Source of the DNA: Haloplanus salinus
Lineage (GTDB): Archaea; Halobacteriota; Halobacteria; Halobacteriales; Haloferacaceae
Assembly (NCBI RefSeq): GCF_003336245.1
Contig: NZ_QPHM01000001.1
Coordinates: forward strand, 2,050,113-2,114,112
Length of the DNA stretch: 64,000 nt
Reading direction: 5' to 3'
Positions within the stretch are counted from its first letter, which is position 1, and the number at the start of each line of letters is the position of its first letter. The translations under genes and the position numbers were made by a program. Under the pieces are notes generated by a model. It did no database searches. It saw only the letters and a program-made list of their open reading frames with translations, and was not told the origin of the DNA. Positions 1 through 64,000 of the stretch are shown here, piece by piece.

Positions 1-715
1 AGGTGGTGAACTCGACGTAGATGACGCGCGTGAACGCGTCGAACTGCATGATCGCGGGGGTACCGAAATCCGAGAGGGCGTAGAGGGCAACGAGGAGGGA
101 GCCGGCGCCGACCGCCGGCTTGATCTGCGGGACGGTCACGCGGCGGAACGCCTCCCACTGGCTGTGTTCGAGCGTCCGGGCGGCGTCGATGAGCGTCGTA
201 TCGAGCGACTTCAACGCCGCCCGGGTCGTGATGAACACGTAGGGGTAGGTGTAGAGCGTGATGACGAGCGAGGCGCCGACGAAGCCGTAGATTTCGGGGA
301 GGCGCTCGACGCCGAGCGGCGCGAGCAGGCGCTGGAACGCACCCTGTGGACCAAAGGCCGAGACGAAGGCGAAGGCGCCGATGTAGCTCGGGATCACCAA
401 GGGCAGCGAGACGGCGACGGTGAACCCGCGGCGGAAGGGGAGGTCCGTCCGGACCGTCAGGTAGGCGAGGGGGACGCCGATGAGCACCGAGGCGACGGTG
501 ACGACGACGACGAGGGCAGCGCTGTTGACGAACACCTGCACCGTCGACGGTCGCGTCGAGATGTCGATGGCCTCCGCCAGTCCCACGTCGAGTGCGGTTC
601 GGACCAACCACACCAGCGGAAGCAGAACGGCTGCGGCGACGGCCCCGCTCGCTACCGTCGTCGGCAGTGGCAGGCCGTCGCTCGCGTCGTCGACTGTGGG
701 GTAGTCCGTGGCCAT
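1..715 (-). CDS. Ferric iron ABC transporter permease (FbpB-type), 3' part cut by window edge
   Basis: This gene encodes the membrane permease of a ferric-iron importer; 238 residues are visible and the rest lies left of the window. The start is ATG at 715-713, just after the stop of the binding-protein gene, so the two form one operon. Hydrophobic segments lie near residues 22-39, 62-85, 98-120 and 143-163. The cytoplasmic EAA loop that contacts the ATPase is visible at about residues 177-201 (DAARTLEHSQWEAF, then PQIKP). FbpB permeases are usually about 540 residues with two such halves, so this is probably the first half. Function is inferred from the loop and the neighbour. Confidence 0.88.
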   Translation of the reverse strand, partial: MATDYPTVDDASDGLPLPTTVASGAVAAAVLLPLVWLVRTALDVGLAEAIDISTRPSTVQVFVNSAALVVVVTVASVLIGVPLAYLTVRTDLPFRRGFTVAVSLPLVIPSYIGAFAFVSAFGPQGAFQRLLAPLGVERLPEIYGFVGASLVITLYTYPYVFITTRAALKSLDTTLIDAARTLEHSQWEAFRRVTVPQIKPAVGAGSLLVALYALSDFGTPAIMQFDAFTRVIYVEFTT

Positions 716-724
716 AGGGCTGTG

Positions 725-1903
725 TCAGAGTATTCCGACGTCCCGGAGGAGGTTGACCGTCCCCTCCAAGTCGGACAGCTGAGTCAGGTCTAAATCCTCG
801 GGTGGGTTCAATTCGTCGATTGTCGGCAGCCGGCCGATGGGTTCGACGCCGGGCACCAGCGGGTATTCGAACGTCTCCCGCGCGAAGTAGTCCTGCGCTT
901 CCGCCGATAGCAGGTGCCGGACGAAGTTGGCGGCGAGGTCGGTGTCGGCGGCGGTATCGAGGACGCAGGCGCCGGCGACGTTGAAGATGGCGCCCGCGTC
1001 GCCGTCGGTGAACGCGGTGGAGATGGGGGCGTTGGGCCGCCCGGCGAGCACCCGCTGGATGTAGTAGTGGTTGGCGAAGCCGGCGCGGAGTTCGCCGTCG
1101 GCGACGGCCTGACTCACGAGGAACTCGTCGGGGTAGTTGGCGTCGAGCCCCAGTTCCTGCATTCCGTTGAGCCACTGGCGGGTCTCCTCCTCGCCGTTGA
1201 GTGCGCGCATCGCCGTGATGAACGCCTGGAACGAACTGTACGTGGGGGCACAGCCGATGGCGTCGCGGAACGCCTCCGTCTCCGGGAACGCGAAGATGTC
1301 GTCGGGGATGTCGGAGTCGGAGAGTTCGTTCGTGTTGTACGGGATGGTTCGGGCGCGTCCGGACGTGCCGATCCACGTCCCGTCGGGGTCGTGGAACTGG
1401 TCGGGCACCATGTCCAGCACCTCGGTCGGGAGTTCGGCCGTCCGCCCGCGGTCCTTGAGCGCGCCGAGCGAGCCGGCGTTGACCGAGAAGAACACGTCGG
1501 CCGGGCTACCCGACCCCTCGGTTTCGATCTGATTCACCAGCTCGGCAGCCGAGTTGTACCGGGGCCGGATCGTCAGGTCCGGGTAGAGATCCTGGATGTA
1601 CGTGATGAGTTGCCCGACGAGCGGTTCGCCGCGGCCGGAGTAGAGGGTCAACTCGCCGCTCAGGTCGGGCATCGCCGCCATCGAGACGCCGCCGGAGATG
1701 TCCCGCGCGCCGAACGGGGAGCGCCCGGACCCGATCTGTCCGACGACGTTCTCGCCGCCGGTGCCGCCACCGTCACCGTCACCGTCGCCGCCGCCGTTCG
1801 CCCCACCATTACCGAGCAGTCCGCTACAGCCCGCGATCGATGCCAACCCGGCGGCACCCCCGAGTCGGAGAACCCGACGCCGGGTGCTACGGTTATCCTT
1901 CAT
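725..1903 (-). CDS. Ferric iron ABC transporter substrate-binding lipoprotein (FbpA/FutA-like)
   Basis: The 392-residue protein is an extracytoplasmic binding protein. The N terminus has a Tat motif (STRRRVLRL) followed by a lipobox ending in Cys26 (SIAGC), so it should be exported folded and anchored by a lipid, as is usual in haloarchaea. A Gly/Asp-rich linker follows. The body has FbpA-like features: an ADVFFSVN segment and a tyrosine pair in NHYY (residues 280-281), matching the iron-ligand tyrosines of FbpA proteins. It is first in an operon with the permease, 9 bp upstream of it. A DtxR/IdeR-like palindrome at 1911-1926 lies directly upstream, which supports iron repression. Confidence 0.92.
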   Translation of the reverse strand: MKDNRSTRRRVLRLGGAAGLASIAGCSGLLGNGGANGGGDGDGDGGGTGGENVVGQIGSGRSPFGARDISGGVSMAAMPDLSGELTLYSGRGEPLVGQLITYIQDLYPDLTIRPRYNSAAELVNQIETEGSGSPADVFFSVNAGSLGALKDRGRTAELPTEVLDMVPDQFHDPDGTWIGTSGRARTIPYNTNELSDSDIPDDIFAFPETEAFRDAIGCAPTYSSFQAFITAMRALNGEEETRQWLNGMQELGLDANYPDEFLVSQAVADGELRAGFANHYYIQRVLAGRPNAPISTAFTDGDAGAIFNVAGACVLDTAADTDLAANFVRHLLSAEAQDYFARETFEYPLVPGVEPIGRLPTIDELNPPEDLDLTQLSDLEGTVNLLRDVGIL

Positions 1904-1910
1904 AGTTTGA

Positions 1911-1926
1911 TTTAGGCTACCCTAAA
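1911..1926. promoter_or_regulatory. Iron-box palindrome at the iron-transporter promoter
   Basis: TTTAGGCTACCCTAAA lies just upstream of the binding-protein ATG (1903). On the minus strand an A/T-rich TATA element (1931-1938) sits immediately upstream of it, so a bound repressor would cover the start of transcription. The half-site TTAGG is that of DtxR/IdeR/SirR operators. The same sequence type occurs twice before the divergently spaced next gene (3247-3288). Binding itself is inferred. Confidence 0.8.
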
Positions 1927-2083
1927 ACACTTATATTTGCCGGTTCGGAAACTCTCCGGGGAGTTCGTGGGATTCACCGTTCAACGCGAGACATTTCCGG
2001 CGGCTCCCGTCGACGGGCTTCGGACGGGCGGTCAGTGCCGACGGGTCGCCACACCGCCCGGCACGCAGCGACGACGAGCCGTC

Positions 2084-3235
2084 TCAGTCGTCCGCCGGCA
2101 CCGCCCGCTCGGCCGACTGCAGTTCGTCGAGACACGCCAGCCAGTCGTGCATGTGTTCGCCGACGAACGCGAGGAAGTCGCCGTTGCGGTAGTCGGCCTC
2201 CGCGTCGATCAGGGCGTCGGCCATCGCCTCGAAGACGCCGGCGTACGTGTCGGCGTCGGCGCCCGCGTCGTCGATCAGCGTCCAGAGGTGTTCGTTCAGT
2301 TCCAGCCCCGCCACCTCGTTGTGCAGGTCGTCGAACGTCGACCGCGGCGCCTTGTCGTGCCGACACAGCGGGTCGCCGGTCAGCACGTCCGTGCCCAGCA
2401 CGTCCGCCGCCCGCTTGAGGAAGACGCCGCTCCAGATGTCGTCGAACCGGCCGACCGACCACTCGTTGTCGTCCATCGGCAGCTGGTAGAAGGCGGGGAC
2501 GACTTCGCGCTTGAAGCCGAGATTCATCGAGCAGACGGTGAGGTAGTGACCGGGTTCGGCGACGAAGTCGGGACCGAAGTCGTCGGCCGTCAGGCGCGTC
2601 TCCGCCTGCCCCTGCAGGTCGCCGTCCATCAGGATGCGCACCGCGTCGAGGTCCGGAACGTTCGTCCAGAGACCCTGCGAGGCGACCACGTCGTCGACTT
2701 CGCGCTCGCCCGTCTCGACCGTCTCGTCCATCGCGGCGTACGGGTAGCCGCGGGGGTAGAGACCGTGTTCGTCCGCGGTATGGTACAGGACGTTCACCCA
2801 GTTCTCGTCCGACTGCACCGACTCGACCGTGCGCTCGGCGGTCAGGTTGTCGAGGTGGGTCCCGAAGAAGTCCACGCCGTCGTGTGGCCGCGTGTCGTCG
2901 TCGATGAAGACGCCGTAGGGGTGGTCGTGTGCCCACAGGTAGAGGAGGCCGAAACTCGTCTGCGCGTGGCTCCGCGCCGGAATCAGGTGGGTGTAGTCGC
3001 CGACGCCGTGGTCGTCGAGCCACGCCTCGCGCCGGCTCCCGTCGAACACCTCGCCCGCGACGCCTAGGTCGTCGAGCATCGCTTCCATCTCCTCGGTCGG
3101 ACAGTGATCCTCGGTCACCAACACGAACTCCAGTCGTCCGGTGTCGAAACCGTGGTTCTCCGCGTTCGCGACGTACGATCGCACGCACTCGTACTCCCTG
3201 ATCGTCGGAACGATCACGCAGACGTCCTGACTCAT
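2084..3235 (-). CDS. GT75-type glycosyltransferase/mutase (reversibly glycosylated polypeptide family), iron-box controlled
   Basis: The 383-residue protein resembles the reversibly glycosylated polypeptide/UDP-arabinopyranose mutase family (GT75). Family marks visible are the N-terminal IVPTIREYECVRS strand, an IDDD metal/nucleotide-sugar motif (residues 111-114), SQGLWTNVPDLDA near 186-198, CSMNLGFKRE near 235-244 and VGRFDDIWSG near 261-270. No signal peptide or membrane segment is seen, so it should act in the cytoplasm on a nucleotide sugar or self-glycosylate. It stands alone in its unit, is leaderless or nearly so, and has two iron boxes upstream. The substrate is unknown; a link to iron limitation is inferred from the operators and the neighbouring importer. 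Confidence 0.8.
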   Translation of the reverse strand: MSQDVCVIVPTIREYECVRSYVANAENHGFDTGRLEFVLVTEDHCPTEEMEAMLDDLGVAGEVFDGSRREAWLDDHGVGDYTHLIPARSHAQTSFGLLYLWAHDHPYGVFIDDDTRPHDGVDFFGTHLDNLTAERTVESVQSDENWVNVLYHTADEHGLYPRGYPYAAMDETVETGEREVDDVVASQGLWTNVPDLDAVRILMDGDLQGQAETRLTADDFGPDFVAEPGHYLTVCSMNLGFKREVVPAFYQLPMDDNEWSVGRFDDIWSGVFLKRAADVLGTDVLTGDPLCRHDKAPRSTFDDLHNEVAGLELNEHLWTLIDDAGADADTYAGVFEAMADALIDAEADYRNGDFLAFVGEHMHDWLACLDELQSAERAVPADD

Positions 3236-3246
3236 GGGGGGTTCTC

Positions 3247-3262
3247 TTTAGGCCCGCCTAAA
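3247..3262. promoter_or_regulatory. Iron box 1 of the GT75 gene
   Basis: TTTAGGCCCGCCTAAA is a near-perfect palindrome 12 bp upstream of the ATG at 3235. It matches the box at 1911-1926 in both arms. It lies just downstream of a minus-strand TATA-like stretch at about 3260-3268 and would cover the transcription start. Confidence 0.75.
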
Positions 3263-3272
3263 ATACTTGGCG

Positions 3273-3288
3273 ATTAGGTTCGCCTAAA
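3273..3288. promoter_or_regulatory. Iron box 2 of the GT75 gene
   Basis: ATTAGGTTCGCCTAAA repeats the palindrome 26 bp from box 1, centre to centre, with the TATA-like element between them. Paired boxes around a TATA element suggest cooperative repression. This is inferred from sequence only. Confidence 0.7.
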
Positions 3289-3422
3289 GACTGCTTCCCG
3301 CGGCGGTGGTACGTACGCCTACGTAGATGTACATACAATTCATACCAACGGCTTTGAGTGGTCTCGCCGTCCGGGACGGTGATTCGAGCCGCGGCGTCGA
3401 CGCCGTGGCACCCCCCATAGCC

Positions 3423-5693
3423 ATGTCAGATTCGGACGATCCGACCGGGCGACGTGACGACTCCCCCGATCTCGACGACACGCGATACTACCTGAACCGT
3501 GAGCTGAGCCACCTCGAGTTCCAGCGACGCGTCCTCCACGAGGCGCTCGACGAGCGAACGCCACTCCTCGAGCGCGTGCGGTTTCTCGGCCTGTTCACGA
3601 GGAACCTCGACGAGTTCTTCATGAAGCGGGTCGGCGGCCTGAAACAGCAGATCGACGCCGGCGTCACCGACCCCACGGTCGACGGCCGGACGCCCCGCGA
3701 GCAGTGGCGCGAGATCCTCGACGCGACCGGGCCGATGTTCGACCGGCAGACCGAGTGTTACCGCGAGGTGATCCGCCCCGCGCTCGCCGAGGCGGGTATC
3801 GAAGTCGTCGACCACGCGGCCCTCACCGCGGCCGAACGCGACCGGCTGCGGGCGTACTTCGAGGAGTCCGTCCTGCCGACGCTGACCCCGCTGGCGTTCG
3901 ACCCCGCCCACCCCTTCCCGTTCATCTCCAACCGCAGCCTCTCGCTCGGCGTCTTCGTCCGCCACGACGCCGACGAGGACCCCATCTTCACCCGGATCAA
4001 AGTTCCCCAGAATCGCCCCCGTCTCGTCCCCGTCGAGGAGGGGTCGCGGTACGTCCTCCTCGAGGACCTCGTCGAGGCCCACCTCGACCTCCTGATGCCG
4101 AACGTCGAGGTGCTCGACACCGCCCTCTTCCGGATCACGCGCAACGCGGAGGTGCGCCGCGACGAGGAGGTTGCCGAGGACCTCATCGAGGCCATCGAGG
4201 AGGTGATCGAACAGCGGCGGTTCGCCACCGCAGTCCGCCTCGAAATCGACGCCGACGCGCCCGAGTCGATGGTCGACCTGCTCCGCACCCAACTCGATCT
4301 GGCGCCCGAAGAGGTGTTCCGCCGTGCCGGCCCGCTCGACTACCGCGACTTCTCGACGCTCGTCGACTTGGACCGCCCCGACCTGCAACGCGAGCGGTGG
4401 TCGCCACTCCCTCACCCACGGTTCGCGGAGGGGCCGAACGCCGACGTGAGCCTCCACGGTGCCGACCTGTTCGACGAAATCGCGAGCGACGACGTGCTCC
4501 TCCATCACCCGTACCACTCCTTCGACGGCACCGTCCAACGCTTCCTCGACGCCGCCGCCAACGATCCCGACGTGCTCGCGATCAAAGCCGCCATCTACCG
4601 CACGGCGAGCGACTCGCAGGTGATCCAGCGCCTGATCGACGCCGCCGACAACGGCAAACAGGTCGCCGTGATGGTCGAACTCAAGGCGCGGTTCGACGAG
4701 CAGAACAACCTCCAGTGGGTGCGCAAACTGGAGGAGAACGGCATCCACGTCGCCTACGGCACGGTGGGGTTGAAGACCCACACCAAGACGGCCCTCGTCG
4801 TCCGCGAGGAGGACGACGGCGTAGAGCTATACTCCCACGTCGCCACGGGAAACTACCACTCCGAGACGGCGAAAGGGTACGTCGACCTCGGTCTCCTGAC
4901 CGCCGACCGCGACGTGGGCCAGGACCTCGTGACGGTGTTCAACTTCTTCACCGGCCCGTCGCTGGACGAGGAGTTCCGCAAACTGCTGGTCGCACCCGTC
5001 ACGATGCGCGAGCGCTTCACCGAGTTGGTACGCCGCGAGGCCAGGTACGCCCGCGCCGGCCGCCCGGCACGGATCGTCGCCAAGATGAACGCGCTCGAGG
5101 ATCCGGAGATGGTGACGGAACTCTATCGCGCGTCGATGGCCGGGGTCGATATCGATCTGATCGTCCGCGACATCTGTCGCCTGCGCCCGGGCATCGAGGG
5201 CGTCAGCGACACCGTAACCGTCCGATCGGTCGTCGGACGCTTCCTCGAACACTCCCGGATCTACTACTTCGAGAACGGCGCGGGGCCGGACGACCCCGAC
5301 GTGGCTGACGACGGCGGCCGTCCGCAGTACTTCATCGGCTCCGCCGACTGGATGACGCGCAACCTCGACCACCGCGTCGAGGCCGTCACGCCCGTCGCCG
5401 ACCCCGACAGCCGCGAGCAACTCCGTTTCGTCCTCGAAGTGATGCTGCACGACAACCGGTCGGCCTGGGAGATGGCCGCCGACGGCAGCTACGAACAGCG
5501 GACGCCCGGCGACGACCCGGTCCGGGCCACACAGGACGTGCTGATGAGCGCGACACAGACCGCCCACGAGCGTGACGACGACCGGGGCGTCGACACCGAC
5601 CACCCCGCGAGCCCCGGCGACCTGCTCGTGACGGCCGGGGAGAGGTCGTCGGTGGACGCCGACGCCACGACCGACGACGCCGCTACGGACTAA
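3423..5693 (+). CDS. ppk1: Polyphosphate kinase 1
   Basis: PPK1 makes polyphosphate reversibly from ATP. The open frame reaches back to 3327, but the ATG at 3423 (MSDSDDPTG) gives a normal family length of 756 residues and puts the YLNRELSHLEFQ helix near the N terminus, so it is preferred. Visible marks are NRSLSLGVFV, AIYRTASDS, VELKARFDEQNN, the phospho-histidine segment VGLKTHTKT (His near 453), ATGNYH and RFLEHSRIYYF (second conserved His near 609). The acidic tail after about residue 690 is a haloarchaeal extension. It is tail-to-tail with the helicase gene, overlapping by 4 bp. Confidence 0.95.
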   Translation: MSDSDDPTGRRDDSPDLDDTRYYLNRELSHLEFQRRVLHEALDERTPLLERVRFLGLFTRNLDEFFMKRVGGLKQQIDAGVTDPTVDGRTPREQWREILDATGPMFDRQTECYREVIRPALAEAGIEVVDHAALTAAERDRLRAYFEESVLPTLTPLAFDPAHPFPFISNRSLSLGVFVRHDADEDPIFTRIKVPQNRPRLVPVEEGSRYVLLEDLVEAHLDLLMPNVEVLDTALFRITRNAEVRRDEEVAEDLIEAIEEVIEQRRFATAVRLEIDADAPESMVDLLRTQLDLAPEEVFRRAGPLDYRDFSTLVDLDRPDLQRERWSPLPHPRFAEGPNADVSLHGADLFDEIASDDVLLHHPYHSFDGTVQRFLDAAANDPDVLAIKAAIYRTASDSQVIQRLIDAADNGKQVAVMVELKARFDEQNNLQWVRKLEENGIHVAYGTVGLKTHTKTALVVREEDDGVELYSHVATGNYHSETAKGYVDLGLLTADRDVGQDLVTVFNFFTGPSLDEEFRKLLVAPVTMRERFTELVRREARYARAGRPARIVAKMNALEDPEMVTELYRASMAGVDIDLIVRDICRLRPGIEGVSDTVTVRSVVGRFLEHSRIYYFENGAGPDDPDVADDGGRPQYFIGSADWMTRNLDHRVEAVTPVADPDSREQLRFVLEVMLHDNRSAWEMAADGSYEQRTPGDDPVRATQDVLMSATQTAHERDDDRGVDTDHPASPGDLLVTAGERSSVDADATTDDAATD

Positions 5694-8068
5694 CCCCCCG
5701 TCAGCGCCTCCAACAGGAGGACCGCCGGCCCGGGCGCCAGCGGCTCGTTCGCGTTGCCGCAGTGTGGCGACTGGACGCAGGCCGGGCAGCCGTCGGCACA
5801 TCCACAGGCGTCGATCATTCGGCCCGTCCGAGCCAGGAGGGGTTCGATCCGCTCGTGAGCGCCGCGCGCGAGGCCGACGCCGCCCGGATGGCCGTCGTAG
5901 ACGAAAATCGTGCTCGCGCCAGTGTGATCGTGGTACGGCGTCGAGAGCCCGCCCACGTCCGCCCGATCACAGAGGAGTTCGAGAGGGAGCAGGGAGATGA
6001 GGCCGTGTTCGGCGGCGTGGATCCCTCCTCCGAAGTCGCCCACCTCCCGCATCCTCGTCTCCACGTCGCCGGGCACGGTGAAATACAGCGCCGTCGTCGA
6101 CAGGGCCGTCTCCGGGAGGTCGAGGGTGTCCCGACCCAGCACCCGCCCTCGTTTCGCGTCGCGTCGCTCGAACCCCGTCACCCGTTCGGTGACCGTCACG
6201 TCCGCGAGCCACACCTCGACGTCGGGCCGGGCCGACAGCGTCGTCGCCGCCCGGTCCCGGTCGACCGTAATCGACTTGTCGGTCAGCACGCGCGTGTAGT
6301 AGTCCGCCCACGTCGACTGGAGGGTGGCCACGTCGCGGTCCAGATCCAGATCGCCAACCTCGTAGGACTGTCCCTGGTGGTGATAGATCGCACCGGGGTG
6401 GGCGTCGCGCAGGGCGTCGCCGAAGCCGAGCGTCGCGATCACGTCGCCGTCGGCCAGCAGGTCGATTTCGCGGTCGTCGACGGTACGGAGGTTCGTCTCG
6501 TGCTGTGGGCTGCGGTCGCCCGCGTGGGTCCAGCGGACGCCGTTTCCCGTCCCGCGACGCTCCAGTACGCCGTCCGCTTCGAGGTCGGCGACGACGTCGG
6601 CGAACCCCTCGCCGAAGTGCGCCTCGTCGCCCCGCGACAGCCAGTTCTCCGCGGCCGCCGACGCGACGTGTGCGGGCAGCAGGTGGTCGTTCTCTGGGTC
6701 GACGGTCGCCCGCTCCGGGTCGCCGGCGAAGAGGTCGTCCGGATTCGCCATCAGGTACTGGTCCAACTGGTCCTCGCCGGCGACGAGGCCGACGAGCGCC
6801 GGGTCCGACCCGCGACCCGCCCGTCCCGCGCGCTGGAACGTCGACATCCGGGTGCCGGGGTAGCCGTCGAGGAGGACGGCGTCGAGTCCCCCCACGTCGA
6901 CGCCGAGTTCGAGCGCGCTCGTGCTCCAGACGCCCCGCACGTCGCCGCCGTGGAGGCCGTCCTCGATGCCGCGCCGGCGGTCGTCCCGCAGCGAGGCTTG
7001 ATACGCCTCGATCCGGTTCGCCAAGGCCCGCTCACCCCGGTCACGGAGCGTGTCGGCACTCTCGGTGGCGTAGCGCTCGGCGGTCTGTCGCGCCCGCGTG
7101 AAGACGAGGGTCTGGTGATCCTCGCCCACCAGGTCGGCGAACAGCCGCTTCGTCTCGACGTGGCTCGATCGGCGCCGTCCCGATCCGTCGTCGCCCTCGT
7201 ACGTGGGCGGGTTCCACAGCAGCCAGTGACGCGGTCCCCGCCCGCTCGTGTCCTCGTCGACGAGCGCGAACCCCGTCTCGGGCCGGCCGGTCAGGCGTGC
7301 GGCGTGTTCGACCGGGTTGCCGATGGTAGCCGAACAGCAGACGAACTGCGGATCACTCCCGTAGCGTTCACAGAGGCGGGCGAGCCGGCGGAAGACGAGG
7401 GCGACGTGGCTTCCGAAGACGCCGCGGTAGCCGTGGACCTCGTCGACGACGACCAGGTCCAGCGAGGAGAACAGCCACTCCCACAGCCGGTGGCCGTGGG
7501 GGAGGAGGCCGTAGTGGAGCATGTCCGGGTTCGAGAGGAGGACCGTCGGCCGCCGGTCGCGCACGTCCCGCTTCTCGGCCTTCGAGAGCCGGCCGGTGTA
7601 GGTGTCGACGGAGACGCGGCTGCCGAACCCCAAATCGCGGGCGAGTCCGGAGAGACTCTCCGCCTGATCCGCGATGAGGGCGTTCTGCGGGCCGAGATAG
7701 AGCGTGCGCCCCCCGTGATCCATCGCCCGCTCGAACGCCGGGACGGTGTACGCGAGGCTCTTGCCGCTGGCCGTCGGCGTCGCGAGTACGACGTCCCGGC
7801 CGTCGCGGACGGCCGCGATGGCGTCGGCCTGGTGGCGATAGAGGCGGTCGATCCTCCGATCCGCGAGCGCGCTCGACAGTCGCGGTTCGAGGTCACAGTC
7901 GGCGTACGTCGGGTCGCGGGCCGGGAGGCGCCGGTAGTCGGCGAGCTGTCCCTCGCCGGCGCGCGCCCGGAGTCGATCGGCGGCGTCCACACCGGCGGTC
8001 GGGACGGCACGGGCATACCGATTGCGGTCCCGTCGATACCGGTCCCGTGGCCCCGGTCGGACGCGCAC
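5690..8068 (-). CDS. SF2 DEVH-box helicase of the MrfA/Hrq1-like (DUF1998) type
   Basis: The 792-residue protein is an SF2 helicase. Motif I is ATPTASGKS (96-104), motif II DEVH (208-211), motif III SAT, and motif VI QRAGRAGR. The C terminus has a five-cysteine cluster (CGCADGCPACVQSPHC, from Cys755), typical of the MZB/DUF1998 domain of MrfA, a bacterial helicase for mitomycin-type DNA damage, and related Hrq1. The role is therefore probably DNA repair. The first 25 residues are Arg-rich and poorly family-like; the true start may lie further in, for example a GTG near 7992. The divergent DCC gene starts 36 bp away. Confidence 0.88.
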   Translation of the reverse strand: MRVRPGPRDRYRRDRNRYARAVPTAGVDAADRLRARAGEGQLADYRRLPARDPTYADCDLEPRLSSALADRRIDRLYRHQADAIAAVRDGRDVVLATPTASGKSLAYTVPAFERAMDHGGRTLYLGPQNALIADQAESLSGLARDLGFGSRVSVDTYTGRLSKAEKRDVRDRRPTVLLSNPDMLHYGLLPHGHRLWEWLFSSLDLVVVDEVHGYRGVFGSHVALVFRRLARLCERYGSDPQFVCCSATIGNPVEHAARLTGRPETGFALVDEDTSGRGPRHWLLWNPPTYEGDDGSGRRRSSHVETKRLFADLVGEDHQTLVFTRARQTAERYATESADTLRDRGERALANRIEAYQASLRDDRRRGIEDGLHGGDVRGVWSTSALELGVDVGGLDAVLLDGYPGTRMSTFQRAGRAGRGSDPALVGLVAGEDQLDQYLMANPDDLFAGDPERATVDPENDHLLPAHVASAAAENWLSRGDEAHFGEGFADVVADLEADGVLERRGTGNGVRWTHAGDRSPQHETNLRTVDDREIDLLADGDVIATLGFGDALRDAHPGAIYHHQGQSYEVGDLDLDRDVATLQSTWADYYTRVLTDKSITVDRDRAATTLSARPDVEVWLADVTVTERVTGFERRDAKRGRVLGRDTLDLPETALSTTALYFTVPGDVETRMREVGDFGGGIHAAEHGLISLLPLELLCDRADVGGLSTPYHDHTGASTIFVYDGHPGGVGLARGAHERIEPLLARTGRMIDACGCADGCPACVQSPHCGNANEPLAPGPAVLLLEALTGG

Positions 8069-8103
8069 GACACCGTTTTGCGCCCGCCGGCCGTACTGGG
8101 ACC

Positions 8104-8538
8104 GTGACCGATATCGACACCGTCCTCATCTACGACGGCGACTGCGCGTACTGCTCGGTGGCGGCACGGGCCCTGCGCACTCTCCCCGCCGTCGGCGCGA
8201 TTTCGTGGTACGACGACGCGGCACAGGCGTTTCTCGACGCCCAGTACGGCGAGACGCCGTTCGCCATGGTACTCGTGGACGCCGCGGCCGAACGGGTGTA
8301 CGCCGGGCGGTCCGCGGCCGAGGAGCTCGCCGACCGCGCGGGGATGCCGGGCATCGTCGGCGCCCTCGTCGGCACCAACTACGACCGGATCGCCGACGCC
8401 GTCGGGCGTCTGTCCGGCCGCGGCCGCGACCCCGACGACTACCACGGCGTCTCCCGACTCGCCGGCCCGGCCGGGGAGCGGTTCCCCGACCTCGTCGCGG
8501 CCGCTACCGACGCTCCCGACCTCCCGACGGATCCATGA
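8104..8538 (+). CDS. DCC-family thiol-disulfide oxidoreductase-like protein (DUF393)
   Basis: The 144-residue protein starts with a GTG at 8104 (VTDIDTVLIYDG); the frame is open further back, but the upstream stretch lies in the helicase promoter and is not family-like. The DCC signature DGDCAYCS with Cys14 and Cys17 follows the first beta strand, as is normal for DUF393. These proteins have a thioredoxin-like CxxC and unknown substrates. The stop overlaps the next start (ATGA), so the two genes are translationally coupled. Confidence 0.82.
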   Translation: MTDIDTVLIYDGDCAYCSVAARALRTLPAVGAISWYDDAAQAFLDAQYGETPFAMVLVDAAAERVYAGRSAAEELADRAGMPGIVGALVGTNYDRIADAVGRLSGRGRDPDDYHGVSRLAGPAGERFPDLVAAATDAPDLPTDP

Positions 8539-8954
8539 CCGGCGGCACGTACACCCTCCTGTTGACCCTGTCGGACCCGGTCGAGGTCGACGTCGGCGCG
8601 CTCGGCACGCACACCCTCCCCGTCGGCGCGTACGCCTACACCGGGAGCGCCCTCGGCAGCGGCGGCTTCGCTCGCGTCGACCGCCACCGGCGCGTCGCGG
8701 CCGGCGAGCACGACACCCGACACTGGCATATCGACTACCTGACCGGGCACCCGACGACCGATCTGGTCGCCGCCGTCACGTCCCCCGGCATCGACGCCGA
8801 GTGTGCCGTCGCCGACCGACTCCCTCACGGGCCGGTCGACGGTTTCGGCGCTTCGGACTGTAACTGTCGCTCACATCTCGCGGCCGGCGAGGACGTCGAG
8901 TCGGTACGCGGGGCGGTCGAGACGGCACACCGACACGTTCGAGAGGCGGCGTAG
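8535..8954 (+). CDS. DUF123 / GIY-YIG-like domain protein
   Basis: The 139-residue protein begins at the ATG at 8535, overlapping the DCC stop by 4 bp. It matches the stand-alone DUF123 pattern: TYTLLLTLSDP, VGAYAYTGSALG (GIY-YIG-like Y-x-G), the RHWHIDYLTGHP segment and a C-terminal ASDCNCRSHL. In other archaea this domain is fused to endonuclease III, which suggests a nucleic acid role, but no activity is established. The frame is open back to 8022 only as a shadow of the preceding gene. Confidence 0.8.
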   Translation: MTGGTYTLLLTLSDPVEVDVGALGTHTLPVGAYAYTGSALGSGGFARVDRHRRVAAGEHDTRHWHIDYLTGHPTTDLVAAVTSPGIDAECAVADRLPHGPVDGFGASDCNCRSHLAAGEDVESVRGAVETAHRHVREAA

Positions 8955-9232
8955 AAGCATACGACGACCGGGGACGCTCGAGGCCGGCCTCGGGCGACGG
9001 TCGGGCGGCGGGCCGGGCAACCCGCCGGGCAACCCGCCGCGACTTCGTCCGTCAGAGGCACCCCGGCATCGTTACCAACAGCCGACGACATATTCATCTT
9101 ACCCCTGTAGAGTACGTTGCTGCGTGAGTTACATAGCCAAAAATGTCGGTGGTGGACGGTGACAGGCGCCCCGGCCGCGACGCGATGGGTGCGTGCTCTC
9201 CACGCGAGGCTGTGGGAGTCGGCGACCCCGAC
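8955..9232. other. Intergenic region between DUF123 and the dehydrogenase gene
   Basis: This 278-bp convergent intergenic stretch contains a 12-bp tandem repeat (GGGCAACCCGCC twice, about 9016-9039) and an A/T-richer patch near 9085-9140. I see no convincing coding frame or RNA gene. Confidence 0.5.
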
Positions 9233-12200
9233 CTAAGCCAGCGCTTCGGCGAGGGCTTCGACCGGCGTCGGGGGTTTTTCGTCGTAGTGGTCGCCGAGTT
9301 GGGTGCGACAGGAGGCGCCGGGGGCGACGACCCGGTCGCCCGGACTGTCGTCGACCTGATCGAAGAGGATCGATCCGATGGCCTCGCTCATCGAGAAATG
9401 TTCGGCCTCGTAGCCGAAGGAGCCGGCCATGCCACAGCAGCCCGAATCGAGGGGGTCGACCGCGTAGCCGGCGCGGCGCAACACGCCGACCGCGTGGTGA
9501 TCCTTCCGGGTCGACTTCTGGTGGCAGTGGCCGTGGTAGGTGAGCGCCGTCGCCGGCGCGTCGGTGTCGAGGGACTCGTCGAGGCGGTGGGCGTCCAGAT
9601 ACTCCATGATCCCGTAGCTGTTTGCAGCGACGGTTTCGACGTCGTCGGACAGCGTCCGACTGCCCGAGGAGCGTGGCCCCTCGCCGTCCTCGCCCGAGAG
9701 GAGGTCGAGGTAGTCGGACTGGAACATCACCGCGTCGGAGGGTTCGACGACGACCACGTCCCAGCCGTCGCGGACCCGCGGCGCCAGCGCCTCGACGTTC
9801 GTCGCTGCCTGGTCGCGGGCCAGGTCGAGGAAGCCCTTCGAGAACGGCGGGCGACCGCTCCCGGTCACGTCGTCGGGAATCTCGACGTGGACGTTCGCGG
9901 CCTCGAGGACCCTGACGGCGGCCTTGCCCGCAGCCGGCGCGTTGTACGTAGTGTACGAGTCCGGAAAGAGCAGGACGCGGCGGTCGGCCTCGCGCTCGCT
10001 CACTCGCGCGCCGCCGCGGCTCTCGAACCAGTCCACGAGCGTCTCGCTGTGGAAGGTCGGCAGCGAGCGGTCCTTCGCGATGCCCACCGTCTTCTCCATG
10101 AGCGTGCGGGCGCCCGGCACCTTCGCCGCCCAGTTCGAGAGGGGGGCGAACTTCGATCCCAGCGCGTTCAGCGTGTCGATGTTCGCGAACAACTTATCAC
10201 GGAGGCTGGAGCCGTGGCGCTGGTGGTGTTCGTGTGTGACCTCGGCTTTCAGCTTGGCGAGGTCGACCTCGCTGGGGCAGTCCTTCGAACAGCCCTTGCA
10301 GCCGATACAGAGGTCGAGCACTTCGTGCATGAACTCCACGTCGAACTGCTCCTCGTCGTCCAGATTCCCGCTCATGGCCTGCCGGAGCAGGTTCGCCCGG
10401 CCGCGGGTGCTGGTGATCTCCTCCTGGCTGGCGCGATAGGTCGGACACATGACGCCGCCGGTCGTCTCCTGCGGGCCGCGACAGCCACCACAGCCGTGAC
10501 AGAGTTCGACCATGCCCTGAAAGCCGTTCTCGTTGTCCCAGTTCAGCGCGGGATCGAACCCGGCGTCGAAGTCGTAGTCGGGACCGAACCGGAGATGCTC
10601 GGTCATGTCGGCGTCGCCACAGACGTTCCCCGGGTTGAGCAGCCAGTCGGGATCGACGGCCGTCTTCAGATCCCGGAAGACGTTCCAGAGGTGATCGCCG
10701 TACAGCTTCCGGTTCCACTGCGTTCGCGCCCGGCCGTCGCCGTGTTCGCCCGAGACGGAGCCGTCGTACTTGACGACCAGGTCGGTCGCGGCGTCGGCGA
10801 TGGACTCCATCTCTTCGACCCCCGCGACGGTCTTCGTGTTGACCAGCGGGCGGATGTGGAGGACGCCCGGGCCGGCGTGGGCGTAGTAACTGGCGAAAGT
10901 GTCGTGATCGTCGAGGATGTCCTGGAAGTCGGCGACGTAAGCGGGCAGGTTCTCGGCCGGGATGGCCGTATCCTCGATGAAGGCGATATGTTTGGCGTCG
11001 CTGGTGCGGCCGAGCAGAATGGGGAGGCCGGACTTGCGCATCTTCCAGAACTTCCCGCGCGTCTCGGGGTCGTGTGCCTCCATCGCCGCCCGGGCGCGAC
11101 GGGGGGCGGCCGTCAGGTCCGTGGCGCCGTCAGACGGCGTCGCTTCGGCGTCGCCGTCGGGCACCCGGTCGGCGATCAGGTCCGCCACCTTCCGTCGCCC
11201 CTCCTCGTCGCTCTCGGCGTAGAACTCGACGAGTAGCACCGAGTCGGTGCCCTCGGGAAGCATCCCGACCACGTTCTCGAACTCCGCCGTCTCCCGGGCC
11301 AGATCGAGCAACACGTCGTCCATCACCTCCACCGCCGCCGGGTCGTGTTCCAGAATCGGCGCCACGTCCTCCATCGCGCCGAGCAGGTCGTCGTAGGTCA
11401 GCAGGCCGATGGCCTTCGTCTCGGGAACGGGTTCGAGCGAGACGGTCGCCTCAGTGATGATCGCCAGCGTCCCCTCGCTCCCCGCGAGCAGTCGGGCGAG
11501 GTTGACCGACCCGGACTCGGCCTCGTCGATCAGCACGTCGAGGTTGTATCCCGAGACGTTGCGCTTCATGTCGGGGTATCGCTCGCGAACCTCGTCGGCC
11601 TCCTCCTCGACGATGTGGAGCGCCTCGGCGTAGAACCGCTCCTCGAGGCTACCGTCGGGGTCGGCGCCGGCTTCGAGTTCTGCGAGGGTCACCTCGCCGA
11701 ACGTCGTCACCGTGCCGTCCGCGAGGACGGCCTCCACCGCTTCGACGTAGGCGTCGGTCTTGCCGTACTTCAGCGAGTGCGAGCCGGTCGAGTTGTTGCC
11801 GATGGCGCCGCCGAGGACGCTCTTGTCGCCCCACGCGGGGTCGGGTGCGAACTTCACGCCGTGTGGCGCGAGTTCGGCGTTGAGGTCGCCGAGTTTCACG
11901 CCGGCTTGGGCGCGGGCGCGACGGCCCTCCGGATCCATCTCCAGTACGCCGTCCATCTCCTTGGAGAAGTCGAGGACGACCGCCTCGTTGACGGTCTGCC
12001 CGGCGAGGCTGGTGCCACCACCGCGCGGGAGGACGGGAATCTCGCGTTCGGCACAGTACTCCACGACTGCGGCCACGTCCGACGTCGACGCGGGGACGAC
12101 GACGCCGATGGGTGTCATCTCGTAGGCGCTTGCGTCGGTGGCGTACAGCTGTCGGGAGTAGTCGTCGAACCGAACGTCGCCCGCGATCAGGTCGTCCAAG

Positions 12201-12295
12201 TCGTCGACCATCCCCGGCCGGTCGACGTCGTCGCTCCGGTAGTCGTACTCACCTGCCGATGCAGGGTCGTCGGCGGCGTCGCCTGTCGTTGCCAT
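9233..12295 (-). CDS. FAD/Fe-S 2-hydroxyacid (D-lactate type) dehydrogenase, GlcD-GlpC fusion
   Basis: The 1020-residue protein joins an FAD-linked oxidase to an iron-sulfur electron-transfer half. The FAD (PCMH) domain shows PRGGGTSLAGQ and GAIGNNSTGSHS in the first 170 residues. Near residue 598 is a CHGCGGC cluster and near 661 a CIGCKGCSKDC cluster, typical of two 4Fe-4S centres. Two CCG-type motifs follow (GHCHQKS near 925, SGCCGMAGS near 951). Such fusions oxidise D-lactate or related 2-hydroxyacids at the membrane and pass electrons to quinone. The adjacent LctP permease and LutABC genes support lactate as substrate. Confidence 0.92.
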   Translation of the reverse strand: MATTGDAADDPASAGEYDYRSDDVDRPGMVDDLDDLIAGDVRFDDYSRQLYATDASAYEMTPIGVVVPASTSDVAAVVEYCAEREIPVLPRGGGTSLAGQTVNEAVVLDFSKEMDGVLEMDPEGRRARAQAGVKLGDLNAELAPHGVKFAPDPAWGDKSVLGGAIGNNSTGSHSLKYGKTDAYVEAVEAVLADGTVTTFGEVTLAELEAGADPDGSLEERFYAEALHIVEEEADEVRERYPDMKRNVSGYNLDVLIDEAESGSVNLARLLAGSEGTLAIITEATVSLEPVPETKAIGLLTYDDLLGAMEDVAPILEHDPAAVEVMDDVLLDLARETAEFENVVGMLPEGTDSVLLVEFYAESDEEGRRKVADLIADRVPDGDAEATPSDGATDLTAAPRRARAAMEAHDPETRGKFWKMRKSGLPILLGRTSDAKHIAFIEDTAIPAENLPAYVADFQDILDDHDTFASYYAHAGPGVLHIRPLVNTKTVAGVEEMESIADAATDLVVKYDGSVSGEHGDGRARTQWNRKLYGDHLWNVFRDLKTAVDPDWLLNPGNVCGDADMTEHLRFGPDYDFDAGFDPALNWDNENGFQGMVELCHGCGGCRGPQETTGGVMCPTYRASQEEITSTRGRANLLRQAMSGNLDDEEQFDVEFMHEVLDLCIGCKGCSKDCPSEVDLAKLKAEVTHEHHQRHGSSLRDKLFANIDTLNALGSKFAPLSNWAAKVPGARTLMEKTVGIAKDRSLPTFHSETLVDWFESRGGARVSEREADRRVLLFPDSYTTYNAPAAGKAAVRVLEAANVHVEIPDDVTGSGRPPFSKGFLDLARDQAATNVEALAPRVRDGWDVVVVEPSDAVMFQSDYLDLLSGEDGEGPRSSGSRTLSDDVETVAANSYGIMEYLDAHRLDESLDTDAPATALTYHGHCHQKSTRKDHHAVGVLRRAGYAVDPLDSGCCGMAGSFGYEAEHFSMSEAIGSILFDQVDDSPGDRVVAPGASCRTQLGDHYDEKPPTPVEALAEALA

Positions 12296-12346
12296 TGCCG
12301 GCCACTTGGCGTAGGAGTTCTTAAAATGCAGGTACTGGCGGGCGTC

Positions 12347-14056
12347 TCAGAAGACGCCCGGGAACAGCACGTAGCCGAACAGGAGCGTCAGCAGTCCCGT
12401 CGCCGTCGCGTAGTAGGCGAGCGGGATGAGTTCGTAGCGGATGACCCGCCCCTCTTCACCGACGAGGCCGACGACGGCGAGCGCCGCGACCACGTTGTGG
12501 ACGGCGATGAGGTTCCCGATGGCGCCACCCACGGCCTGCGCGCCGAGGATGACGGTGTGCGGGAAGCCGATCTGATCGGCCACGCCGTACTGGAAGGTGC
12601 CGAACAGGATGTCGGAGACGGTGTTCGATCCGGCGAGGAAGGCACCGAGGGCGCCGACGAGCGCCGCGAAGAACGGGTAGACGCCGCCGGCGACGTTCGC
12701 CATCGTATCCGAGAGGACGATCAGCATGCCGTCGGTCCCCGTCGCGGTTCCCGACTGGAGCATGATCTGCACCGTCGCCACCGCGAACAGCAGGGCGATG
12801 ACGGCAGGGGTCACCTTCTCTATCGTCTCGCTCCACGCGCCCGTGATCTCGTCGGTCGACATCCCGTGGATCGGGATGGTCAGCAGATGGACGGCGACGA
12901 ACACCGCACCGGGCAGATACAGCGTGGCGAACGACCCCGACAGCGACGTGCCGAGGATCGACCCCCACTGCAGGACGAGGTTCGACTGCAGGAAGGCGGT
13001 CACCGGGTCGACGACGCGCGTGACGACCAGCAGGACTGCCACGAGGGCGTAGGGCGCCCACGCCCGCGGGAGCGACATCGTCTGAACCGTCCCGCCGTCG
13101 GCGGCGACGCCCGTTTCGCGCGAGGACGACTCGCCGGGCTGGATGTCACCGACCCAGTGGTCGGGCCACGCGGACTGGTCGCCGAAATCCCACTCTTCGT
13201 CGGGGTGGAAGAACCCGGCCTTGAGCGCGCCCACCGTGACGAACAGGCCGATCATCGCGCCGATCAGGCCGGGGAACTCGGGGCCGAGGAAGTACGCCGT
13301 CGCCCAGTACGGGGCGGCGAAGGAGGCCCACGCGAACAGACAGAGCGGCAGGACCTCCAGCGCGGGCTTGATCGACCGCTCCTCGCCGAAGAAGCGAGTC
13401 ATCATCGCCACGCCGATGAAGGGGAGGACGGCGCCGACGACGACGTGGAAGGAGGCGGCCCACACCGCGATTTCGGCCACCCAGCCCTCGATGGTCATGC
13501 CCTGAGCCGTGACGGCGGAGTTGATGACCTCCACGTCGGCGAAGATGTCGATCATGCCGATGATCAGCGGCGTCCCGACGGCGCCGAAGGTGATTGCCAT
13601 CAGGTTGCCGGTGAGAGCGACGACGACGGCGGCCAGCGGCGGGAAGCCGAGGCCCACGAGAAGTGGGCCGACGATGGCCGCGGGCGTCCCGAACCCGGCG
13701 GCGCCCTCGATGAACGAGCCCATCAGGAACACCAGCAGGACGACCTGGACACGCCGGTCGTCGCTGATCGAGGCGAAGCCTTGGTTGATCGCGTCGAACG
13801 CGCCGGTACGCTTGAGCGTGTAGAGTAGTAGGATCGCCCCGAAGACGATCCAGAGGATACTCGCGGCGGTAATGAAGCCGTTGATGGTCGCGGCGCCGAT
13901 CCACGTCGGCGACATGCCCCACCCGAAGTAGCCGGCGCCGATGGCGACGACCCACGCGACGGGCATCGCCCGCGTCGCGGGCCAGAACCGACCGACCATC
14001 AGGTACGCGATGGCCACGAGCGGTAACACCGCGACGGCGATATCGATGGCCGCCAT
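12347..14056 (-). CDS. lctP: L-lactate permease (LctP/LldP family)
   Basis: The 569-residue protein is a multi-pass carrier with about 13 hydrophobic segments. Family marks are [31 protein letters not shown] near the first third and [14 protein letters not shown] near the end. The frame is open to 14137, but ATG 14056 is preceded by GGAGGG at a 5-nt spacing, a good Shine-Dalgarno site, and begins [12 protein letters not shown], so it is preferred. It is followed by the dehydrogenase gene after 51 bp, which fits uptake and oxidation of lactate as one unit. A minus-strand TATA element (GATATATATC) lies at about 14146-14156. Confidence 0.93.
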
Positions 14057-14313
14057 TACACCCTCCGGCGCGGCCCGACGGCCGCGCGATCCGTTCCACA
14101 GTCGTTCTCGATTCGTTCTAGCATCGTTCCATGCCACCGCTTACCCCGATATATATCCATCGTTCCTCGCTTTTCGTGACGTTTCGTCGGTCGACGGTGT
14201 CGTGATACCCAGTCATCACTTTCGACCGGAAGAGAAATTTGACGGGTTTCAGCGGCTCCGTGTCGGTTTCGTTGGATTCTGCGAGTTCCTTCACACACGA
14301 ACGGAGAGGGTGG

Positions 14314-14327
14314 TACACACGTGTGTA
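14314..14327. promoter_or_regulatory. 14-bp perfect palindrome in the lctP-regulator intergenic region
   Basis: TACACACGTGTGTA is a perfect palindrome between the divergent lctP and regulator genes. It lies 56 bp before the regulator ATG and about 170 bp from the lctP TATA element. A 12/14 match recurs at 14357-14370. It is a candidate operator of the wHTH protein encoded next to it. Confidence 0.6.
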
Positions 14328-14356
14328 TCGGCGATTCCGTCGTGTGCAAAGGCTTA

Positions 14357-14370
14357 TGCGCACGTGTGTA
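14357..14370. promoter_or_regulatory. Second, imperfect copy of the palindrome, at the regulator promoter
   Basis: TGCGCACGTGTGTA differs from the palindrome at 14314-14327 at two positions. It starts within the TATA-like GGCTTATG (14351-14358) and ends 13 bp before the ATG at 14383, where repressor binding would block the promoter. Autoregulation is inferred. Confidence 0.5.
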
Positions 14371-14382
14371 CTGGGTATCTAC

Positions 14383-14943
14383 ATGCGCGACGGCGCCGAC
14401 CGCCCTCGAAACGACGACGGTCAGTACGCCGATCGTATCCCGCCGGAGGCGGCCCTGGACGTCTTCGACGCCCGGGACGACGTCGCCCGCCCCCTCACCG
14501 CGAGCGACGTGATGGAGGCGCTCGACTGCTCGCGACGGACGGCACACAACAAACTCTCGACGCTGGTCGATCGGGGAACGCTCCGGACCCGGAAAGTCGG
14601 CGCTCGGAGCCGGGTGTGGTGGGTGCCGATGGAGCGTGGTCCCGACTCCGACGACGGCCGTCCGCTCGCCGTCGACAACGCCATCCGGGACGCCACCCTC
14701 CCGGGCAGCGGGCCGACGCTCGACGCGAGGCGAGAGGCCCTCTCGGCCGCCTACGACTACCTCGCGGAGCATCCCGAGGCGAAGAAGGCCGACTTCCTAC
14801 GCGACGTGTACCACGACAACACCGCGGGGTACGAGTCCGCGGAGGCGTGGTGGAACGCCATCCAGCCGGCGTTGAAGCAGCTTCCGGGCGTCGACCCACC
14901 GGCCGAGCGCGGGCACCTCTGGCACTTCCTCGGCGGCGACTGA
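14383..14943 (+). CDS. wHTH transcriptional regulator of the lactate region
   Basis: The 186-residue protein has a winged helix-turn-helix near residues 22-75 (LTASDVMEALDCSRRTAHNKL, wing ending VWWVP). The region after residue 90 (AAYDYLAEHPEAKKADFLRDVY) is a second helical module of unknown role. ATG 14383 is chosen because a TATA-like element lies 23-32 bp upstream, giving a leaderless mRNA; the frame itself is open to 14239. It is divergent from lctP and upstream of lut genes. Control of lactate genes is inferred from context. The same HTH type occurs in the integrated element (45916-46155). Confidence 0.75.
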   Translation: MRDGADRPRNDDGQYADRIPPEAALDVFDARDDVARPLTASDVMEALDCSRRTAHNKLSTLVDRGTLRTRKVGARSRVWWVPMERGPDSDDGRPLAVDNAIRDATLPGSGPTLDARREALSAAYDYLAEHPEAKKADFLRDVYHDNTAGYESAEAWWNAIQPALKQLPGVDPPAERGHLWHFLGGD

Positions 14944-14951
14944 CCGGTCCC

Positions 14952-14958
14952 TTTTTTT
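14952..14958 (+). terminator. T7 run after the wHTH regulator
   Basis: A run of seven T residues lies 9 bp after the regulator stop codon. Oligo-T tracts are sufficient for archaeal transcription termination. No strong hairpin precedes it. Confidence 0.5.
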
Positions 14959-15042
14959 CCGCGCGATGCCGACATCCGCTGTTCACCCACATGCACGGAC
15001 CGCCGCCCAGCGACTGCCGGACGCCACGCGACGCCCCCGACC

Positions 15043-16767
15043 GTGGCTGACGGTGGATCGCGCTCCGGGGCCGACGCCGAGGCCGACGACGGCCCCGTCT
15101 ACGCCTCCGCCGTCGAGGGCCGCCAGTACCGGGGTACGTGGTACTGTCCCCTCCCCTACGAGGATTTGGAGCGTGCCCCGGAGACCGACGACTACCCCGA
15201 CCGCGGCACGGGCGGCACCTTCCGCCTCGCCGAACTTCCGCGGGTGCCGCGGGTCCGTCACGTCGTCGGGCCGAGCGCCATCATGCTCGGTGCGTCGCTC
15301 GGGAGCGGCGAGACGCTGTTCTGGCCCGGTCTCATCGCCCGCCACGGTTGGGTCATCTACTGGGCCTTCGTCGTCGGCGTCCTCACCCAGTTCGTCGTCA
15401 ACACCGAGCTCCAGCGGTGGACGCTCGCGACCGGCGAGAGCGTCTTCCGGTCGTACGTCCGGGTCAACCGCGCGTGGCCGTGGGTGTTCCTCGTCGCCGG
15501 CCTCCTCAGCCTCGGGTGGCCGGGGTGGGCCGCCGGCGCCGCGCAGGTCGCCGCCACCGCCACCGGCCTCGCCGGGACGACGCTGCTGGGCCTCCCCGCG
15601 TGGAAACCCTTCGCGGTCGGTCTCCTGTTGGTCGTCTGGCTCTCCTATCAGGTGTCGTCGGTCGCCTACAACGCCGTCGAGGCGCTCCAGATCGGGCTGC
15701 TGTTCGTCGCCATCGCGGCCGCCCTCGCGCTCGCCGTCGTCAGCGGCGCCGTCGCCGAAGTCGGCTCCCTGTCGTCCGCCGTGACCGGTGTCGGGACCCT
15801 CCCGCCCGAGATGGACGTGGCCGTCTTCCTCGGCGGTCTCGCCTTCGCGGGCGCGGGCGGGTATCTCAACCTTTCACAGAGTCTCTGGGCGCGGGAGAAG
15901 GGGTACGGTATGGGCAACTATCAGGGCCGCGTCCGCAATCCCCTCACCGGTGACGACCCTGAACCGATCCGGCGCGACGGCTTCACGTTCCGTCCCACGC
16001 CCCTGCATCTGCGACGGTGGCGCGGCTGGTGGCGGGTGGTCCAGGCAGAGCATCTACTCACCTTCGTCGTCGGCCTCCTCCTCGTCGCGACGGTGTTGAT
16101 GGCCGTCGCCCGTCGACACGCCCCGGGGGCGGACGCGAACGCCCTCGACATGTGGCTCGGCGCCATCGCGCCCGCCCTCGGCGGCCTCGGCGCCTTGCTC
16201 GTCTTCCTCCTCCTCTTCGTCGCCCTCTTTACGACCGAGTACGCCATCGTCGAGTCGTTCGTTCGCAACTCCGCGGACGCCGTCTACGAGGCGTTCGCGC
16301 GCGACGCCGGCTGGGACCTCTCGCGGCTGTTCTGGTGGCTCCTCACCGCTTTCACCGTTTGGGGGGTGGTCGTCATCCTCCTCTTCTCGGCGCCGCTCGG
16401 CTCGCGTGGACCCTTCTTCCTGCTCGTCGTCGGCGCCGCCCTCTCGGGCGTGATGATGTGGCCGTACACCGTTCTCACCCTCCTCGTCAACACGCGACGC
16501 CTCCCCGAACATCTCCAGCCGGGCTGGAGTCGGATCGTCGCCATGTGGTGGGCCTCGGGCTTCTACGGGTACTTCAGCGTTCTCCTGATCGGACAGACGG
16601 CGACGGCCGCGGGCGCCGACGCGTTCGGGACGGCCGTCGGCGTCGCCGGGAGCGCCCCCGGCGGCTACGCCCTCTGGGTGGGCTACGCGCTCGTACAGGG
16701 GTACGCGGTCGCTCTGTCCGTCGGCGCCAAACGCGCCGCCGCGGGCACCGTCGCCGCCGAGCGCTGA
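15043..16767 (+). CDS. Nramp-related membrane transporter
   Basis: The 574-residue protein starts at GTG 15043 and has about 11-12 hydrophobic segments after a polar N terminus of about 70 residues. The first membrane helix, GPSAIMLGASLGSGETLFWP, is laid out like helix 1 of Nramp metal transporters, but the DPGN metal motif is replaced by GSGE. A long loop with basic residues (near 290-330) is larger than in classical Nramp proteins of about 400-450 residues. It sits between the lactate regulator and lutC, so transport of an organic acid rather than a metal is possible. Substrate unknown. Confidence 0.65.
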   Translation: MADGGSRSGADAEADDGPVYASAVEGRQYRGTWYCPLPYEDLERAPETDDYPDRGTGGTFRLAELPRVPRVRHVVGPSAIMLGASLGSGETLFWPGLIARHGWVIYWAFVVGVLTQFVVNTELQRWTLATGESVFRSYVRVNRAWPWVFLVAGLLSLGWPGWAAGAAQVAATATGLAGTTLLGLPAWKPFAVGLLLVVWLSYQVSSVAYNAVEALQIGLLFVAIAAALALAVVSGAVAEVGSLSSAVTGVGTLPPEMDVAVFLGGLAFAGAGGYLNLSQSLWAREKGYGMGNYQGRVRNPLTGDDPEPIRRDGFTFRPTPLHLRRWRGWWRVVQAEHLLTFVVGLLLVATVLMAVARRHAPGADANALDMWLGAIAPALGGLGALLVFLLLFVALFTTEYAIVESFVRNSADAVYEAFARDAGWDLSRLFWWLLTAFTVWGVVVILLFSAPLGSRGPFFLLVVGAALSGVMMWPYTVLTLLVNTRRLPEHLQPGWSRIVAMWWASGFYGYFSVLLIGQTATAAGADAFGTAVGVAGSAPGGYALWVGYALVQGYAVALSVGAKRAAAGTVAAER

Positions 16768-16812
16768 CCGCGGACCGAAGCTACAAAACCGTCGCATCCC
16801 AACGGTTCCGGC

Positions 16813-17325
16813 ATGGCAACGACGACCACGAACCCGACGCTCTCGACGTTCGAGCAGTCCCTCGCCGACCTCGGCGTCGACTGCACCCGGACGACGGCAG
16901 AGGATTTCGCGACGACGCTCGCTGACATCGTCCGCGACCCGGCCGTCGGTGTCCCCCTTCCCTTCGACGTCGACTATCCCGACAGCGTGACCGTCGACCC
17001 GACGCCCGCCGAACTGGAACGGGCCGAGACGGGCGTCACGCCCGCCTCCTACGGCGTCGCCAACTACGGTAGCGTCCTCCTCCCCTCGACCGACGACGGC
17101 GCCGAACTCGTCTCGCTCTACCCCAAACTCCACGTGCCCGTCGTCCGCGCGAGCGACGTACTCCCGGGTCTCCCCGAGGCACTGGATCGCTTCGGCGACG
17201 CCGCCCGCGAGGAGGATCTGAGCGCCATCGTCGCCACCGGTCCCAGCGCCACCGCCGATATGGGGGAACTCGTCCTCGGCGCCCACGGTCCCGAGGCCGT
17301 CCACGTGGTGATGCTTGATGAGTAA
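16813..17325 (+). CDS. lutC: LutC / LUD-domain protein of lactate utilisation
   Basis: The 170-residue protein has the LUD fold marks seen in LutC/YkgG: GVTPASYGVANYGSVLL and a C-terminal VATGPSATADMGELVLGAHGPE, the family's usual 'GPSrTaDIe..lvlG.HGP' motif. LutC works with LutA and LutB in L-lactate oxidation to pyruvate. Its last codons overlap the ATG of the next gene, so it is coupled to the LutB-LutA fusion. It is shorter than bacterial LutC (about 240 residues), with the N-terminal part reduced. Confidence 0.85.
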   Translation: MATTTTNPTLSTFEQSLADLGVDCTRTTAEDFATTLADIVRDPAVGVPLPFDVDYPDSVTVDPTPAELERAETGVTPASYGVANYGSVLLPSTDDGAELVSLYPKLHVPVVRASDVLPGLPEALDRFGDAAREEDLSAIVATGPSATADMGELVLGAHGPEAVHVVMLDE

Positions 17326-19516
17326 GGGCACGGGCGACAAGGCGGCCGAGATCCGACGGCTGATGGCGACCGAAGGCCCCGCTATCGAGGAGAACACCAA
17401 GGGCTTCAACCGGAAGCGCCGGGAGGCCATCGAGGGGTTGGAGAACTACGAGGAGCTTCGGGACCGCGCCCGCGAAATCAAGGAGGACGCCATCGACCGT
17501 CTGCCCGAACTCATCGAGGAGTTGCGGACGGCGGTGGAGGACAACGGCGGCCACCTCTACGTGGCCGACGACGCCGCCGACGCCAACCGCTACGTCCGCG
17601 ACGTGGCGGCGGCGAAGGAGGCCGACCGGGTCGTCAAGAGCAAGTCGATGACCACAGAGGAGCTGGAGGTCAACGACGCCCTCGCCGAGGACGGCGTCGA
17701 CGTGGTCGAGACCGACCTGGGCGAGTGGGTCGTCCAACTCGCCGACGAAACGCCGTCACACCTCATCGCGCCCGCCATCCACCGCTCTCGGGAGAGTATC
17801 GCCGACCTGTTCCGGGACGTGTTCGACCCCGCGGACCCGCCGGAGACGGCCGACGAACTCACGTCGTTCGCCCGCGAGAAACTGGGCGAGCGCATCCGCG
17901 ACGCCGACATCGGCATGACCGGCGCCAACTTCGTCACCGCCGACAGTGGGACGATGGCCATCGTCACCAGCGAGGGCAACGCCCGGAAGTGTGCCGTCAC
18001 GCCCGACACCCACATCGCCGTCACGGGCGTCGAGAAGGTGCTCCCCTCCACCGACGAGCTCTCACCGTTCCTCGAACTCCTCGCGCGCTCGGGCACGGGA
18101 CAGGACCTGACGGCGTACGTCTCCCTGCTCACCCCGCCCGTCGACTCCCCGACCGTCGACTTCGACGACGACGAGACGCCGCTCTCCGAGCGCGACTCCG
18201 ACCGCGAGTTCCACCTCGTCCTCATCGACAACGGGCGGATGGCGATGCGCGAGGACGACCAGCTCCGCGAGACGCTCTACTGCATCCGGTGTGGCCAGTG
18301 TTCCAACTCCTGTGCCAACTTCCAGCACGTCGGCGGCCACGCCTTCGGCGGCGAGACGTACTCCGGCGGCATCGGCACCGGGTGGGAGGCGGGCATCGAG
18401 GGACTGGATTCGGCCGCCGATTTCAACGACTTCTGTACCGGCTGCTCCCGGTGTGTCAACGGCTGTCCCACCAAGATCGACATCCCGTGGATCAACACCG
18501 TCGTCCGCGACCGGGTGAACCGCGACAAGGAACCGGACGGCTACGACTTCCTCGTCGAGGGGCTGACGCCGGACGAAGAGCCCGGCGGTCTCGACCTGGG
18601 TAAACGCCTGTTCGGCAACTTCGAGACGCTAGCGACGCTCGGGAGCGCGACGGCGCCCGTCTCGAACTGGGTCGCGAAGACCGGCCCGGCCCGGTGGGCG
18701 CTCGAACGCATCGCCGGCGTCGACGCCCGCCGCGACCTGCCCGAGTTCCAACGCGAGACGCTCGTCGACTGGTTCGAGAACCGCGTCACGGCGGTGTCCG
18801 ACCCGACCCGCGAAGTCGTCCTCTACCCCGACGTCTACACCAACCACGTCCAGGTCGAACGCGGGAAGGCCGCGGTCCGGGCGCTGGAGGCACTCGGCGT
18901 CTCGGTCCGCGTCCCCGACGTGCGCTCCAGCGGGCGCGCCCCGCTCTCGCAGGGTATGATCGCCACCGCCGAGGAGCACGCCCACGACGTGTACGGGAGC
19001 CTCGCGGAGCACCTCGACGCCGGCCGCGACGTGGTCGTCATCGAACCCTCCGATCTCGCCATGTTCGACCGTGAGTACGAGAAGTTCCTGCCCGAGGCCT
19101 CCGTCGAGCGGCTACAAGAGCACTCCTACGAGGTCATGGAGTACGTCTACGGCCTGCTGGAGAACGGCGCCGACGCCGGGGCGCTCCGCGGCGGCGACGG
19201 GGACGGCGTCGCCTACCACGCCCACTGCCAGCAGCGGACGCTCGGGCTAGAGGCCCACACCGTCGCGGTGCTCGAAGACCTCGGCTACGACGTGCTCACC
19301 TCCGACGTGGAGTGTTGCGGTATGGCCGGCTCCTTCGGCTACAAGGACACCTACTACGAACTGAGCATGGACGTCGGCGACGACTTAGCCGAGCAGTTCT
19401 CGACCGCCGAGGCACGGAATCGGACGGTGGTGGCGAGTGGCACCTCCTGTCTCGAACAGCTCGACGCCCTACTTTCGCGGCCGTCGACGCATCCGGTCGA
19501 GTTGATCGCGCCGTAG
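17318..19516 (+). CDS. LutB-LutA fusion, iron-sulfur lactate utilisation protein
   Basis: The 732-residue protein joins a LUD/Fe-S part (LutB-like) to a CCG-domain part (LutA-like). The LUD segment shows TGANFVTADSGTMAIVTSEGN. Two 4Fe-4S motifs follow: CIRCGQCSNSC near residue 321 and CTGCSRCVNGC near 372. The C-terminal half has CCG motifs HAHCQQRT near 634 and VECCGMAGSFGYKD near 665. In bacteria LutA and LutB are separate. ATG 17318 is taken because it overlaps the lutC stop; an in-frame TTG at 17315 is less likely. The complex should oxidise L-lactate and feed electrons to the respiratory chain. Confidence 0.9.
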   Translation: MSKGTGDKAAEIRRLMATEGPAIEENTKGFNRKRREAIEGLENYEELRDRAREIKEDAIDRLPELIEELRTAVEDNGGHLYVADDAADANRYVRDVAAAKEADRVVKSKSMTTEELEVNDALAEDGVDVVETDLGEWVVQLADETPSHLIAPAIHRSRESIADLFRDVFDPADPPETADELTSFAREKLGERIRDADIGMTGANFVTADSGTMAIVTSEGNARKCAVTPDTHIAVTGVEKVLPSTDELSPFLELLARSGTGQDLTAYVSLLTPPVDSPTVDFDDDETPLSERDSDREFHLVLIDNGRMAMREDDQLRETLYCIRCGQCSNSCANFQHVGGHAFGGETYSGGIGTGWEAGIEGLDSAADFNDFCTGCSRCVNGCPTKIDIPWINTVVRDRVNRDKEPDGYDFLVEGLTPDEEPGGLDLGKRLFGNFETLATLGSATAPVSNWVAKTGPARWALERIAGVDARRDLPEFQRETLVDWFENRVTAVSDPTREVVLYPDVYTNHVQVERGKAAVRALEALGVSVRVPDVRSSGRAPLSQGMIATAEEHAHDVYGSLAEHLDAGRDVVVIEPSDLAMFDREYEKFLPEASVERLQEHSYEVMEYVYGLLENGADAGALRGGDGDGVAYHAHCQQRTLGLEAHTVAVLEDLGYDVLTSDVECCGMAGSFGYKDTYYELSMDVGDDLAEQFSTAEARNRTVVASGTSCLEQLDALLSRPSTHPVELIAP

Positions 19517-19564
19517 CTAACCCCTTCCGCGAACTATTAAGACCCGCGACGAACAGGGTGGGAT

Positions 19565-19855
19565 ATGGACGGCACGCCACAGGAGATTACGACGCTCGTC
19601 GGGCGCGAGGTGTACTCGAACAACGGGGTTTTCGTCGGTGAAGTCGAGGACGTGCGGCTGGATCTGAGCCAGCAGGCCGTCACCGGACTGGCGCTTGGCG
19701 AGCTGAGTCGGGAACTGTTCGCCGGCCGCGTCGAGGCCGGCAAGGGCGTGATGATCCCTTACCGATGGGTCCGTGCCGTGGGCGACGTCATCCTGATCAA
19801 CGACGTCGTCGAACGGCTGGAAGACGAGGACGAAGACGAGGAAGTCGTCGCCTAA
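19565..19855 (+). CDS. PRC-barrel domain protein
   Basis: The 96-residue protein is a stand-alone PRC barrel: ITTLVGREVYSNNGVFVGEVEDVRL at the start and VMIPYRWVRAVGDVILI in the middle, followed by an acidic tail. Small archaeal PRC-barrel proteins include CdpB-type cell-division partners, but not all have that role. It converges on the DHH protein gene, overlapping its stop by 4 bp. Confidence 0.82.
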   Translation: MDGTPQEITTLVGREVYSNNGVFVGEVEDVRLDLSQQAVTGLALGELSRELFAGRVEAGKGVMIPYRWVRAVGDVILINDVVERLEDEDEDEEVVA

Positions 19856-21312
19856 CTTCCGTTTCCCGCCTCGCTCGCGCTACTCTCGACGCCCATCGCG
19901 TCGAACAGCTTCCTGCGGACCGCCTCCTCGGCCAGCGACAGGAGCGTGTCGCGGTTGTCCTCGCTGGCCTCGATGCCGGTGAAGAGCCCGAGCGGGATTT
20001 CGACGCTCCCCTGCGTCGAGTGACCGCCCGTCTCGCCGATGCCGCCGTAGGCGTCGTCGAGGATGTTGCCGATGTTGATCCGGATGTCCTTCGAGCGCGC
20101 GGCGAGGTAGATGGTGTCGTCGGCGATGCCGAAGACGGCGGTGGTGGTGATCCCCTCCAGGTTCAGGAGGTGTTGGGCGGCTTGGGCCAGCGCGTCCCGG
20201 TCCCGGATGAAGCCCGCGTTCGAGACGAGGTGGCTGCCCTGTACCTGTCGGTTCTGGATGGCCTCCGCGAGGACGTCGAGCGTCTCGGGCGACATCGACG
20301 GCGACTCCACCTGCTCCAGCGTGTCGTGGTTGGCGAAGGGGTAGAGATACGCCGCGGCGGTCAGGTCCGCCGGCGTCGTGTCGCGCTTGAAATCGAGCGT
20401 TTCGGCGCGGATGCCGTACAGCAGCGCCGTCGCCACCGCCTCGTCCGGCGAGAGGTCGAACTCTTGGATGTACTTCGTGAGGATGGTCGAGGTGGAGGAG
20501 ACGTTCGGCCGCACGTCCATGAACTCGGCGTCGTAGTCCGTCTCGGGTTCGTAGTGGTCGATGAAGATGTCGACGCCGGTGTCGAGGCCAACGTCGCCCG
20601 ATTCCATGTGGTCGACCAGCGCGACCAACGCGTAGTCGTCGAGCGGCGCCGCCTCCGAGAGCGGCAGGAGTTCGATGCCGAGGAGGTTGACGAACGCCCG
20701 GTTCTCCTGGTGGCCGATATCGCCGTGATAGAGGATATCCGAGTCGACGTCGTGGGCCGCCGCGATGGCCTGCAACGCCACCGCGCTGGCGATGGAGTCG
20801 GGGTCGGGGTTGTCGTGGGTGATGATCGCGAGGCGGCTGCCACCCGAGTGGAGCATGTCGGCGAGCTGCCCCGCCTTGTACTCCAGTTCGCCCGTTTCCA
20901 GCGCCCGGAGGGCGGACTCCGCGATCACCTGTGAAGGGGTGATCACGACGTCCGCCCCCGCCTCGGTGAGTTCGTCCTCCGAGACGGGGTCGGACGCGCG
21001 GACGATGATGAACTGGTCGCCGCCGCGTTCGCGGATGGTCGAGACGGCCGCTTTGTTCGCCTCCACGTCGGAGGCGAGGATGAGGAGTACGTCCCGGTCG
21101 GCGACGAGGTCCGCCACCTCGTCGTCGCGGATGTCGGTCTGACGGGCGTCGAGGTCTTGATCGCGGAGCGCTTCGACGCGGCTCTCGTCCCGGTCGAGGA
21201 TCAGCACGTTCTTGCCCTCGTCCGCGATGCCCTCGGCGACTGCGTGGCCGACGCTCCCACAGCCGAGGATCGCGTACGACGACATCGTCGAGACAGTAGC
21301 CGCGTTGCTCAT
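19852..21312 (-). CDS. TrkA-N / DHH-type phosphoesterase fusion protein
   Basis: The 486-residue protein starts with a TrkA-N (RCK) Rossmann domain (AILGCGSVGHAVAEG, then LDRDESRVEAL) to about residue 140. A DHH phosphoesterase domain follows: HDNPDPDSIASA, VALVDHM and FIDHYEPE, with a DHHA1-like region near the end (GGHSTQGSVEI). The third motif is DHY rather than the usual DHH. Related proteins hydrolyse cyclic dinucleotides or nanoRNA; here the RCK part suggests nucleotide sensing. ATG 21312 is chosen; MSSYAILG at 21285 is an alternative start closer to the Rossmann strand. Confidence 0.8.
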   Translation of the reverse strand: MSNAATVSTMSSYAILGCGSVGHAVAEGIADEGKNVLILDRDESRVEALRDQDLDARQTDIRDDEVADLVADRDVLLILASDVEANKAAVSTIRERGGDQFIIVRASDPVSEDELTEAGADVVITPSQVIAESALRALETGELEYKAGQLADMLHSGGSRLAIITHDNPDPDSIASAVALQAIAAAHDVDSDILYHGDIGHQENRAFVNLLGIELLPLSEAAPLDDYALVALVDHMESGDVGLDTGVDIFIDHYEPETDYDAEFMDVRPNVSSTSTILTKYIQEFDLSPDEAVATALLYGIRAETLDFKRDTTPADLTAAAYLYPFANHDTLEQVESPSMSPETLDVLAEAIQNRQVQGSHLVSNAGFIRDRDALAQAAQHLLNLEGITTTAVFGIADDTIYLAARSKDIRINIGNILDDAYGGIGETGGHSTQGSVEIPLGLFTGIEASEDNRDTLLSLAEEAVRRKLFDAMGVESSASEAGNGS

Positions 21313-21412
21313 GCACGCCGACGTACCTCGGCATCTCACTTAACGTCGTCCCTTCCACCCACCGGACGGGAAGGGAAACGCCTTTTACTGGCCCACCGAT
21401 AGCGAAGGGTGA

Positions 21413-21486
21413 GGGCCGGTAGCTCAGTCAGGTAGAGCGACGGACTCTTAATCCGTCGGTCGGGGGTTCAACTCCCTCCCGGCCCG
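21413..21486 (+). tRNA. tRNA-Lys (CTT anticodon)
   Basis: A full cloverleaf is readable: acceptor GGGCCGG pairs with CCGGCCC, D arm with GCTC and GAGC, anticodon loop CTCTTAA with anticodon CTT, and T loop TTCAACT closed by GGGGG/CCCTC with one G-T pair. The discriminator is G and CCA is not encoded. A tandem array of copies of its 3' part follows. Confidence 0.95.
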
Positions 21487-21819
21487 CTTCTGCGAGGAAC
21501 GGACGTGACGAGCGAAGCGGATACGGAGGAGTTGAATCAGGGAGTGACGCGAGCGAAGCGAGCGGAACGACCGTGGTTCAACTCCCTCCCGGCCCGTGCA
21601 CTGAACCGTCGAGCGATTGCGAGGCGGTGAGGGAACCAGCAGGAAGGGGCTGACCTAGAGAACGCCGGGCGATCGAGGCGTTTCCGTGGTTCAACTCCCT
21701 CCCGGCCCGCTTCTGCGAGAAACGGACGTGGCGAGCGAAGCGGATACGGAGGAGTTGAATCAGGGAGTGACGCGAGCGAAGCGAGCGGAACGACCGTGGT
21801 TCAACTCCCTCCCGGCCCG
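21487..21819 (+). repeat. Tandem array of tRNA-Lys 3' ends
   Basis: Three extra copies of the 22-bp tRNA-Lys 3' end (GGTTCAACTCCCTCCCGGCCCG; in the tRNA at 21465-21486) occur at 21575-21596, 21688-21709 and 21798-21819, spaced 110, 113 and 110 bp. The spacers at 21487-21574 and 21710-21797 are the same apart from two substitutions; the middle spacer (21597-21687) differs. Each like spacer contains GGAGTTGAA (21528-21536, 21751-21759), the reverse complement of the T arm. The whole 500-bp stretch to 21987 holds no convincing gene. Confidence 0.9.
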
Positions 21820-21987
21820 TTCCCCTGCGAACGTCACTGGGCAGTGAACACGCCCTTCCCGCTCGCTTCAACGCGACATCGCACGACGAGCGGCGCCGTC
21901 CTACTCGGTCTCGCTCCGAAGCCACGGGGAGTCCGCGCACGTCGTTCGGGCGAAGGAGTTAGGAGCGCCGGAGGGGTAGGTCGGGGC

Positions 21988-22254
21988 GTGACAGCCGACT
22001 CGGACCCCGATCCGGCGCGGGTCACCGTCTACACCCGGGAGAACTGCCACCTCTGTGCGGAAGCCATCGACACCATCGAGCGCGTCGCGGCGTCGCTCCC
22101 GCGGTCGGTCGCGGTCGATACCGTGAACGTGGACGCGGACCCGGCCCTCCGGGAGCGCTACGGCGAGCGCGTTCCGTACGTCACGGTCGACGGCCGGCCG
22201 CAGTTCAAATACCGCGTCGACGCCGACGAACTCCGAGCGATCCTGCAGTCGTAG
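21988..22254 (+). CDS. Glutaredoxin-like small thiol protein
   Basis: The 88-residue protein starts at GTG 21988, preceded by GGAGGGG. It has the thioredoxin-fold order: VTVYTRENCHLC with Cys20 and Cys23, a central VDTVNVDADPALRERYGERVPYVTVDG with the cis-proline VP, and a short C-terminal helix. This matches the glutaredoxin-like DUF836 type. It is likely a cytoplasmic disulfide reductase; the partner is unknown. Confidence 0.82.
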   Translation: MTADSDPDPARVTVYTRENCHLCAEAIDTIERVAASLPRSVAVDTVNVDADPALRERYGERVPYVTVDGRPQFKYRVDADELRAILQS

Positions 22255-22364
22255 CGCGCCACTCCGCCGTGTCAGCTGCCAGTTCGACGCATTTCGAGTG
22301 TGTCAGGGATTGGTGAATATATGTTTATTGCTCAACAGGTCGTACTGTGTGACGGTGACACACG

Positions 22365-22976
22365 ATGACGACAACGTGGGAGATTTCGGGGGAGTACGCG
22401 GAAGCCTGCAACTGTGACGTGGCTTGCCAGTGCGTCTGGATGGCAGCGCCGGACGACGACCACTGTACGGCGGCGCTCGCGTGGCATATCACCGACGGCC
22501 GGTACGGGGATACCGACCTCGCCGGGCGACGGGTGGGGATGCTCATCGAGTCGGACGAGGGAGTCATGTTCGACCCGTCGACGAAGTGGGACGTGGTGTT
22601 GCTCGTCGACGACGAGGCGACCGACGAGGAACGGGCGGCCATCGAGGCCATCTACCTCGGTCGCGCGGGCGGCATCTGGGCGCCCGTCGCCGACGGGCAT
22701 TTCCGGTCGACGGAGGTGGCGACGGCGCCCGTCGAGTTCGCCGTCGACGGCGACACGACCACCGTCTCGTTCGGGGACGAGATGTCGATGGAGGTGGTCG
22801 AACGGGTCGGCTTCAACGAGGAGGCCGGCACCGTCTCCCCGCACCCGCTCACGGCGGATCTGACGATGAAGACCGGCGAGTCACGGAGCGCGACCGTCTC
22901 GTACGACGACCGGTTCCAATGGGACGTGGGCGGCAACAACGCCTACATCTGTGACTTCGAACTGACCAACGCCTGA
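22365..22976 (+). CDS. DUF1326 protein
   Basis: The 203-residue protein has the DUF1326 N terminus WEISGEYAEACNCDVACQC, with cysteines at 15, 17, 21 and 23, and the family's DGRYGDTDLAG and GGIWAPVADGHF segments. The cysteine cluster suggests metal binding. The gene is 4 bp upstream of a DUF2182 membrane protein; the two families are often neighbours in bacteria. Function is not established. A TATA-like stretch (ATATATGTTTATTG) lies at about 22317-22330. Confidence 0.85.
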   Translation: MTTTWEISGEYAEACNCDVACQCVWMAAPDDDHCTAALAWHITDGRYGDTDLAGRRVGMLIESDEGVMFDPSTKWDVVLLVDDEATDEERAAIEAIYLGRAGGIWAPVADGHFRSTEVATAPVEFAVDGDTTTVSFGDEMSMEVVERVGFNEEAGTVSPHPLTADLTMKTGESRSATVSYDDRFQWDVGGNNAYICDFELTNA

Positions 22977-22980
22977 GCCG

Positions 22981-23784
22981 ATGGCGCCCGGATTCGCCGC
23001 ACGGATGTGGCCCGAGCATCGCCGCGAGCGACGGGTCGTCGCCTTCGGCGTGTACGCCGTCGCGCTCCTGGCGTGGCTCTCGATGGTCGGGGGGTGGCTG
23101 CCGATGCCGTCCTCGGGGGTGGGCACGACCATGGGCATGACCGACCCCGGCGTCCCGGAGGCGATGGCGGCGGGTGCCGGACCGACGGGGTGGGCACTCT
23201 ACCTCCTGATGTGGGGCGTGATGATGGTCGCGATGATGTACCCCTCGTCCGCGCCGCTCGTCAGTATGTACCACCGGACGCTCGACGGCCGGGGGCGGGG
23301 CGAGCGACTGCTTCGCGTCGGGGCCTTCCTCGGGAGTTACACGCTCCTCTGGACGGCCGTCGGCGTCGTTCCGCTGGCGATCAACTACGCCGTCCCCGTC
23401 TCGCGGCTCGCGGCGTCGGGAACGTTCTTGGGCGTGACGCTCCTCTTACTCGCGGCCTACCAGCTCTCGCCGTACAAGGAGCGGTGTCTCGACCACTGCC
23501 GGACGCCGCTCGGCTTCCTGTTGACCCACAGTCGCCCCGGCGTTCGGGGGGCGGCGTGGATGGGCGTTCACCACGGGAGCTACTGTCTCGGCTGTTGCTG
23601 GGCACTGTTCGCGTTCATGGTGGTCGTCGGGACGATGAACTTGGTGTGGATGGCCGGCATCACCCTCGTACTCTCCGTCGAGCGGACGGTGTCGTGGGGT
23701 GATCGACTCGCGCGAGCGGTAGGCGTCGCCGCGGGCGTCGCGGGCGTCGCCCTCCTCGTCGCGACGGCCGTCGGCGCGGCCTGA
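22981..23784 (+). CDS. DUF2182 integral membrane protein (predicted metal-binding)
   Basis: The 267-residue protein has about six hydrophobic segments. Its DUF2182 marks include WGVMMVAMMYPSSAPLVSMY (methionine-rich helix), SPYKERCLDHCRTPLGFL, GVHHGSYCLGCCWALF and MNLVWMAG. The cysteine, histidine and methionine residues suggest a metal site in the membrane. It is coexpressed with the DUF1326 protein (4-bp gap). The function is unknown. Confidence 0.85.
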   Translation: MAPGFAARMWPEHRRERRVVAFGVYAVALLAWLSMVGGWLPMPSSGVGTTMGMTDPGVPEAMAAGAGPTGWALYLLMWGVMMVAMMYPSSAPLVSMYHRTLDGRGRGERLLRVGAFLGSYTLLWTAVGVVPLAINYAVPVSRLAASGTFLGVTLLLLAAYQLSPYKERCLDHCRTPLGFLLTHSRPGVRGAAWMGVHHGSYCLGCCWALFAFMVVVGTMNLVWMAGITLVLSVERTVSWGDRLARAVGVAAGVAGVALLVATAVGAA

Positions 23785-23851
23785 CGCCGACGAGACTCAT
23801 CGCCGATACTCGTGCCGTCGTTTTACGTGTCCGCTGTACACAGATTCGACG

Positions 23852-24976
23852 ATGACGCGGTCCGACGCGACGCTCTCGGATCGCTCCCTGACCTTCGAGG
23901 CACGGTTGGGGCGCGTCCTCGAAATCGGGTGTGACCGGCTCGGCGTCGACTACGGCTTCCTCACCCGAATCGCCGGGGACACACAGCGGGTCGTCGCCTC
24001 GACGGGAACCCACCCGTCGCTCCAGCCCGACGGGCAGTGCCCCCTCTCGGAGGCGTACTGCAGAAAGGCGATCCGGAGCGACGGGCTGTTGGGCGTCCAC
24101 GACGCGGTCGCCGGCGGTTGGGAGGCCGATTCCGCCTACGAGGCCTTCGGTCTCGGCTGCTATCTCGGCGGCAAGGTGCTCGTCGACGGTGAGCCGTACG
24201 GGACGCTGTGTTTCGCCGCCGACGAGCCCCGCGGAACGGCGTTCTCCGACGTCGAACGGGCGTTCGTCGAGCTGCTGACCCGGTGGGTGAGCTACGAACT
24301 CGAGGCGCGGGCGGCCCGCGAGGAACTGGAGCGTCAGAACGACCGGCTCTCCGAGTTCGCCAGCATCGTCAGCCACGACCTCCGGAACCCGCTGAACGTC
24401 GCCAAGGGCAGGGTCGACATCGCCAACGAGACGAACGACTTAGCCCACCTCGACGGGGCCCGGGACGCGCTCGGCCGGATGGACGCGCTCGTGACCGACT
24501 TGCTCGAACTCGCCACGCAGGGCTCGGTGATCGAAGCCACCGACGCGGTGGACGTCGCCGCCGTCGCCGAGGACGCGTGGGCGAACGTGGCGACCGGCGG
24601 CGCCGAACTCGTCGATGCCGACGACCCGATCGAGGCCGACCAGGATCGGCTGCTTCAGTTGCTGGAGAACCTGTTTCGGAACAGTGTGGAACACGGTTCC
24701 ACGAGCAGTCGGCCCGGAACCGACGCCCCTCTGACCGTCACCGTCGGCACCTTCGCCGAGGGGTTCCACGTCACGGACACCGGCCCGGGTATCCCACCCG
24801 ACGAACGCGACACCGCCTTCGAGCGGGGTCACTCCACGAACGACGGGACCGGTCTCGGTCTCCCCATCGTGCGGGCCGTCGCGGAGGCCCACGGCTGGAC
24901 CGTCGACGTCCGCGAGGCCGACGCCGGCGGCGCCCACTTCGAGTTCGTCGGCGTCGACCGTCCCGTCAACGTCTGA
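23852..24976 (+). CDS. GAF-domain sensor histidine kinase
   Basis: The 374-residue protein has an N-terminal GAF domain (about 10-150; CPLSEAYCRKAI, GCYLGGKVLVDGEPYGTLCF), then a short coiled linker and a HisKA helix with the H box SIVSHDLRNPL (His near 173). The ATPase domain has the N box LFRNSVEHG, G1 DTGPGIP and G2 GTGLGLPIV. No membrane segment is seen, so it senses a cytoplasmic cue. No response regulator is adjacent, as is common in haloarchaea. Confidence 0.92.
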   Translation: MTRSDATLSDRSLTFEARLGRVLEIGCDRLGVDYGFLTRIAGDTQRVVASTGTHPSLQPDGQCPLSEAYCRKAIRSDGLLGVHDAVAGGWEADSAYEAFGLGCYLGGKVLVDGEPYGTLCFAADEPRGTAFSDVERAFVELLTRWVSYELEARAAREELERQNDRLSEFASIVSHDLRNPLNVAKGRVDIANETNDLAHLDGARDALGRMDALVTDLLELATQGSVIEATDAVDVAAVAEDAWANVATGGAELVDADDPIEADQDRLLQLLENLFRNSVEHGSTSSRPGTDAPLTVTVGTFAEGFHVTDTGPGIPPDERDTAFERGHSTNDGTGLGLPIVRAVAEAHGWTVDVREADAGGAHFEFVGVDRPVNV

Positions 24977-25104
24977 TCGAACAGGAACGTTTATGATAGA
25001 TGCGCGTCTCGTCCGAATCGATGCGCGCTCACGTCGTACCTGTACGCGCCTGACCTTTCTCGACCCGCGGGTATCGACGTTCGACCGACCCCCACCCCAA
25101 ACCA

Positions 25105-25302
25105 ATGAGCACATCCACCCCGACGACCGACCGCACTGCACCGACGCTGACCGACGGCACGTGGCGTTCCGAGACGACGGAGCCGGAGCCGACGACCGAC
25201 CCGACCCGACGGGGCGCCCCACGGCAGTTCGCCACCGACTGCGAACTGCGCCTCTACAACCTGATCGACGGCGAAAATCGCGCGATGGTCTATACGGATT
25301 AG
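25105..25302 (+). CDS. Small haloarchaeal protein of unknown function
   Basis: The 65-residue frame has an acidic, Thr/Pro-rich N terminus and a conserved-looking end (CELRLYNLIDGENRAMVYTD), similar in style to small haloarchaeal DUF7331-like proteins, though I am not sure of the family. A TATA-like AACGTTTATGATA lies at about 24985-24997. Its stop codon is inside the outer arm of a strong inverted repeat shared with thrS. Confidence 0.55.
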   Translation: MSTSTPTTDRTAPTLTDGTWRSETTEPEPTTDPTRRGAPRQFATDCELRLYNLIDGENRAMVYTD

Positions 25303-25373
25303 CGTAAGTCGTTGTGGGTGGGTCGCCGGACTGCTCCGACGACCCACCGGTAAACAGTTACAGTAATCCGTAT
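25292..25373. terminator. Nested inverted repeats between convergent genes (bidirectional terminator candidate)
   Basis: An outer perfect 10-bp repeat (ATACGGATTA at 25292-25301, TAATCCGTAT at 25364-25373) encloses an inner perfect 9-bp repeat (GGTGGGTCG at 25317-25325, CGACCCACC at 25340-25348). The outer arms reach the stop codons of both the small gene and thrS. It could fold in both mRNAs. Confidence 0.65.
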
Positions 25374-27295
25374 TAGTCGAGGAAGTCCGGTTCGATCCGC
25401 TTCTCGTCGCGTTCGCCCCGCAGATGCGCCGCGAACGCCTCGCGGTCGACGTCCTTTCGCTCCCGTTCCTTCCGGTCCCGCACCGAGACGGTGCCGCTCG
25501 TCTCCTCGTCGTCGCCGACGATGAGCATGTAGGGCACGCGGTCGCTGTGGGCCTGCTGGATCTTGCGGCCGACGGTCCACGAGCGGTCCTCTATCTCGAC
25601 CCGGAAGTCGTCGAGTTCGCCCGCCAGGCGGCGGGCGTAGCCCAGGTTGTCGTCGCTGACGGGGAGGATGCGCACCTGTTCGGGCGCCAGCCAGAGCGGG
25701 AACTTCCCGTCGAAATGTTCGATGAGAACCATCAGGAACCGCTCGTAACTGCCGTAGAGGGCGCGATGCAGCATGACCGGGCGGTGGTCCTCGTTGTCCT
25801 CGCCGGTGTAGGTCAGGTCGAACCGCTCGGGCATGTTGAAGTCGAGTTGGACCGTCGGGCCGTCCCACTTGCGACCGAGGGCGTCCTCGAACGCGAAGTC
25901 GATCTTCGGCCCGTAGAAAGCGCCGTCGCCCGCCTCCACGTCGTAGGCGATGTCTTGGGCGTCGAGTACGTCACGTAGCTGTGACTCGGCGCGCTCCCAG
26001 ATTCGGTCGCTCCCGACCGACTTCTCGGGACGGGTCGCGAGCGCCACCTCCGCGTCGAGGCCGAACGTCTCGAAGACGCGGAAGATGTTGTCCATCACGA
26101 GGTTCACTTCGGCTTCGATCTGATCGGGGCGGACGAAGACGTGGCCGTCGTCGATGGTGAACGCCCACACGCGCGAGAGGCCGGAGAGTTCGCCGCGCTG
26201 TTCTTTGCGGTACACCTTCCCGTCCTCGAAGTAGCGGACGGGCAGGTCGCGGTAGGACCACGACTTCTGGTCGAAGATGGTGGCGTGGCCCGGACAGTTC
26301 ATCGGCTTCAACCCGTACTCCTCGTCGTTCACGTCGAGGAGGAACATGTCGTCGACGTAGTTCTCGTAATGACCCGACTTCTTCCACAGCTCCGTCCGGA
26401 AGAGGTGGGGGGTCTCGACGGGGTCGTAGCCGGCGTCGAGGTTCATGTCGCGCGCGAAGTCGGAGAGTTCGTCGAGGACGCGCTTGCCGTTGGGATGGTA
26501 GAGCGGCAGGCCGGGACCGGTCGTGTCGTCGATAGAGAACAGGTCGAGCTCCCGCCCGAGTTTCCGGTGATCGCGCTCCTGGGCCTCGCGGCGCCGTTCG
26601 AGATACGCCTCCATCTCCGCCTCGCTCTCGAAGGCCGTCCCGTAGACGCGGGTGAGCGTGTCGTTGTCCTCGTCGCCCCGCCAGTACGCGGAGGAGATGT
26701 TGAGTAGTGTGAACGCACCGATCTCGCCCGTCGACTCGACGTGCGGGCCCTGACAGAGATCCTCGAACTCCCCTTGTCGGTAGATGGAGACGGGATCCTC
26801 CCCCGCCGCCTCCGTCTCGAGGATGTCCCGCTTGTACGGGTTGTCGGCGTACCCCTCTAGCACGTCCTCGCGCGGCCGTTCCTCGCGTTCGATGTCGAGG
26901 TCGGCCGCGATGATCTCCTCGGCTTCGGCCTCGATGGCGTCCAGGTCCTCGCTGTCGAGGTCGACGTTCGTCACGTCGTAGTAGAAGCCGTCGTCGGTCG
27001 GTGGCCCGATGGCGAGTTTCGCCTCGGGACGGAGGCGCTGGAGCGCCTGTGCGAAGACGTGGGCCGCGGAGTGGCGCAGCACGCGGAGATACTCGTCGCT
27101 GCTCTCGGTGACGATGACGAGGTCGGCGCCGTCCGAGAGGGGCGTCGCCTTGTCGACGAGGTCGCCGTCGACGACGCCGGCGACGGTGTCGCGCCCGAGA
27201 CCCGGCCCGATCTCGAAGGCGACGTCCTCGACCGTCGACCCCTCCGCGACGGAGAGCTCCGACCCGTCGGGAAGCGTCACTACGATTTCGCTCAT
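25373..27295 (-). CDS. thrS: Threonyl-tRNA synthetase, bacterial-type architecture
   Basis: The 640-residue class II synthetase charges tRNA-Thr. It begins with a TGS domain ([15 protein letters not shown]). The editing domain has HSAAH, then [15 protein letters not shown], the HxxxH and CxxxH zinc-type motifs of bacterial ThrRS rather than the archaeal DTD-like editing module. The catalytic core has [17 protein letters not shown], motif 2 [18 protein letters not shown] and motif 3 [13 protein letters not shown]; the anticodon domain follows. ATG 27295 (MSEIVVTL) is chosen; the frame is open further upstream without family similarity. Confidence 0.96.
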
Positions 27296-27374
27296 ATCGG
27301 TGGAAGTCGGACGAGCGGAATAATACTGTCGAACGCGCGGGCCGCGCAAGTTATTTTTCGCTGCCACGCCCCCT

Positions 27375-28796
27375 GTGAACGTGACTCGTCCGCTTGGCGT
27401 CCGACACGTCGTCGCCGTCTCCCTCGGCCTACCGCTGGCTGCGGGCGTGTTCGCCCTGCCACACGGCGTCGAGAACCTCGGCGGTCCCGCCACGCCCGTT
27501 GCCTACGTCGCCGGCACGCTCGCGACCTGCACCATCGCCGTCGCCTACGCCGTCTACCTGTCGAGCCCGCTCGCCGAGCGCGACGGACTCGTCTACGCCG
27601 CCGTCTCGCGGACGTGGGGCTCCCGCCGCCTCGGCTTCCTCGTCGCGTGGCCGGCCGTCGGCGCGTACGTCGCCGTCCTCGCGGCGCTCGTCGCCTCCCT
27701 CGGGAAGTCGCTCTCGACTCTCCTCCCGCTTTCCCCCACCCCGGCTGCTCTGGCCGTCCTCACGGCGCTCGTCGCCGTCCACGCGCTCGGCCCGGCCGCG
27801 GCCGGCCGCCTCCAGCTCGCCGTGGTCGGGCCGCTGGTCGCCCTCCTCCTCGGGATGACCCTCGCCGGCCTTCTGGCCGTCGTTCCCGGCAACTTCTCAC
27901 CTCTACTCCCGACGCCGCCGCTTCGGGAGCGTCCCCTGTTCTCGCTCGGCGCCGCCACTGTCGCCACGCTGTTCGGCTTCGTCGGCTTCGACGCCGGCGC
28001 CGCCGTCTCGACGGCCACCCGCGACCCCCGGCGGACGGTCCCTCGGGCAGTGCTCGTGGCCGTGTTGTCCGCCGGCGCCGTCGCGACGGCCGCCGCCTTC
28101 GTCGCGCTCGGCGTCATTCCGTGGACGCGGCTGGTGTTCGCCGCCGCGCCGTTCGCCGCCGCGGCCGCCAGCGGTCTCGGCGTCGAGACGGCGGTCCTGC
28201 TCGGCCCAGGGACGCTCCTCGCCACCGCCGCCGCGGCGCTCGCGACCGTGTGGCTTCCCGCCCGCACCGTCAGCGGGTTCGCCGAGGTGGTGCCCGGCGC
28301 CGACCGGTCCACGCGCCCCGGCCTCCCGGACCCCGCACTCGCTCTGACCGGCCTGCTCGCGGGCGCCGTCGTCGTCCTCGATGCCGTCGGAACGGCGCTT
28401 TATCTGTCGATAACGGGAATCTTCGTCGGCTACGGCGGGGTGGCGGCGTCGGCGGCGGTCCTCCCGTTCGTCCGCCCCGGACTCTACCGTCGCTGCCGGT
28501 TCCGGGTGCCCGCTTCCGGGCTCGCCGTGGTCGGCGTCGCCGGCGCCGTCACCGCTGCCGTCGTCGTCGCGCGAACGCTCGCGCTCGATCCGGCCGCCTC
28601 GCTCGGGCTCACGCGGTTGGCGCCGGCTCTCGCCGCCGTCGACGAGGCCGTCCTCGTGCGCGACCCGCTGTCGACGGTGCTGCCCGCGCTCCTGTTGTGG
28701 GAACTCCTCGGCGTCGCGGTCCTCGCCGTCGCCGCCGACTATCGGGCGGAGCGTGGCGCCGAACGGCCCCCCCTCGGAGCGGCGTACGAGGAGTGA
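27375..28796 (+). CDS. APC-superfamily permease-like membrane protein
   Basis: The 473-residue protein starts at GTG 27375 and has about 12 hydrophobic segments. The first, [30 protein letters not shown], is laid out like helix 1 of APC amino-acid permeases, where the GxG break binds substrate, and [25 protein letters not shown] resembles their helix 6 and following loop. The substrate is unknown. It is Ala/Val-rich and of chromosomal composition. It is divergent from thrS with an 80-bp promoter region. Confidence 0.72.
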
Positions 28797-28835
28797 AAAC
28801 GAAACCGGGAAACCGGTCCGTGCCAACTCCGGTCC

Positions 28836-29750
28836 ATGGAACGCGGCGCCATCCCGCTGGCCGACCTCGACGGCGATTTCGACCTGCAGGCGACCGTCGA
28901 GAGCGGGCAGAGCTACCTCTGGGACCGGTCGGACGGCGGGATGTACGAGCGAACCGACGCACACGGCGGCGACGCGTGGTACGAGACGGTCGTGCCCCCG
29001 CTCGACGGGGTGGGGAACGACCGCGCCGTCGTCCGCGTCCGCCAGACCGACGGCCGACTGGAGTGGGAGTCGACGACGGACGCCGTCCCCGTCCTCACGC
29101 ACCTCCTGCGCCTGGACGACGACCTAGACGCCATCCTCGGGGCGACCCCCGACGACCCGCTTCTCGACCGGGCTTACGGGACGTATCGGGGGATGCGGCT
29201 GGTTCGGGACCCCCCGTTTCCCTGCCTGATCTCCTTCATCTGCTCGGCGCAGATGCGGGTGTCACGCATCCACGGGATGCAGACCGCGCTCGCCCGCGAG
29301 TACGGCGACCGGCTCACCGTCGACGGTCGGACCTACCACGCCTTCCCGACGCCGGCACAGCTCGCGGCACGGACGGAGGACGAACTCCGCGACCTGAAGC
29401 TCGGATACCGGGCGCCGTACGTCCAGCGGACGGCCGAGATGGTCGCCGAGGCCGAGGCCGACCCCACGGCCGCTCTGGAACACGACTACGAGACGGCCCG
29501 CGAGCATCTCACGCAGTTCGCCGGTGTCGGGGACAAAGTTGCCGACTGCGTGCTGCTGTTCTCGCTGGGCTATCTCGAAGCCGTGCCCCTCGATACGTGG
29601 ATCCGGTCGGCCATCGCCGATCACTACCCCGACTGTGATAAGGGGTCGTACACCGACACCTCGCGGGCGATCCGCGAGCGACTGGGCGGCGCGTACGCGG
29701 GCTACGCCCAGACGTACCTGTTCTACTACCTGCGTACGGGCGGGGAGTGA
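28836..29750 (+). CDS. 8-oxoguanine DNA glycosylase/AP lyase-type protein (HhH-GPD)
   Basis: The 304-residue protein has an Ogg1-like N-terminal domain with the QSYLW segment (compare Ogg1 GQSFRW) and an HhH-GPD core. The hairpin is FAGVGDKVADCVLLFSLG, with the Schiff-base lysine at Lys234, and the catalytic aspartate is Asp253 in VPLDTW. Both active residues are in place, so a bifunctional glycosylase removing oxidised guanine is likely. It follows the permease gene by 40 bp. Confidence 0.9.
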   Translation: MERGAIPLADLDGDFDLQATVESGQSYLWDRSDGGMYERTDAHGGDAWYETVVPPLDGVGNDRAVVRVRQTDGRLEWESTTDAVPVLTHLLRLDDDLDAILGATPDDPLLDRAYGTYRGMRLVRDPPFPCLISFICSAQMRVSRIHGMQTALAREYGDRLTVDGRTYHAFPTPAQLAARTEDELRDLKLGYRAPYVQRTAEMVAEAEADPTAALEHDYETAREHLTQFAGVGDKVADCVLLFSLGYLEAVPLDTWIRSAIADHYPDCDKGSYTDTSRAIRERLGGAYAGYAQTYLFYYLRTGGE

Positions 29751-29753
29751 GGG

Positions 29754-30194
29754 TTACGCGCCCGCCCGTTCGGCCTCGATCTCGTCGAACAGCGCGTTCA
29801 CGCGCGACTCGACCTCGTCGCGGATGTCGCGCACCCGTTCGGGCGCTTGCCCGTCCGGGTCGTCGAGCGCCCAGTCGCGCACGTCGACGCTGGGCGTCTC
29901 CCCCAGATCGAGCGTCGAACAACCCATCGTCGCCACGTAGTCACACGACCGGAGTTCGCCGGCCGTGATCCCGCTGGGCGTCCGATCCGAGAGGTCGACG
30001 TCGAGTTCGGCCATGGTCTCGATCACCTCGTCGTGGACCGCGTCGGCGGGGTGGGTTCCGCCGGTCAGGATCGTCACGTCGAGGTCGCGGCGCTCGCGTT
30101 CGCGCTCGGCGAAGGCCGTTGCCATCTGGGAACGGCCGGCGTTCTGGACGCAGACGAAGGCGACGCGGGTCGGCTGGGTAGTGTGTTCCGACAT
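29754..30194 (-). CDS. arsC: Arsenate reductase, low-molecular-weight phosphatase type
   Basis: The 146-residue protein has the phosphatase loop CVQNAGRS (Cys15 to Arg21) right after the first strand and a C-terminal region with VRDWALDDPDG, matching the general-acid DP loop (usually DW..DP). This is the thioredoxin-linked ArsC type, which reduces arsenate to arsenite. It is the last gene of an arsR-acr3-arsC operon (2-bp gap to acr3), which supports the role. Confidence 0.93.
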   Translation of the reverse strand: MSEHTTQPTRVAFVCVQNAGRSQMATAFAERERERRDLDVTILTGGTHPADAVHDEVIETMAELDVDLSDRTPSGITAGELRSCDYVATMGCSTLDLGETPSVDVRDWALDDPDGQAPERVRDIRDEVESRVNALFDEIEAERAGA

Positions 30195-30196
30195 GA

Positions 30197-31351
30197 TCAG
30201 TCGTCGGTTGGGTCGGTCGTCGCGGCGTCGATGCCGTCGGACGTCGCGTCGTGCCAGTCGAACCGTCGCTGGAAGTACAGCGAGACGTTGACCAGCGCGA
30301 GGAGGACGGGCACCTCGATCAGCGGCCCGACGACGGTGGTGAAGGCGATGCCGGAACCGACGCCGAAGACGGCGACGGCGACGGCGATGGCGAGTTCGAA
30401 GTTGTTCGAGGCGGCGGTGAAGCCGATGGCGGTCGTCGTGGAGTAGTCGGCGCCGATGCCCTTACCCATGCCGAAGCTCACGACGAACATCACGACGAAG
30501 TAGATGGTCAGGGGCACGGCGATCAGGAGTACGTCACCCGGCGCGGCGACGATGTTCTCCCCCTGGGTTGCGAACATGACGACGACGGTAAACAGGAGCG
30601 CGACCAGCGTGAGCGGGTCGATCTTTGGCACGAACGTCTCGTCGTACCACGTCTCGCCTTTGGTCCGCGTGCCGACGAAGCGGGTGAGGAACCCGCCGAC
30701 GAACGGGATGCCGAGGAAGACGACGATGGCTTGGAACACCTGTGCCGGCGTCACGTCGAACGTCTGGATGCCGGCGACGAGGCTCTCCATCCCCAACAGC
30801 GGTGGGAGGAAGAGGCCGAAAAACCAGATGTAGACGCCGTAGGTGACGATCTGGAAGAGGCTGTTGAACGCGACCAGGCCGGTGACGTATTCGGTCGAGC
30901 CCTCGGCCAACTCGTTCCAAACGAGCACCATGGCGATACAGCGGGCCATGCCGATGAACACGAGGCCCAGGAAGTACTCGGGACGGGCCGGCAGCCCGGG
31001 CACGAGGCCGCTGAAGAAGATGACGGCGAGTCCGAACATGAGCGTCGGGCCGATGAGCCAGTTCTGAATCAGGCTGAGACCGAGCACGCGCCAGTTGCTG
31101 AAGACGGCCCGAAGCTGGGAGTAGTCCGCCTTGGCCAGGGGTGGGTACATCATCACCACGAGGCCGATTTCGACGAGGTGGAGGTCCTGAATCGGCCCCG
31201 TCACCGACGGGGCGACGAAGCCGAGGCCGACGCCGACGGCCATCGCGCCGAAGATCCAGACGGTGAGATACTTATCGAGGACGTCCATCGACCGCGGATC
31301 GCCACAGCTCTCACAGCCGCAGTTCGGGCCGTGGTCGTGTGCGTTACTCAC
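30197..31351 (-). CDS. arsB: ACR3-family arsenite efflux transporter
   Basis: The 384-residue membrane protein has about ten hydrophobic segments and family marks: YLTVWIFGAMAVGVGLG, VMMYPPLAKADYSQL, FIGMARCIAMVLVWN with the conserved cysteine of ACR3, and TTAIGFTAASNNFELAIAVAVAVFG. The Cys/His-rich N terminus (GPNCGCESCGD) may bind arsenite. It exports arsenite made by the ArsC downstream. Its start overlaps the end of arsR by 8 bp. Confidence 0.95.
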   Translation of the reverse strand: MSNAHDHGPNCGCESCGDPRSMDVLDKYLTVWIFGAMAVGVGLGFVAPSVTGPIQDLHLVEIGLVVMMYPPLAKADYSQLRAVFSNWRVLGLSLIQNWLIGPTLMFGLAVIFFSGLVPGLPARPEYFLGLVFIGMARCIAMVLVWNELAEGSTEYVTGLVAFNSLFQIVTYGVYIWFFGLFLPPLLGMESLVAGIQTFDVTPAQVFQAIVVFLGIPFVGGFLTRFVGTRTKGETWYDETFVPKIDPLTLVALLFTVVVMFATQGENIVAAPGDVLLIAVPLTIYFVVMFVVSFGMGKGIGADYSTTTAIGFTAASNNFELAIAVAVAVFGVGSGIAFTTVVGPLIEVPVLLALVNVSLYFQRRFDWHDATSDGIDAATTDPTDD

Positions 31352-31739
31352 CGACGGTCCCCTCCAGGACCGTCACCAGCGCTACCGCGCGGTTGGTCGC
31401 GCGGTACTTCTTCCAGCGGCCGTCCTTGCGCCACTCGACCAGCCCCGCGTCGACGAGCGTCGAGAGGGCGTGACTGAGACCGCTCTCGCTCACGTCGACG
31501 ACCGCGTGCAGTTCGCAGACGCAGAGTTCCTCGGCCGCGGCCACGAGGACTCGGGTGAGGGTGTAGCGCGTCCCGTTGGCGAGCGCCGAGAGCACGTCGA
31601 GTTCGGCGTCCACCCGCGCCCGCCCGAGCGTCGCTTCGAGCGCGTCGAGTTCGTCGAGGCGCCGACTTACGTCCTCGCTGCGGCACTCACCGAGTTCGTC
31701 GTCGAGATACCGTCGCAGTCGTTCCGTTGCCTGTGTCAT
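31344..31739 (-). CDS. arsR: ArsR-family transcriptional repressor
   Basis: The 131-residue protein has a winged HTH with the typical ELCVCELHAVVDVSESGLSHALSTL segment; the CVC motif at the start of the recognition unit is the arsenite-sensing site of classical ArsR. Arsenite binding should release it from DNA and switch on the operon. It is the first gene of arsR-acr3-arsC. A longer N terminus with many acidic residues precedes the HTH. Confidence 0.93.
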   Translation of the reverse strand: MTQATERLRRYLDDELGECRSEDVSRRLDELDALEATLGRARVDAELDVLSALANGTRYTLTRVLVAAAEELCVCELHAVVDVSESGLSHALSTLVDAGLVEWRKDGRWKKYRATNRAVALVTVLEGTVGE

Positions 31740-31762
31740 CGATAGTCAGTTTAGAATCTGTT

Positions 31763-31794
31763 CAAGTAATTGTTTCGGTTGTCGTCACAAGTAA
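31763..31794. promoter_or_regulatory. Candidate ArsR operator: repeated CAAGTAA
   Basis: CAAGTAA occurs at 31763-31769 and 31788-31794, 25 bp apart, upstream of arsR. The near copy overlaps an A/T-rich stretch that may be the minus-strand TATA element. Assignment as ArsR site rests on position only. Confidence 0.35.
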
Positions 31795-31952
31795 CTCCCA
31801 AAACGAGCGTTTGGCGGAGAGAAAATCTTCGTCGCCGTAGTTGGATTGAGTAGAAATCGAATTCAATTCACACCGAATTCGCCCTCGCTGGGACGGTCGA
31901 CGGCCCGCGCGGGCGAAACTTCATGACGATGGAAATACAATTAACGTGTGGT

Positions 31953-32372
31953 ATGGACTGTCGAGTCGTCGTCGAGGCAGCGGTTCCGGTGTACGACGTA
32001 GAGACTCCCGACGAGGCGATCCGTATCGCCATCGCCAAAACCGGCGAGATGTTGAATCCGGACCTCAACTACGTCGAAATCGAGATGGGGTCTCGGACCG
32101 CCCCGTCGGGCGAGGAACTGCCGCCCGCCTTCATCGCCGCCGACGAGGCGCTCGTGGCCCTCGAACTGGAGATGAAGGTGTTCAACGTCGAGCAGGAGGA
32201 ACACGCGTCGCGGATCGCGCGCAAGGAGATCGGCCAGCGACTCGAGAACGTCCCCCTCTCGGTGCTACGGATCGATCCCATCGAGACCGAGGACGAGACG
32301 GAGTCGACAGACGAGGACGAGGACGAGGACGACGACCTCATTCCGGAGTTCGAGGAACTGGTCGACGAGTGA
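31953..32372 (+). CDS. UPF0212 (DUF555) family protein
   Basis: The 139-residue protein follows the UPF0212 pattern: CRVVVEAAVPVYDVETPDEAI, then MLNPDLNYVEIEMGSR and a KVFNVEQEEHASRIARKEIG helix. ATG 31953 is chosen because family members begin shortly before the RVVVEAA strand; the frame opens at 31923. The C terminus is very acidic. The family is archaeal and of unknown function. Confidence 0.82.
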   Translation: MDCRVVVEAAVPVYDVETPDEAIRIAIAKTGEMLNPDLNYVEIEMGSRTAPSGEELPPAFIAADEALVALELEMKVFNVEQEEHASRIARKEIGQRLENVPLSVLRIDPIETEDETESTDEDEDEDDDLIPEFEELVDE

Positions 32373-32456
32373 GACGCGCCGTCGGCCACGGGTCTCCGGA
32401 CGGCCGAGGCTCGTCGGGAGGAGCGTTCCAGGGGAGACTGCGCCGGCCCGTCGAAC

Positions 32457-32690
32457 TCAGTCCGCGTGAGGAGCGACGCGCTCCTCGGTCGTTTCCAGGG
32501 AAGAAGTGATTCCGTTCGCCAATTTAAAAACAGCCGCCTTGTGGTCCGTCTTCGATTTGTGGATGGATGTGGGTCGTACCCCCATCTCCTCGTAGGCGGT
32601 CAGGTCGATTTCGTCGTCGTGCCATGCTGCGCACTGTTTCTCTACCTCCGCGAGGAGGCCGTGCAGGTGAATGAGCTCCTGCTTTTTCAT
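32457..32690 (-). CDS. UPF0058 family protein
   Basis: The 77-residue protein has the UPF0058 signature MKKQELIHLHGLLAEVEKQ followed by a helical hairpin and IHKSKTDHKAAVFKLA. The family is a short helical bundle found in haloarchaea and methanogens, function unknown. Start 32690 places MKKQEL first; MVV at 32699 is also possible. Confidence 0.85.
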   Translation of the reverse strand: MKKQELIHLHGLLAEVEKQCAAWHDDEIDLTAYEEMGVRPTSIHKSKTDHKAAVFKLANGITSSLETTEERVAPHAD

Positions 32691-33007
32691 AACAACCATC
32701 CATAGCGAGTGGAAGGTTATATTACTATCTTGAGTGGAGTTAACATGCAGCTACCGACACCGACTCACACTCTCGAAGCCGTCGCGACGCGCCCAGTACC
32801 CTACGAATCCGGCGGTAGGCACCCCTTACCTGGGTGTCGAACGCCGACCGTCGGGGGTGCCGTTCGCGTTCACCCGCGCGGGTGAATACCCACAACATTG
32901 GTATGCCTCCGTAGCCACGGAAAATATATGCTATTGACATTTTGGTCAGGCGTTTCCGACGGGTCCGCACCGCGGGTGCAGGTGTGTGGTCGACGCTACC
33001 GGCTCTC
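32691..33007. other. Intergenic region with an 18-bp palindrome
   Basis: This 317-bp stretch between divergent genes is AT-richer at both ends (TATA-like GGTTATATTAC near 32713-32723 and AAAATATATGC near 32921-32931). It contains a perfect palindrome at 32869-32886. I see no convincing small gene. Confidence 0.5.
32869..32886. promoter_or_regulatory. 18-bp perfect palindrome TTCACCCGCGCGGGTGAA
   Basis: The palindrome lies between UPF0058 and the DUF7344-like gene, about 45 bp before a TATA-like stretch of the latter. It is a candidate operator; the factor is unknown. Confidence 0.45.
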
Positions 33008-33553
33008 ATGAGTTCGACGCAGGCCGTCGAGCCGGAGGCGGGGGCGGAAGAGCCGTCGCCGGAGCGGCTGGATCGAATCTTCACCATCCTCCAGAACCGT
33101 CGACGCCGGCTCGTGCTGGAGTATCTCCGGGAGCACGACTCCACGACGCAGGGGGACCTCGCACGACACGTCGCGGCCGTCGAGAACGACGTCCCCGAGT
33201 CGGCCGTCACCTCCACCCAGCGCAAGCGGGTGTACGTCTCCCTGTATCAGGCGCACCTCCCGAAACTCGACGACTTCGGCGCCATCTCGTTCGACCAGGA
33301 TAGGGGAACCGTCGATCGGACGCCGCGGACCGACGAACTGCTGCGGTATCTCGACCGGTTCGAGGACGGGGGGCGGGCGACGACGCCCTCGGAGCGCCAG
33401 TTCGGCCCGAGTACCGTCGCCCTCCTCGGGAGTGCCCTCTTCGTCGCCTTCGTCGGCGAACTCGGAATGGTGCCTACCGACCTCTCGCTCGGCGTGGCCG
33501 TGCTCCTATCGGTGGTCGGGATGGGGGCCGTCGTCTACGACGTCCGTGGCTGA
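33008..33553 (+). CDS. DUF7344-type wHTH membrane-anchored protein
   Basis: The 181-residue protein has an N-terminal winged HTH (FTILQNRRRRLVLEYLREH, then QRKRVYVSLYQAHLPKLDDFGAISFDQ), the haloarchaeal DUF7344 pattern, and two hydrophobic segments near the C terminus. It may be a membrane-tethered regulator. ATG 33008 is used; the frame opens at 32942. Its 3' end overlaps that of the next, convergent gene of the same family by 48 bp. Confidence 0.75.
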   Translation: MSSTQAVEPEAGAEEPSPERLDRIFTILQNRRRRLVLEYLREHDSTTQGDLARHVAAVENDVPESAVTSTQRKRVYVSLYQAHLPKLDDFGAISFDQDRGTVDRTPRTDELLRYLDRFEDGGRATTPSERQFGPSTVALLGSALFVAFVGELGMVPTDLSLGVAVLLSVVGMGAVVYDVRG

Positions 33554-34096
33554 ACGATCGGCCGCCACCAGGTCGCCGTCGTCGATGGGCGGGGTTCGCG
33601 TCGACCCGGTGTACTGCCACACCCGATACGCCAAGAGGCCGGCCACCACCCCGGTCCAGGGGACGAGCCAACTCCGATCGACGAGCGCGAGCAGGCCACA
33701 GAGTGTCGCGCCGACGGCGGCGCCGGTCAACAGCGTCCACGTTCGCCGGCCGACGGCTCGCGGGCCGTTCGGGTCGATACCGACGAGTCGCAGGAGCGTC
33801 TCGGTCCGTCGGCCGTGGACGAGCCGAACCCGCCGCTCCGTCTCGTCGTAGTCGACGATACCCGCCGCGGCCAGCCGGGGCACGTGGCGCTGATAGAGCG
33901 AGACGTAGACGCTCCGGTACGTCCCGTCGCCGATTTCCGTGGGATCGGTCCCTTCGAGGCGACCGATCAGTTCGCGCGCGACCACCCGTACCGACCGCGC
34001 CTCGTCACGCCGTGCGAGCAGATACAGCAGGTGTCGGCGCCGGCGGTTGCTCAGGAGCGCGAACGCCTCGTCCGGATCGATGCTCTCCTGTGCCAT
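33506..34096 (-). CDS. Second DUF7344-type wHTH membrane-anchored protein
   Basis: The 196-residue protein resembles its convergent neighbour: ALLSNRRRRHLLYLLARRDE, then YRSVYVSLYQRHVPRLAAAGIVDYDE and two hydrophobic segments (about 130-170). ATG 34096 is chosen by alignment with the neighbour. The pair sits next to a TasA-like surface protein; regulation of surface genes by such proteins is plausible but unproven. Confidence 0.75.
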   Translation of the reverse strand: MAQESIDPDEAFALLSNRRRRHLLYLLARRDEARSVRVVARELIGRLEGTDPTEIGDGTYRSVYVSLYQRHVPRLAAAGIVDYDETERRVRLVHGRRTETLLRLVGIDPNGPRAVGRRTWTLLTGAAVGATLCGLLALVDRSWLVPWTGVVAGLLAYRVWQYTGSTRTPPIDDGDLVAADRSATDVVDDGPHPDHR

Positions 34097-34376
34097 CGAC
34101 CACAGATGCGGTTTCGATCCGAATTGTAAAGGGGCCACTTCTCCGGCCGAAACCGACGAAATCCGCCCCCACAGCGCGTAAACTGCTCCGTTCGCCACGC
34201 CGGGCCGCACCCGGTCGGTACGTCCGTGTTTCACCGCTCCGCCGATCTAAACGACACGTTAGGGCCCGAACCCGTCCGCTTATTGACTCGTTAGCTCGGT
34301 AATCCGGCTCATAACGAAGATAATGGTCGTGTGAGTGAGGAGTAGCTCCCGGCGGCGAGTCAGGGAGCGTACAACC

Positions 34377-36089
34377 ATGACAAACGACGACTCCGCCGCA
34401 CTCAACATCTCGCGGCGCAAGACACTCGCTGCACTCGGAACGATCGGTGTCGCCTCCGCTGGGGCAGGGCTGGGAACGTCCGCGTACTTCTCCGACCAGG
34501 AGACGTTCACGAACAACCGGCTCACGGCCGGCACGCTCGACATGGTGGTCGACTGGGAGGAACACTACTCCGACTGGACGGGCGACGAAATCGAGTACGC
34601 TCGCATGCCGCAGGGAGGCGAGGAGCCGGATTACGTCCTCCCCGCGCCCGACAACAACCCGAACGCCGAGGACATCGAACTCGTCTTCACCGGGACTCAG
34701 GAGGAGTTCTGGGACGCCACGGCCGTCGAGGCCTACCCCGACGCGGACAACGACGGGCTACAGGACCCCATCGAGGTGCCGTGTGACGACCTCGGCAGCC
34801 TCGACGACGTGCTGAGCAGCGACGACCGGACCGAAGGCGAAGTGAACGGCCAGACCACCAACCCTGGCGACCCGCTCATCAGCCTCCAGGACGTGAAGCC
34901 CGGTGACTTCGGCGAGGTCACGCTCAGCTTCCACCTCTGTGAGAACCCCGGCTTCGTCTGGTTCGGCGGCGACCTCGTCCGTCACGTCGACGGGGAGAAC
35001 ACCGAACCCGAGATCGACGACCCGGACGAACAACAGAGTGCGGCGGAAATCGGGCCGGAGACGGAAGGCGAACTCGCCGACCAGATCCAGATTCGCGCGT
35101 GGTACGACGACTGCGACAACATCTACGAGCCGGAGACGCCGGCCGCCTGTGCGTACCACCTGTTCGACACCTCGGGCACGATGGAGCAGAACCTCAACAC
35201 CGGCGACGGCGACGCCCGGGATAAGGAGGACGTGGCCGCCAACATCGCGGGGCAGGTCACCGAATACCTCGACACCATCGACGACGGCGGCGACGACGGG
35301 ACGTTGGCCGCCGCGCCGAGTTCGGTCGCCGAGATGGGCGGTAACGACGGCGGTACCAACCAACGGATCGGCAACTCCACCGTCGAGCAGGCCGTCCTCG
35401 ACGAGATCGACGTCACGCCCGACACGTCGACCGGCGGGATCAACGCCGCCGACCTGATCGACGGACTCGAAACCGCTCAATCGACGCTCGAAGCCTGCGA
35501 GAACGAGAACAAGGTCCTTCTCGTCTACACGAACGGTGACAGCCGGCCGGGCGATGAGGCTGACCGACAGGACGTCTACGACGCGGCCGCAGCCGCGAAG
35601 GCCGCCGGCATCATCATCAAGGTCGTCGCCTTCGACGTCGACGCCGGTAGCAACGCCGAGAACTTCCTCGAAACGGTCGGTGACGAAGTGTACCTCGTCC
35701 AGTCGGCGGGCTCCGCCGGGGACGTGGACTCGCAGAGGGACGACGTCGCCTCGGCGATCAACGCCCAGTTCGACGATGTGACCGCCGGCGAAGAGCTACT
35801 ATACGAGGGGACGCTGCTGGACTTCCTCGAGAGCAACCCGTTCGATCCCGACAACAATCAGCTCGGATACCCCCTCGACGGGGACATCCCGGCCGAGGAG
35901 GGTGGCGGCATGGGCCGGAACTGTTTCTCGGCCACGACCACCCACTGCATCGGCTTCGAGTGGTGGCTGCCCATCGACCACGGCAACGAGGTGCAGGGCG
36001 ACATCGTCGAGTTCGACCTCGGCTTCTACACCGAGCAGTGCCGCCACAACGACGGCGAGGGCATGAACAGCGAGACGGTCAACGGCTAA
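34377..36089 (+). CDS. SipW/TasA-type secreted surface protein with an inserted vWA domain
   Basis: The 570-residue protein begins with a twin-Arg-like signal (ISRRKTLAALGTIGVASAGAG) running into AYFSDQETFTNNRLTAGTLDM, the SipW-dependent TasA/camelysin start. The TasA-like body is DVKPGDFGEVTLSFHLCENPGFVW. From about residue 258 to 460 an extra domain begins HLFDTSGTMEQ, a vWA metal (MIDAS) motif DxSxT, and includes KVLLVYTNGDS. The haloarchaeal TasA-type end then resumes with CIGFEWWLPIDHGNEVQGD and FYTEQCRHNDG. It is likely secreted and may polymerise or adhere. ATG 34377 fits the signal. Confidence 0.85.
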   Translation: MTNDDSAALNISRRKTLAALGTIGVASAGAGLGTSAYFSDQETFTNNRLTAGTLDMVVDWEEHYSDWTGDEIEYARMPQGGEEPDYVLPAPDNNPNAEDIELVFTGTQEEFWDATAVEAYPDADNDGLQDPIEVPCDDLGSLDDVLSSDDRTEGEVNGQTTNPGDPLISLQDVKPGDFGEVTLSFHLCENPGFVWFGGDLVRHVDGENTEPEIDDPDEQQSAAEIGPETEGELADQIQIRAWYDDCDNIYEPETPAACAYHLFDTSGTMEQNLNTGDGDARDKEDVAANIAGQVTEYLDTIDDGGDDGTLAAAPSSVAEMGGNDGGTNQRIGNSTVEQAVLDEIDVTPDTSTGGINAADLIDGLETAQSTLEACENENKVLLVYTNGDSRPGDEADRQDVYDAAAAAKAAGIIIKVVAFDVDAGSNAENFLETVGDEVYLVQSAGSAGDVDSQRDDVASAINAQFDDVTAGEELLYEGTLLDFLESNPFDPDNNQLGYPLDGDIPAEEGGGMGRNCFSATTTHCIGFEWWLPIDHGNEVQGDIVEFDLGFYTEQCRHNDGEGMNSETVNG

Positions 36090-36102
36090 TCCGACCGGTT
36101 GT

Positions 36103-36150
36103 CGGCACGGCCCCGCCGTGTCGATGGTGTGTTTCTCCTGCGGTTTTTTT
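36103..36150 (+). terminator. Hairpin and T7 run after the vWA surface protein
   Basis: CGGCACGG and CCGTGTCG form a stem (with one G-T pair) at about 36103-36123, followed by a run of seven T at 36144-36150. This lies just downstream of the stop at 36089. Confidence 0.6.
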
Positions 36151-36212
36151 ATCGAACCCTCCACCCAAGCGCCCCTGAAACGTTTTAGTCGCCCGCGGTG
36201 CCACATCGACCC

Positions 36213-36620
36213 ATGGATTACGAAGACAGTCTCGACCGCGCGCTGACCGAGACCCCCGAGGTAGGCGACGCCGCCGACCGGTTCCAAGTCCCCGACCCGG
36301 AGGTGCGCCCCGAGGGCAACGTCACCAGCTACGAGAACTTTCAGGCGACCATCGACCGGCTGAACCGGGACCAAGGGCATCTCCTCAAGTTCCTCCAGTC
36401 GGAACTCGGCACGAGCGCCAGCATCGACGACCGGGGCCGTGCCCGGTTCACCGGTGATTTCAGACAGTCCCGCGTCGCCGACGCCCTCGACGGATACGTC
36501 GAGTCGTTCGTGACGTGTTCGGAGTGTGGCTCCCCCGACACGCGGCTGGTGGAGGAGCGCGGCGCGACGGTGTTGAAATGCGACGCATGCGGGGCGCTGT
36601 CGGCCGTTCCCGACCTCTAA
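36213..36620 (+). CDS. Translation initiation factor aIF2 subunit beta
   Basis: The 135-residue protein carries the aIF2 beta core (YENFQATIDRLNRDQGHLLKFLQSELGTSASIDDRGRARF) and a C-terminal zinc ribbon with two CxxC pairs (CSECGSPDTRL, CDACGA). With aIF2 alpha and gamma it delivers initiator tRNA to the small ribosomal subunit. The initiator tRNA gene is 470 bp downstream. Confidence 0.94.
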   Translation: MDYEDSLDRALTETPEVGDAADRFQVPDPEVRPEGNVTSYENFQATIDRLNRDQGHLLKFLQSELGTSASIDDRGRARFTGDFRQSRVADALDGYVESFVTCSECGSPDTRLVEERGATVLKCDACGALSAVPDL

Positions 36621-36800
36621 TCACTCGAACTGTTTCACGAGTTCCAGATCGCGTTCGGTCCGCATGAACTCCGCGAGCCGACGCGTCGCGTGGCAGTTCG
36701 GGCAGTTGAAGTTCTCCCGATGACCGGGGAGGTCCGTCGGCCCGTCCTCCCAGTCTTTCCCGCACTCGGGACACAGCAGCCTGACGAACGCTTCGACCAT
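36621..36800 (-). CDS. Small zinc-ribbon protein
   Basis: The 59-residue protein reads MVEAFVRLLCPECGKDWEDG, then a middle FNCPNCHATRRL and a C-terminal helix RTERDLELVKQFE. Two CxxC pairs should bind zinc. This type (DUF7836-like) is common in haloarchaea next to translation genes. Its stop abuts that of aIF2 beta. The start codon is preceded by GGGAGGG-like purines. Confidence 0.8.
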   Translation of the reverse strand: MVEAFVRLLCPECGKDWEDGPTDLPGHRENFNCPNCHATRRLAEFMRTERDLELVKQFE

Positions 36801-36900
36801 ACCCTCCCTGTGTCACGGGGTCTCATTAAACGTTCGGCGAATTCCCGCCGTCCGGGGGACGGCCGACGCGTCGATAGCGACGCCGGTCACCGAACGGTCG

Positions 36901-36921
36901 CCCGGAGCCGGAGGCTCCGGG
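36901..36921. repeat. Perfect 9-bp hairpin in the zinc-ribbon/tRNA-Met gap
   Basis: CCCGGAGCC and GGCTCCGGG enclose GGA. It sits in a 289-bp gap (36801-37089) that otherwise shows only a doubtful 29-codon minus-strand frame (36887-36976). It may be a terminator-like or operator element. Confidence 0.4.
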
Positions 36922-37089
36922 GCACCTTCGCCGTCGACGACGGCCGGTTGCCGTCGAGGGGGTCGTCGGACGCCATAGGACGCGACGCCCGCGAGCGGCA
37001 GGCTCGTTACGTCGCCCGCGACGGACCGGGGTCGCCCATCCCACGACGATTTCAAAACCCTTAACGCCGCCTCGCGGGTAGCGTTCGGT

Positions 37090-37164
37090 AGCGGGATGGG
37101 ATAGCCAGGAGATTCCGCCGGGCTCATAACCCGGAGATCGGTAGTTCAAATCTACCTCCCGCTA
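37090..37164 (+). tRNA. Initiator tRNA-Met (CAT)
   Basis: The 75-nt sequence folds with acceptor AGCGGGA/TCCCGCT, giving the A1-U72 pair of archaeal initiator tRNAs, anticodon loop CTCATAA with CAT, and three G-C pairs next to the loop (GGG/CCC), the initiator mark. The T loop is TTCAAAT. The discriminator is A and CCA is not encoded. Confidence 0.94.
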
Positions 37165-37295
37165 TTTTCGAGCGAACACCGTGAACGAGGAACGGAGCGA
37201 CGAGTGAACCGTCCGCTCGAAATGGCCCGTAGATTTGAACGAGAGAACGGCGAGTGAACCGGGCCGTTCGCGTGGTTCGAATCTACCTCCCGCTA
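37165..37295 (+). repeat. Duplicated 3' end of initiator tRNA with antisense T-arm segment
   Basis: GTGGTTCGAATCTACCTCCCGCTA at 37272-37295 copies the tRNA 3' end (37141-37164) with two changes. Between them, GTAGATTTGAAC (37229-37240) is the exact reverse complement of tRNA bases 37144-37155. The layout equals that after tRNA-Lys. No gene is seen in the 228 bp to 37392. Confidence 0.85.
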
Positions 37296-37392
37296 TCTTG
37301 CTGCGACGAGTGCATCCGTCGGCGTAAGTTCGTACGATCGACTTGCACCAGTGCGCGGCCCGACCGTGGGGCAACTCCCCCTCCCGCTCGGC

Positions 37393-37560
37393 TCACCACG
37401 GCCCGTCGCTCTCTCCCTGCTCCGTCCGCCCCAGATACGCGTAACAGTTCGGACACTGGATCGGGCGGGAGCCGTAGCGGTCGGGTTCGCCGACGAAGCG
37501 GGTGTGAGCGTAGCCCCGACCGCACTCCTCACAGGTCACGATGACGACCACACGCGTCAC
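37393..37560 (-). CDS. Small zinc-ribbon protein
   Basis: The 55-residue protein starts at GTG 37560 and has CEECGRGYAHTRFVG and CPNCYAYLGRT, two CxxC pairs (Cys10/13, Cys36/39) that should bind zinc. The GTG overlaps the stop of the upstream membrane protein (GTGA), so the two are coupled. Function unknown. Confidence 0.7.
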   Translation of the reverse strand: MTRVVVIVTCEECGRGYAHTRFVGEPDRYGSRPIQCPNCYAYLGRTEQGESDGPW

Positions 37561-37862
37561 AATCCCCCTGGCCCCTTGGAGGTGTCTATCCGCCGTCGTC
37601 CGCCGTCCGTCGGCCGCACGAGGGTCGCGAGCGTCACCGACAGGCCGACCGTCCACCCCACGGGCACCGCGAGGCCACCCCACATCACGACGTAGGCGAC
37701 GCCGACGAGGTCGAACCGCTGGCGCAGGAGCGCGTTCAGGTTCCGGTAGGTGAGGACGTTGTCGAGCAACCAGATGGCGAGCGTCTCGCTTCGTGGGAAG
37801 ACGACGCCGGCGAGCGAGGGGGAGTAGAGCGCGGCCACCACGGGCGGCAGGGAGACGGCCAC
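37557..37862 (-). CDS. Membrane protein, N terminus uncertain or disrupted
   Basis: The 101-residue frame from GTG 37862 has three hydrophobic segments (LPPVVAALYSPSLAGVV, LAIWLLDNVL, GVAYVVMWGGLAVPVGWTVG). The same frame continues upstream as hydrophobic coding-like sequence (GSLGLLVGYPVAVLGLLIRFY) with no ATG or GTG before an in-frame TGA at 38018-38016; an ATG at 38123 lies beyond it in the same frame (MGTVLSLVAAS). The gene may be broken by a nonsense or frameshift change. Function unknown. Confidence 0.5.
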   Translation of the reverse strand: MAVSLPPVVAALYSPSLAGVVFPRSETLAIWLLDNVLTYRNLNALLRQRFDLVGVAYVVMWGGLAVPVGWTVGLSVTLATLVRPTDGGRRRIDTSKGPGGL

Positions 37863-38284
37863 GACGGCGCCGAGGCGGGTCGCGGTCCGATCGAACCGAC
37901 GGACGTAAAACCGAATCAGGAGGCCGAGAACGGCGACCGGGTAGCCGACGAGAAGTCCGAGCGAGCCGACGGTACAGGGCGCTGTCGCGCGTCGTCCCGG
38001 GCGACCACCGGGACATCACCGGGTGAGAGCCCCGACGCTGTGGGAAGAGCAGCGCCATCCGGAGGCCGTGGAGTCGTCGCAGGTCGTACCTGACGCGGCG
38101 ACGAGGCTCAGTACCGTACCCATCGCTCCCCGATTCGGGTGGATAGGGTGTTACCGGTTCGGAGTCCCACGTCGGCGTGCCGTCCACCGGGGACCAGTCG
38201 CCGCCGACCGGCTAGTATTTACCGTCAGGCAATCAACACTTGGTGTGATCGTACCGATGACTACCGTCCACGTTCGGAAGAGCC

Positions 38285-39484
38285 ATGGATATCGCTGAGA
38301 CCGTTACCGAGGAGTTCGTCGAGTTCGCGCCCGAGGCGCGCGTCTCGAAACTCGTCGGCGCCTTCGACGACCCGGCCGTCACCGGCGTCGTCGTTCGCGG
38401 CGACGAGTTCGAGGGCGTGGTCACCCGGCGACAGCTCGCCACCTCACACCACCAGCCGGCGGAGAGGGTCGGGTCGCTGGTCCACCACGTCCCTCGACTC
38501 GCGCCCGACGAGGACGTCCGGAAGGTCGCCCGGCTCATGATCGAGAGCGACTCGCAGCTCCTGCCGGTGTTCGAGGGCGAGCGACTGCTCGGCGTCGTCA
38601 CCGCCGACGACGTCCTCCGGCACGTCCAGTCGTTCCTCGACGCGGCGACCGTCGCGCAGGCCGCCACCGCCGACCTCGTCTCCCTATCCCCGGACTCGAC
38701 GTTCGGCGACGCGCTCCACACCTTCCGTGAGCACCACGTCACCCACCTCCCGGTCGTCGAGAAGGGCACGGCCGTCGGCGTCCTCAGCCTCTACGACGTG
38801 GCGGGGCTGACGGTCCGCGCCGCGAACAGGAGTCAGGGCGGCGATCCGAGCGACGCTGCGTCCGTCGGCGGCGGCCGTTCCCGCGGCGGCTTCGGCGCCC
38901 GCGAGGGCGAACTCGACCGAGTCCTCGACCTGCCGATCCGGGATCTGATGACGTCGCCGGTCCGGACCATCGGCCGAAACGAGACGCTGGCGGCGGCCGT
39001 CTCGGCGATGTTCGCCGCGGGCACCTCGTCGCTGATCGTGACCGCTGACGGCCGTCCCGACGGCATCGTCACCAAGACGGACGTGCTCGACTCGCTCACC
39101 TGGGAGGCCGGCGGCAACCGCGCCGTGCAGGTGTACGGTACCGACCTCCTCGACGACGTGAGCTACGACGAGGTGGTGGCGATGGTCGACAAATTCGACG
39201 ATCACGACAGCGACCTGACTGTTCTGGACGCCAAGATCCACCTCCACGAACACGACGAGACGCGTCGTGGGACGCCGCTGCTCCTCGCCCGGATGCGCCT
39301 CCACACCGACCGCGGCCTGTTCGTCGCGTCGGGCGAAGGCTACGGAGCGAGCCACGCCATCAACGAGGCGCGTGACGTGCTGGAGCGACAGCTTCGCGAC
39401 CGGAAGACCCGCGGCCGCAGCAAGAAACGTCCGGACGAGGAGTTCTGGACGAAACGCTTCGGGTGGATGATGCCGGAGGGCTGA
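38285..39484 (+). CDS. Four-CBS-domain protein with HPF/RaiA-like C-terminal domain
   Basis: The 399-residue protein has CBS repeats near 10-60, 68-118, 122-182 and 215-275; IRDLMTSPVRTIGRNETLAAAVSAMF is a textbook CBS start. The C-terminal part (about 285-370) reads DLTVLDAKIHLHE, ARMRLHTDRGLFVASGEGY and HAINEARDVLERQLRDRK, which follows the RaiA/HPF (S30AE) pattern of strand-strand-helix ending in a 'LerQLrk' helix. CBS pairs bind adenine nucleotides; HPF domains bind the 30S decoding site. A nucleotide-gated ribosome-dormancy role is an inference. Confidence 0.8.
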   Translation: MDIAETVTEEFVEFAPEARVSKLVGAFDDPAVTGVVVRGDEFEGVVTRRQLATSHHQPAERVGSLVHHVPRLAPDEDVRKVARLMIESDSQLLPVFEGERLLGVVTADDVLRHVQSFLDAATVAQAATADLVSLSPDSTFGDALHTFREHHVTHLPVVEKGTAVGVLSLYDVAGLTVRAANRSQGGDPSDAASVGGGRSRGGFGAREGELDRVLDLPIRDLMTSPVRTIGRNETLAAAVSAMFAAGTSSLIVTADGRPDGIVTKTDVLDSLTWEAGGNRAVQVYGTDLLDDVSYDEVVAMVDKFDDHDSDLTVLDAKIHLHEHDETRRGTPLLLARMRLHTDRGLFVASGEGYGASHAINEARDVLERQLRDRKTRGRSKKRPDEEFWTKRFGWMMPEG

Positions 39485-39549
39485 CGGACCGTCGCCCTCG
39501 CTTCGAGCACCGACACATTGAGGCATCCTGACCGCCTCCTTACGACGCG

Positions 39550-40203
39550 ATGATGCTCCCGACCCACGCCATCGCGGGGATGGTCCTCGCGCTCCCGGTG
39601 GCGTACGCCCGTCCGGAGTTCGCCGCCGTCGCCCTCGTTGCGGGCTTCGTGGGCGGCGCGATGCCCGACCTCGACCTGTACGCCGGCCATCGAAAGACGC
39701 TCCACTATCCGGTGTACGGGCCGCCGCTGGCGGCGGCTGCGCTCCTGGTCGCGGCGTGGCAGCCCACGGCCGCGACGGTCGGCGTCGCCGTCGCCCTCGC
39801 GGCCGCGGCTCTCCACAGCCTGGCAGACGTTCTGGGGGGCGGACTCGAACTCCGGCCGTGGGAGGCCACCTCGGAACGGGCCGTCTACGACCACCACCGC
39901 AGCCGGTGGCTCGCGCCCCGTCGGTGGGTGCGCTACGACGGCTCGCCGCGTGATCTGCTCCTCGCCGTCGCCCTCGCCGCCCCCTTGCTCGTGACCCTCG
40001 ACGCCCCGCTCCGCGTCCTCGTGTTCGCGACGCTGGCCGTCGCCGTCGGCTACACCGCCGTCCGGCGCGTCCTCCCCGGCCTCGCCGTGTTCGTCGTCGA
40101 CCGCCTGCTCGCACCGGTCGCTCCCGGGCGCGCCTTCGCGTACGTCCCCGCGCGCTATCGGGAGCGCACGGGCGGCGACGCGCCCGCGGACGGATCGTCG
40201 TAG
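39550..40203 (+). CDS. DUF457/YdjM-type membrane metal-dependent hydrolase
   Basis: The 217-residue membrane protein has the family layout: LPTHAIAGMVLALP, GGAMPDLDLYAGHRKTLHYP with PDxD and HR..H, and SLADVLGGG. Conserved His and Asp residues near the membrane face suggest metal binding, as proposed for YdjM. Activity is not established. It starts with two consecutive ATG codons at 39550 and 39553; either is possible. Confidence 0.78.
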   Translation: MMLPTHAIAGMVLALPVAYARPEFAAVALVAGFVGGAMPDLDLYAGHRKTLHYPVYGPPLAAAALLVAAWQPTAATVGVAVALAAAALHSLADVLGGGLELRPWEATSERAVYDHHRSRWLAPRRWVRYDGSPRDLLLAVALAAPLLVTLDAPLRVLVFATLAVAVGYTAVRRVLPGLAVFVVDRLLAPVAPGRAFAYVPARYRERTGGDAPADGSS

Positions 40204-40284
40204 CGCTCCGGCCGCCCGCGCGTCGTTCCCACGCGCTTGGAACGGCGTCACCCCTTCATCCAGTCGCCGAACGAACACGTGCAC

Positions 40285-40734
40285 ATGGACGTCCTCGTCG
40301 CCATCGACGGCTCCGACGAATCGACCGCCGCGCTCGAACGCGCCCTTGGCGTCACGGACGCCATGGACGGCTCGGTCACGGTCGCCTACGCCGTCGACCC
40401 GTCCGTCTTCGATTTGGGGGGCTCCGCCCCCGTCTCCGGACTCTCCGACGCCGACCGGCGGCTGATCGTGGAGAGCGTCGAGGACACCGAACGGCGTGGG
40501 ATGGACGTCCTCGACGACGCCGCGGCCCTCGCCGCCGACCGTGGGCGGACGGTCGAGACCGAACTTCTCTACGGCGATCCGGTCCGTGCGATTACGGGGT
40601 TCGCCGAGAGCGAGGGGTTCGACGCCATCTACGTCGGGCATCGTGGTCTGTCCGAGCGGACCGAACGACTGGTCGGCAGCGTCGCGAAAGGCATCGTCGA
40701 GCGAACGCCGATCACCGTGACGGTCGTGCGCTGA
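40285..40734 (+). CDS. Universal stress protein (UspA family)
   Basis: The 149-residue protein shows MDVLVAIDGSDES at the N terminus and the ATP-binding G-2x-G-9x-G-S motif (GHRGLSERTERLVGS) near 118-132, ending TPITVTVVR. It is an ATP-binding type UspA. ATG 40285 puts the first strand at the start; the open frame upstream is not family-like. Confidence 0.9.
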   Translation: MDVLVAIDGSDESTAALERALGVTDAMDGSVTVAYAVDPSVFDLGGSAPVSGLSDADRRLIVESVEDTERRGMDVLDDAAALAADRGRTVETELLYGDPVRAITGFAESEGFDAIYVGHRGLSERTERLVGSVAKGIVERTPITVTVVR

Positions 40735-40767
40735 GACGGACGATGGCGACGCCGAGGCGGTCGCCCC

Positions 40768-41586
40768 CTACCCGGTCAGCGTCACCGGCCGCTCCGCGGA
40801 GAGCAACACGTCTCGGACCGTGCTGCCGAGGAGCACCTTCTGCACCCCGGAGCGCTTTCGCCCGCCCATGACGATGCCGTCGACGGTGCGGTCCTCGGCG
40901 GCCCGCAAAATGCGCCTGGCGACTTCGCCGCCCTCGGCGACGCGTTCGACGGTAACCCCGGCGTCTTCGAGCATCTCGGCGGCTATCACCGCGCTGTCGA
41001 CGTCCGCGAACTCGTGGGACGGCGCGCCCGTGTAGTCCTGGTGGCGGAAGACGTAGAACACGGTCGCCTCGACGGCCGACGGATCACCCGGCAGTCCCGC
41101 GACGTATCGCGCCTGTTGCCGTGCCCGTTCCTCGTGCCCGTCGACCGGAACGAGTACTTTTCGCGTCCCCTCGCCGAGGCTCACCCCATCACCCGTCACC
41201 GTGACCGGCCGCTCCGTCGAGAGCAACACGTCTTGGACCGTGCTGCCGAGCAGGACCGTCGTGACGCCCGAACGCTTCCGTCCGCCCATCACTACCTCGT
41301 CGGCGTCGACGTCCGTGACGGCGTCCACGATGGCTCGCGAGACGCTCCCGCCGTCGGCGCGGCGGGTCACCTCGACCCCAGCGCGTTCGAGTTCCTCGGC
41401 GGCGGTGGCGGCGCTGTCGATCGTCGAGAACGACACCTCGTCGCCCGCGGTGAATCGGTCCGGCGGCGCGACGTGAAGCACCGTCGCCGCGACGGCCGAG
41501 TCGGCGTCGGGGAGGCGGGCGACGTACTGGGCTTGGTGCCGCGCACGGTTCGTGTTCGAATCGACGGGGACGAGCACTCGATACAT
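40768..41586 (-). CDS. Tandem universal stress protein (two UspA domains)
   Basis: The 272-residue protein has two UspA domains of about 136 residues. Each begins with VLVPVD and ends with MGGRKRSG...LLGSTV.DVLLS.ERPVT, an altered ATP-loop. The halves are close to one another, showing an internal duplication. ATG 41586 is preceded on the minus strand by a TATA-like ATATATGA at about 41615-41622. Confidence 0.88.
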   Translation of the reverse strand: MYRVLVPVDSNTNRARHQAQYVARLPDADSAVAATVLHVAPPDRFTAGDEVSFSTIDSAATAAEELERAGVEVTRRADGGSVSRAIVDAVTDVDADEVVMGGRKRSGVTTVLLGSTVQDVLLSTERPVTVTGDGVSLGEGTRKVLVPVDGHEERARQQARYVAGLPGDPSAVEATVFYVFRHQDYTGAPSHEFADVDSAVIAAEMLEDAGVTVERVAEGGEVARRILRAAEDRTVDGIVMGGRKRSGVQKVLLGSTVRDVLLSAERPVTLTG

Positions 41587-41928
41587 GACGTGTGGAAATA
41601 TTGTTCTACTGTCATATATGCTCGGGGCGGTTCCTGATGGGTGGGAAGGTGGCGTCGTCGCGCCACCCGACGGGGAGACGGGCGTCGTCGGCCACGGCGA
41701 CACCCGCGAGGGGACCCCCGACGGGGCCACGGCGCCCCACAACGGCGGGGCCGGCGACCCCGCACCGACGGGGACCTACGGGAACCCGGTATCGACCCCG
41801 ATTCCGTTCTCGATGGGTGTGTGGCACGGCCGCGACGTACGCTTCTGCTCAAGACAGTGTCGAACGAAGTTAGGTGGCTGGGGAGGGGTCAGCCCCTAAC
41901 GCGCCACGGCAAGAAACCGTGCACGCAG
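41587..41928. other. Intergenic region left of the integrated element
   Basis: This 342-bp stretch has chromosomal GC. A plus-strand frame (41621-41899) has GC-rich third positions but no recognisable motif. Near the att site a weak hairpin CACGG/CCGTG (41905-41921) lies where a tRNA terminator would be. I see no supported gene. Confidence 0.5.
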
Positions 41929-41948
41929 TGGATGGGCCAACGCGGATT
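41929..41948. repeat. Left attachment site (partial tRNA-Ile 3' end)
   Basis: TGGATGGGCCAACGCGGATT repeats the tRNA-Ile 3' end at 49891-49910 exactly. After this core the match becomes imperfect (ATGAACCC against TGAACCGC). It is the distal copy; the integrase gene begins 160 bp inside. Confidence 0.88.
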
Positions 41949-42106
41949 ATGAACCCGCTTCGCTCCGCTCGCGGTACCGCAACGCAGGGTACGAAATACG
42001 AGGTATCAGCGCGATACTCAACCTTCTACCCTATTCCCACTACTGAGCGCACATCGGCTTGCCACCGGGAGTCGTTCCGTCTCTCGACAACACCGAGAGC
42101 AAACCA

Positions 42107-43210
42107 ATGTCGCCACACGACAACCAAAACGAAAGGAACCGGGACGACCACCAGAGTTACCACGACCTCCACGACCACCCTCACGACCTGCAACCAATCG
42201 AACCCCGTGAGGCGTACCTGTGGTACCTCGAAGAGATAGAGAACGAACACGGGTACAGCGAAACGACCGTTCAGGCCCATATGTACCGACTCGGCCACTT
42301 CATCCGCTGGTGCGAGGACGAAGAGTACATCGGCAACCTCAACAACCTCACGGGCCGGCATCTCGCACGGTTCAAGCGGTGGCGGAAGCACGACGGCGAC
42401 CTCAACAGAGTGTCACTCCATACCCAACTCAGCACTCTCAAAGTCTTCCTCAAGTGGGCAGAGAAGACCGAGGCGGTCAAACTCGGGCTATTCGAGTACG
42501 TTCAACCCCCGAAGCTACGGGGGAACGACGACGTGCGAGAGCGGTTTATTGAGTCTGAATTTATGGCCGACATACTTCGCTACCACGAGAAGTTCGCCTA
42601 CGCGAGCCGTGACCACGTCGTGATGAGCCTGCTGTGGGCGACGGGAATGCGAGTCGGGTCATTGCGGTCACTCAACGTTCAGGACTACCGCCCGAACCTT
42701 GCTCGCTTGGAACTCCATCATCGCCCGGAGTCGGACACTCCATTGAAAAAGAAAGAGAAGGGCGAGCGCCACGTCGCTATCAACGACCATCTTTGCGAGC
42801 TGATAGACGACTATCTTGAGTACAACCGAGAGGACGTAATCGACGAGTACGGGCGTGACCCACTCATTACGACGGAACACGGTCGTATCCATAAGGGGAC
42901 GCTTCGGAGTACCGTCTACAAGACCACCCGACCCTGCGAGATTGCAGGCGAAGGGTGCCCCGGAGATGAAGACCCTGAGACGTGTGAGGCTGCGCACAGT
43001 ATATCGGAGTCGTCCAAGTGTCCGTACAACTACTCTCCCCACGCCATCCGCAAGGGGTCGATTACGTGGTCGCTCAAGAACGACGTACCCGCAGAGAAGG
43101 TGGGTGCCCGGATGAACGTCAGTACGAAAGCGTTGGAGAAGCACTACGATATGCAGACGAAGGAAGAGTCGATGGAAGCCAGGAGGAACTACTTCGACGA
43201 GATATACTGA
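42107..43210 (+). CDS. Tyrosine recombinase (integrase) of the element
   Basis: The 367-residue protein has an N-terminal core-binding domain (about 30-130; YLWYLEEIENEHGYSETTVQAHMYRLGHF) and a catalytic domain with Arg182 in ATGMRVGSL, His312-x-x-Arg315 in SPHAIRKGS and the nucleophile Tyr347 in LEKHYD. A cysteine-rich insertion (CEIAGEGCPGDEDPETC) before the HxxR box may bind zinc, as in some haloarchaeal virus integrases. ATG 42107 is chosen over a TTG at 42059. It should catalyse integration and excision at tRNA-Ile. Confidence 0.93.
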   Translation: MSPHDNQNERNRDDHQSYHDLHDHPHDLQPIEPREAYLWYLEEIENEHGYSETTVQAHMYRLGHFIRWCEDEEYIGNLNNLTGRHLARFKRWRKHDGDLNRVSLHTQLSTLKVFLKWAEKTEAVKLGLFEYVQPPKLRGNDDVRERFIESEFMADILRYHEKFAYASRDHVVMSLLWATGMRVGSLRSLNVQDYRPNLARLELHHRPESDTPLKKKEKGERHVAINDHLCELIDDYLEYNREDVIDEYGRDPLITTEHGRIHKGTLRSTVYKTTRPCEIAGEGCPGDEDPETCEAAHSISESSKCPYNYSPHAIRKGSITWSLKNDVPAEKVGARMNVSTKALEKHYDMQTKEESMEARRNYFDEIY

Positions 43211-43307
43211 GATAACCACTCGAAGATAGAGATTCTACTTTTCGCGCAGAGAACCAGCGTTGTCTTTGAATGAATATCGTCTGCCTAATTTACGTTAGTT
43301 CCCTGCC

Positions 43308-43321
43308 ATATTGGTCAATAT
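43308..43321. promoter_or_regulatory. Inverted repeat upstream of the helicase gene
   Basis: ATATTG-GT-CAATAT is a perfect 6-bp inverted repeat about 66 bp before the helicase ATG. A TATA-like ATACTTATG follows at 43320-43328. It is a candidate operator. Confidence 0.45.
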
Positions 43322-43386
43322 ACTTATGATTGTGTCCGGTATCCATCTGTTGAAGGCCCCTCCGTCAGCGTCGGGTTTCGTGAACG

Positions 43387-45450
43387 ATGGAAAACGAACA
43401 CAATTACTCAATCAACACTCCTGAAACAACCTGTGAACTCCCTCTGTCTGCGGAAGAAATGCAAATTCTATCAGAATCAAAGCAAGGAACTCCAATAACG
43501 ACAGAGACAGCAGAAATCCGTCTACAGCAAGCCATTACAGATGCCCTCCGAAACAGCGAGAACTCCCTTCTTGCCGCACCAACTGGTCTTGGAAAGACAC
43601 ACATTGTGGCGACAACACCGTGGCGTGATTTTCCGGAAATCACGGGGAACCAGCCCGTCATTCATATCTCACAAACGATTGATGCCCGCGAGGATGCGGT
43701 AAGGATGAGTGAAGAAGCGGGCGTGAAATACACCGTTCTCAAGGGCCGAGATGAGGTGTGTTCCGTGGCCCGTGGTGACTATGATCGGCAATTACATCGG
43801 ATTGACCGACTTACCGCCTCCGAGTGGCTTAAGAAAAAATGTGATCGGGAAAATATTTCATTTGCAGAAGCACACGATTACCTAAGCCGGCAATTTGGTG
43901 GGTTACCCTGTGGTAGAGGTCGTCAATGTTCCTCTAAAACCCAATGGCAGAATGTTCCTCGAAAGGACAAACAGCCGGAATATGACATTATTCACGCAAC
44001 TGCCACGTTTGCCAAACTCGGCCAACTTACTGCGGGTACGAACGTCATTTTCGATGAGCGACCAGATTACGCAGTTCCCGTTAGGCAGAACAAACTACGG
44101 AAGGCTGTAACCGGATTCCTTCATAACCGAACCTCCAACGCGAAAGAGTACGATTGGGAAGACCTCATCAAACTAACACAACGAGTCAATCCTCAGTCAG
44201 GGGTTCTTGATGACCTAACAGAAGGCTGGTTTGATAAATTAGAAACCTACGGAAAACTCTTTGAAGAGGATGTATCAAAAAGAGAGAAATTCAAATCAAT
44301 GGGGGCCACTAACGCGCTGGTTCCTGCTATTGGACGAGCGATGGTTAGTGCCTATCCGGTCGGCAACGGTCGATATAGAGGTCAAAGCGACTTACTAACA
44401 ATCGTATTTGACGCTAAAAATAATGTCAGAGTTATCCACGAACGGCCAGATTTGTCCAAAACCCGCTGTGTGATTGGATTAGACGCTCACCCCTCGGAAC
44501 GGCTGTGGCAATTCCATACCGGAATCGAGTTCCAACCTGGCGAATTACTGACGCCGGAGGAGCGACAATATTGGCGGACCGTTGAGCGGGGGCTGTACGT
44601 CGTTCAAATTGGAAGTAACACGAACCCTCTGACCTCGGGATGGCGTACATCAAAGCAGGAAACTGAGGTTAAAGCGATCATTGACGCTCTACACGAGAAA
44701 GCCGGCGAAGCATTTGGGACAGCAATCTGCCCGAAAGAAATCAAAAGGGACGTGGAACAGATAATGAGGAATGCCGGGATTGAGGAGCCGCAGCTAATGC
44801 ATTATGGAGAAGAAAAAAGTCGGAATGAGTTTGGGGAAGAAAGAGTCGGACTGCTGTTGGGTTGCATCGATCCCGGCGACCACGCCATACTCAACAATTT
44901 GGCCCTGTTAGATCTGTTCGCGGAGCCGGAAACAGTGGTTGACGAGGATGGAAACGTAGTCGTTGACGAGGATGGAAAAGAACTCCGAGCATACGGGAGG
45001 GGGTTTATTGGGGAAGATGCTGATGCCGCCAACGAATTTCTTGAATCTGTTCGAGAAATGCATATCGCTCAGAGTATCGGACGCTACGCTCGGAACGCTC
45101 GTGATACTAACCTCGGTGCGATAGTCTACGTGTGGACAGATGCTATTCCCGAAGATATGGTTGACCACCGTATTTCCGGAGTTCGTCTTTACCGGGGCAA
45201 GAAGCGAGATGCTATAGCGAATTATGTCTACGAGACTGATGAGCCAGTCACTAAGAAGGAAGTCGTTACGGCGTTAAGGGACGATCTTGATGGCCTGACA
45301 GACAAATACGTGTGGCAGGTGTTATCGCAAATGGCCGATCAGGGTGTTGTCTCTCGTTCAAAAGGAACCGGCCCGTATGGTGCAGATGAGTATGAATACA
45401 GAGCGGGTAAGTTGGAACCCTCGATTGATCTAACGATCAGGGCACTATAG
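43387..45450 (+). CDS. XPD/DinG-like helicase with four cysteines and a DERP Walker B, plus wHTH tail
   Basis: The 687-residue protein has Walker A APTGLGKT (64-71). VLKGRDEVC (117-125) resembles the KGRxNYxC start of XPD/DinG iron-sulfur domains, and cysteines 125, 152, 175 and 181 lie between motif Ia and Walker B as in those enzymes. DIIHATATFAKL precedes Walker B, which is IFDERP (221-226) instead of DEAH. Motif VI is AQSIGRYARN near 561-570. Residues 610-670 look like a winged HTH. It may be the element's replication helicase or initiator. Composition is AT-richer than the chromosome. Confidence 0.75.
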   Translation: MENEHNYSINTPETTCELPLSAEEMQILSESKQGTPITTETAEIRLQQAITDALRNSENSLLAAPTGLGKTHIVATTPWRDFPEITGNQPVIHISQTIDAREDAVRMSEEAGVKYTVLKGRDEVCSVARGDYDRQLHRIDRLTASEWLKKKCDRENISFAEAHDYLSRQFGGLPCGRGRQCSSKTQWQNVPRKDKQPEYDIIHATATFAKLGQLTAGTNVIFDERPDYAVPVRQNKLRKAVTGFLHNRTSNAKEYDWEDLIKLTQRVNPQSGVLDDLTEGWFDKLETYGKLFEEDVSKREKFKSMGATNALVPAIGRAMVSAYPVGNGRYRGQSDLLTIVFDAKNNVRVIHERPDLSKTRCVIGLDAHPSERLWQFHTGIEFQPGELLTPEERQYWRTVERGLYVVQIGSNTNPLTSGWRTSKQETEVKAIIDALHEKAGEAFGTAICPKEIKRDVEQIMRNAGIEEPQLMHYGEEKSRNEFGEERVGLLLGCIDPGDHAILNNLALLDLFAEPETVVDEDGNVVVDEDGKELRAYGRGFIGEDADAANEFLESVREMHIAQSIGRYARNARDTNLGAIVYVWTDAIPEDMVDHRISGVRLYRGKKRDAIANYVYETDEPVTKKEVVTALRDDLDGLTDKYVWQVLSQMADQGVVSRSKGTGPYGADEYEYRAGKLEPSIDLTIRAL

Positions 45451-45915
45451 ATCATTACCTAACCATTACAGAGGTTTTTGTAAGGGAAAAGTAATGATTT
45501 CTTTTAATTTTTCAAACAGAGAACGCGGCCGCCCGTGAACAACGTCTTGTATACCGAGAGGACAACAGATGTTCGACTCAGAGAACGCGGATCAACACCA
45601 GAAACCAAGGTCCAAACTGGTCACAAACCAACTGTAATATACAGTTTTACACGAAACCAGTAGCCACACCTCAAGTAGAAGAGTGGAAACAACTCTGTGT
45701 TTGCCGACCGTCCACGCTACCGGTTCCGAGAACTCTCTCATAGAACTATTTGACGCCCTCTACGCGAGCTGCTGAGCCGATTCAGAACATTCCGCATTTC
45801 TATCCCCCCTCTACCCCTTTCGTCGAATATCCCCATACGTGCCAGCCGAAAATCAGAAAAAATTCTGAGCGGCTTACCTCGCTATGCGAACAAGCGCGAC
45901 TGACCGTGGCACAAC
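45451..45915. other. Noncoding region of the element with repeats (origin candidate)
   Basis: The 465-bp gap has T-rich tracts (45464-45513) that may end helicase transcription, two copies of CAGAGAACGCGG (45517-45528, 45579-45590), several ACCA-type short repeats near 45596-45630 and an inverted repeat at 45630-45646. No gene is seen. The repeat content and place after the helicase gene fit an origin or partition site. Confidence 0.5.
45630..45646. repeat. Perfect inverted repeat AACTGTA-ATA-TACAGTT
   Basis: Seven-bp arms flank an ATA spacer, so the centre reads as a TATA-like element. It lies in the noncoding repeat region. It may be an operator or an origin iteron. Confidence 0.5.
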
Positions 45916-46155
45916 CTATCCCTTCGGAGAGTCTGGTCGCAACCATACAACAGCCAGCCCCCCGATCTTCTTCTTCCGTATCTCGCCGCGTTCTCTGAGC
46001 GACTCCAACTTATTATACGCTGTCTTCTGCGCCACATCAAGCGCCTCTGCGACTTCGCTGGTTGTTCGAGGCTCCGTATCGGGGAACAACTCAAGGACGG
46101 CGTCAAGGGTCACCGTGGCTTGATACCGCCCGCTCTCGTCGCGCTCTTGACTCAT
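45916..46155 (-). CDS. wHTH repressor of the element
   Basis: The 79-residue protein is little more than a winged HTH: RTTSEVAEALDVAQKTAYNKLESLRERGEI and a wing ending VVWLRPDSP. It resembles the HTH of the chromosomal lactate regulator (14383-14943). ATG 46155 begins MSQERDESG. It is divergent from the SWIM gene, with a palindromic operator between them, the layout of a phage-type or plasmid copy-control repressor. The target is inferred. Confidence 0.82.
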   Translation of the reverse strand: MSQERDESGRYQATVTLDAVLELFPDTEPRTTSEVAEALDVAQKTAYNKLESLRERGEIRKKKIGGLAVVWLRPDSPKG

Positions 46156-46199
46156 AGAGGGAGGTACACACCGAGACCGCATAGCAGTTTCCACTACTG

Positions 46200-46237
46200 A
46201 CGTGGGTAACCGATAAGGCTATATCGAATACCCACGT
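46200..46237. promoter_or_regulatory. Operator flanking the divergent promoter of the element
   Basis: ACGTGGGTA (46200-46208) and TACCCACGT (46229-46237) form a perfect inverted repeat. The TATA-like GCTATATCG (46218-46226) lies between the arms. A further direct copy, ACGTAGGTAAC, follows at 46234-46244. This is the likely site of the wHTH repressor. Confidence 0.7.
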
Positions 46238-46247
46238 AGGTAACGGT

Positions 46248-46313
46248 GAGAAGAGCGGCTCCCTCGGGGCGTGAAAGCGTCCGGGTGGTAGGAACACCCG
46301 GAGCCGGCTTCTC
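46248..46313 (+). promoter_or_regulatory. Structured 5' leader of the SWIM gene
   Basis: About 25 bp after the TATA element the leader starts GAGAAGAGCGGCTCC (46248-46262), which pairs imperfectly with GGAGCCGGCTTCTC (46300-46313). Inside, TCCGGGTG (46280-46287) pairs perfectly with CACCCGGA (46295-46302). A GGAG lies before the ATG at 46330. Such long folded leaders are unusual in haloarchaea. Confidence 0.5.
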
Positions 46314-46329
46314 TGGTAGGAGAAAGCCA

Positions 46330-46794
46330 ATGGAAACCAATGAAAGCGGTATAGAAAAGACTGCTGTTGAGTATCTGAACTACGGGGAGAAGACTGCGAA
46401 GCGAGCAGAGTGGGAGTGTTGGTCATTCCGGCTGGTCGGCCCACTCCAAGTCTTAGTGACGAACGAATCCTACGGGGTCGAGAAGGACGCGCACGCCTAC
46501 GTGGTGGCCGTCGAGGACGTGGGTGGAGTGTTTGTACCCCGAGAGTGCGAATGCCCTGCTGACCGCTTCAGGGACGACTACGATTGCAAGCATAAATTAG
46601 CCCTCGTCGCGGTAGGCGGGCAGGTGGTGATGGAAGCGGCGGCGGCGTTCTCTGAGAAATCGCTTGGAGAGCCAACTTCTGTCGAACCTACTCCGGTAGC
46701 AGATGGTGGCCGTCCTAAGAGTCCGACGTGTGAGTGCGAAAAGTTAGGCGAACTACAGTGCTGGTCGTGCTACCAGTCTGAGCGCAAAGAGTAA
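46330..46794 (+). CDS. SWIM zinc-finger protein
   Basis: The 154-residue protein has a SWIM motif CxC-(10)-CxH: Cys73, Cys75, Cys86 and His88 in ECECPADRFRDDYDCKHK. SWIM domains bind zinc and often DNA or proteins. The C terminus has a second cysteine group (CECEKLGELQCWSC). ATG 46330 follows a GGAG and a structured leader. Related SWIM proteins are frequent on haloarchaeal plasmids and proviruses. Function unknown. Confidence 0.82.
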   Translation: METNESGIEKTAVEYLNYGEKTAKRAEWECWSFRLVGPLQVLVTNESYGVEKDAHAYVVAVEDVGGVFVPRECECPADRFRDDYDCKHKLALVAVGGQVVMEAAAAFSEKSLGEPTSVEPTPVADGGRPKSPTCECEKLGELQCWSCYQSERKE

Positions 46795-46818
46795 ATCAGC
46801 AAACAGAGATAGAATATT

Positions 46819-47283
46819 ATGTGTTTCAAAGAACCAACTGAAATAGGATTGGCCTTCACGAACGGGTATATTCCGGTATTCGAGAATGATGAGGGTGAGA
46901 TCCTGTGGGCATACGATCCTGTTCGAGGGACGTATTGCGGTGAATTCGATGACGGCCTGCATTCAGATCCCCAATCGGTGCTGTGGCCGAGCGAGTTTAG
47001 CAGAAGAACAGGCTTGCTTGACGTTCGAGAGCCACCACATCTGATTTACGAACCAGAGGGTACGTATGATGATTTTATCTCAGGTATGGAAAGAGAGTAT
47101 CGGATTCACTTAGTCCGTGACGGGAAGGTTCTCTGCAATAATCCGATGATCGTTCCGCACCCCGAATCCGAGGAATTGACTCCGTTGTCCGCATTCTCGG
47201 AAGAAGAGCTTCTACGCCTGTACGGACAGATGTGTTCAAACTGTCCGGATATAGACGATGTCCTATCCGAGGAGGAGAAATAG
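46819..47283 (+). CDS. Hypothetical protein of the element
   Basis: The 154-residue protein lies 24 bp after the SWIM gene and is probably cotranscribed. It is acidic, with aromatic-rich stretches (GYIPVFENDEGEILWAYD) and a CSNC near the end. No signal peptide or membrane segment is seen. I do not recognise the family. Confidence 0.65.
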   Translation: MCFKEPTEIGLAFTNGYIPVFENDEGEILWAYDPVRGTYCGEFDDGLHSDPQSVLWPSEFSRRTGLLDVREPPHLIYEPEGTYDDFISGMEREYRIHLVRDGKVLCNNPMIVPHPESEELTPLSAFSEEELLRLYGQMCSNCPDIDDVLSEEEK

Positions 47284-47318
47284 GGTTGAGCTAACGACGC
47301 TCTGCGATTCGGTGGGGG

Positions 47319-47351
47319 GATGGAAATGGTGGCGGCGTTCTCTGAGATTTG
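47319..47351 (+). pseudogene. Short decayed copy of the SWIM gene tail
   Basis: ATGGAAATGGTGGCGGCGTT followed by CTCTGAGATTTGA closely repeats SWIM-gene sequence at 46630-46656 (GGMEMVAAFSEI against MEAAAAFSEK). It ends in a stop. It looks like the relic of a duplicated SWIM gene. Confidence 0.5.
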
Positions 47352-47360
47352 AACCGAGGT

Positions 47361-47696
47361 TTACGCCACGTCGGTCAAGGATGACTCGTACACCTCAATC
47401 CATCCATCACTTGTTACGGTTACGGCGTACTCCGCGTATTGGAATCCGACGGTTCTGCTTCCTCGTCGGGAGGTGACTCCTCCGTTTCCGCTGAACAGAA
47501 CAGTCTCAAGAGATGCCACGTCTACACACTCGTAGAGCGTTGGCGACTTGAGTTCGACCGGCGACACATCTCGTGCGTCCGCGAGCGCACACACGATTGC
47601 CACCCCGAGAGTCGTGTCCTCTTCAGGGTCGTAGGGCCGACGGGCCACCCTTCGTTCTTGGTCCGTGCGTTCGAGGGTATCGGCATCGTCAGGCAT
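47361..47696 (-). CDS. HalOD1-domain protein
   Basis: The 111-residue protein matches the halobacterial output domain 1: TTLGVAIVCALADARDVSPVELKSP, LYECVDVASLETVLF and VGFQYAEYAVTVTSDGWIEVY. HalOD1 is found alone or as the output module of haloarchaeal signalling proteins. Here it stands alone in the cargo part of the element. Role unknown. Confidence 0.82.
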   Translation of the reverse strand: MPDDADTLERTDQERRVARRPYDPEEDTTLGVAIVCALADARDVSPVELKSPTLYECVDVASLETVLFSGNGGVTSRRGSRTVGFQYAEYAVTVTSDGWIEVYESSLTDVA

Positions 47697-47783
47697 TATT
47701 TTCGAGTTACGGTTCTTTATTTCACATCCTGCTCCGCGCGTGTGCCTCCTGCCCTACGCCAACCTTCAGATAGCAGTTGACAG

Positions 47784-48389
47784 TCAGACACCTTTATCAG
47801 AGTTTTCTACAGACAACCCGTTATTATCAGGGACATTTGTCTCATCCGTGTCAGCAATGATTTTCGACATCCCACTCCGGTCATTTGGAGTTCCAATAGT
47901 GTTGATGGTTAATCCGACGTTGAATCCTTCCCCTACCTTGATATATTGAATGACCTCTCTATCACCGTATCCCGCCTTTTTTGGATGTCCCTGATCGATA
48001 CTGATCACCTCGTTGTCATCGGAATTGTAATAATTTACTCCTTGGATATTTGACTTTATCCATACCCACGCAGGCTCTGTCCCTTGGTTGGTAATCGAAA
48101 ACAGATCGTCGAAGAACGTTACCGCCTGTTCGTTCACCCCCTTTCCGTTAGCACTGGTCTCATCAATAGAAATTGAGAGCGTATTTGATCGACCACCGGA
48201 GCCGTCTACAAAAGCCTCAGAGTTCGGCGTATCTATTTCCTTCATCTGTAGATAGGCATTATTATCCGCGGCTACTGAGATTGACACATTACGGCTCGCA
48301 CTCACACTTGTGAACGCACCCGTGCCCGTGACAGCTGCCGCGCCGGCAGCGAGCGATCCCACACCTGCGATGAACTTGCGCCGTTGCAT
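47784..48389 (-). CDS. DUF1102-like Tat-exported protein
   Basis: The 201-residue protein starts with a signal MQRRKFIAGVGSLAAGAAAV and TGTGAFTSVSASRNVSI, the usual start of haloarchaeal DUF1102 secreted proteins. The rest is beta-rich (DLFSITNQGTEPAWVWIKSN). It is likely a surface or secreted protein related to TasA-like folds. It is AT-rich and part of the element's cargo. Confidence 0.78.
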   Translation of the reverse strand: MQRRKFIAGVGSLAAGAAAVTGTGAFTSVSASRNVSISVAADNNAYLQMKEIDTPNSEAFVDGSGGRSNTLSISIDETSANGKGVNEQAVTFFDDLFSITNQGTEPAWVWIKSNIQGVNYYNSDDNEVISIDQGHPKKAGYGDREVIQYIKVGEGFNVGLTINTIGTPNDRSGMSKIIADTDETNVPDNNGLSVENSDKGV

Positions 48390-48662
48390 TGTCGATCTAC
48401 CTGGTTTCGCGCGTCCTGATTCGTGGCCTGATATCGTGGCCGAACGCGCTTACTCAACCCATTCACCCCTACCTATCTTGTTGTAAGGTGATTGAAGAAG
48501 GCTCTATGACTGATTGTCGCTCACTCACACGCTATTCAACGGGGCAGTTGAAATGGGAGCGCCCCGCTTGAACCAACCGGTGGGACTATATCGAACAGTT
48601 CAAGCAGCCATTGAACACCGACATTTCAGGGGATATATTACTCAATAAGATACGGACGACCG
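48390..48662. other. Intergenic stretch in the element cargo
   Basis: This 273-bp gap contains the promoter area of the DUF1102-like gene and AT-rich sequence (GGGGATATATTACTC near 48633-48647). No gene or clear repeat is seen. Confidence 0.4.
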
Positions 48663-49379
48663 CTAATCGAGATCCGCGGCATCAAGAGCCGCGTTCCACG
48701 ACCCAAACCGATTGATATAGGTGCCCGGACTGAACTCGCCGTCCCGCTGCATATCGTCGGTCGTTGGAATCGTGTCAAGTGCCTCAGCTAAGCGCCGTAG
48801 TTCCGTTACCAGTTCCGCTTCGGATATCTTGTTCTTTGGTCGCCGACGATCAAAGCCTGCCGCTTCAAGTGCCTTATTCCAAGAATCGAAGTGCTTCCGG
48901 TACGTGATTCGGCCAAAAGACCCGTGTTCGGCCATATCTCGGCTTGATGGTGTTCGCCCCAACTCCTCGGCGAGGCGTTCGATTTCTGCAAGTAACTCCT
49001 GATCTGACCGCTCTTTTCGATCCGGTTTTTGAGAAAGCCCGGATGCCGCAAGCGCGTCGTTCCACGATCCGAATCGGTTAGTGTACGTCTGAAGCCCGTG
49101 GTGGCCGTGGCTGGTCATCTCTTGCCCTGTCGGAGTCGTGTTCAGTTCGTCAGCCAATCGACGTAGTTCCGCACAGAGCGATTCGGTAGGGATCTTTCGT
49201 CCTGCAGGTTGGTCAATATCGGCAACAGCAAGCGCGTTCGCCCACGAACCGAACTCGTCTCTGTAGTCCGCGATTGTATATGCTCCCAGTTTATCAATTT
49301 CATCAGGGGTTGGTCCGCGATCAAGATTGGTCGCGAGGCGTTGAAGTTCAATTATCAAATCCTCTCGCTGATGAGCCAT
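48663..49379 (-). CDS. Four tandem homing-endonuclease-associated repeats
   Basis: The 238-residue protein is built of four repeats of about 57 residues, each with LxxELxRLAxxLxxxPTxxxM, a TYxxRFGSWNxAL box and AAGL. This is the helical homing-endonuclease-associated repeat, a probable DNA-binding unit. No HNH or other nuclease motif is present. It may be a sequence-specific DNA-binding protein of the element. Confidence 0.82.
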   Translation of the reverse strand: MAHQREDLIIELQRLATNLDRGPTPDEIDKLGAYTIADYRDEFGSWANALAVADIDQPAGRKIPTESLCAELRRLADELNTTPTGQEMTSHGHHGLQTYTNRFGSWNDALAASGLSQKPDRKERSDQELLAEIERLAEELGRTPSSRDMAEHGSFGRITYRKHFDSWNKALEAAGFDRRRPKNKISEAELVTELRRLAEALDTIPTTDDMQRDGEFSPGTYINRFGSWNAALDAADLD

Positions 49380-49734
49380 TTTGTGTAGAAAAAACCTGAT
49401 TGTCCTTTACTCTCATTATATTGAATGAACGACCCCTGCTCGGCGTCTGAGATCCTCGCAATAATAAACCACTCATCTGAGCTTCAGAGAGTTGGATATC
49501 CCTCAAATGATCTCTTCGCCGCTCTGCTTTCTCCGCCGCCGAACCTTTCTCGTAGTGCTTGTCCAATATCCGCCCGCTCATATTCGCTCGCTCGCCCGTC
49601 ACGTCCTTTGGCTGGCCCGCGTTCCTTGCGGCAGTCACGTAGCCTCGACGTAGCGAGTAGAGATATACGGAACTCCCGATAAGCCTCGGTTGAAACATCC
49701 CGCTTTCCTGATACTCGTATTTAAATAGACACAC
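49380..49734 (-). pseudogene. C-terminal remnant of a second tyrosine recombinase
   Basis: The frame (49348-49734) contains YSLRRGYVTAARNAGQPKD and ANMSGRILDKHYEKGS, the RxxR-region and nucleophile Tyr of a haloarchaeal integrase, then AERRRDHLRDI. The N-terminal four-fifths and the histidine of the HxLRR box are missing (Tyr in its place). It is a different lineage from the element's integrase. It sits against the tRNA, as left by an earlier integration. Confidence 0.75.
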
Positions 49735-49854
49735 ACCGTATGAAAATTATCGGGAGACGGCGTCGACCCCCAACCGTTCGACGGTTCAAATGAAACGGTC
49801 GGCTTGCGTCTCAGAAATGGGAGAATGCTGTCGCTGTGCGGTAGCGGTCTCGTG

Positions 49855-49885
49855 CGGTCGGTCTTCAAAAGATGAAGGCCGACCG
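49855..49885 (-). terminator. Hairpin directly after tRNA-Ile 3' end
   Basis: Read in the tRNA direction, CGGTCGG-C-CTTC and GAAG-A-CCGACCG form an 11-bp stem with one mismatch and a loop ATCTTTT. It starts 10 bp after the tRNA 3' end. It lies inside the element, so the element supplies this terminator. Confidence 0.6.
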
Positions 49886-49890
49886 TGCGA

Positions 49891-49910
49891 TGGATGGGCC
49901 AACGCGGATT
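49891..49910. repeat. Right attachment site within tRNA-Ile
   Basis: The 20-bp core TGGATGGGCCAACGCGGATT covers the last 16 nt of the tRNA-Ile gene plus 4 flanking bases. Integration restores a complete tRNA. Confidence 0.88.
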
Positions 49911-49968
49911 TGAACCGCGGACCTCCCGGTTATCAGCCGAGCGCTCAACCTGACTGAGCTATTGGCCC
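49895..49968 (-). tRNA. tRNA-Ile (GAT anticodon)
   Basis: Reading the minus strand from 49968: acceptor GGGCCAA pairs with TTGGCCC, D arm GCTC/GAGC, anticodon loop CTGATAA with GAT, T arm GCGG-TTCAAAT-CCGC. Discriminator A; CCA not encoded. It is the target of the integrated element. Confidence 0.95.
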
Positions 49969-50047
49969 AGGCGAGCGCATCAGTTGCTTGCGCAGTCGGT
50001 CGTTTAAGAGTTTCTTTTCGGTTCCCGTCGGACGTGTCACACCACGG

Positions 50048-50539
50048 TTACTCGTCGTCGACGCGGTACGAACTCCCGTCCACGTCGTAGACGTCGTCGT
50101 CGTAAGCGTCGTCCTCGTTCGGGAACCCGCCGGTGTAGACGGTGCCGGTGACGAACCCGCCGGTTCTCTTGTCGAGGTACGGGCCGACCACGAACCGTTC
50201 CAGCCCGGCCCGGATCGGTGCCCGGGTCAGCGGAACGCCGACGAGGAAGCCGATGGCGTCGGTGACGAGGCCGGGCGTGAGCAGGAAGGCGCCCGCGGCG
50301 ATGAGCAGGCCACCGTCCATGAGTTCCTTCGTCGGCACCTCGCCCGTTGCGAGTTTCTTCTGCAGGCTGCGGATCGTGTGTCGTCCCTCGGCCCGCACCA
50401 GCAACATGCCGATCAAGCCGGTGAGGACGACCAGGGCGACGGTCGCCGGGGCGCCGATGCTGTCGGCGACGACGACGAGGAATAGGGCGTCGGCGAGGGG
50501 GATGAGCAACAGGAGTGCGAAGACCCAGCGCAGGCGCAT
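50048..50539 (-). CDS. fxsA: FxsA family membrane protein
   Basis: The 163-residue protein has the FxsA layout: a first helix (WVFALLLLIPLADALFLVVVA), a second (GAPATVALVVLTGLIGMLLVRAEG), and LLIAAGAFLLTPGLVTDAIGFLVGVPLTR. The tail is acidic. E. coli FxsA relieves phage T7 exclusion by F; in archaea its role is not known. ATG 50539 is chosen because the open frame upstream is an Arg-rich shadow. Confidence 0.88.
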   Translation of the reverse strand: MRLRWVFALLLLIPLADALFLVVVADSIGAPATVALVVLTGLIGMLLVRAEGRHTIRSLQKKLATGEVPTKELMDGGLLIAAGAFLLTPGLVTDAIGFLVGVPLTRAPIRAGLERFVVGPYLDKRTGGFVTGTVYTGGFPNEDDAYDDDVYDVDGSSYRVDDE

Positions 50540-50628
50540 ACCCACCGTTACCGGGTGGTTACGGATAGCCCTTTTGACCCGCCGCGCCGGGACGAAGCCC
50601 TTAGGGCCGCCCGCCACCGAGACCCGAT

Positions 50629-52218
50629 ATGACCGACGGGACGCGCGTCGAGTGGCGCGACTGGGGTGAGGCGGCCTTCGAGGAGGCCGGCCGCCGTGGC
50701 GCGCCGGTGTTGCTCGCGTTGACGGCGACGTGGTGTGGGGACTGTCACGAGATGGACGCCCGGACGTACGGCGAGCCGCGGATCGCCGCCAATCTGAACG
50801 ACGGGTTCGTGCCCGTCCGGGTCGACGTGGACCGTCACCCGCGGGTGCGCGAACGCTACAACGTCGGCGGGTTCCCATCGACCGTGTTCTGTACGCCGGA
50901 CGGGAACCGCATCGCGGGCGCGGGCTTTCTCGGCCCGGACGGGATGCGGCAGGTGATCGACCGCGTGCGCGAACGCTGGGACGCGAGCGGGATGGACGCG
51001 GGTCGGGTGCCCCGCGCCCTCGCCGGCGACCCCACGCCCGCGGGCGAGGTGACCGGTCGCATCGAGGAACACCTCGCCGGACAACTCGACGCGCAGTTCG
51101 ACGACGAGTTCGGCGGCTGGGGCGACGCACCGAAGTTCCCGCTCCCCCGGACCGTGGAGTTCGCGCTCAAACGCGACCGGGCGAAGGCGCGACAGACGCT
51201 CGACGCCGTCACCCGCGGCCTGTTCGACGAGGCGGCGGGCGGCTTCTACCGCTACGCCCGGACGCGTGACTGGGGCGATCCGGACCGCGCGAAACTCCTC
51301 GCGGACAACGCGGCGCTGGTGCGTGCGTTCGCCCACGCGTACTGTTACACCGGCGAGGACGCGTACCGTCGCCCGGCCGACCGGACCGTCGAGTACCTGA
51401 TCGACGCGCTCTGGAACGGGTCGGCGTTCGGCGGGAGTCAGGGACCGGGAGCCGACGACGCCGGACCCCGAACCGACCTGACGGCTTACGCCGGCGGGAA
51501 CGCCCTCGCGGTCGACGCGCTCCTCGTTCTCGCCGGCTACACCGACGGCGAACGTCCCCGCGAGTACGCCCGTCGAACCCTCTCGACACTCCGCGAGGAG
51601 TTCGAGGACGACGGGGTGGTGCGTCACTGGGACGGCGAGTCGGCGCCGACGCTCGTCCTCGACGACCAGGTCCACACGGTGGCGGCGGGCGTCCGCGCGG
51701 CGCAGGTGCTCGGCGACGATGACGCGCTGTCGATGGCCCGCCGCGTCGCGGACCGAACCGTCTCGGAACTCGCGGGCGACGACGGCGCCTTCCGCGACGG
51801 GCCGGCCTCCGGACCGGGGCTGCTCGACCGGCCGCTCCGCCCTCTCGACGGCAACGTCGCCATGGCCGACGCCCTCCTCGACCTCGCCGTCCTGACCGGC
51901 GAAACGCGCTACCGCGAGGTGGCTCGTGACGCCGTCGCTGCGTTCGCGGGTGCGTGGGATCGCTTCGGCGTCCAGGTCGCGGGCTACGGGGCCGTCGCGG
52001 CCCGCCTTCGTCACGACCTCCCGACCGTCACCGTCGCGACCGAGGCCGGTTCCGACCTCCACCGGGCGGCCCTCCGGGTCGCGGACCACGAGGCGGTGGT
52101 GGTGCCCGACGCGACGGAGCCGGCCCCCGGGACGGCCGTCGTGGCCGTCGGCGACCGCTCCCGGACGGTGTCGACGCCGGCCGGCCTCGCCGACGCCGTC
52201 GCCGACCTCGCCACGTAA
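50629..52218 (+). CDS. DUF255 thioredoxin-domain protein (YyaL/SSP411-like)
   Basis: The 529-residue protein has an N-terminal thioredoxin-like domain with LLALTATWCGDCHEMDART (CGDC active site), VRVDVDRHPRVRERYNVGGFPSTVF and a C-terminal six-hairpin glycosidase-like part (GGWGDAPKFPLPRTVEFAL, LLADNAALVRAFAHAY, LDGNVAMADALLDLA). Family members (SSP411, YyaL) have no firm function. The domain order is complete but the protein is shorter than the usual 650-700 residues. Confidence 0.87.
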   Translation: MTDGTRVEWRDWGEAAFEEAGRRGAPVLLALTATWCGDCHEMDARTYGEPRIAANLNDGFVPVRVDVDRHPRVRERYNVGGFPSTVFCTPDGNRIAGAGFLGPDGMRQVIDRVRERWDASGMDAGRVPRALAGDPTPAGEVTGRIEEHLAGQLDAQFDDEFGGWGDAPKFPLPRTVEFALKRDRAKARQTLDAVTRGLFDEAAGGFYRYARTRDWGDPDRAKLLADNAALVRAFAHAYCYTGEDAYRRPADRTVEYLIDALWNGSAFGGSQGPGADDAGPRTDLTAYAGGNALAVDALLVLAGYTDGERPREYARRTLSTLREEFEDDGVVRHWDGESAPTLVLDDQVHTVAAGVRAAQVLGDDDALSMARRVADRTVSELAGDDGAFRDGPASGPGLLDRPLRPLDGNVAMADALLDLAVLTGETRYREVARDAVAAFAGAWDRFGVQVAGYGAVAARLRHDLPTVTVATEAGSDLHRAALRVADHEAVVVPDATEPAPGTAVVAVGDRSRTVSTPAGLADAVADLAT

Positions 52219-52267
52219 CCGAGTAAACGGGCGATTCGTTTTTACTGTGGCGGCGCGAGGACGACGT

Positions 52268-53086
52268 ATGGTATCACTTCGCGATCTCGGCCTCTCGGAG
52301 TACGAGTCCCGGACCTATCGTGCGCTCCTCGATCGCGGGCCGGCAACGGCAAAGGAGTTGTCGTCGTCGAGCGGCGTGCCGATGGGTCGCATCTACGACG
52401 TACTCAACGGGCTGGAGGGCAGCGGGCTGGTGCGGAGCCAGGCGGCGAGTCGCCCGAAAAAGTACGTCGCAGTCGAGCCGGACACGGCGCTGGACCGGCT
52501 GGTCGAGACGCGCAAGCGAGAACTCGACCAACAGGCCGAGCGGTACGAGTCGGTCGCCACGGAGCTCGTGAACGACCTCGACGCGGCCGCCCCGGTCGAC
52601 GGACAGTTCTGGACGGCGGCCGTCGGTCCGGAGGAGACGGTCGAACTCCTGCTCGAACGGCTCTCCGCGGCGGACGAGGAGATCCACCACGTCGCGGGAC
52701 CGCCGTCGGCACAGATCGACGTGGACGCGGTCGGCCAGCGGATGCTCGACGCGTTCGCGTCGGCGCTCGACCGGGGGGCTTCGGTGTCGATCCTGATCCA
52801 CCCGGAGCTCGTCGAGACGGTGCCCGACGACCTTCGAGCGAAGTACGCGACCCGACTCGGAGCGCACGAACGCTACGCGAGTCGAACCTCCGCGGCCATC
52901 GACGGCACGTTCACCCTCGTCGACGGCGAGGAGGTGTGTATCGAGGTGCCGAACCCGCTCGACGCCGACGAGGCGTTCGCGCTGATCGACTTCAAGGACG
53001 CGAGCTTCGCGACCGACGTTCGGACCGTCTTCGAGGAACAGTGGGTGGATTCGACGCCGCTGGAGTTCCAGCGGGACGCCCCGTAG
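52268..53086 (+). CDS. TrmB-family transcriptional regulator
   Basis: The 272-residue protein has a TrmB-type wHTH at the N terminus (LRDLGLSEYESRTYRALLDRGPATAKEL, then GVPMGRIYDVLNGLEGSGLV), a helical linker with coiled-coil character (LVETRKRELDQQAERYESV) and a phospholipase D-like C-terminal sensor fold. TrmB proteins control sugar and central metabolism genes. ATG 52268 fits the family start. Target genes are not apparent. Confidence 0.88.
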   Translation: MVSLRDLGLSEYESRTYRALLDRGPATAKELSSSSGVPMGRIYDVLNGLEGSGLVRSQAASRPKKYVAVEPDTALDRLVETRKRELDQQAERYESVATELVNDLDAAAPVDGQFWTAAVGPEETVELLLERLSAADEEIHHVAGPPSAQIDVDAVGQRMLDAFASALDRGASVSILIHPELVETVPDDLRAKYATRLGAHERYASRTSAAIDGTFTLVDGEEVCIEVPNPLDADEAFALIDFKDASFATDVRTVFEEQWVDSTPLEFQRDAP

Positions 53087-54013
53087 TTATCGGCTGACTT
53101 CCTCGCGGAGCGCCTCCAGCGTGAGTTCGCGCTCCGCGTGGGCGTTGTGCTGGTGGATCGACTCGTCGTTCGACTGTTTCATGTGAACCATCGCGTCGCC
53201 CGGCAGGTGGTCGAACTCCTCGACGACCGACTCGGCGAGCGACCGCACGCAGTCCTCGACGAACTTGGCGTTCGCGTGGGCGTGGTAGGTCATGTGGTCC
53301 TCGTCGGGTCGCTTGGCGAGGTTGTAGATTCGGGCGCTCATAGCGTCACGGGCGACGTCGATCACGTCCCGCAGGTCGACGTCCGGCGAGCCGTCGCTCG
53401 TCACGGTGAGGGTGGCGTGGCCGCGCTGGGAGTGGCCGGGTTGGGGCACCCGCTCGAGGAACGCCTCGGTCGTCTCGTCGTCGACGCCGAGGTCGAGAAG
53501 CGTCTCGCGGGCGCGGGACTCCGACATCCCCTGCGAACAGGGACAGACGGTCATCCCGGTGACGCGGGCGCCGATCTCCTCGCGGGTTCCTTCGTCGGTG
53601 GCGACGGCGCCGGCGATGATCGTCGCGGTGTTCTGCGTAGCGAGATCGGAGGCGGGCGTCGACTCACGAGTGATGTAGTCGGCCTCCATCCGCACTTCCG
53701 CTTTCGACGTGTAGTCGTGTTTGTCGAGCAGACGCTCGGCCACGTCGCCGCACACGTCCTCGACGCGGTAGGAGGATTCGGCGACGGCCGCCTCCAGCGT
53801 CTCGTCGATCACCTGCATGTTCCGACTCATGTCGATGCCTTTGCGACCGCTCGGCAGGTCGACGAACACTCGGAACTCCGCCATCAGGACGATCGGCCGC
53901 TTCCCGTCGCGGTCGAGTTTGACGAGCTTCTCGACGCCCGTCACCCCGACCTGACTGAGCCCGACGGTCACGTCGGGCTGACTTGCCTGTACGTCAGGCA
54001 ACTGGTGACTCAT
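53087..54013 (-). CDS. mptA: GTP cyclohydrolase MptA (GTP cyclohydrolase IV/FolE2-like)
   Basis: The 308-residue protein matches the archaeal MptA/FolE2 family: [21 protein letters not shown] at the start, [14 protein letters not shown] with the conserved cysteine, [12 protein letters not shown] and [13 protein letters not shown]. It converts GTP to a dihydroneopterin phosphate for pterin (folate or methanopterin) and likely archaeosine synthesis, with Fe(II) as cofactor. The gene is tail-to-tail with the TrmB gene. Confidence 0.93.
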
Positions 54014-54139
54014 CGACTATCGGCAAGGCCCGGCTGCGATTAGGGCTTTCGGTCCTGCGAGTATCGGTGTCGAACGTTCATTCTCAGCCCGTAGGAACGG
54101 GGGAATCGATTACGACAACTGAGTGACTAGTTACCCGGG

Positions 54140-54625
54140 ATGACGGTCGATAACCTCACCGACTACGGGATGTATCGGATGGACGACGCGGAGATTCGTG
54201 GGTTTCTGTCGAGTCAGGGCGTGGGCGTGCTTGGGCTGCCGGCGGACGGGGCGCCCAGCCTCCGGCCCATGTCGTTCGGCTACGACGGCGACGACACGGT
54301 GTATATGCTCTACGTCGTCGGCGGGGAGAGTCGAAAAGCGGAACTGAGCGACCGAGCGACGGCGGCGCGGTTCCTAGTCTACAGCGCGGAGACGGCGTTC
54401 AACTGGCGGAGCGTACTACTGACGGGTCGAATCGAGCGCGTGGCCGACGCGGAACTGGAGTCGCTTCCGGACCGCGTCGAACTGCCGTGGCAACCGGACC
54501 TGTTTCGCCGGGCCGTCGCCGAGGAGCGGACGGCGCTGTACCGGTTCGACGTCACGGATCGCAGCGGGATCAAACATCTCGGACTGCCGCCGGCGTTCGA
54601 GGCGGCCGACGAGGACGACGCGTAG
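54140..54625 (+). CDS. Pyridoxamine 5'-phosphate oxidase-like flavin protein
   Basis: The 161-residue protein shows the PNPOx-like split barrel: FLSSQGVGVLGLPADGAPSLRPMSFGYDGD near the start and WRSVLLTGRIERVAD in the middle. Such haloarchaeal proteins probably bind FMN or F420; the substrate is not known. It is a single gene. Confidence 0.8.
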   Translation: MTVDNLTDYGMYRMDDAEIRGFLSSQGVGVLGLPADGAPSLRPMSFGYDGDDTVYMLYVVGGESRKAELSDRATAARFLVYSAETAFNWRSVLLTGRIERVADAELESLPDRVELPWQPDLFRRAVAEERTALYRFDVTDRSGIKHLGLPPAFEAADEDDA

Positions 54626-54900
54626 CCGCCGGAGGGGCGACCAGCGCGGCCGTCGAGGCCGCCGTCGGCGGCGGATGCCGATGATCGCCACACTGGATGG
54701 CCGTCGTTCGTCGATATCGAGCGCCTGGATCCGTCCCCGGCATTTATGTGAGCACTGAAACATCCGTACGTAGTGTGGAACCTCATCACATAGGGCCGTG
54801 TAACCATGCGACGGAATAACAGTTTACGAGGGAGCGTAGACCGGTCGAGAAGACACGATGCCGGGTCGACTGCCGCAGCCACGGGTCCGGGGCGGGTGCC
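54626..54900. other. Promoter region before the transhydrogenase operon
   Basis: This 275-bp gap contains an AT-richer stretch (GGAATAACAGTTTACG near 54823-54838) that may carry the pntAA promoter, and another near 54744-54791. No gene is recognised. Confidence 0.4.
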
Positions 54901-56103
54901 ATGATCGTCGGCGTCCCGGACGAGACGGCGACCGACGAGACGCGCGTCGCGCTCACGCCGCCGGTGGCGGAGAAGTTGGTCGAGCGGGACGTGGAGGTGT
55001 GTGTCGCAAGCGGCGCCGGCGAAGGATCGGACTGGGCGGACGACGACTACCGGGACGTGGGCTGTGACGTGATCGACGACCGCGAGGCGGTGTTCGAACG
55101 CGCCGACGTGATCTGTCAGGTCCGCGGGCTGGCGGCGAACGAGGGGGAGCCGATGGACCCCTACTACGAGGGTCAGATCGTCGTCGGGACGCTCGGTCCC
55201 TTCGACCTCGCGGACGAGTCGTACGACGCACTCGCCGACCGACGGGTGAGCGCGTTCGCGTTGGAACTCATGCCGCGGATCAGCCGCGCCCAGAGCATGG
55301 ACGTGCTCTCCTCGATGGCGAGCATCGGCGGTTACAAGGCGACGTTGGTCGCGGCCGAGCAGTTGCCCAAACTGTTCCCGCTAGAGATGACCGCGGCGGG
55401 CACCGTCCGGCCGGCGGAGGTGTTCGTCATCGGCGCGGGTGTCGCGGGCTTGAAAGCCATCGCGACGGCCGAGCGCCTCGGCGCCTCGGTGAGAGGCTAC
55501 GACATCCGCCTGGAGGTGAAACAGGAAGTCGAGAGCCTCGGCGCCGACTTCGTCGAACTCGACCTCGAAACCGAGGGCTCGGGCGACGACGAGGGGTACG
55601 CCGTCGAGATGGGCGAGGAGTTCTACGAACAACAGCGCAAGGAACTGGGCCGGGTCGTGCCCGAATCGGACGTCGTGATCACGACGGCGGCCATCCCCGG
55701 CGCGCCCGCGCCCGAACTCGTCTCGGCCGAGATGATCGAGGGGATGGACGACGGGTCGGTGATCGTCGACCTCTCGGCGCCGACGGGCGGTAACTGCGAG
55801 CCCACGGTGGCCGGCGAGACGGTCGAACACGAGGGTGTCACCGTCTTCGGCCCCACCAACCTCCCGGCGACCGTCGCCCACACCGCGAGCCAACTGTTCG
55901 CCAACAACCTGTACAACTTCCTCGATCACCTGCTCGACGAGGGCGAACTCGACCTCGACACGGACGACGAAATCGTCGACTCGACGCTACTCACACACGA
56001 TGGACGGATACGACGCCCCCACGAAGACGGCGGTGAAGAGCCGGCCGACGACGAGACCGACGACGGCGACGCCGAACCGGCGGAGGGTGAAGCCGATGCG
56101 TGA
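54901..56103 (+). CDS. pntAA: NAD(P) transhydrogenase alpha subunit, NAD-binding part
   Basis: The 400-residue protein is domain I of proton-translocating transhydrogenase. It has the alanine dehydrogenase/PNT N terminus (VGVPDETATDETRVALTPP), SRAQSMDVLSSMASIGGYKA, the NAD-binding fold VFVIGAGVAGLKAIATAERLGASVRGYDIR, and VITTAAIPGAPAPELV. It exchanges hydride between NAD(H) and NADP(H). It is first in a three-gene operon (9 and 3 bp gaps). A long acidic tail follows residue 370. Confidence 0.95.
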   Translation: MIVGVPDETATDETRVALTPPVAEKLVERDVEVCVASGAGEGSDWADDDYRDVGCDVIDDREAVFERADVICQVRGLAANEGEPMDPYYEGQIVVGTLGPFDLADESYDALADRRVSAFALELMPRISRAQSMDVLSSMASIGGYKATLVAAEQLPKLFPLEMTAAGTVRPAEVFVIGAGVAGLKAIATAERLGASVRGYDIRLEVKQEVESLGADFVELDLETEGSGDDEGYAVEMGEEFYEQQRKELGRVVPESDVVITTAAIPGAPAPELVSAEMIEGMDDGSVIVDLSAPTGGNCEPTVAGETVEHEGVTVFGPTNLPATVAHTASQLFANNLYNFLDHLLDEGELDLDTDDEIVDSTLLTHDGRIRRPHEDGGEEPADDETDDGDAEPAEGEADA

Positions 56104-56112
56104 GGGCGAGCC

Positions 56113-56409
56113 ATGACGTTCGTCCAGAACCTGACGTTTTTCGTCCTCGCCGCGTTCGTCGGCTACGAGATCATCACGAAGATCCCGACCAACCTCCATA
56201 CGCCCCTGATGTCCGGCGCGAACGCCATCTCGGGCATCACGCTCATCGGGTCGGTCGTCGTGGCGGGATCGGGGTCGACGACGCTCGCGACGGCGCTCGG
56301 TTTCCTCGCGGTCGTTATGGCGACGGTCAACGTCGTCGGCGGCTACCTCGTGACCAACAGCATGCTCGAGCAGTTCCGGAGCGGGGACGACCGCCGGGGG
56401 AGGGACTGA
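56113..56409 (+). CDS. pntAB: NAD(P) transhydrogenase alpha subunit, membrane part
   Basis: The 98-residue membrane protein is the small domain II piece of the transhydrogenase: YEIITKIPTNLHTPLMSGANAISGI and three hydrophobic segments. The split of the alpha subunit into two genes is common. The 3-bp gap to pntB shows cotranscription. Confidence 0.94.
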   Translation: MTFVQNLTFFVLAAFVGYEIITKIPTNLHTPLMSGANAISGITLIGSVVVAGSGSTTLATALGFLAVVMATVNVVGGYLVTNSMLEQFRSGDDRRGRD

Positions 56410-56412
56410 CCG

Positions 56413-57852
56413 ATGACGGCCATCCTCGGCGGCCTCCCCGCCTCCGTCCTCGCGTTCGTCTACCTCGTCGCGGGCGTCCTCTTCATCCAGGGCCTGCGCG
56501 ACATGACACACCCGCGGACGGCGCCGCGCGGTAACCTCATCTCCGCCGGCGGGATGGCGCTCGCGGTGGGTGTGACGGTCCTCGTGACCGACATCCTCTC
56601 GCCGATCCTGCTGTTCGCCGGCTTGCTGGTCGGCGGCGCCGTCGGCGTTTGGCTGGCGGCGACGGTAGAGACGACGGAGATGCCACAACTCGTCGGCCTG
56701 TTCAACGGCTTCGGCGGCGGCGCCTCGGCCCTGGTGGCCGGCGCCGAACTGATCGACATGTTCGGCACCGGCTCGTTCCAGATCGGCGTCACCGCGACGG
56801 CCGCGCTCGCGGGCATCATCGGCTCCGTCACCTTCTGGGGGAGCGTGGTCGCCGCCGGCAAACTCCACGGCGTCGTCGACGACTCCGCGGTCCGGTACAG
56901 CGGCGAACAGGCCGTCAAGGCGCTGTTCCTGATCGCCGCCGTCCTCGCCGGGGCGCATCTCGTCACCCGCCCGAACCTGCTCGGCGCAGTGCCGCTCGCC
57001 GGCTGGGTGCCCTCGTACTGGGTGCTCGTCGCCGCCGCGTCGATTCTCGGCGTGCTGTTGGTGGTCCCCATCGGCGGCGCGGACATGCCCGTCGTCATCG
57101 CCCTGCTCAACTCCTACTCGGGGCTGGCGGCCGCGACGACGGGCTTCGTCCTCGACAACTCCGTGCTGATCATCGCGGGGACGCTCGTCGGCGCCTCGGG
57201 ACTGATCCTCACCGTCATCATGTGCGAGTCGATGAACCGGTCGCTCGCGAACGTCTTCTTCGGCGGTCTCGGCGAGACGAGCGAGGGCGACGAGGAGATG
57301 GAGGACATCTACGAGGGCAACATCACCACCACCTCCCCGGAGGAGGTGGAGATGACCCTCGACGTGGCCGACCGCGTGGTCATCGTTCCCGGCTACGGCA
57401 TGGCGGTCGCACAGGCCCAACACGCCGTGGCCGAACTGGCCGAACTGCTGGAAGGGGAGGGCGTCGACGTGGAGTTCGGTATCCACCCCGTCGCCGGCCG
57501 CATGCCCGGTCACATGAACGTCCTCCTCGCGGAGGCCGACGTTCCCTACGAGAAACTCCGTGATCTGGAGGAGATCAATCCGACGTTCTCCCAGACGGAC
57601 GTGGTCATCGTCATCGGCGCCAACGACGTGGTGAACCCGTCGGCCAACGACGCCGGCTCCGGCCCCCTCGCCGGCATGCCCGTCCTCAACGTCGGCGAGG
57701 CGCGGACGGTCATCGTCAACAAGCGGAGCCTCAGCCCCGGCTTCTCCGGGGTCCCCAACCCGCTCTTCGCACAGGACAACACGAACATGCTGTTCGGCGA
57801 CGGCAAGGAGATGATGCAGGAACTGGTGAACATCTACAAGGAGAACCACTGA
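56413..57852 (+). CDS. pntB: NAD(P) transhydrogenase beta subunit
   Basis: The 479-residue protein has eight or nine membrane segments and a C-terminal NADP-binding domain III with VVIVPGYGMAVAQAQHAVAEL, GIHPVAGRMPGHMNVLLAEA, VIGANDVVNPSA and MLFGDGKEMMQELV. It couples hydride transfer to proton flow and supplies NADPH. The order pntAA-pntAB-pntB is complete. Confidence 0.96.
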   Translation: MTAILGGLPASVLAFVYLVAGVLFIQGLRDMTHPRTAPRGNLISAGGMALAVGVTVLVTDILSPILLFAGLLVGGAVGVWLAATVETTEMPQLVGLFNGFGGGASALVAGAELIDMFGTGSFQIGVTATAALAGIIGSVTFWGSVVAAGKLHGVVDDSAVRYSGEQAVKALFLIAAVLAGAHLVTRPNLLGAVPLAGWVPSYWVLVAAASILGVLLVVPIGGADMPVVIALLNSYSGLAAATTGFVLDNSVLIIAGTLVGASGLILTVIMCESMNRSLANVFFGGLGETSEGDEEMEDIYEGNITTTSPEEVEMTLDVADRVVIVPGYGMAVAQAQHAVAELAELLEGEGVDVEFGIHPVAGRMPGHMNVLLAEADVPYEKLRDLEEINPTFSQTDVVIVIGANDVVNPSANDAGSGPLAGMPVLNVGEARTVIVNKRSLSPGFSGVPNPLFAQDNTNMLFGDGKEMMQELVNIYKENH

Positions 57853-57867
57853 TCGGGCGTGGCGTAC

Positions 57868-57892
57868 GGGGCGGGGCGGGGCGGGGCGGGGC
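57868..57892 (+). repeat. (GGGGC)5 tract after pntB
   Basis: Five GGGGC units follow 15 bp after the pntB stop. Four or more G-runs could fold as a G-quadruplex in DNA or mRNA. It is the only such tract noticed in the window. Confidence 0.8.
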
Positions 57893-57923
57893 GATACCGC
57901 TCCCGGCGAATTCTGCGAAACCT

Positions 57924-57942
57924 TTATCATTCATAATGATAA
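57924..57942. promoter_or_regulatory. Inverted repeat at the promoter of a small gene
   Basis: TTATCATT-CAT-AATGATAA is a perfect 8-bp inverted repeat 10 bp before the ATG at 57953. It overlaps the likely TATA and transcription start. It is a strong operator candidate; the factor is unknown. Confidence 0.6.
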
Positions 57943-57952
57943 CCGTTACCAC

Positions 57953-58165
57953 ATGACATTCCCTGCCGACTCGGAGTACGACGTGACGGGAACGGATACG
58001 ATGCCGGAGACGGCTCGAGTGCGTCACTTCGACGAACTCGACGACTCGGCACAGGAGTATCTGTTCAACGTCGCGGCGGGGGCATCGCCGCGGGACCCGG
58101 GTACCCTCTCCGGGCTGAACGAGGGCGACGTCGTCGTCTTCACCGACTACTACCACATCAAGTAA
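57953..58165 (+). CDS. Small acidic haloarchaeal protein
   Basis: The 70-residue protein has a middle RVRHFDELDDSAQEYLFNVA helix and ends LNEGDVVVFTDYYHIK. Similar short proteins are widespread in haloarchaea (DUF7979-like), function unknown. It is soluble. It is controlled by a promoter with a perfect inverted repeat. Confidence 0.7.
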   Translation: MTFPADSEYDVTGTDTMPETARVRHFDELDDSAQEYLFNVAAGASPRDPGTLSGLNEGDVVVFTDYYHIK

Positions 58166-58219
58166 CGGCGGCGTCGCCCGGACCGAAGCCGTTTTGTCCG
58201 GTCCGGCGGTAGGTCGCGT

Positions 58220-58627
58220 ATGGATAGCGGCGGGACGATGACGCTCGCGTTCGAGTTCGAGGCGCTCCAAGCCCTCGCCGATCCGAACGCGGTGTTCGAC
58301 GGCGCCCGGCAGTGGACCGAGTACGTGGGCGTCCTGAGCGACGAACCGACGTACGTCGTCACTAACTTCACGCGCAAGCGACGCCTCCGGCAGGACTTCT
58401 TCTCGGGTCCGCGGGGCGTCGACGAGAGCCTCGACAACGTCCGCGACCAGTTCGACACCGACCGCCACGTCTTCATCGGGACGAGCGAGGACGACCGCGA
58501 GACGGCCGAGCGACACGGCTGGGAGTATCTCTCCATCGAGGAGGCGGCGGAGTTCGCGGAGTGGGAGTTGAGCGAGGACTCCAAAGAGGATCCGTTCGAG
58601 GGCGAGACGCGGGACGACTGGCCCTAA
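58220..58627 (+). CDS. DUF7124-type haloarchaeal protein
   Basis: The 135-residue protein reads MTLAFEFEALQALADPNAVF after a short leader; the middle YVGVLSDEPTYVVTNFTRKRRLRQDFF and ERHGWEYLSIEEAAEFAEWEL are conserved-looking. I recall it as a haloarchaeal DUF7124 type; function unknown. Start 58220 or the internal ATG 58238. Confidence 0.7.
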   Translation: MDSGGTMTLAFEFEALQALADPNAVFDGARQWTEYVGVLSDEPTYVVTNFTRKRRLRQDFFSGPRGVDESLDNVRDQFDTDRHVFIGTSEDDRETAERHGWEYLSIEEAAEFAEWELSEDSKEDPFEGETRDDWP

Positions 58628-58628
58628 C

Positions 58629-59867
58629 TCACTGTTCCTGTGCCGGCGCCAACTCGTCGAGGTCGACCGACTTCTCCAGCAACACGTCCTTTTGATCCGC
58701 GACGACGCGCTCCTCGCGCATCAGCTTCTTGTAGGCGCTCTGGGGCGAGAGGTCGCCGATCAGGACGCCGCCGACGATTTTGCCGTCCTTGAACGCCAGC
58801 CGACGCCACTCGGTGTCGGAGTACTTGCGCTCGCACTCGTCGTCGCCGATAGTGGGGTGACCGAACGAGAGGAACGGAAAGTCGAAGTGGGTGATGGAGT
58901 ACGAGGAGACGAAACGGAAGGGTTCGGAGCCGGGGTCGAGCATGTTCTTCGCCGCGGTCGTGCCTTGCGACTTGGCGCTGTCCCACGAGCCGTTCTGGGC
59001 GCGTTCGCCGAGGATCGTATCGTGATAGCGCGTGATGTCGCCGGCGGCGTAGACGTCGTCGACGCTCGTCCGCATATACTCGTCGACGAAGATGCCGTCG
59101 TCGCGTTCGACGCCCGTCCCCTGCAGAAGCTCCGTGTTGAAATCGAGACCGATCGCGATACCGACGAAGTCACCTTCGTAGCGGTCGCCGTTGGGGTCGA
59201 TCGCTGCGGTTACGCGGCCGTCGTCGTCCGTCTCGAAGCGGTCGACGCCGCTCTGAAACACGGGAGTGACGCCGCGTTCGCGCATGGCCTCGTGGAGGAT
59301 CTCCGCCCCCTCGGTCGAGAGCGCGTAGCGCCACCAGCAGTCGCCGCGCATGAGGTAGTGGGCCTCCACGTCCTGTTCGCCACAGATAGCCGCGAGGTCG
59401 ATCCCCAACAGCCCGGCGCCGACGACGATGCCCGTCTCGGCCTGCGCCGCGTGCTCGCGGATCGCGCGGGCGTCCTGGAACGTCCAGAAGTGGTGGATGC
59501 CGTCGGCGTCGCTGTTCTCGACCGGCAGCTGCGTCGGCGTCCCGCCGGTGGCGACCAGTAGCTTGTCGTACTCGATCGTCTCGTCCTCGTGGGTTCGAAG
59601 GCGGTGCCCCTCGGGGTCGATGTTCGTCACCAGCGTGTCGAGCCGCAGGTCGATGTCGCGGTCCGCGTACCACGACGGCTCGTGGATGGAGATGGGCATC
59701 TCCGGAAGCTTCCCCTTCGCGAACTCCTTGATGAGGATGCGGTTGTAGAGGGTTTCCCCCTCGTCGGTGATGACGGTGATCTCGGCGTCGGGCGCCTCCT
59801 CGCGCAACGTCTCGGCGGCAGAACTCCCCGCGATCCCGTCACCGATGATCACATACGACTGACTCAT
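58629..59867 (-). CDS. FAD-dependent NAD(P)-disulfide-type oxidoreductase
   Basis: The 412-residue protein has an N-terminal FAD fold (YVIIGDGIAGSSAAETL), LLVATGGTP, a second dinucleotide fold (TGIVVGAGLLGIDLAAI) and the second FAD motif VDDVYAAGDI. It resembles rubredoxin/nitrite reductase-type flavoproteins, which pass electrons from NAD(P)H to a small redox carrier. No redox-active CxxC is present. The partner is unknown. Confidence 0.9.
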   Translation of the reverse strand: MSQSYVIIGDGIAGSSAAETLREEAPDAEITVITDEGETLYNRILIKEFAKGKLPEMPISIHEPSWYADRDIDLRLDTLVTNIDPEGHRLRTHEDETIEYDKLLVATGGTPTQLPVENSDADGIHHFWTFQDARAIREHAAQAETGIVVGAGLLGIDLAAICGEQDVEAHYLMRGDCWWRYALSTEGAEILHEAMRERGVTPVFQSGVDRFETDDDGRVTAAIDPNGDRYEGDFVGIAIGLDFNTELLQGTGVERDDGIFVDEYMRTSVDDVYAAGDITRYHDTILGERAQNGSWDSAKSQGTTAAKNMLDPGSEPFRFVSSYSITHFDFPFLSFGHPTIGDDECERKYSDTEWRRLAFKDGKIVGGVLIGDLSPQSAYKKLMREERVVADQKDVLLEKSVDLDELAPAQEQ

Positions 59868-59986
59868 GTCCGGACGTTTGGGGGTACGGGTTAATGTCGA
59901 TTGCTATCCGCGAAACTCGCCGCAATCCCCGACGCCGCCGCCACGGTACCGTTGGGTTGAAGTCCGAACGATCCCAACGATACCCG

Positions 59987-60568
59987 ATGAAACTCCGTCA
60001 GAACGTCCGTCACTTCGCCGCGAAGCAGGCGCTCACCATGCCCGTCGTCGGCGATTTGGTGCGCGAGAAACTCGTCGACCTCCACGTCGACGTATTCGGG
60101 TCGAAGGCCGCCGAGGGTCGTCGTGCGGAGCGCGAGCCGCGGTTGGAGGCGTTCTTCGATTATACGTTCGACACCTACGTCGACGCCCTCGACGAGGGCT
60201 TCTCCGAGGCGAAGGCCCGCGAAATCACTCACGTCCAAGCCAACTTCGAGTTCTACAACCACGGCTGGACCGAGATGATGGAGTTTCCCGCCGACGAACT
60301 CGACGACCACCACGACCGCTACGGCGACTTCTTCGAGCGCCACGGCATCACCATCGCCGACCCGCTCGGCGAGTACGGCGGCGACCTGCCGGACGCCCCG
60401 TCGACGCCCGACCGCATCGAGGACCCCGTCCATCCCCACGCCGAAGGCGGTTTCGCCGACGACGTTTACGTCGAGGACGGCGACGGCAACCTCGTCGTCG
60501 GCGGCCAGGCGGAACCCGACGACGTGGACGTCTCCGTCGCCCCCGGCGTCGAGGACGGCGAGGCTTAG
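59987..60568 (+). CDS. DUF6149-type haloarchaeal protein
   Basis: The 193-residue protein begins MKLRQNVRHFAAKQALTMP and contains HVDVFGSKAAEGR and EITHVQANFEFYNHGWTEMMEFP. It is acidic and soluble. I recall this as a haloarchaea-specific DUF6149 family without known function. ATG 59987 is used; the frame is open to 59894. It overlaps the next, convergent gene by 4 bp. Confidence 0.72.
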   Translation: MKLRQNVRHFAAKQALTMPVVGDLVREKLVDLHVDVFGSKAAEGRRAEREPRLEAFFDYTFDTYVDALDEGFSEAKAREITHVQANFEFYNHGWTEMMEFPADELDDHHDRYGDFFERHGITIADPLGEYGGDLPDAPSTPDRIEDPVHPHAEGGFADDVYVEDGDGNLVVGGQAEPDDVDVSVAPGVEDGEA

Positions 60569-61875
60569 TTCTCCGCGATCCGATCCGCACATTCGAACCC
60601 GGCGACGACCCCTCCGTTCAGGCTTCGCTCGGGGTACTGCGCCCGACTCGCCATCCCCGCGTAGTAGACGCCCTCGCCGACCGCTTCCGATAGCTCGTAC
60701 GGCACCACCATCTCCAGGTAGCCCCGCTCGTACACCGGCGCCGCCCGCGGGTTGCGCGCCACGCGGAACTCGCGAACGTCCGCGGGGTCGAAGCCGGGGA
60801 ACATCCCCGCGATGTGGCCCAGCCACGTCTCCCGCAACGCGTCGTCGTCCATCCGCCACACGTCCTCCGAGGGGTCCTGGACGTAACTGGCGACGTAGCA
60901 CAGGTGATCGCCGCCGTATCGCGCCGGCGGAACGAAGTTCGTGTGTTCGATCAGCGCGCCGAACGGCGCGTCGTGGGCGACGTTGAGCCAGTACGTCTCG
61001 GTCAGCGGCTCGTCCATCGTCACCACGGCACAAACGGCGCCCTGAAAGTCGATGTCACAGGTGTAGCCCGTCAGCTCCTCGAGCACGTTCGGCATCGTCG
61101 CGACGACGACGCCGTCGGTCGGGCGTCGCTCCGTGCCCGACGCGGTGTCGACGGTGATCGATTCCACCGTGCCGCCCCGGACGCCGAGGTCCGTCGCCCG
61201 CGCGCCGGTCACGACGTTCTCCCGACCCACCGCGTCGACGAGGGCGTCGATCAGGGCGGCGAAGCCGCCCTCGAAGTAGCCGAGGATTTCGCCGCGGCGC
61301 AGGTCGCGCTCCCCCCGGAACTTGATGCGGCCGAGGAGCCACGCGGCGCTCACGTCGCCCTTTCGGTCGCCGAACTTCGCGTCCAACAGCGGCTCGAAGA
61401 AGTTCTCGTAGACGCCGCGGGTGGCGTGCGAGCGGAGGAAGTCCTCGATCGGCACGTCCTCGAACTCGGTCAGATCGTCGTACGTATCGAAGCGCGGCCA
61501 CCCACCTCGAACGTCGATTTCGAGGGTCAGGAGGCCGAGCCGGAACGTGTCGTAGAGGCTCAGGTGGGGGTAGGCGGCGATCTGTGGCAGGGTGTCGAGC
61601 GGGTGGACGACGCCGTCGACGTAGTAGGCGTTCTTGCCGATCCGCCACTCCACGCGGTCGCCCAGTCCCAGGTCCTCGGCCAGTTCGACGATGGTCTCCT
61701 CGGACTTCGAGAGGTGGTGGTAGAATCGTTCGACCTCGTCGCCGGCGGTCGAATACGTCGCCGCCAACCCGCCGAGGTCGTCGCTCGCCTCCAGCACCGT
61801 CGCCTCGTACCCCCGCTGCTGGAGTCGATAGGCGGCGGCGAGTCCGGCGATGCCGCCACCGACGACGTGGATCAT
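60565..61875 (-). CDS. NAD(P)/FAD-dependent oxidoreductase (amine-oxidase/PPOX-like)
   Basis: The 436-residue protein begins with a Rossmann FAD motif (MIHVVGGGIAGLAAAYRLQ) and LEASDDLGGLAATY, and ends with YYAGMASRAQYPERSLNGGVVAGFECADRIA, the second FAD contact of the family. It resembles haloarchaeal protoporphyrinogen-oxidase-like flavoproteins linked to lipid or polysaccharide synthesis. The substrate is not known. Confidence 0.85.
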   Translation of the reverse strand: MIHVVGGGIAGLAAAYRLQQRGYEATVLEASDDLGGLAATYSTAGDEVERFYHHLSKSEETIVELAEDLGLGDRVEWRIGKNAYYVDGVVHPLDTLPQIAAYPHLSLYDTFRLGLLTLEIDVRGGWPRFDTYDDLTEFEDVPIEDFLRSHATRGVYENFFEPLLDAKFGDRKGDVSAAWLLGRIKFRGERDLRRGEILGYFEGGFAALIDALVDAVGRENVVTGARATDLGVRGGTVESITVDTASGTERRPTDGVVVATMPNVLEELTGYTCDIDFQGAVCAVVTMDEPLTETYWLNVAHDAPFGALIEHTNFVPPARYGGDHLCYVASYVQDPSEDVWRMDDDALRETWLGHIAGMFPGFDPADVREFRVARNPRAAPVYERGYLEMVVPYELSEAVGEGVYYAGMASRAQYPERSLNGGVVAGFECADRIAEN

Positions 61876-62054
61876 ATCCGAACTGTGGCGAGCGAGGGTA
61901 AGTGAATTGTGGATTCGCGGAGCGGCCGCCTCGGCTGCCGTGGCGAAGGCGACGGACGGCGTGTCGAACGGGCACCGGAACGAGCGTACTCGCCCGCGCG
62001 GGCCCGCGCGAGCCTACCCGTACTCTCATACGCCCGTGGTGCCACCCACCGACC

Positions 62055-63311
62055 ATGGTCGATGCACGCGTGTCACGCCGCCGCCTGCTCGCAGCAGTAG
62101 CCCTCTCTAGCTCGGTGACGGGCTGTGCTGGCACGCCCGATGGGGGGTCCGGGGCGAGCGAGTCGGCGGGCTCGACACCGCGCGGGACGTCGACGGGACC
62201 CGACCGGGCGAGGCGATCGGCCGCTTCCGAGTCGACCGCCGACGTCGCCGTCACCGAGGCGCTGACCGGTCTCGCGAACCCGTGGGGCCTCGCCGTCCTC
62301 CCCGACGAATCCGGGCTGTTGGTGACCGAGCAGGCTGGACGGCTCCTGTTAGCGGACCTGGACACCGGTGATCGAACCACGCTGGCAGGGGTCCCCGAGG
62401 TCCACGCCCGCGGCCAAGGTGGGCTACTCGACGTGACGCTACACCCCGACTTCGACTCGACCCGGCTCGTCTACTTCACGTACTCCGTCGCGGGCGAGGG
62501 TGGGTCGACCACGCGCGTCGGTCGCGGCCGACTCGATCACGACCGGGGGCGGCTCACCAGCGTCGAACCGATCTACACCGCCCGCCCGTTCGTCGAGTCG
62601 AACGGCCACTACGGCTCGCGAGCCGTCTTCGATACCGAGGGGTATCTCTACGTTAGCGTGGGCGACCGGCAGTTCAAGGACTTCGGCCCGAATCACGTCG
62701 CACAACTGCTTGACGACGACCTCGGTTCGGTGTTACGGCTGCACGACGACGGGTCGATCCCCGACTCGAACCCGTTCGTCGACGATCCGGACGCCTCGGA
62801 CGCGGTGTTCACCTACGGCAACCGGAATCCACAGGGGCTCACGATCCATCCCGAGACGGGTGCGGTGTGGGAGACGGAGTACGGCGAGCGCGACGGGGAC
62901 GAGATAAACGTTCTCGAGCCGGGTGCGAACTACGGCTGGCCCGTTGCGGACAACTCCTGCGAGTACGGCACCGACGACCCGGTCGGCGTCCCGCACGAGG
63001 AGCGTGACGACGTGGTCGCGCCCGTCTACGGGTGGCCCTGTGGGAGCGGCGGGTTCCCGCCGAGCGGAACCACCTTCTACGACGGGGAGGCGTTTTCCGA
63101 CTGGCGTGGCGACCTGTTCGTCGCCGGCCTGGCCAAACGATATCTCGCGCACTTTACCGTCGACGGGCGCGAGGTGACGGAGGTGACGCCGTTGCTGGCC
63201 GACCGTAACCAGCGCCTCCGCGACGTGACGGTGTCGCCGGTCTCGGGTCATCTCTACGTGGCAGTCGACGCCGACACCGCACCGATCTACCGCATTGCGC
63301 CCGCCGACTGA
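62055..63311 (+). CDS. PQQ-dependent sugar dehydrogenase-like Tat lipoprotein
   Basis: The 418-residue protein starts with a Tat motif (VSRRRLLAAVALS) and a lipobox SVTGC, so it is an exported lipoprotein. After a Ser/Thr-rich linker the soluble glucose/sorbosone dehydrogenase beta-propeller follows: LTGLANPWGLAVLPDESGLL, GQGGLLDVTLHPDF, YTYGNRNPQGLTIHP and EYGERDGDEINVLEPGANYGWP. Quinoprotein oxidation of a sugar outside the cell is likely. ATG 62055 matches the signal. Confidence 0.9.
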   Translation: MVDARVSRRRLLAAVALSSSVTGCAGTPDGGSGASESAGSTPRGTSTGPDRARRSAASESTADVAVTEALTGLANPWGLAVLPDESGLLVTEQAGRLLLADLDTGDRTTLAGVPEVHARGQGGLLDVTLHPDFDSTRLVYFTYSVAGEGGSTTRVGRGRLDHDRGRLTSVEPIYTARPFVESNGHYGSRAVFDTEGYLYVSVGDRQFKDFGPNHVAQLLDDDLGSVLRLHDDGSIPDSNPFVDDPDASDAVFTYGNRNPQGLTIHPETGAVWETEYGERDGDEINVLEPGANYGWPVADNSCEYGTDDPVGVPHEERDDVVAPVYGWPCGSGGFPPSGTTFYDGEAFSDWRGDLFVAGLAKRYLAHFTVDGREVTEVTPLLADRNQRLRDVTVSPVSGHLYVAVDADTAPIYRIAPAD

Positions 63312-63520
63312 GCTCCCGTCCCGGTCGATTCCGATCCCTCCGGTTCGGATACGCGGAGCGAGCGGACGCTCCCGACGGGGGCTCCGACGACGGGGCGTTC
63401 CCCGCTTTTCCGACGGGTCCGACGCCGAGTTCCGTCGACCGTCCGGCGCACTGACCGGGGTCCGTCGCCGGGCGTAGCGGGGACGAAGAGCGGACCCTTC
63501 ACCGAACGGAACGGGCCAAC
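63312..63520. other. Intergenic region before the right-edge gene
   Basis: This 209-bp convergent gap is GC-rich with no clear terminator or gene. Confidence 0.4.
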
Positions 63521-64000
63521 TCAGACGCCCTCGTCGCCCACGTCCGGATCGGTCAGATCCGCCGCCAACACGAAGTCGGGGTCGCCGCTCACGTCCGCCC
63601 GCGCCGCCGCGGCGTCGGTGACGAACCGGGGCGTCTCGGGGACCAACAGCCGCGCCCGGTCGGCGTCGAGAGTCGCGGCGTCCTGCGCGACGGCGGCGAC
63701 GAGCGCTCGCGCGGCGTCGAGGTCCGCCCACGCGCCGACCGCGTACTCCGTCCAGCGCTCGTCGTCGGCCTCGAACGCTCGGTTCCGAACCGCCAGCCCC
63801 CGCGTGCCGCCGCCTTGGACGATGATCAGGCCGCCCACTCCCGCCGCCCGCTCCAGGTCGGCGGGCCGCAGTTCCGAGAGCGTCCACGCCTCCGAGGGGT
63901 GGATCGTCAGCCCCCGCAGGTGATCCCGCGCGTCCGAGTCGGCCCAGAACGTCCACCCGGCCTCGGGGTCGGCACACACGTCGAGTCCGGGATCCGCGCC
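63521..64000 (-). CDS. Protein of unknown family, 5' part beyond the window
   Basis: About 160 C-terminal residues are visible; the frame continues through the window edge, and the internal GTG at 63979 need not be the start. Visible stretches are WTLSELRPADLERAAGVGGL, IIVQGGGTRGLAVRNRAFE and WTEYAVGAWADLDAARAL. The pattern is compatible with a GNAT-type acetyltransferase or similar fold, but I cannot assign it. Confidence 0.6.
   Translation of the reverse strand, partial: GADPGLDVCADPEAGWTFWADSDARDHLRGLTIHPSEAWTLSELRPADLERAAGVGGLIIVQGGGTRGLAVRNRAFEADDERWTEYAVGAWADLDAARALVAAVAQDAATLDADRARLLVPETPRFVTDAAAARADVSGDPDFVLAADLTDPDVGDEGV

Follow-up and report, generated by a model that had tools for sequence, protein, structure and literature searches.

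A predicted XPD/DinG-type helicase with a C-terminal winged helix as the probable replication initiator of a small integrative element in haloarchaea

Replication proteins of mobile elements that combine a primase with a helicase are known with SF3, DnaB/RepA-type, MCM and SF1 motors, and the known XPD/DinG helicases act in repair, transcription or CRISPR rather than in initiation. Replication of pRN1 requires a stem-loop downstream of a gene that encodes a PrimPol, an SF3 helicase and a winged helix, but a small stem-loop that directly follows the orf904 stop codon is dispensable (PMC4234260). Mpal_2033 and arCOG07809, together with the fuselloviral C674, have the order primase, SF1 helicase, HTH and Zn, and stand-alone helicases of this kind occur in viruses (PMC4158269). 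The AEPs of the All3500 family have C-terminal domains that remotely resemble SF2 helicases, and the text that describes them contains no word starting with 'halo' and names no XPD helicase (PMC5862659). No description of an XPD/DinG-type helicase in a primase-helicase Rep protein was found in the literature searched, in which coverage of subscription journals was thin.

The window, which is the whole stretch of 64,000 nucleotides analysed here, belongs to a haloarchaeal chromosome (G000:C1) and contains a helicase gene (Table 1) whose product is likely to be the replication initiator-helicase of a small integrative plasmid. Relatives of this protein were found in 89 of 292 Halobacteria genomes and in 42 of 77 genera, a distribution that, together with the conserved motifs, argues that the sequence features are not due to chance; beyond the Halobacteria, in a sample of the phylum, the matches span the winged helix only. 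Residue conservation was counted in a 36-row alignment of relatives, in which K70, W147, H163, D223, E224, D366, Q562, R566 and R569 are invariant and C125, C175, C181 and P226 are present in all rows but one, so that the motifs show the set predicted for an active helicase. The sequence-only reading had pointed to a Walker B motif of DERP and to cysteines 125, 152, 175 and 181 behind KGRDEVC, and all of these are where it placed them; because DExP occurs throughout the alignment, DERP is one case of a family signature and no quirk of the window copy. In the tree, the window protein falls inside a clade of 11 stand-alone proteins (support 98/92). The Pfam scan gave it no match over the cutoff, its PHROG match is to an unnamed family (E 2.8e-26), and among viral contigs a single-protein query returned no matches and a query with the family alignment returned ten.

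Table 1. Positions in the window of the helicase gene, its motifs and the other features of the integrated element
Feature	Position	Strand	Basis or remark
attL, 20-bp copy of tRNA-Ile 3' end, left element end	41929-41948	.	exact repeat of 49891-49910, distance 7962
Tyrosine recombinase (integrase)	42059-43210	+	PF02899 2e-11, PF00589 2e-9, phrog_1 1e-29
Helicase gene with C-terminal winged helix	43387-45450	+	687 aa, ATG start, intact ORF
Walker A PTGLGKT, residues 65-71	43579-43599	+	K70 in 36/36 rows
Putative metal/Fe-S insertion, C125-C181 including C152, H163 and C175	43759-43929	+	conservation; C125 alignment to host XPD/DinG
Walker B DERP, residues 223-226	44053-44064	+	D and E 36/36; P 35/36
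Motif VI QSIGRYAR, residues 562-569	45070-45093	+	Q562, R566, R569 36/36
C-terminal wHTH, about residues 603-672	45193-45402	+	AF2 secondary structure, pLDDT; weak MarR-type profile matches
Two-tier stem-loop (inverted repeat), candidate origin	45451-45498	.	starts directly after helicase stop codon
Iteron-like repeat CAGAGAACGCGG, copy 1	45517-45528	+	0/200 shuffles; similar copies in L069
Iteron-like repeat CAGAGAACGCGG, copy 2	45579-45590	+	repeat search downstream of helicase
Small wHTH protein, phrog_20952 transcriptional regulator	45916-46194	-	1.5e-12; 87% identical in L069
Iteron-like repeat CAGAGAACGCGG, copy 3, inverted, inside small wHTH gene	45986-45997	-	repeat search
Imperfect 21-nt inverted repeat between divergent wHTH and SWIM genes	46195-46242	.	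conserved in L069
SWIM zinc-finger protein	46246-46794	+	PF04434 0.0016, below cutoff; homologs in L069, L070, L074, L079
154-aa protein, function not assigned	46819-47283	+	88% identical in sister element L069
TafE-like (fimbrial adapter family) secreted protein, cargo	47784-48389	-	below family cutoff
Four HNH_repeat (homing-endonuclease-associated) units, without nuclease domain match	48663-49379	-	protein composed of these units
C-terminal integrase fragment beside tRNA-Ile	49348-49734	-	up to 75% identical over 59 aa to L072 integrase
attR, tRNA-Ile 3' end, right element end	49891-49910	.	exact 20-bp repeat

An AlphaFold2 model of the window protein, made with 28 relatives in the input, has a mean pLDDT of 82.8, and its best 24 matches in a Foldseek search of the PDB are all chains of XPD, DinG or CasDinG. 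Structural alignment with VIA-align 2 gave a Z of 15.3 to DinG (6fws) over 455 residues with an rmsd of 7.0, and Z was 13-15 across the comparisons with XPD/DinG folds. A direct sequence search of the PDB gave no XPD/DinG match; a profile search of the PDB gave a marginal match to 2vl7 (E 2.4), and hhalign against the host's XPD/DinG gave a weak match (E 0.008, probability 5%) over residues 48-131 only, which sets C125 opposite the first Fe-S cysteine of the host protein (KGKASMC). PF06733 (DEAD_2) matched the window protein neither in the Pfam scan nor in the search of its own genome, which has three canonical PF06733 genes. The comparison of predicted structures supports assignment of the window protein as an SF2 helicase with two RecA-like domains whose modelled fold is best matched by XPD, DinG and CasDinG, and the likeness to XPD/DinG that had been proposed from the letters is thus upheld by the Foldseek matches and the weak profile-profile match. 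The proposed C-terminal wHTH likewise appears in the model, with the order H-H-H-E-E at residues 605-671, and the tail matches MarR-type regulator profiles weakly (E 0.01-0.04). The window protein shares with the XPD/Rad3-DinG family the predicted fold, motifs I and VI, and cysteines inserted after a KGRxxxC entry, between motif Ia and Walker B, but it differs in having DExP (as throughout its family) where XPD/DinG have DEAH, LDAxP at the place of the SAT-like motif III (assigned by eye), no PF06733 match, a variable C152 with an invariant H163, and a family that has a C-terminal wHTH, resides on mobile elements and includes primase-fused relatives. ORF B494 of an archaeal virus, Sulfolobus virus Kamchatka 1, is a putative stand-alone helicase predicted to share this fold (BFVD, E 4e-11), but is only about 13% identical to the window protein.

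Many relatives are 1000-1760 aa long and have a primase N-terminal to the helicase, and such fused proteins occur in plasmids of 8.9, 10.8, 14.0 and 23.7 kb. In L033 (the 8.9-kb plasmid) and in L034 and L057, the primase is an AEP PrimPol (phrog_13901/1829, E ~1e-25), and the AEP parts match the NrS-1 primase with E values of 1e-7 to 2e-15 (L057: 2e-15); the AEP assignment is from sequence, and in the full fused model of L057 (mean pLDDT 72.3) much of the AEP part is of low confidence. In L031 (10.8 kb), L032 (23.7 kb) and L082 (14.0 kb), it is a DnaG/Toprim-like primase (phrog_47, PF08275). The helicase and wHTH of L031 and L033 are 75.5% identical, but their N-termini are unrelated (Toprim/DnaG-like versus AEP), and by this sequence comparison the two sister small plasmids represent a clean natural domain swap. 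Between L059 and a Halorubrum tailed virus (OP630575) the AEPs share 59% identity, and the AEP of L033 is 51% identical to the P4-type primase of the Halarchaeum plasmid pCBA1220-05, but the AEPs of OP630575 and pCBA1220-05 run into D5_N/DUF5906 helicases of SF3 type and not into an XPD/DinG-type helicase. The comparison of L031 with L033 and these AEP comparisons together indicate that, of the four possible pairings of two primases with two helicases, at least three have arisen among near relatives. In the tailed proviruses L059 and L063, the fused gene lies upstream of the terminase, portal and head genes. No N-terminal AEP PrimPol domain is present in the window protein or its clade. The chromosomal loci L058, L044 and L012 hold broken or frame-split copies of primase-helicase genes, which point to decaying integrated elements.

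The fused relatives have the same order of AEP primase, helicase and winged helix as ORF904 of the small plasmid pRN1, which also has a structured element just 3' of its rep gene (PMC4234260, PMC4158269), and the window protein has the C-terminal winged helix. The differences are that the helicase here has an XPD/DinG-type SF2 fold and that of pRN1 is a hexameric SF3 helicase, that the form in the window has no primase, and that some relatives have a DnaG/Toprim-type primase instead of an AEP. Mpal_2033, arCOG07809 and C674 similarly comprise Rep helicases of archaeal elements with and without a primase, but are described as superfamily 1 rather than as XPD/DinG type and are set apart here by that description (PMC4158269). 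The All3500-family AEPs, likewise compared by description, are similar in the fusion of an AEP to an SF2-like domain on mobile elements, but are nearly all bacterial or from phage (PMC5862659).

The helicase gene of the window lies in an element of 7.96 kb between 20-bp att repeats, within which G+C drops locally from about 68% to 52% (41.9-49.9 kb). A tyrosine integrase and direct repeats of a tRNA 3' end are present, and the relative G293 has the empty site, with both flanks joined at one copy of the att repeat; the helicase is thus element-borne, as had been suggested. The site at this tRNA-Ile, compared in G293, G239 and G172 (L109, L110 and L111, respectively), is a hotspot: besides being empty in G293, it holds a low-GC remnant of 4.5 kb in G239 and, in G172, some 9 kb that include another integrase. 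The integrase and the helicase are the only genes common to a set of seven tRNA-anchored elements (5.6-8.6 kb), the window element and six further ones, and in the smallest of them (L077, 5.6 kb) the other plausible genes are two small zinc-ribbon ORFs. The scanned ORFs of the window element include no other known replication protein, and no Pfam match to a rolling-circle Rep or to Orc1/Cdc6 was obtained for the main ORFs of the window element and four others. None of the stand-alone elements was observed in episomal form.

A stem-loop built of two stems, the outer about 10-11 bp and the inner about 6 bp long, is present at the helicase stop codon in all 11 loci of the stand-alone clade (window included). 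In the alignment of its 17 pairs, 89.1% of cells are paired, compared to 73% after shuffling and 32-39% in slid controls, and 13 of the 17 pairs have changes on both sides among the 11 relatives (0/500 shuffles). A covariance model of the stem-loop, searched against 194 genomes, matched at helicase stop codons in four of them, with a single weak match elsewhere. The weak match (G140:C19, 5665-5715; L121; E 0.005) is on a 12-kb contig that has a ParA-like gene and no helicase match, and is probably due to chance, given that no helicase adjoins it and that 194 genomes were searched. Rfam had no match at the stem-loop, which is weak or absent after most fused genes and was rejected as a trait of all members. 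A 12-bp repeat (CAGAGAACGCGG) has three copies within 600 nt downstream of the helicase (0/200 shuffles). Downstream repeats occur in four of seven elements, those of L074, L077 and L049 being of other kinds; L070, L072 and L078 have none, and iterons were rejected as a family-wide trait. From sequence, the stem-loop and the nearby repeats constitute a candidate origin.

The nature of the metal site and the role of the stem-loop can each be read in another way. The sequence-only reading took the four cysteines for an iron-sulfur site, of which the conservation of C125, C175 and C181 can be retained; C152 is present in only 29 of 36 rows, being missing from L007, L026 and the distant branch L031, L032, L033, L035 and L036, which keep only C125, H163, C175 and C181. 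The conserved signature in the alignment is thus C125/C175/C181 plus H163 and not four cysteines, and because C152 is absent from seven rows and H163 from none, the fourth ligand may be H163 in place of C152. The metal centre could be either a 3Cys-1His Fe-S cluster or a zinc site. A zinc-binding or structural CHCC site in a helicase that is XPD-shaped without iron-sulfur, which the invariance of H163 and the residues kept by the distant branch, L007 and L026 would favour, is the less likely of these, since the insertion occupies the place of the Fe-S domain, with C125 opposite the initial Fe-S cysteine in the KGxxxxC of the host XPD/DinG; moreover, Fe-S sites ligated by three cysteines and one histidine also exist. 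L023 (G213) is the sole row without C125, C175 and C181 and retains H163 and the helicase motifs; it is either a natural metal-less variant or a decaying copy. The stem-loop, for its part, begins right at the stop codon and is followed in the window by a T-rich stretch, as would a transcription terminator or mRNA-stability element, and an inverted repeat bound by a dimeric regulator would covary too, so that the covariation fits a hairpin and an operator alike; the small stem-loop that follows the stop codon of pRN1 orf904 is comparable in position and dispensable (PMC4234260). Such a function in place of an origin is a serious alternative to which we give somewhat less than even weight, because most relatives have no T run after the stem-loop, the spacing of the inner arms varies by 1-3 nt, which is awkward for a rigid dimer, and in G280 another good copy lies 7.3 kb away from the helicase gene. 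This second copy (C1, ~1834235; L122, ~4235) is just upstream of a small ORF and not at the helicase stop codon.

Two other roles for the helicase itself deserve comparison with initiation. The DinG/XPD helicases known so far are accessory enzymes, the host carries three canonical PF06733 genes of its own, and the stand-alone forms have no primase, all of which would suit an accessory helicase for excision, fork restart or transfer, with host Orc1/Cdc6 or something unrecognised as the starter of replication. However, the elements of 5.6-8 kb have no other recurrent gene able to start replication, and in the fused forms the helicase occupies the place that an SF3 replicative helicase has in near relatives of the same AEP; the accessory role is judged unlikely and ranks second after the initiator-helicase. 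Small genomic islands often bear defence genes, CasDinG chains are among the best fold matches, and the PADLOC profile of type IV CasDinG matches residues 47-160 of the window protein (E 5.4e-8), as might be expected of an anti-phage or CRISPR-accessory helicase carried as cargo. This role is very improbable, given that PADLOC gave no clear score in the window element for a gene of cas, CRISPR or any of its other systems, that the scanned ORFs of the element include no cas genes that would associate it with type IV csf as for CasDinG, that relatives are joined to primases of two unrelated kinds and sit within proviral replication and packaging blocks, and that no gene besides the integrase is common to the seven elements except this one.

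The fusions to two unrelated primases, the interchange with helicases of SF3 type, the gene neighbourhood in proviruses and the very small gene content of the elements point to the replicative-helicase slot, and so the window-type helicase would fill that slot of pRN1-like Rep proteins. The suggestion that the window protein is a replication initiator-helicase, which had been made from the sequence, is strongly favoured by domain fusions, swaps and the small-plasmid context; no replication assay was found for any family member, and origin binding, unwinding, initiation, the metal centre and host priming are inferred. In the proposed mechanism, the integrase would excise the element, and the C-terminal winged helix would then bind close behind the 3' end of the helicase gene, to the two-tier stem-loop at the stop codon, to the nearby 12-bp repeats, or to both. 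Opening and unwinding of the DNA would fall to the XPD/DinG-type motor, which probably holds a metal centre (Fe-S or another). In related elements a primase, AEP PrimPol or DnaG/Toprim, is fused to the N-terminus of the helicase, and the stand-alone form would rely on the host primase and polymerases, making the window protein a probable primase-free replication initiator-helicase. As a motor and starter of replication in mobile DNA, the helicase is probably of a kind not described before. Only tentatively can a distinct class of replicon be proposed, with an SF2 initiator of XPD/DinG type (possibly with 3Cys-1His iron-sulfur), no dedicated primase and a two-tier hairpin origin at the initiator's own stop codon, the core of helicase and wHTH being combined with two non-homologous primases in sister plasmids. 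If true, an XPD/DinG motor in the replicative slot with exchange of AEP and DnaG-like primases would be an added replication module, widespread in haloarchaea (89/292 genomes), and the minimal replicons of 5.6-8 kb with a compact origin would be directly testable in laboratory haloarchaea.

The remaining genes of the window element (Table 1) include a small wHTH protein that is a probable regulator of copy or gene expression of the element, and the inverted repeat between it and the divergent SWIM gene is probably its operator. The SWIM zinc-finger protein is recurrent cargo of these elements, and the integrase fragment beside the tRNA-Ile is the remnant of an earlier insertion into the same tRNA. 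The cargo of L072 and L074, judged by eye, is restriction-modification-like.
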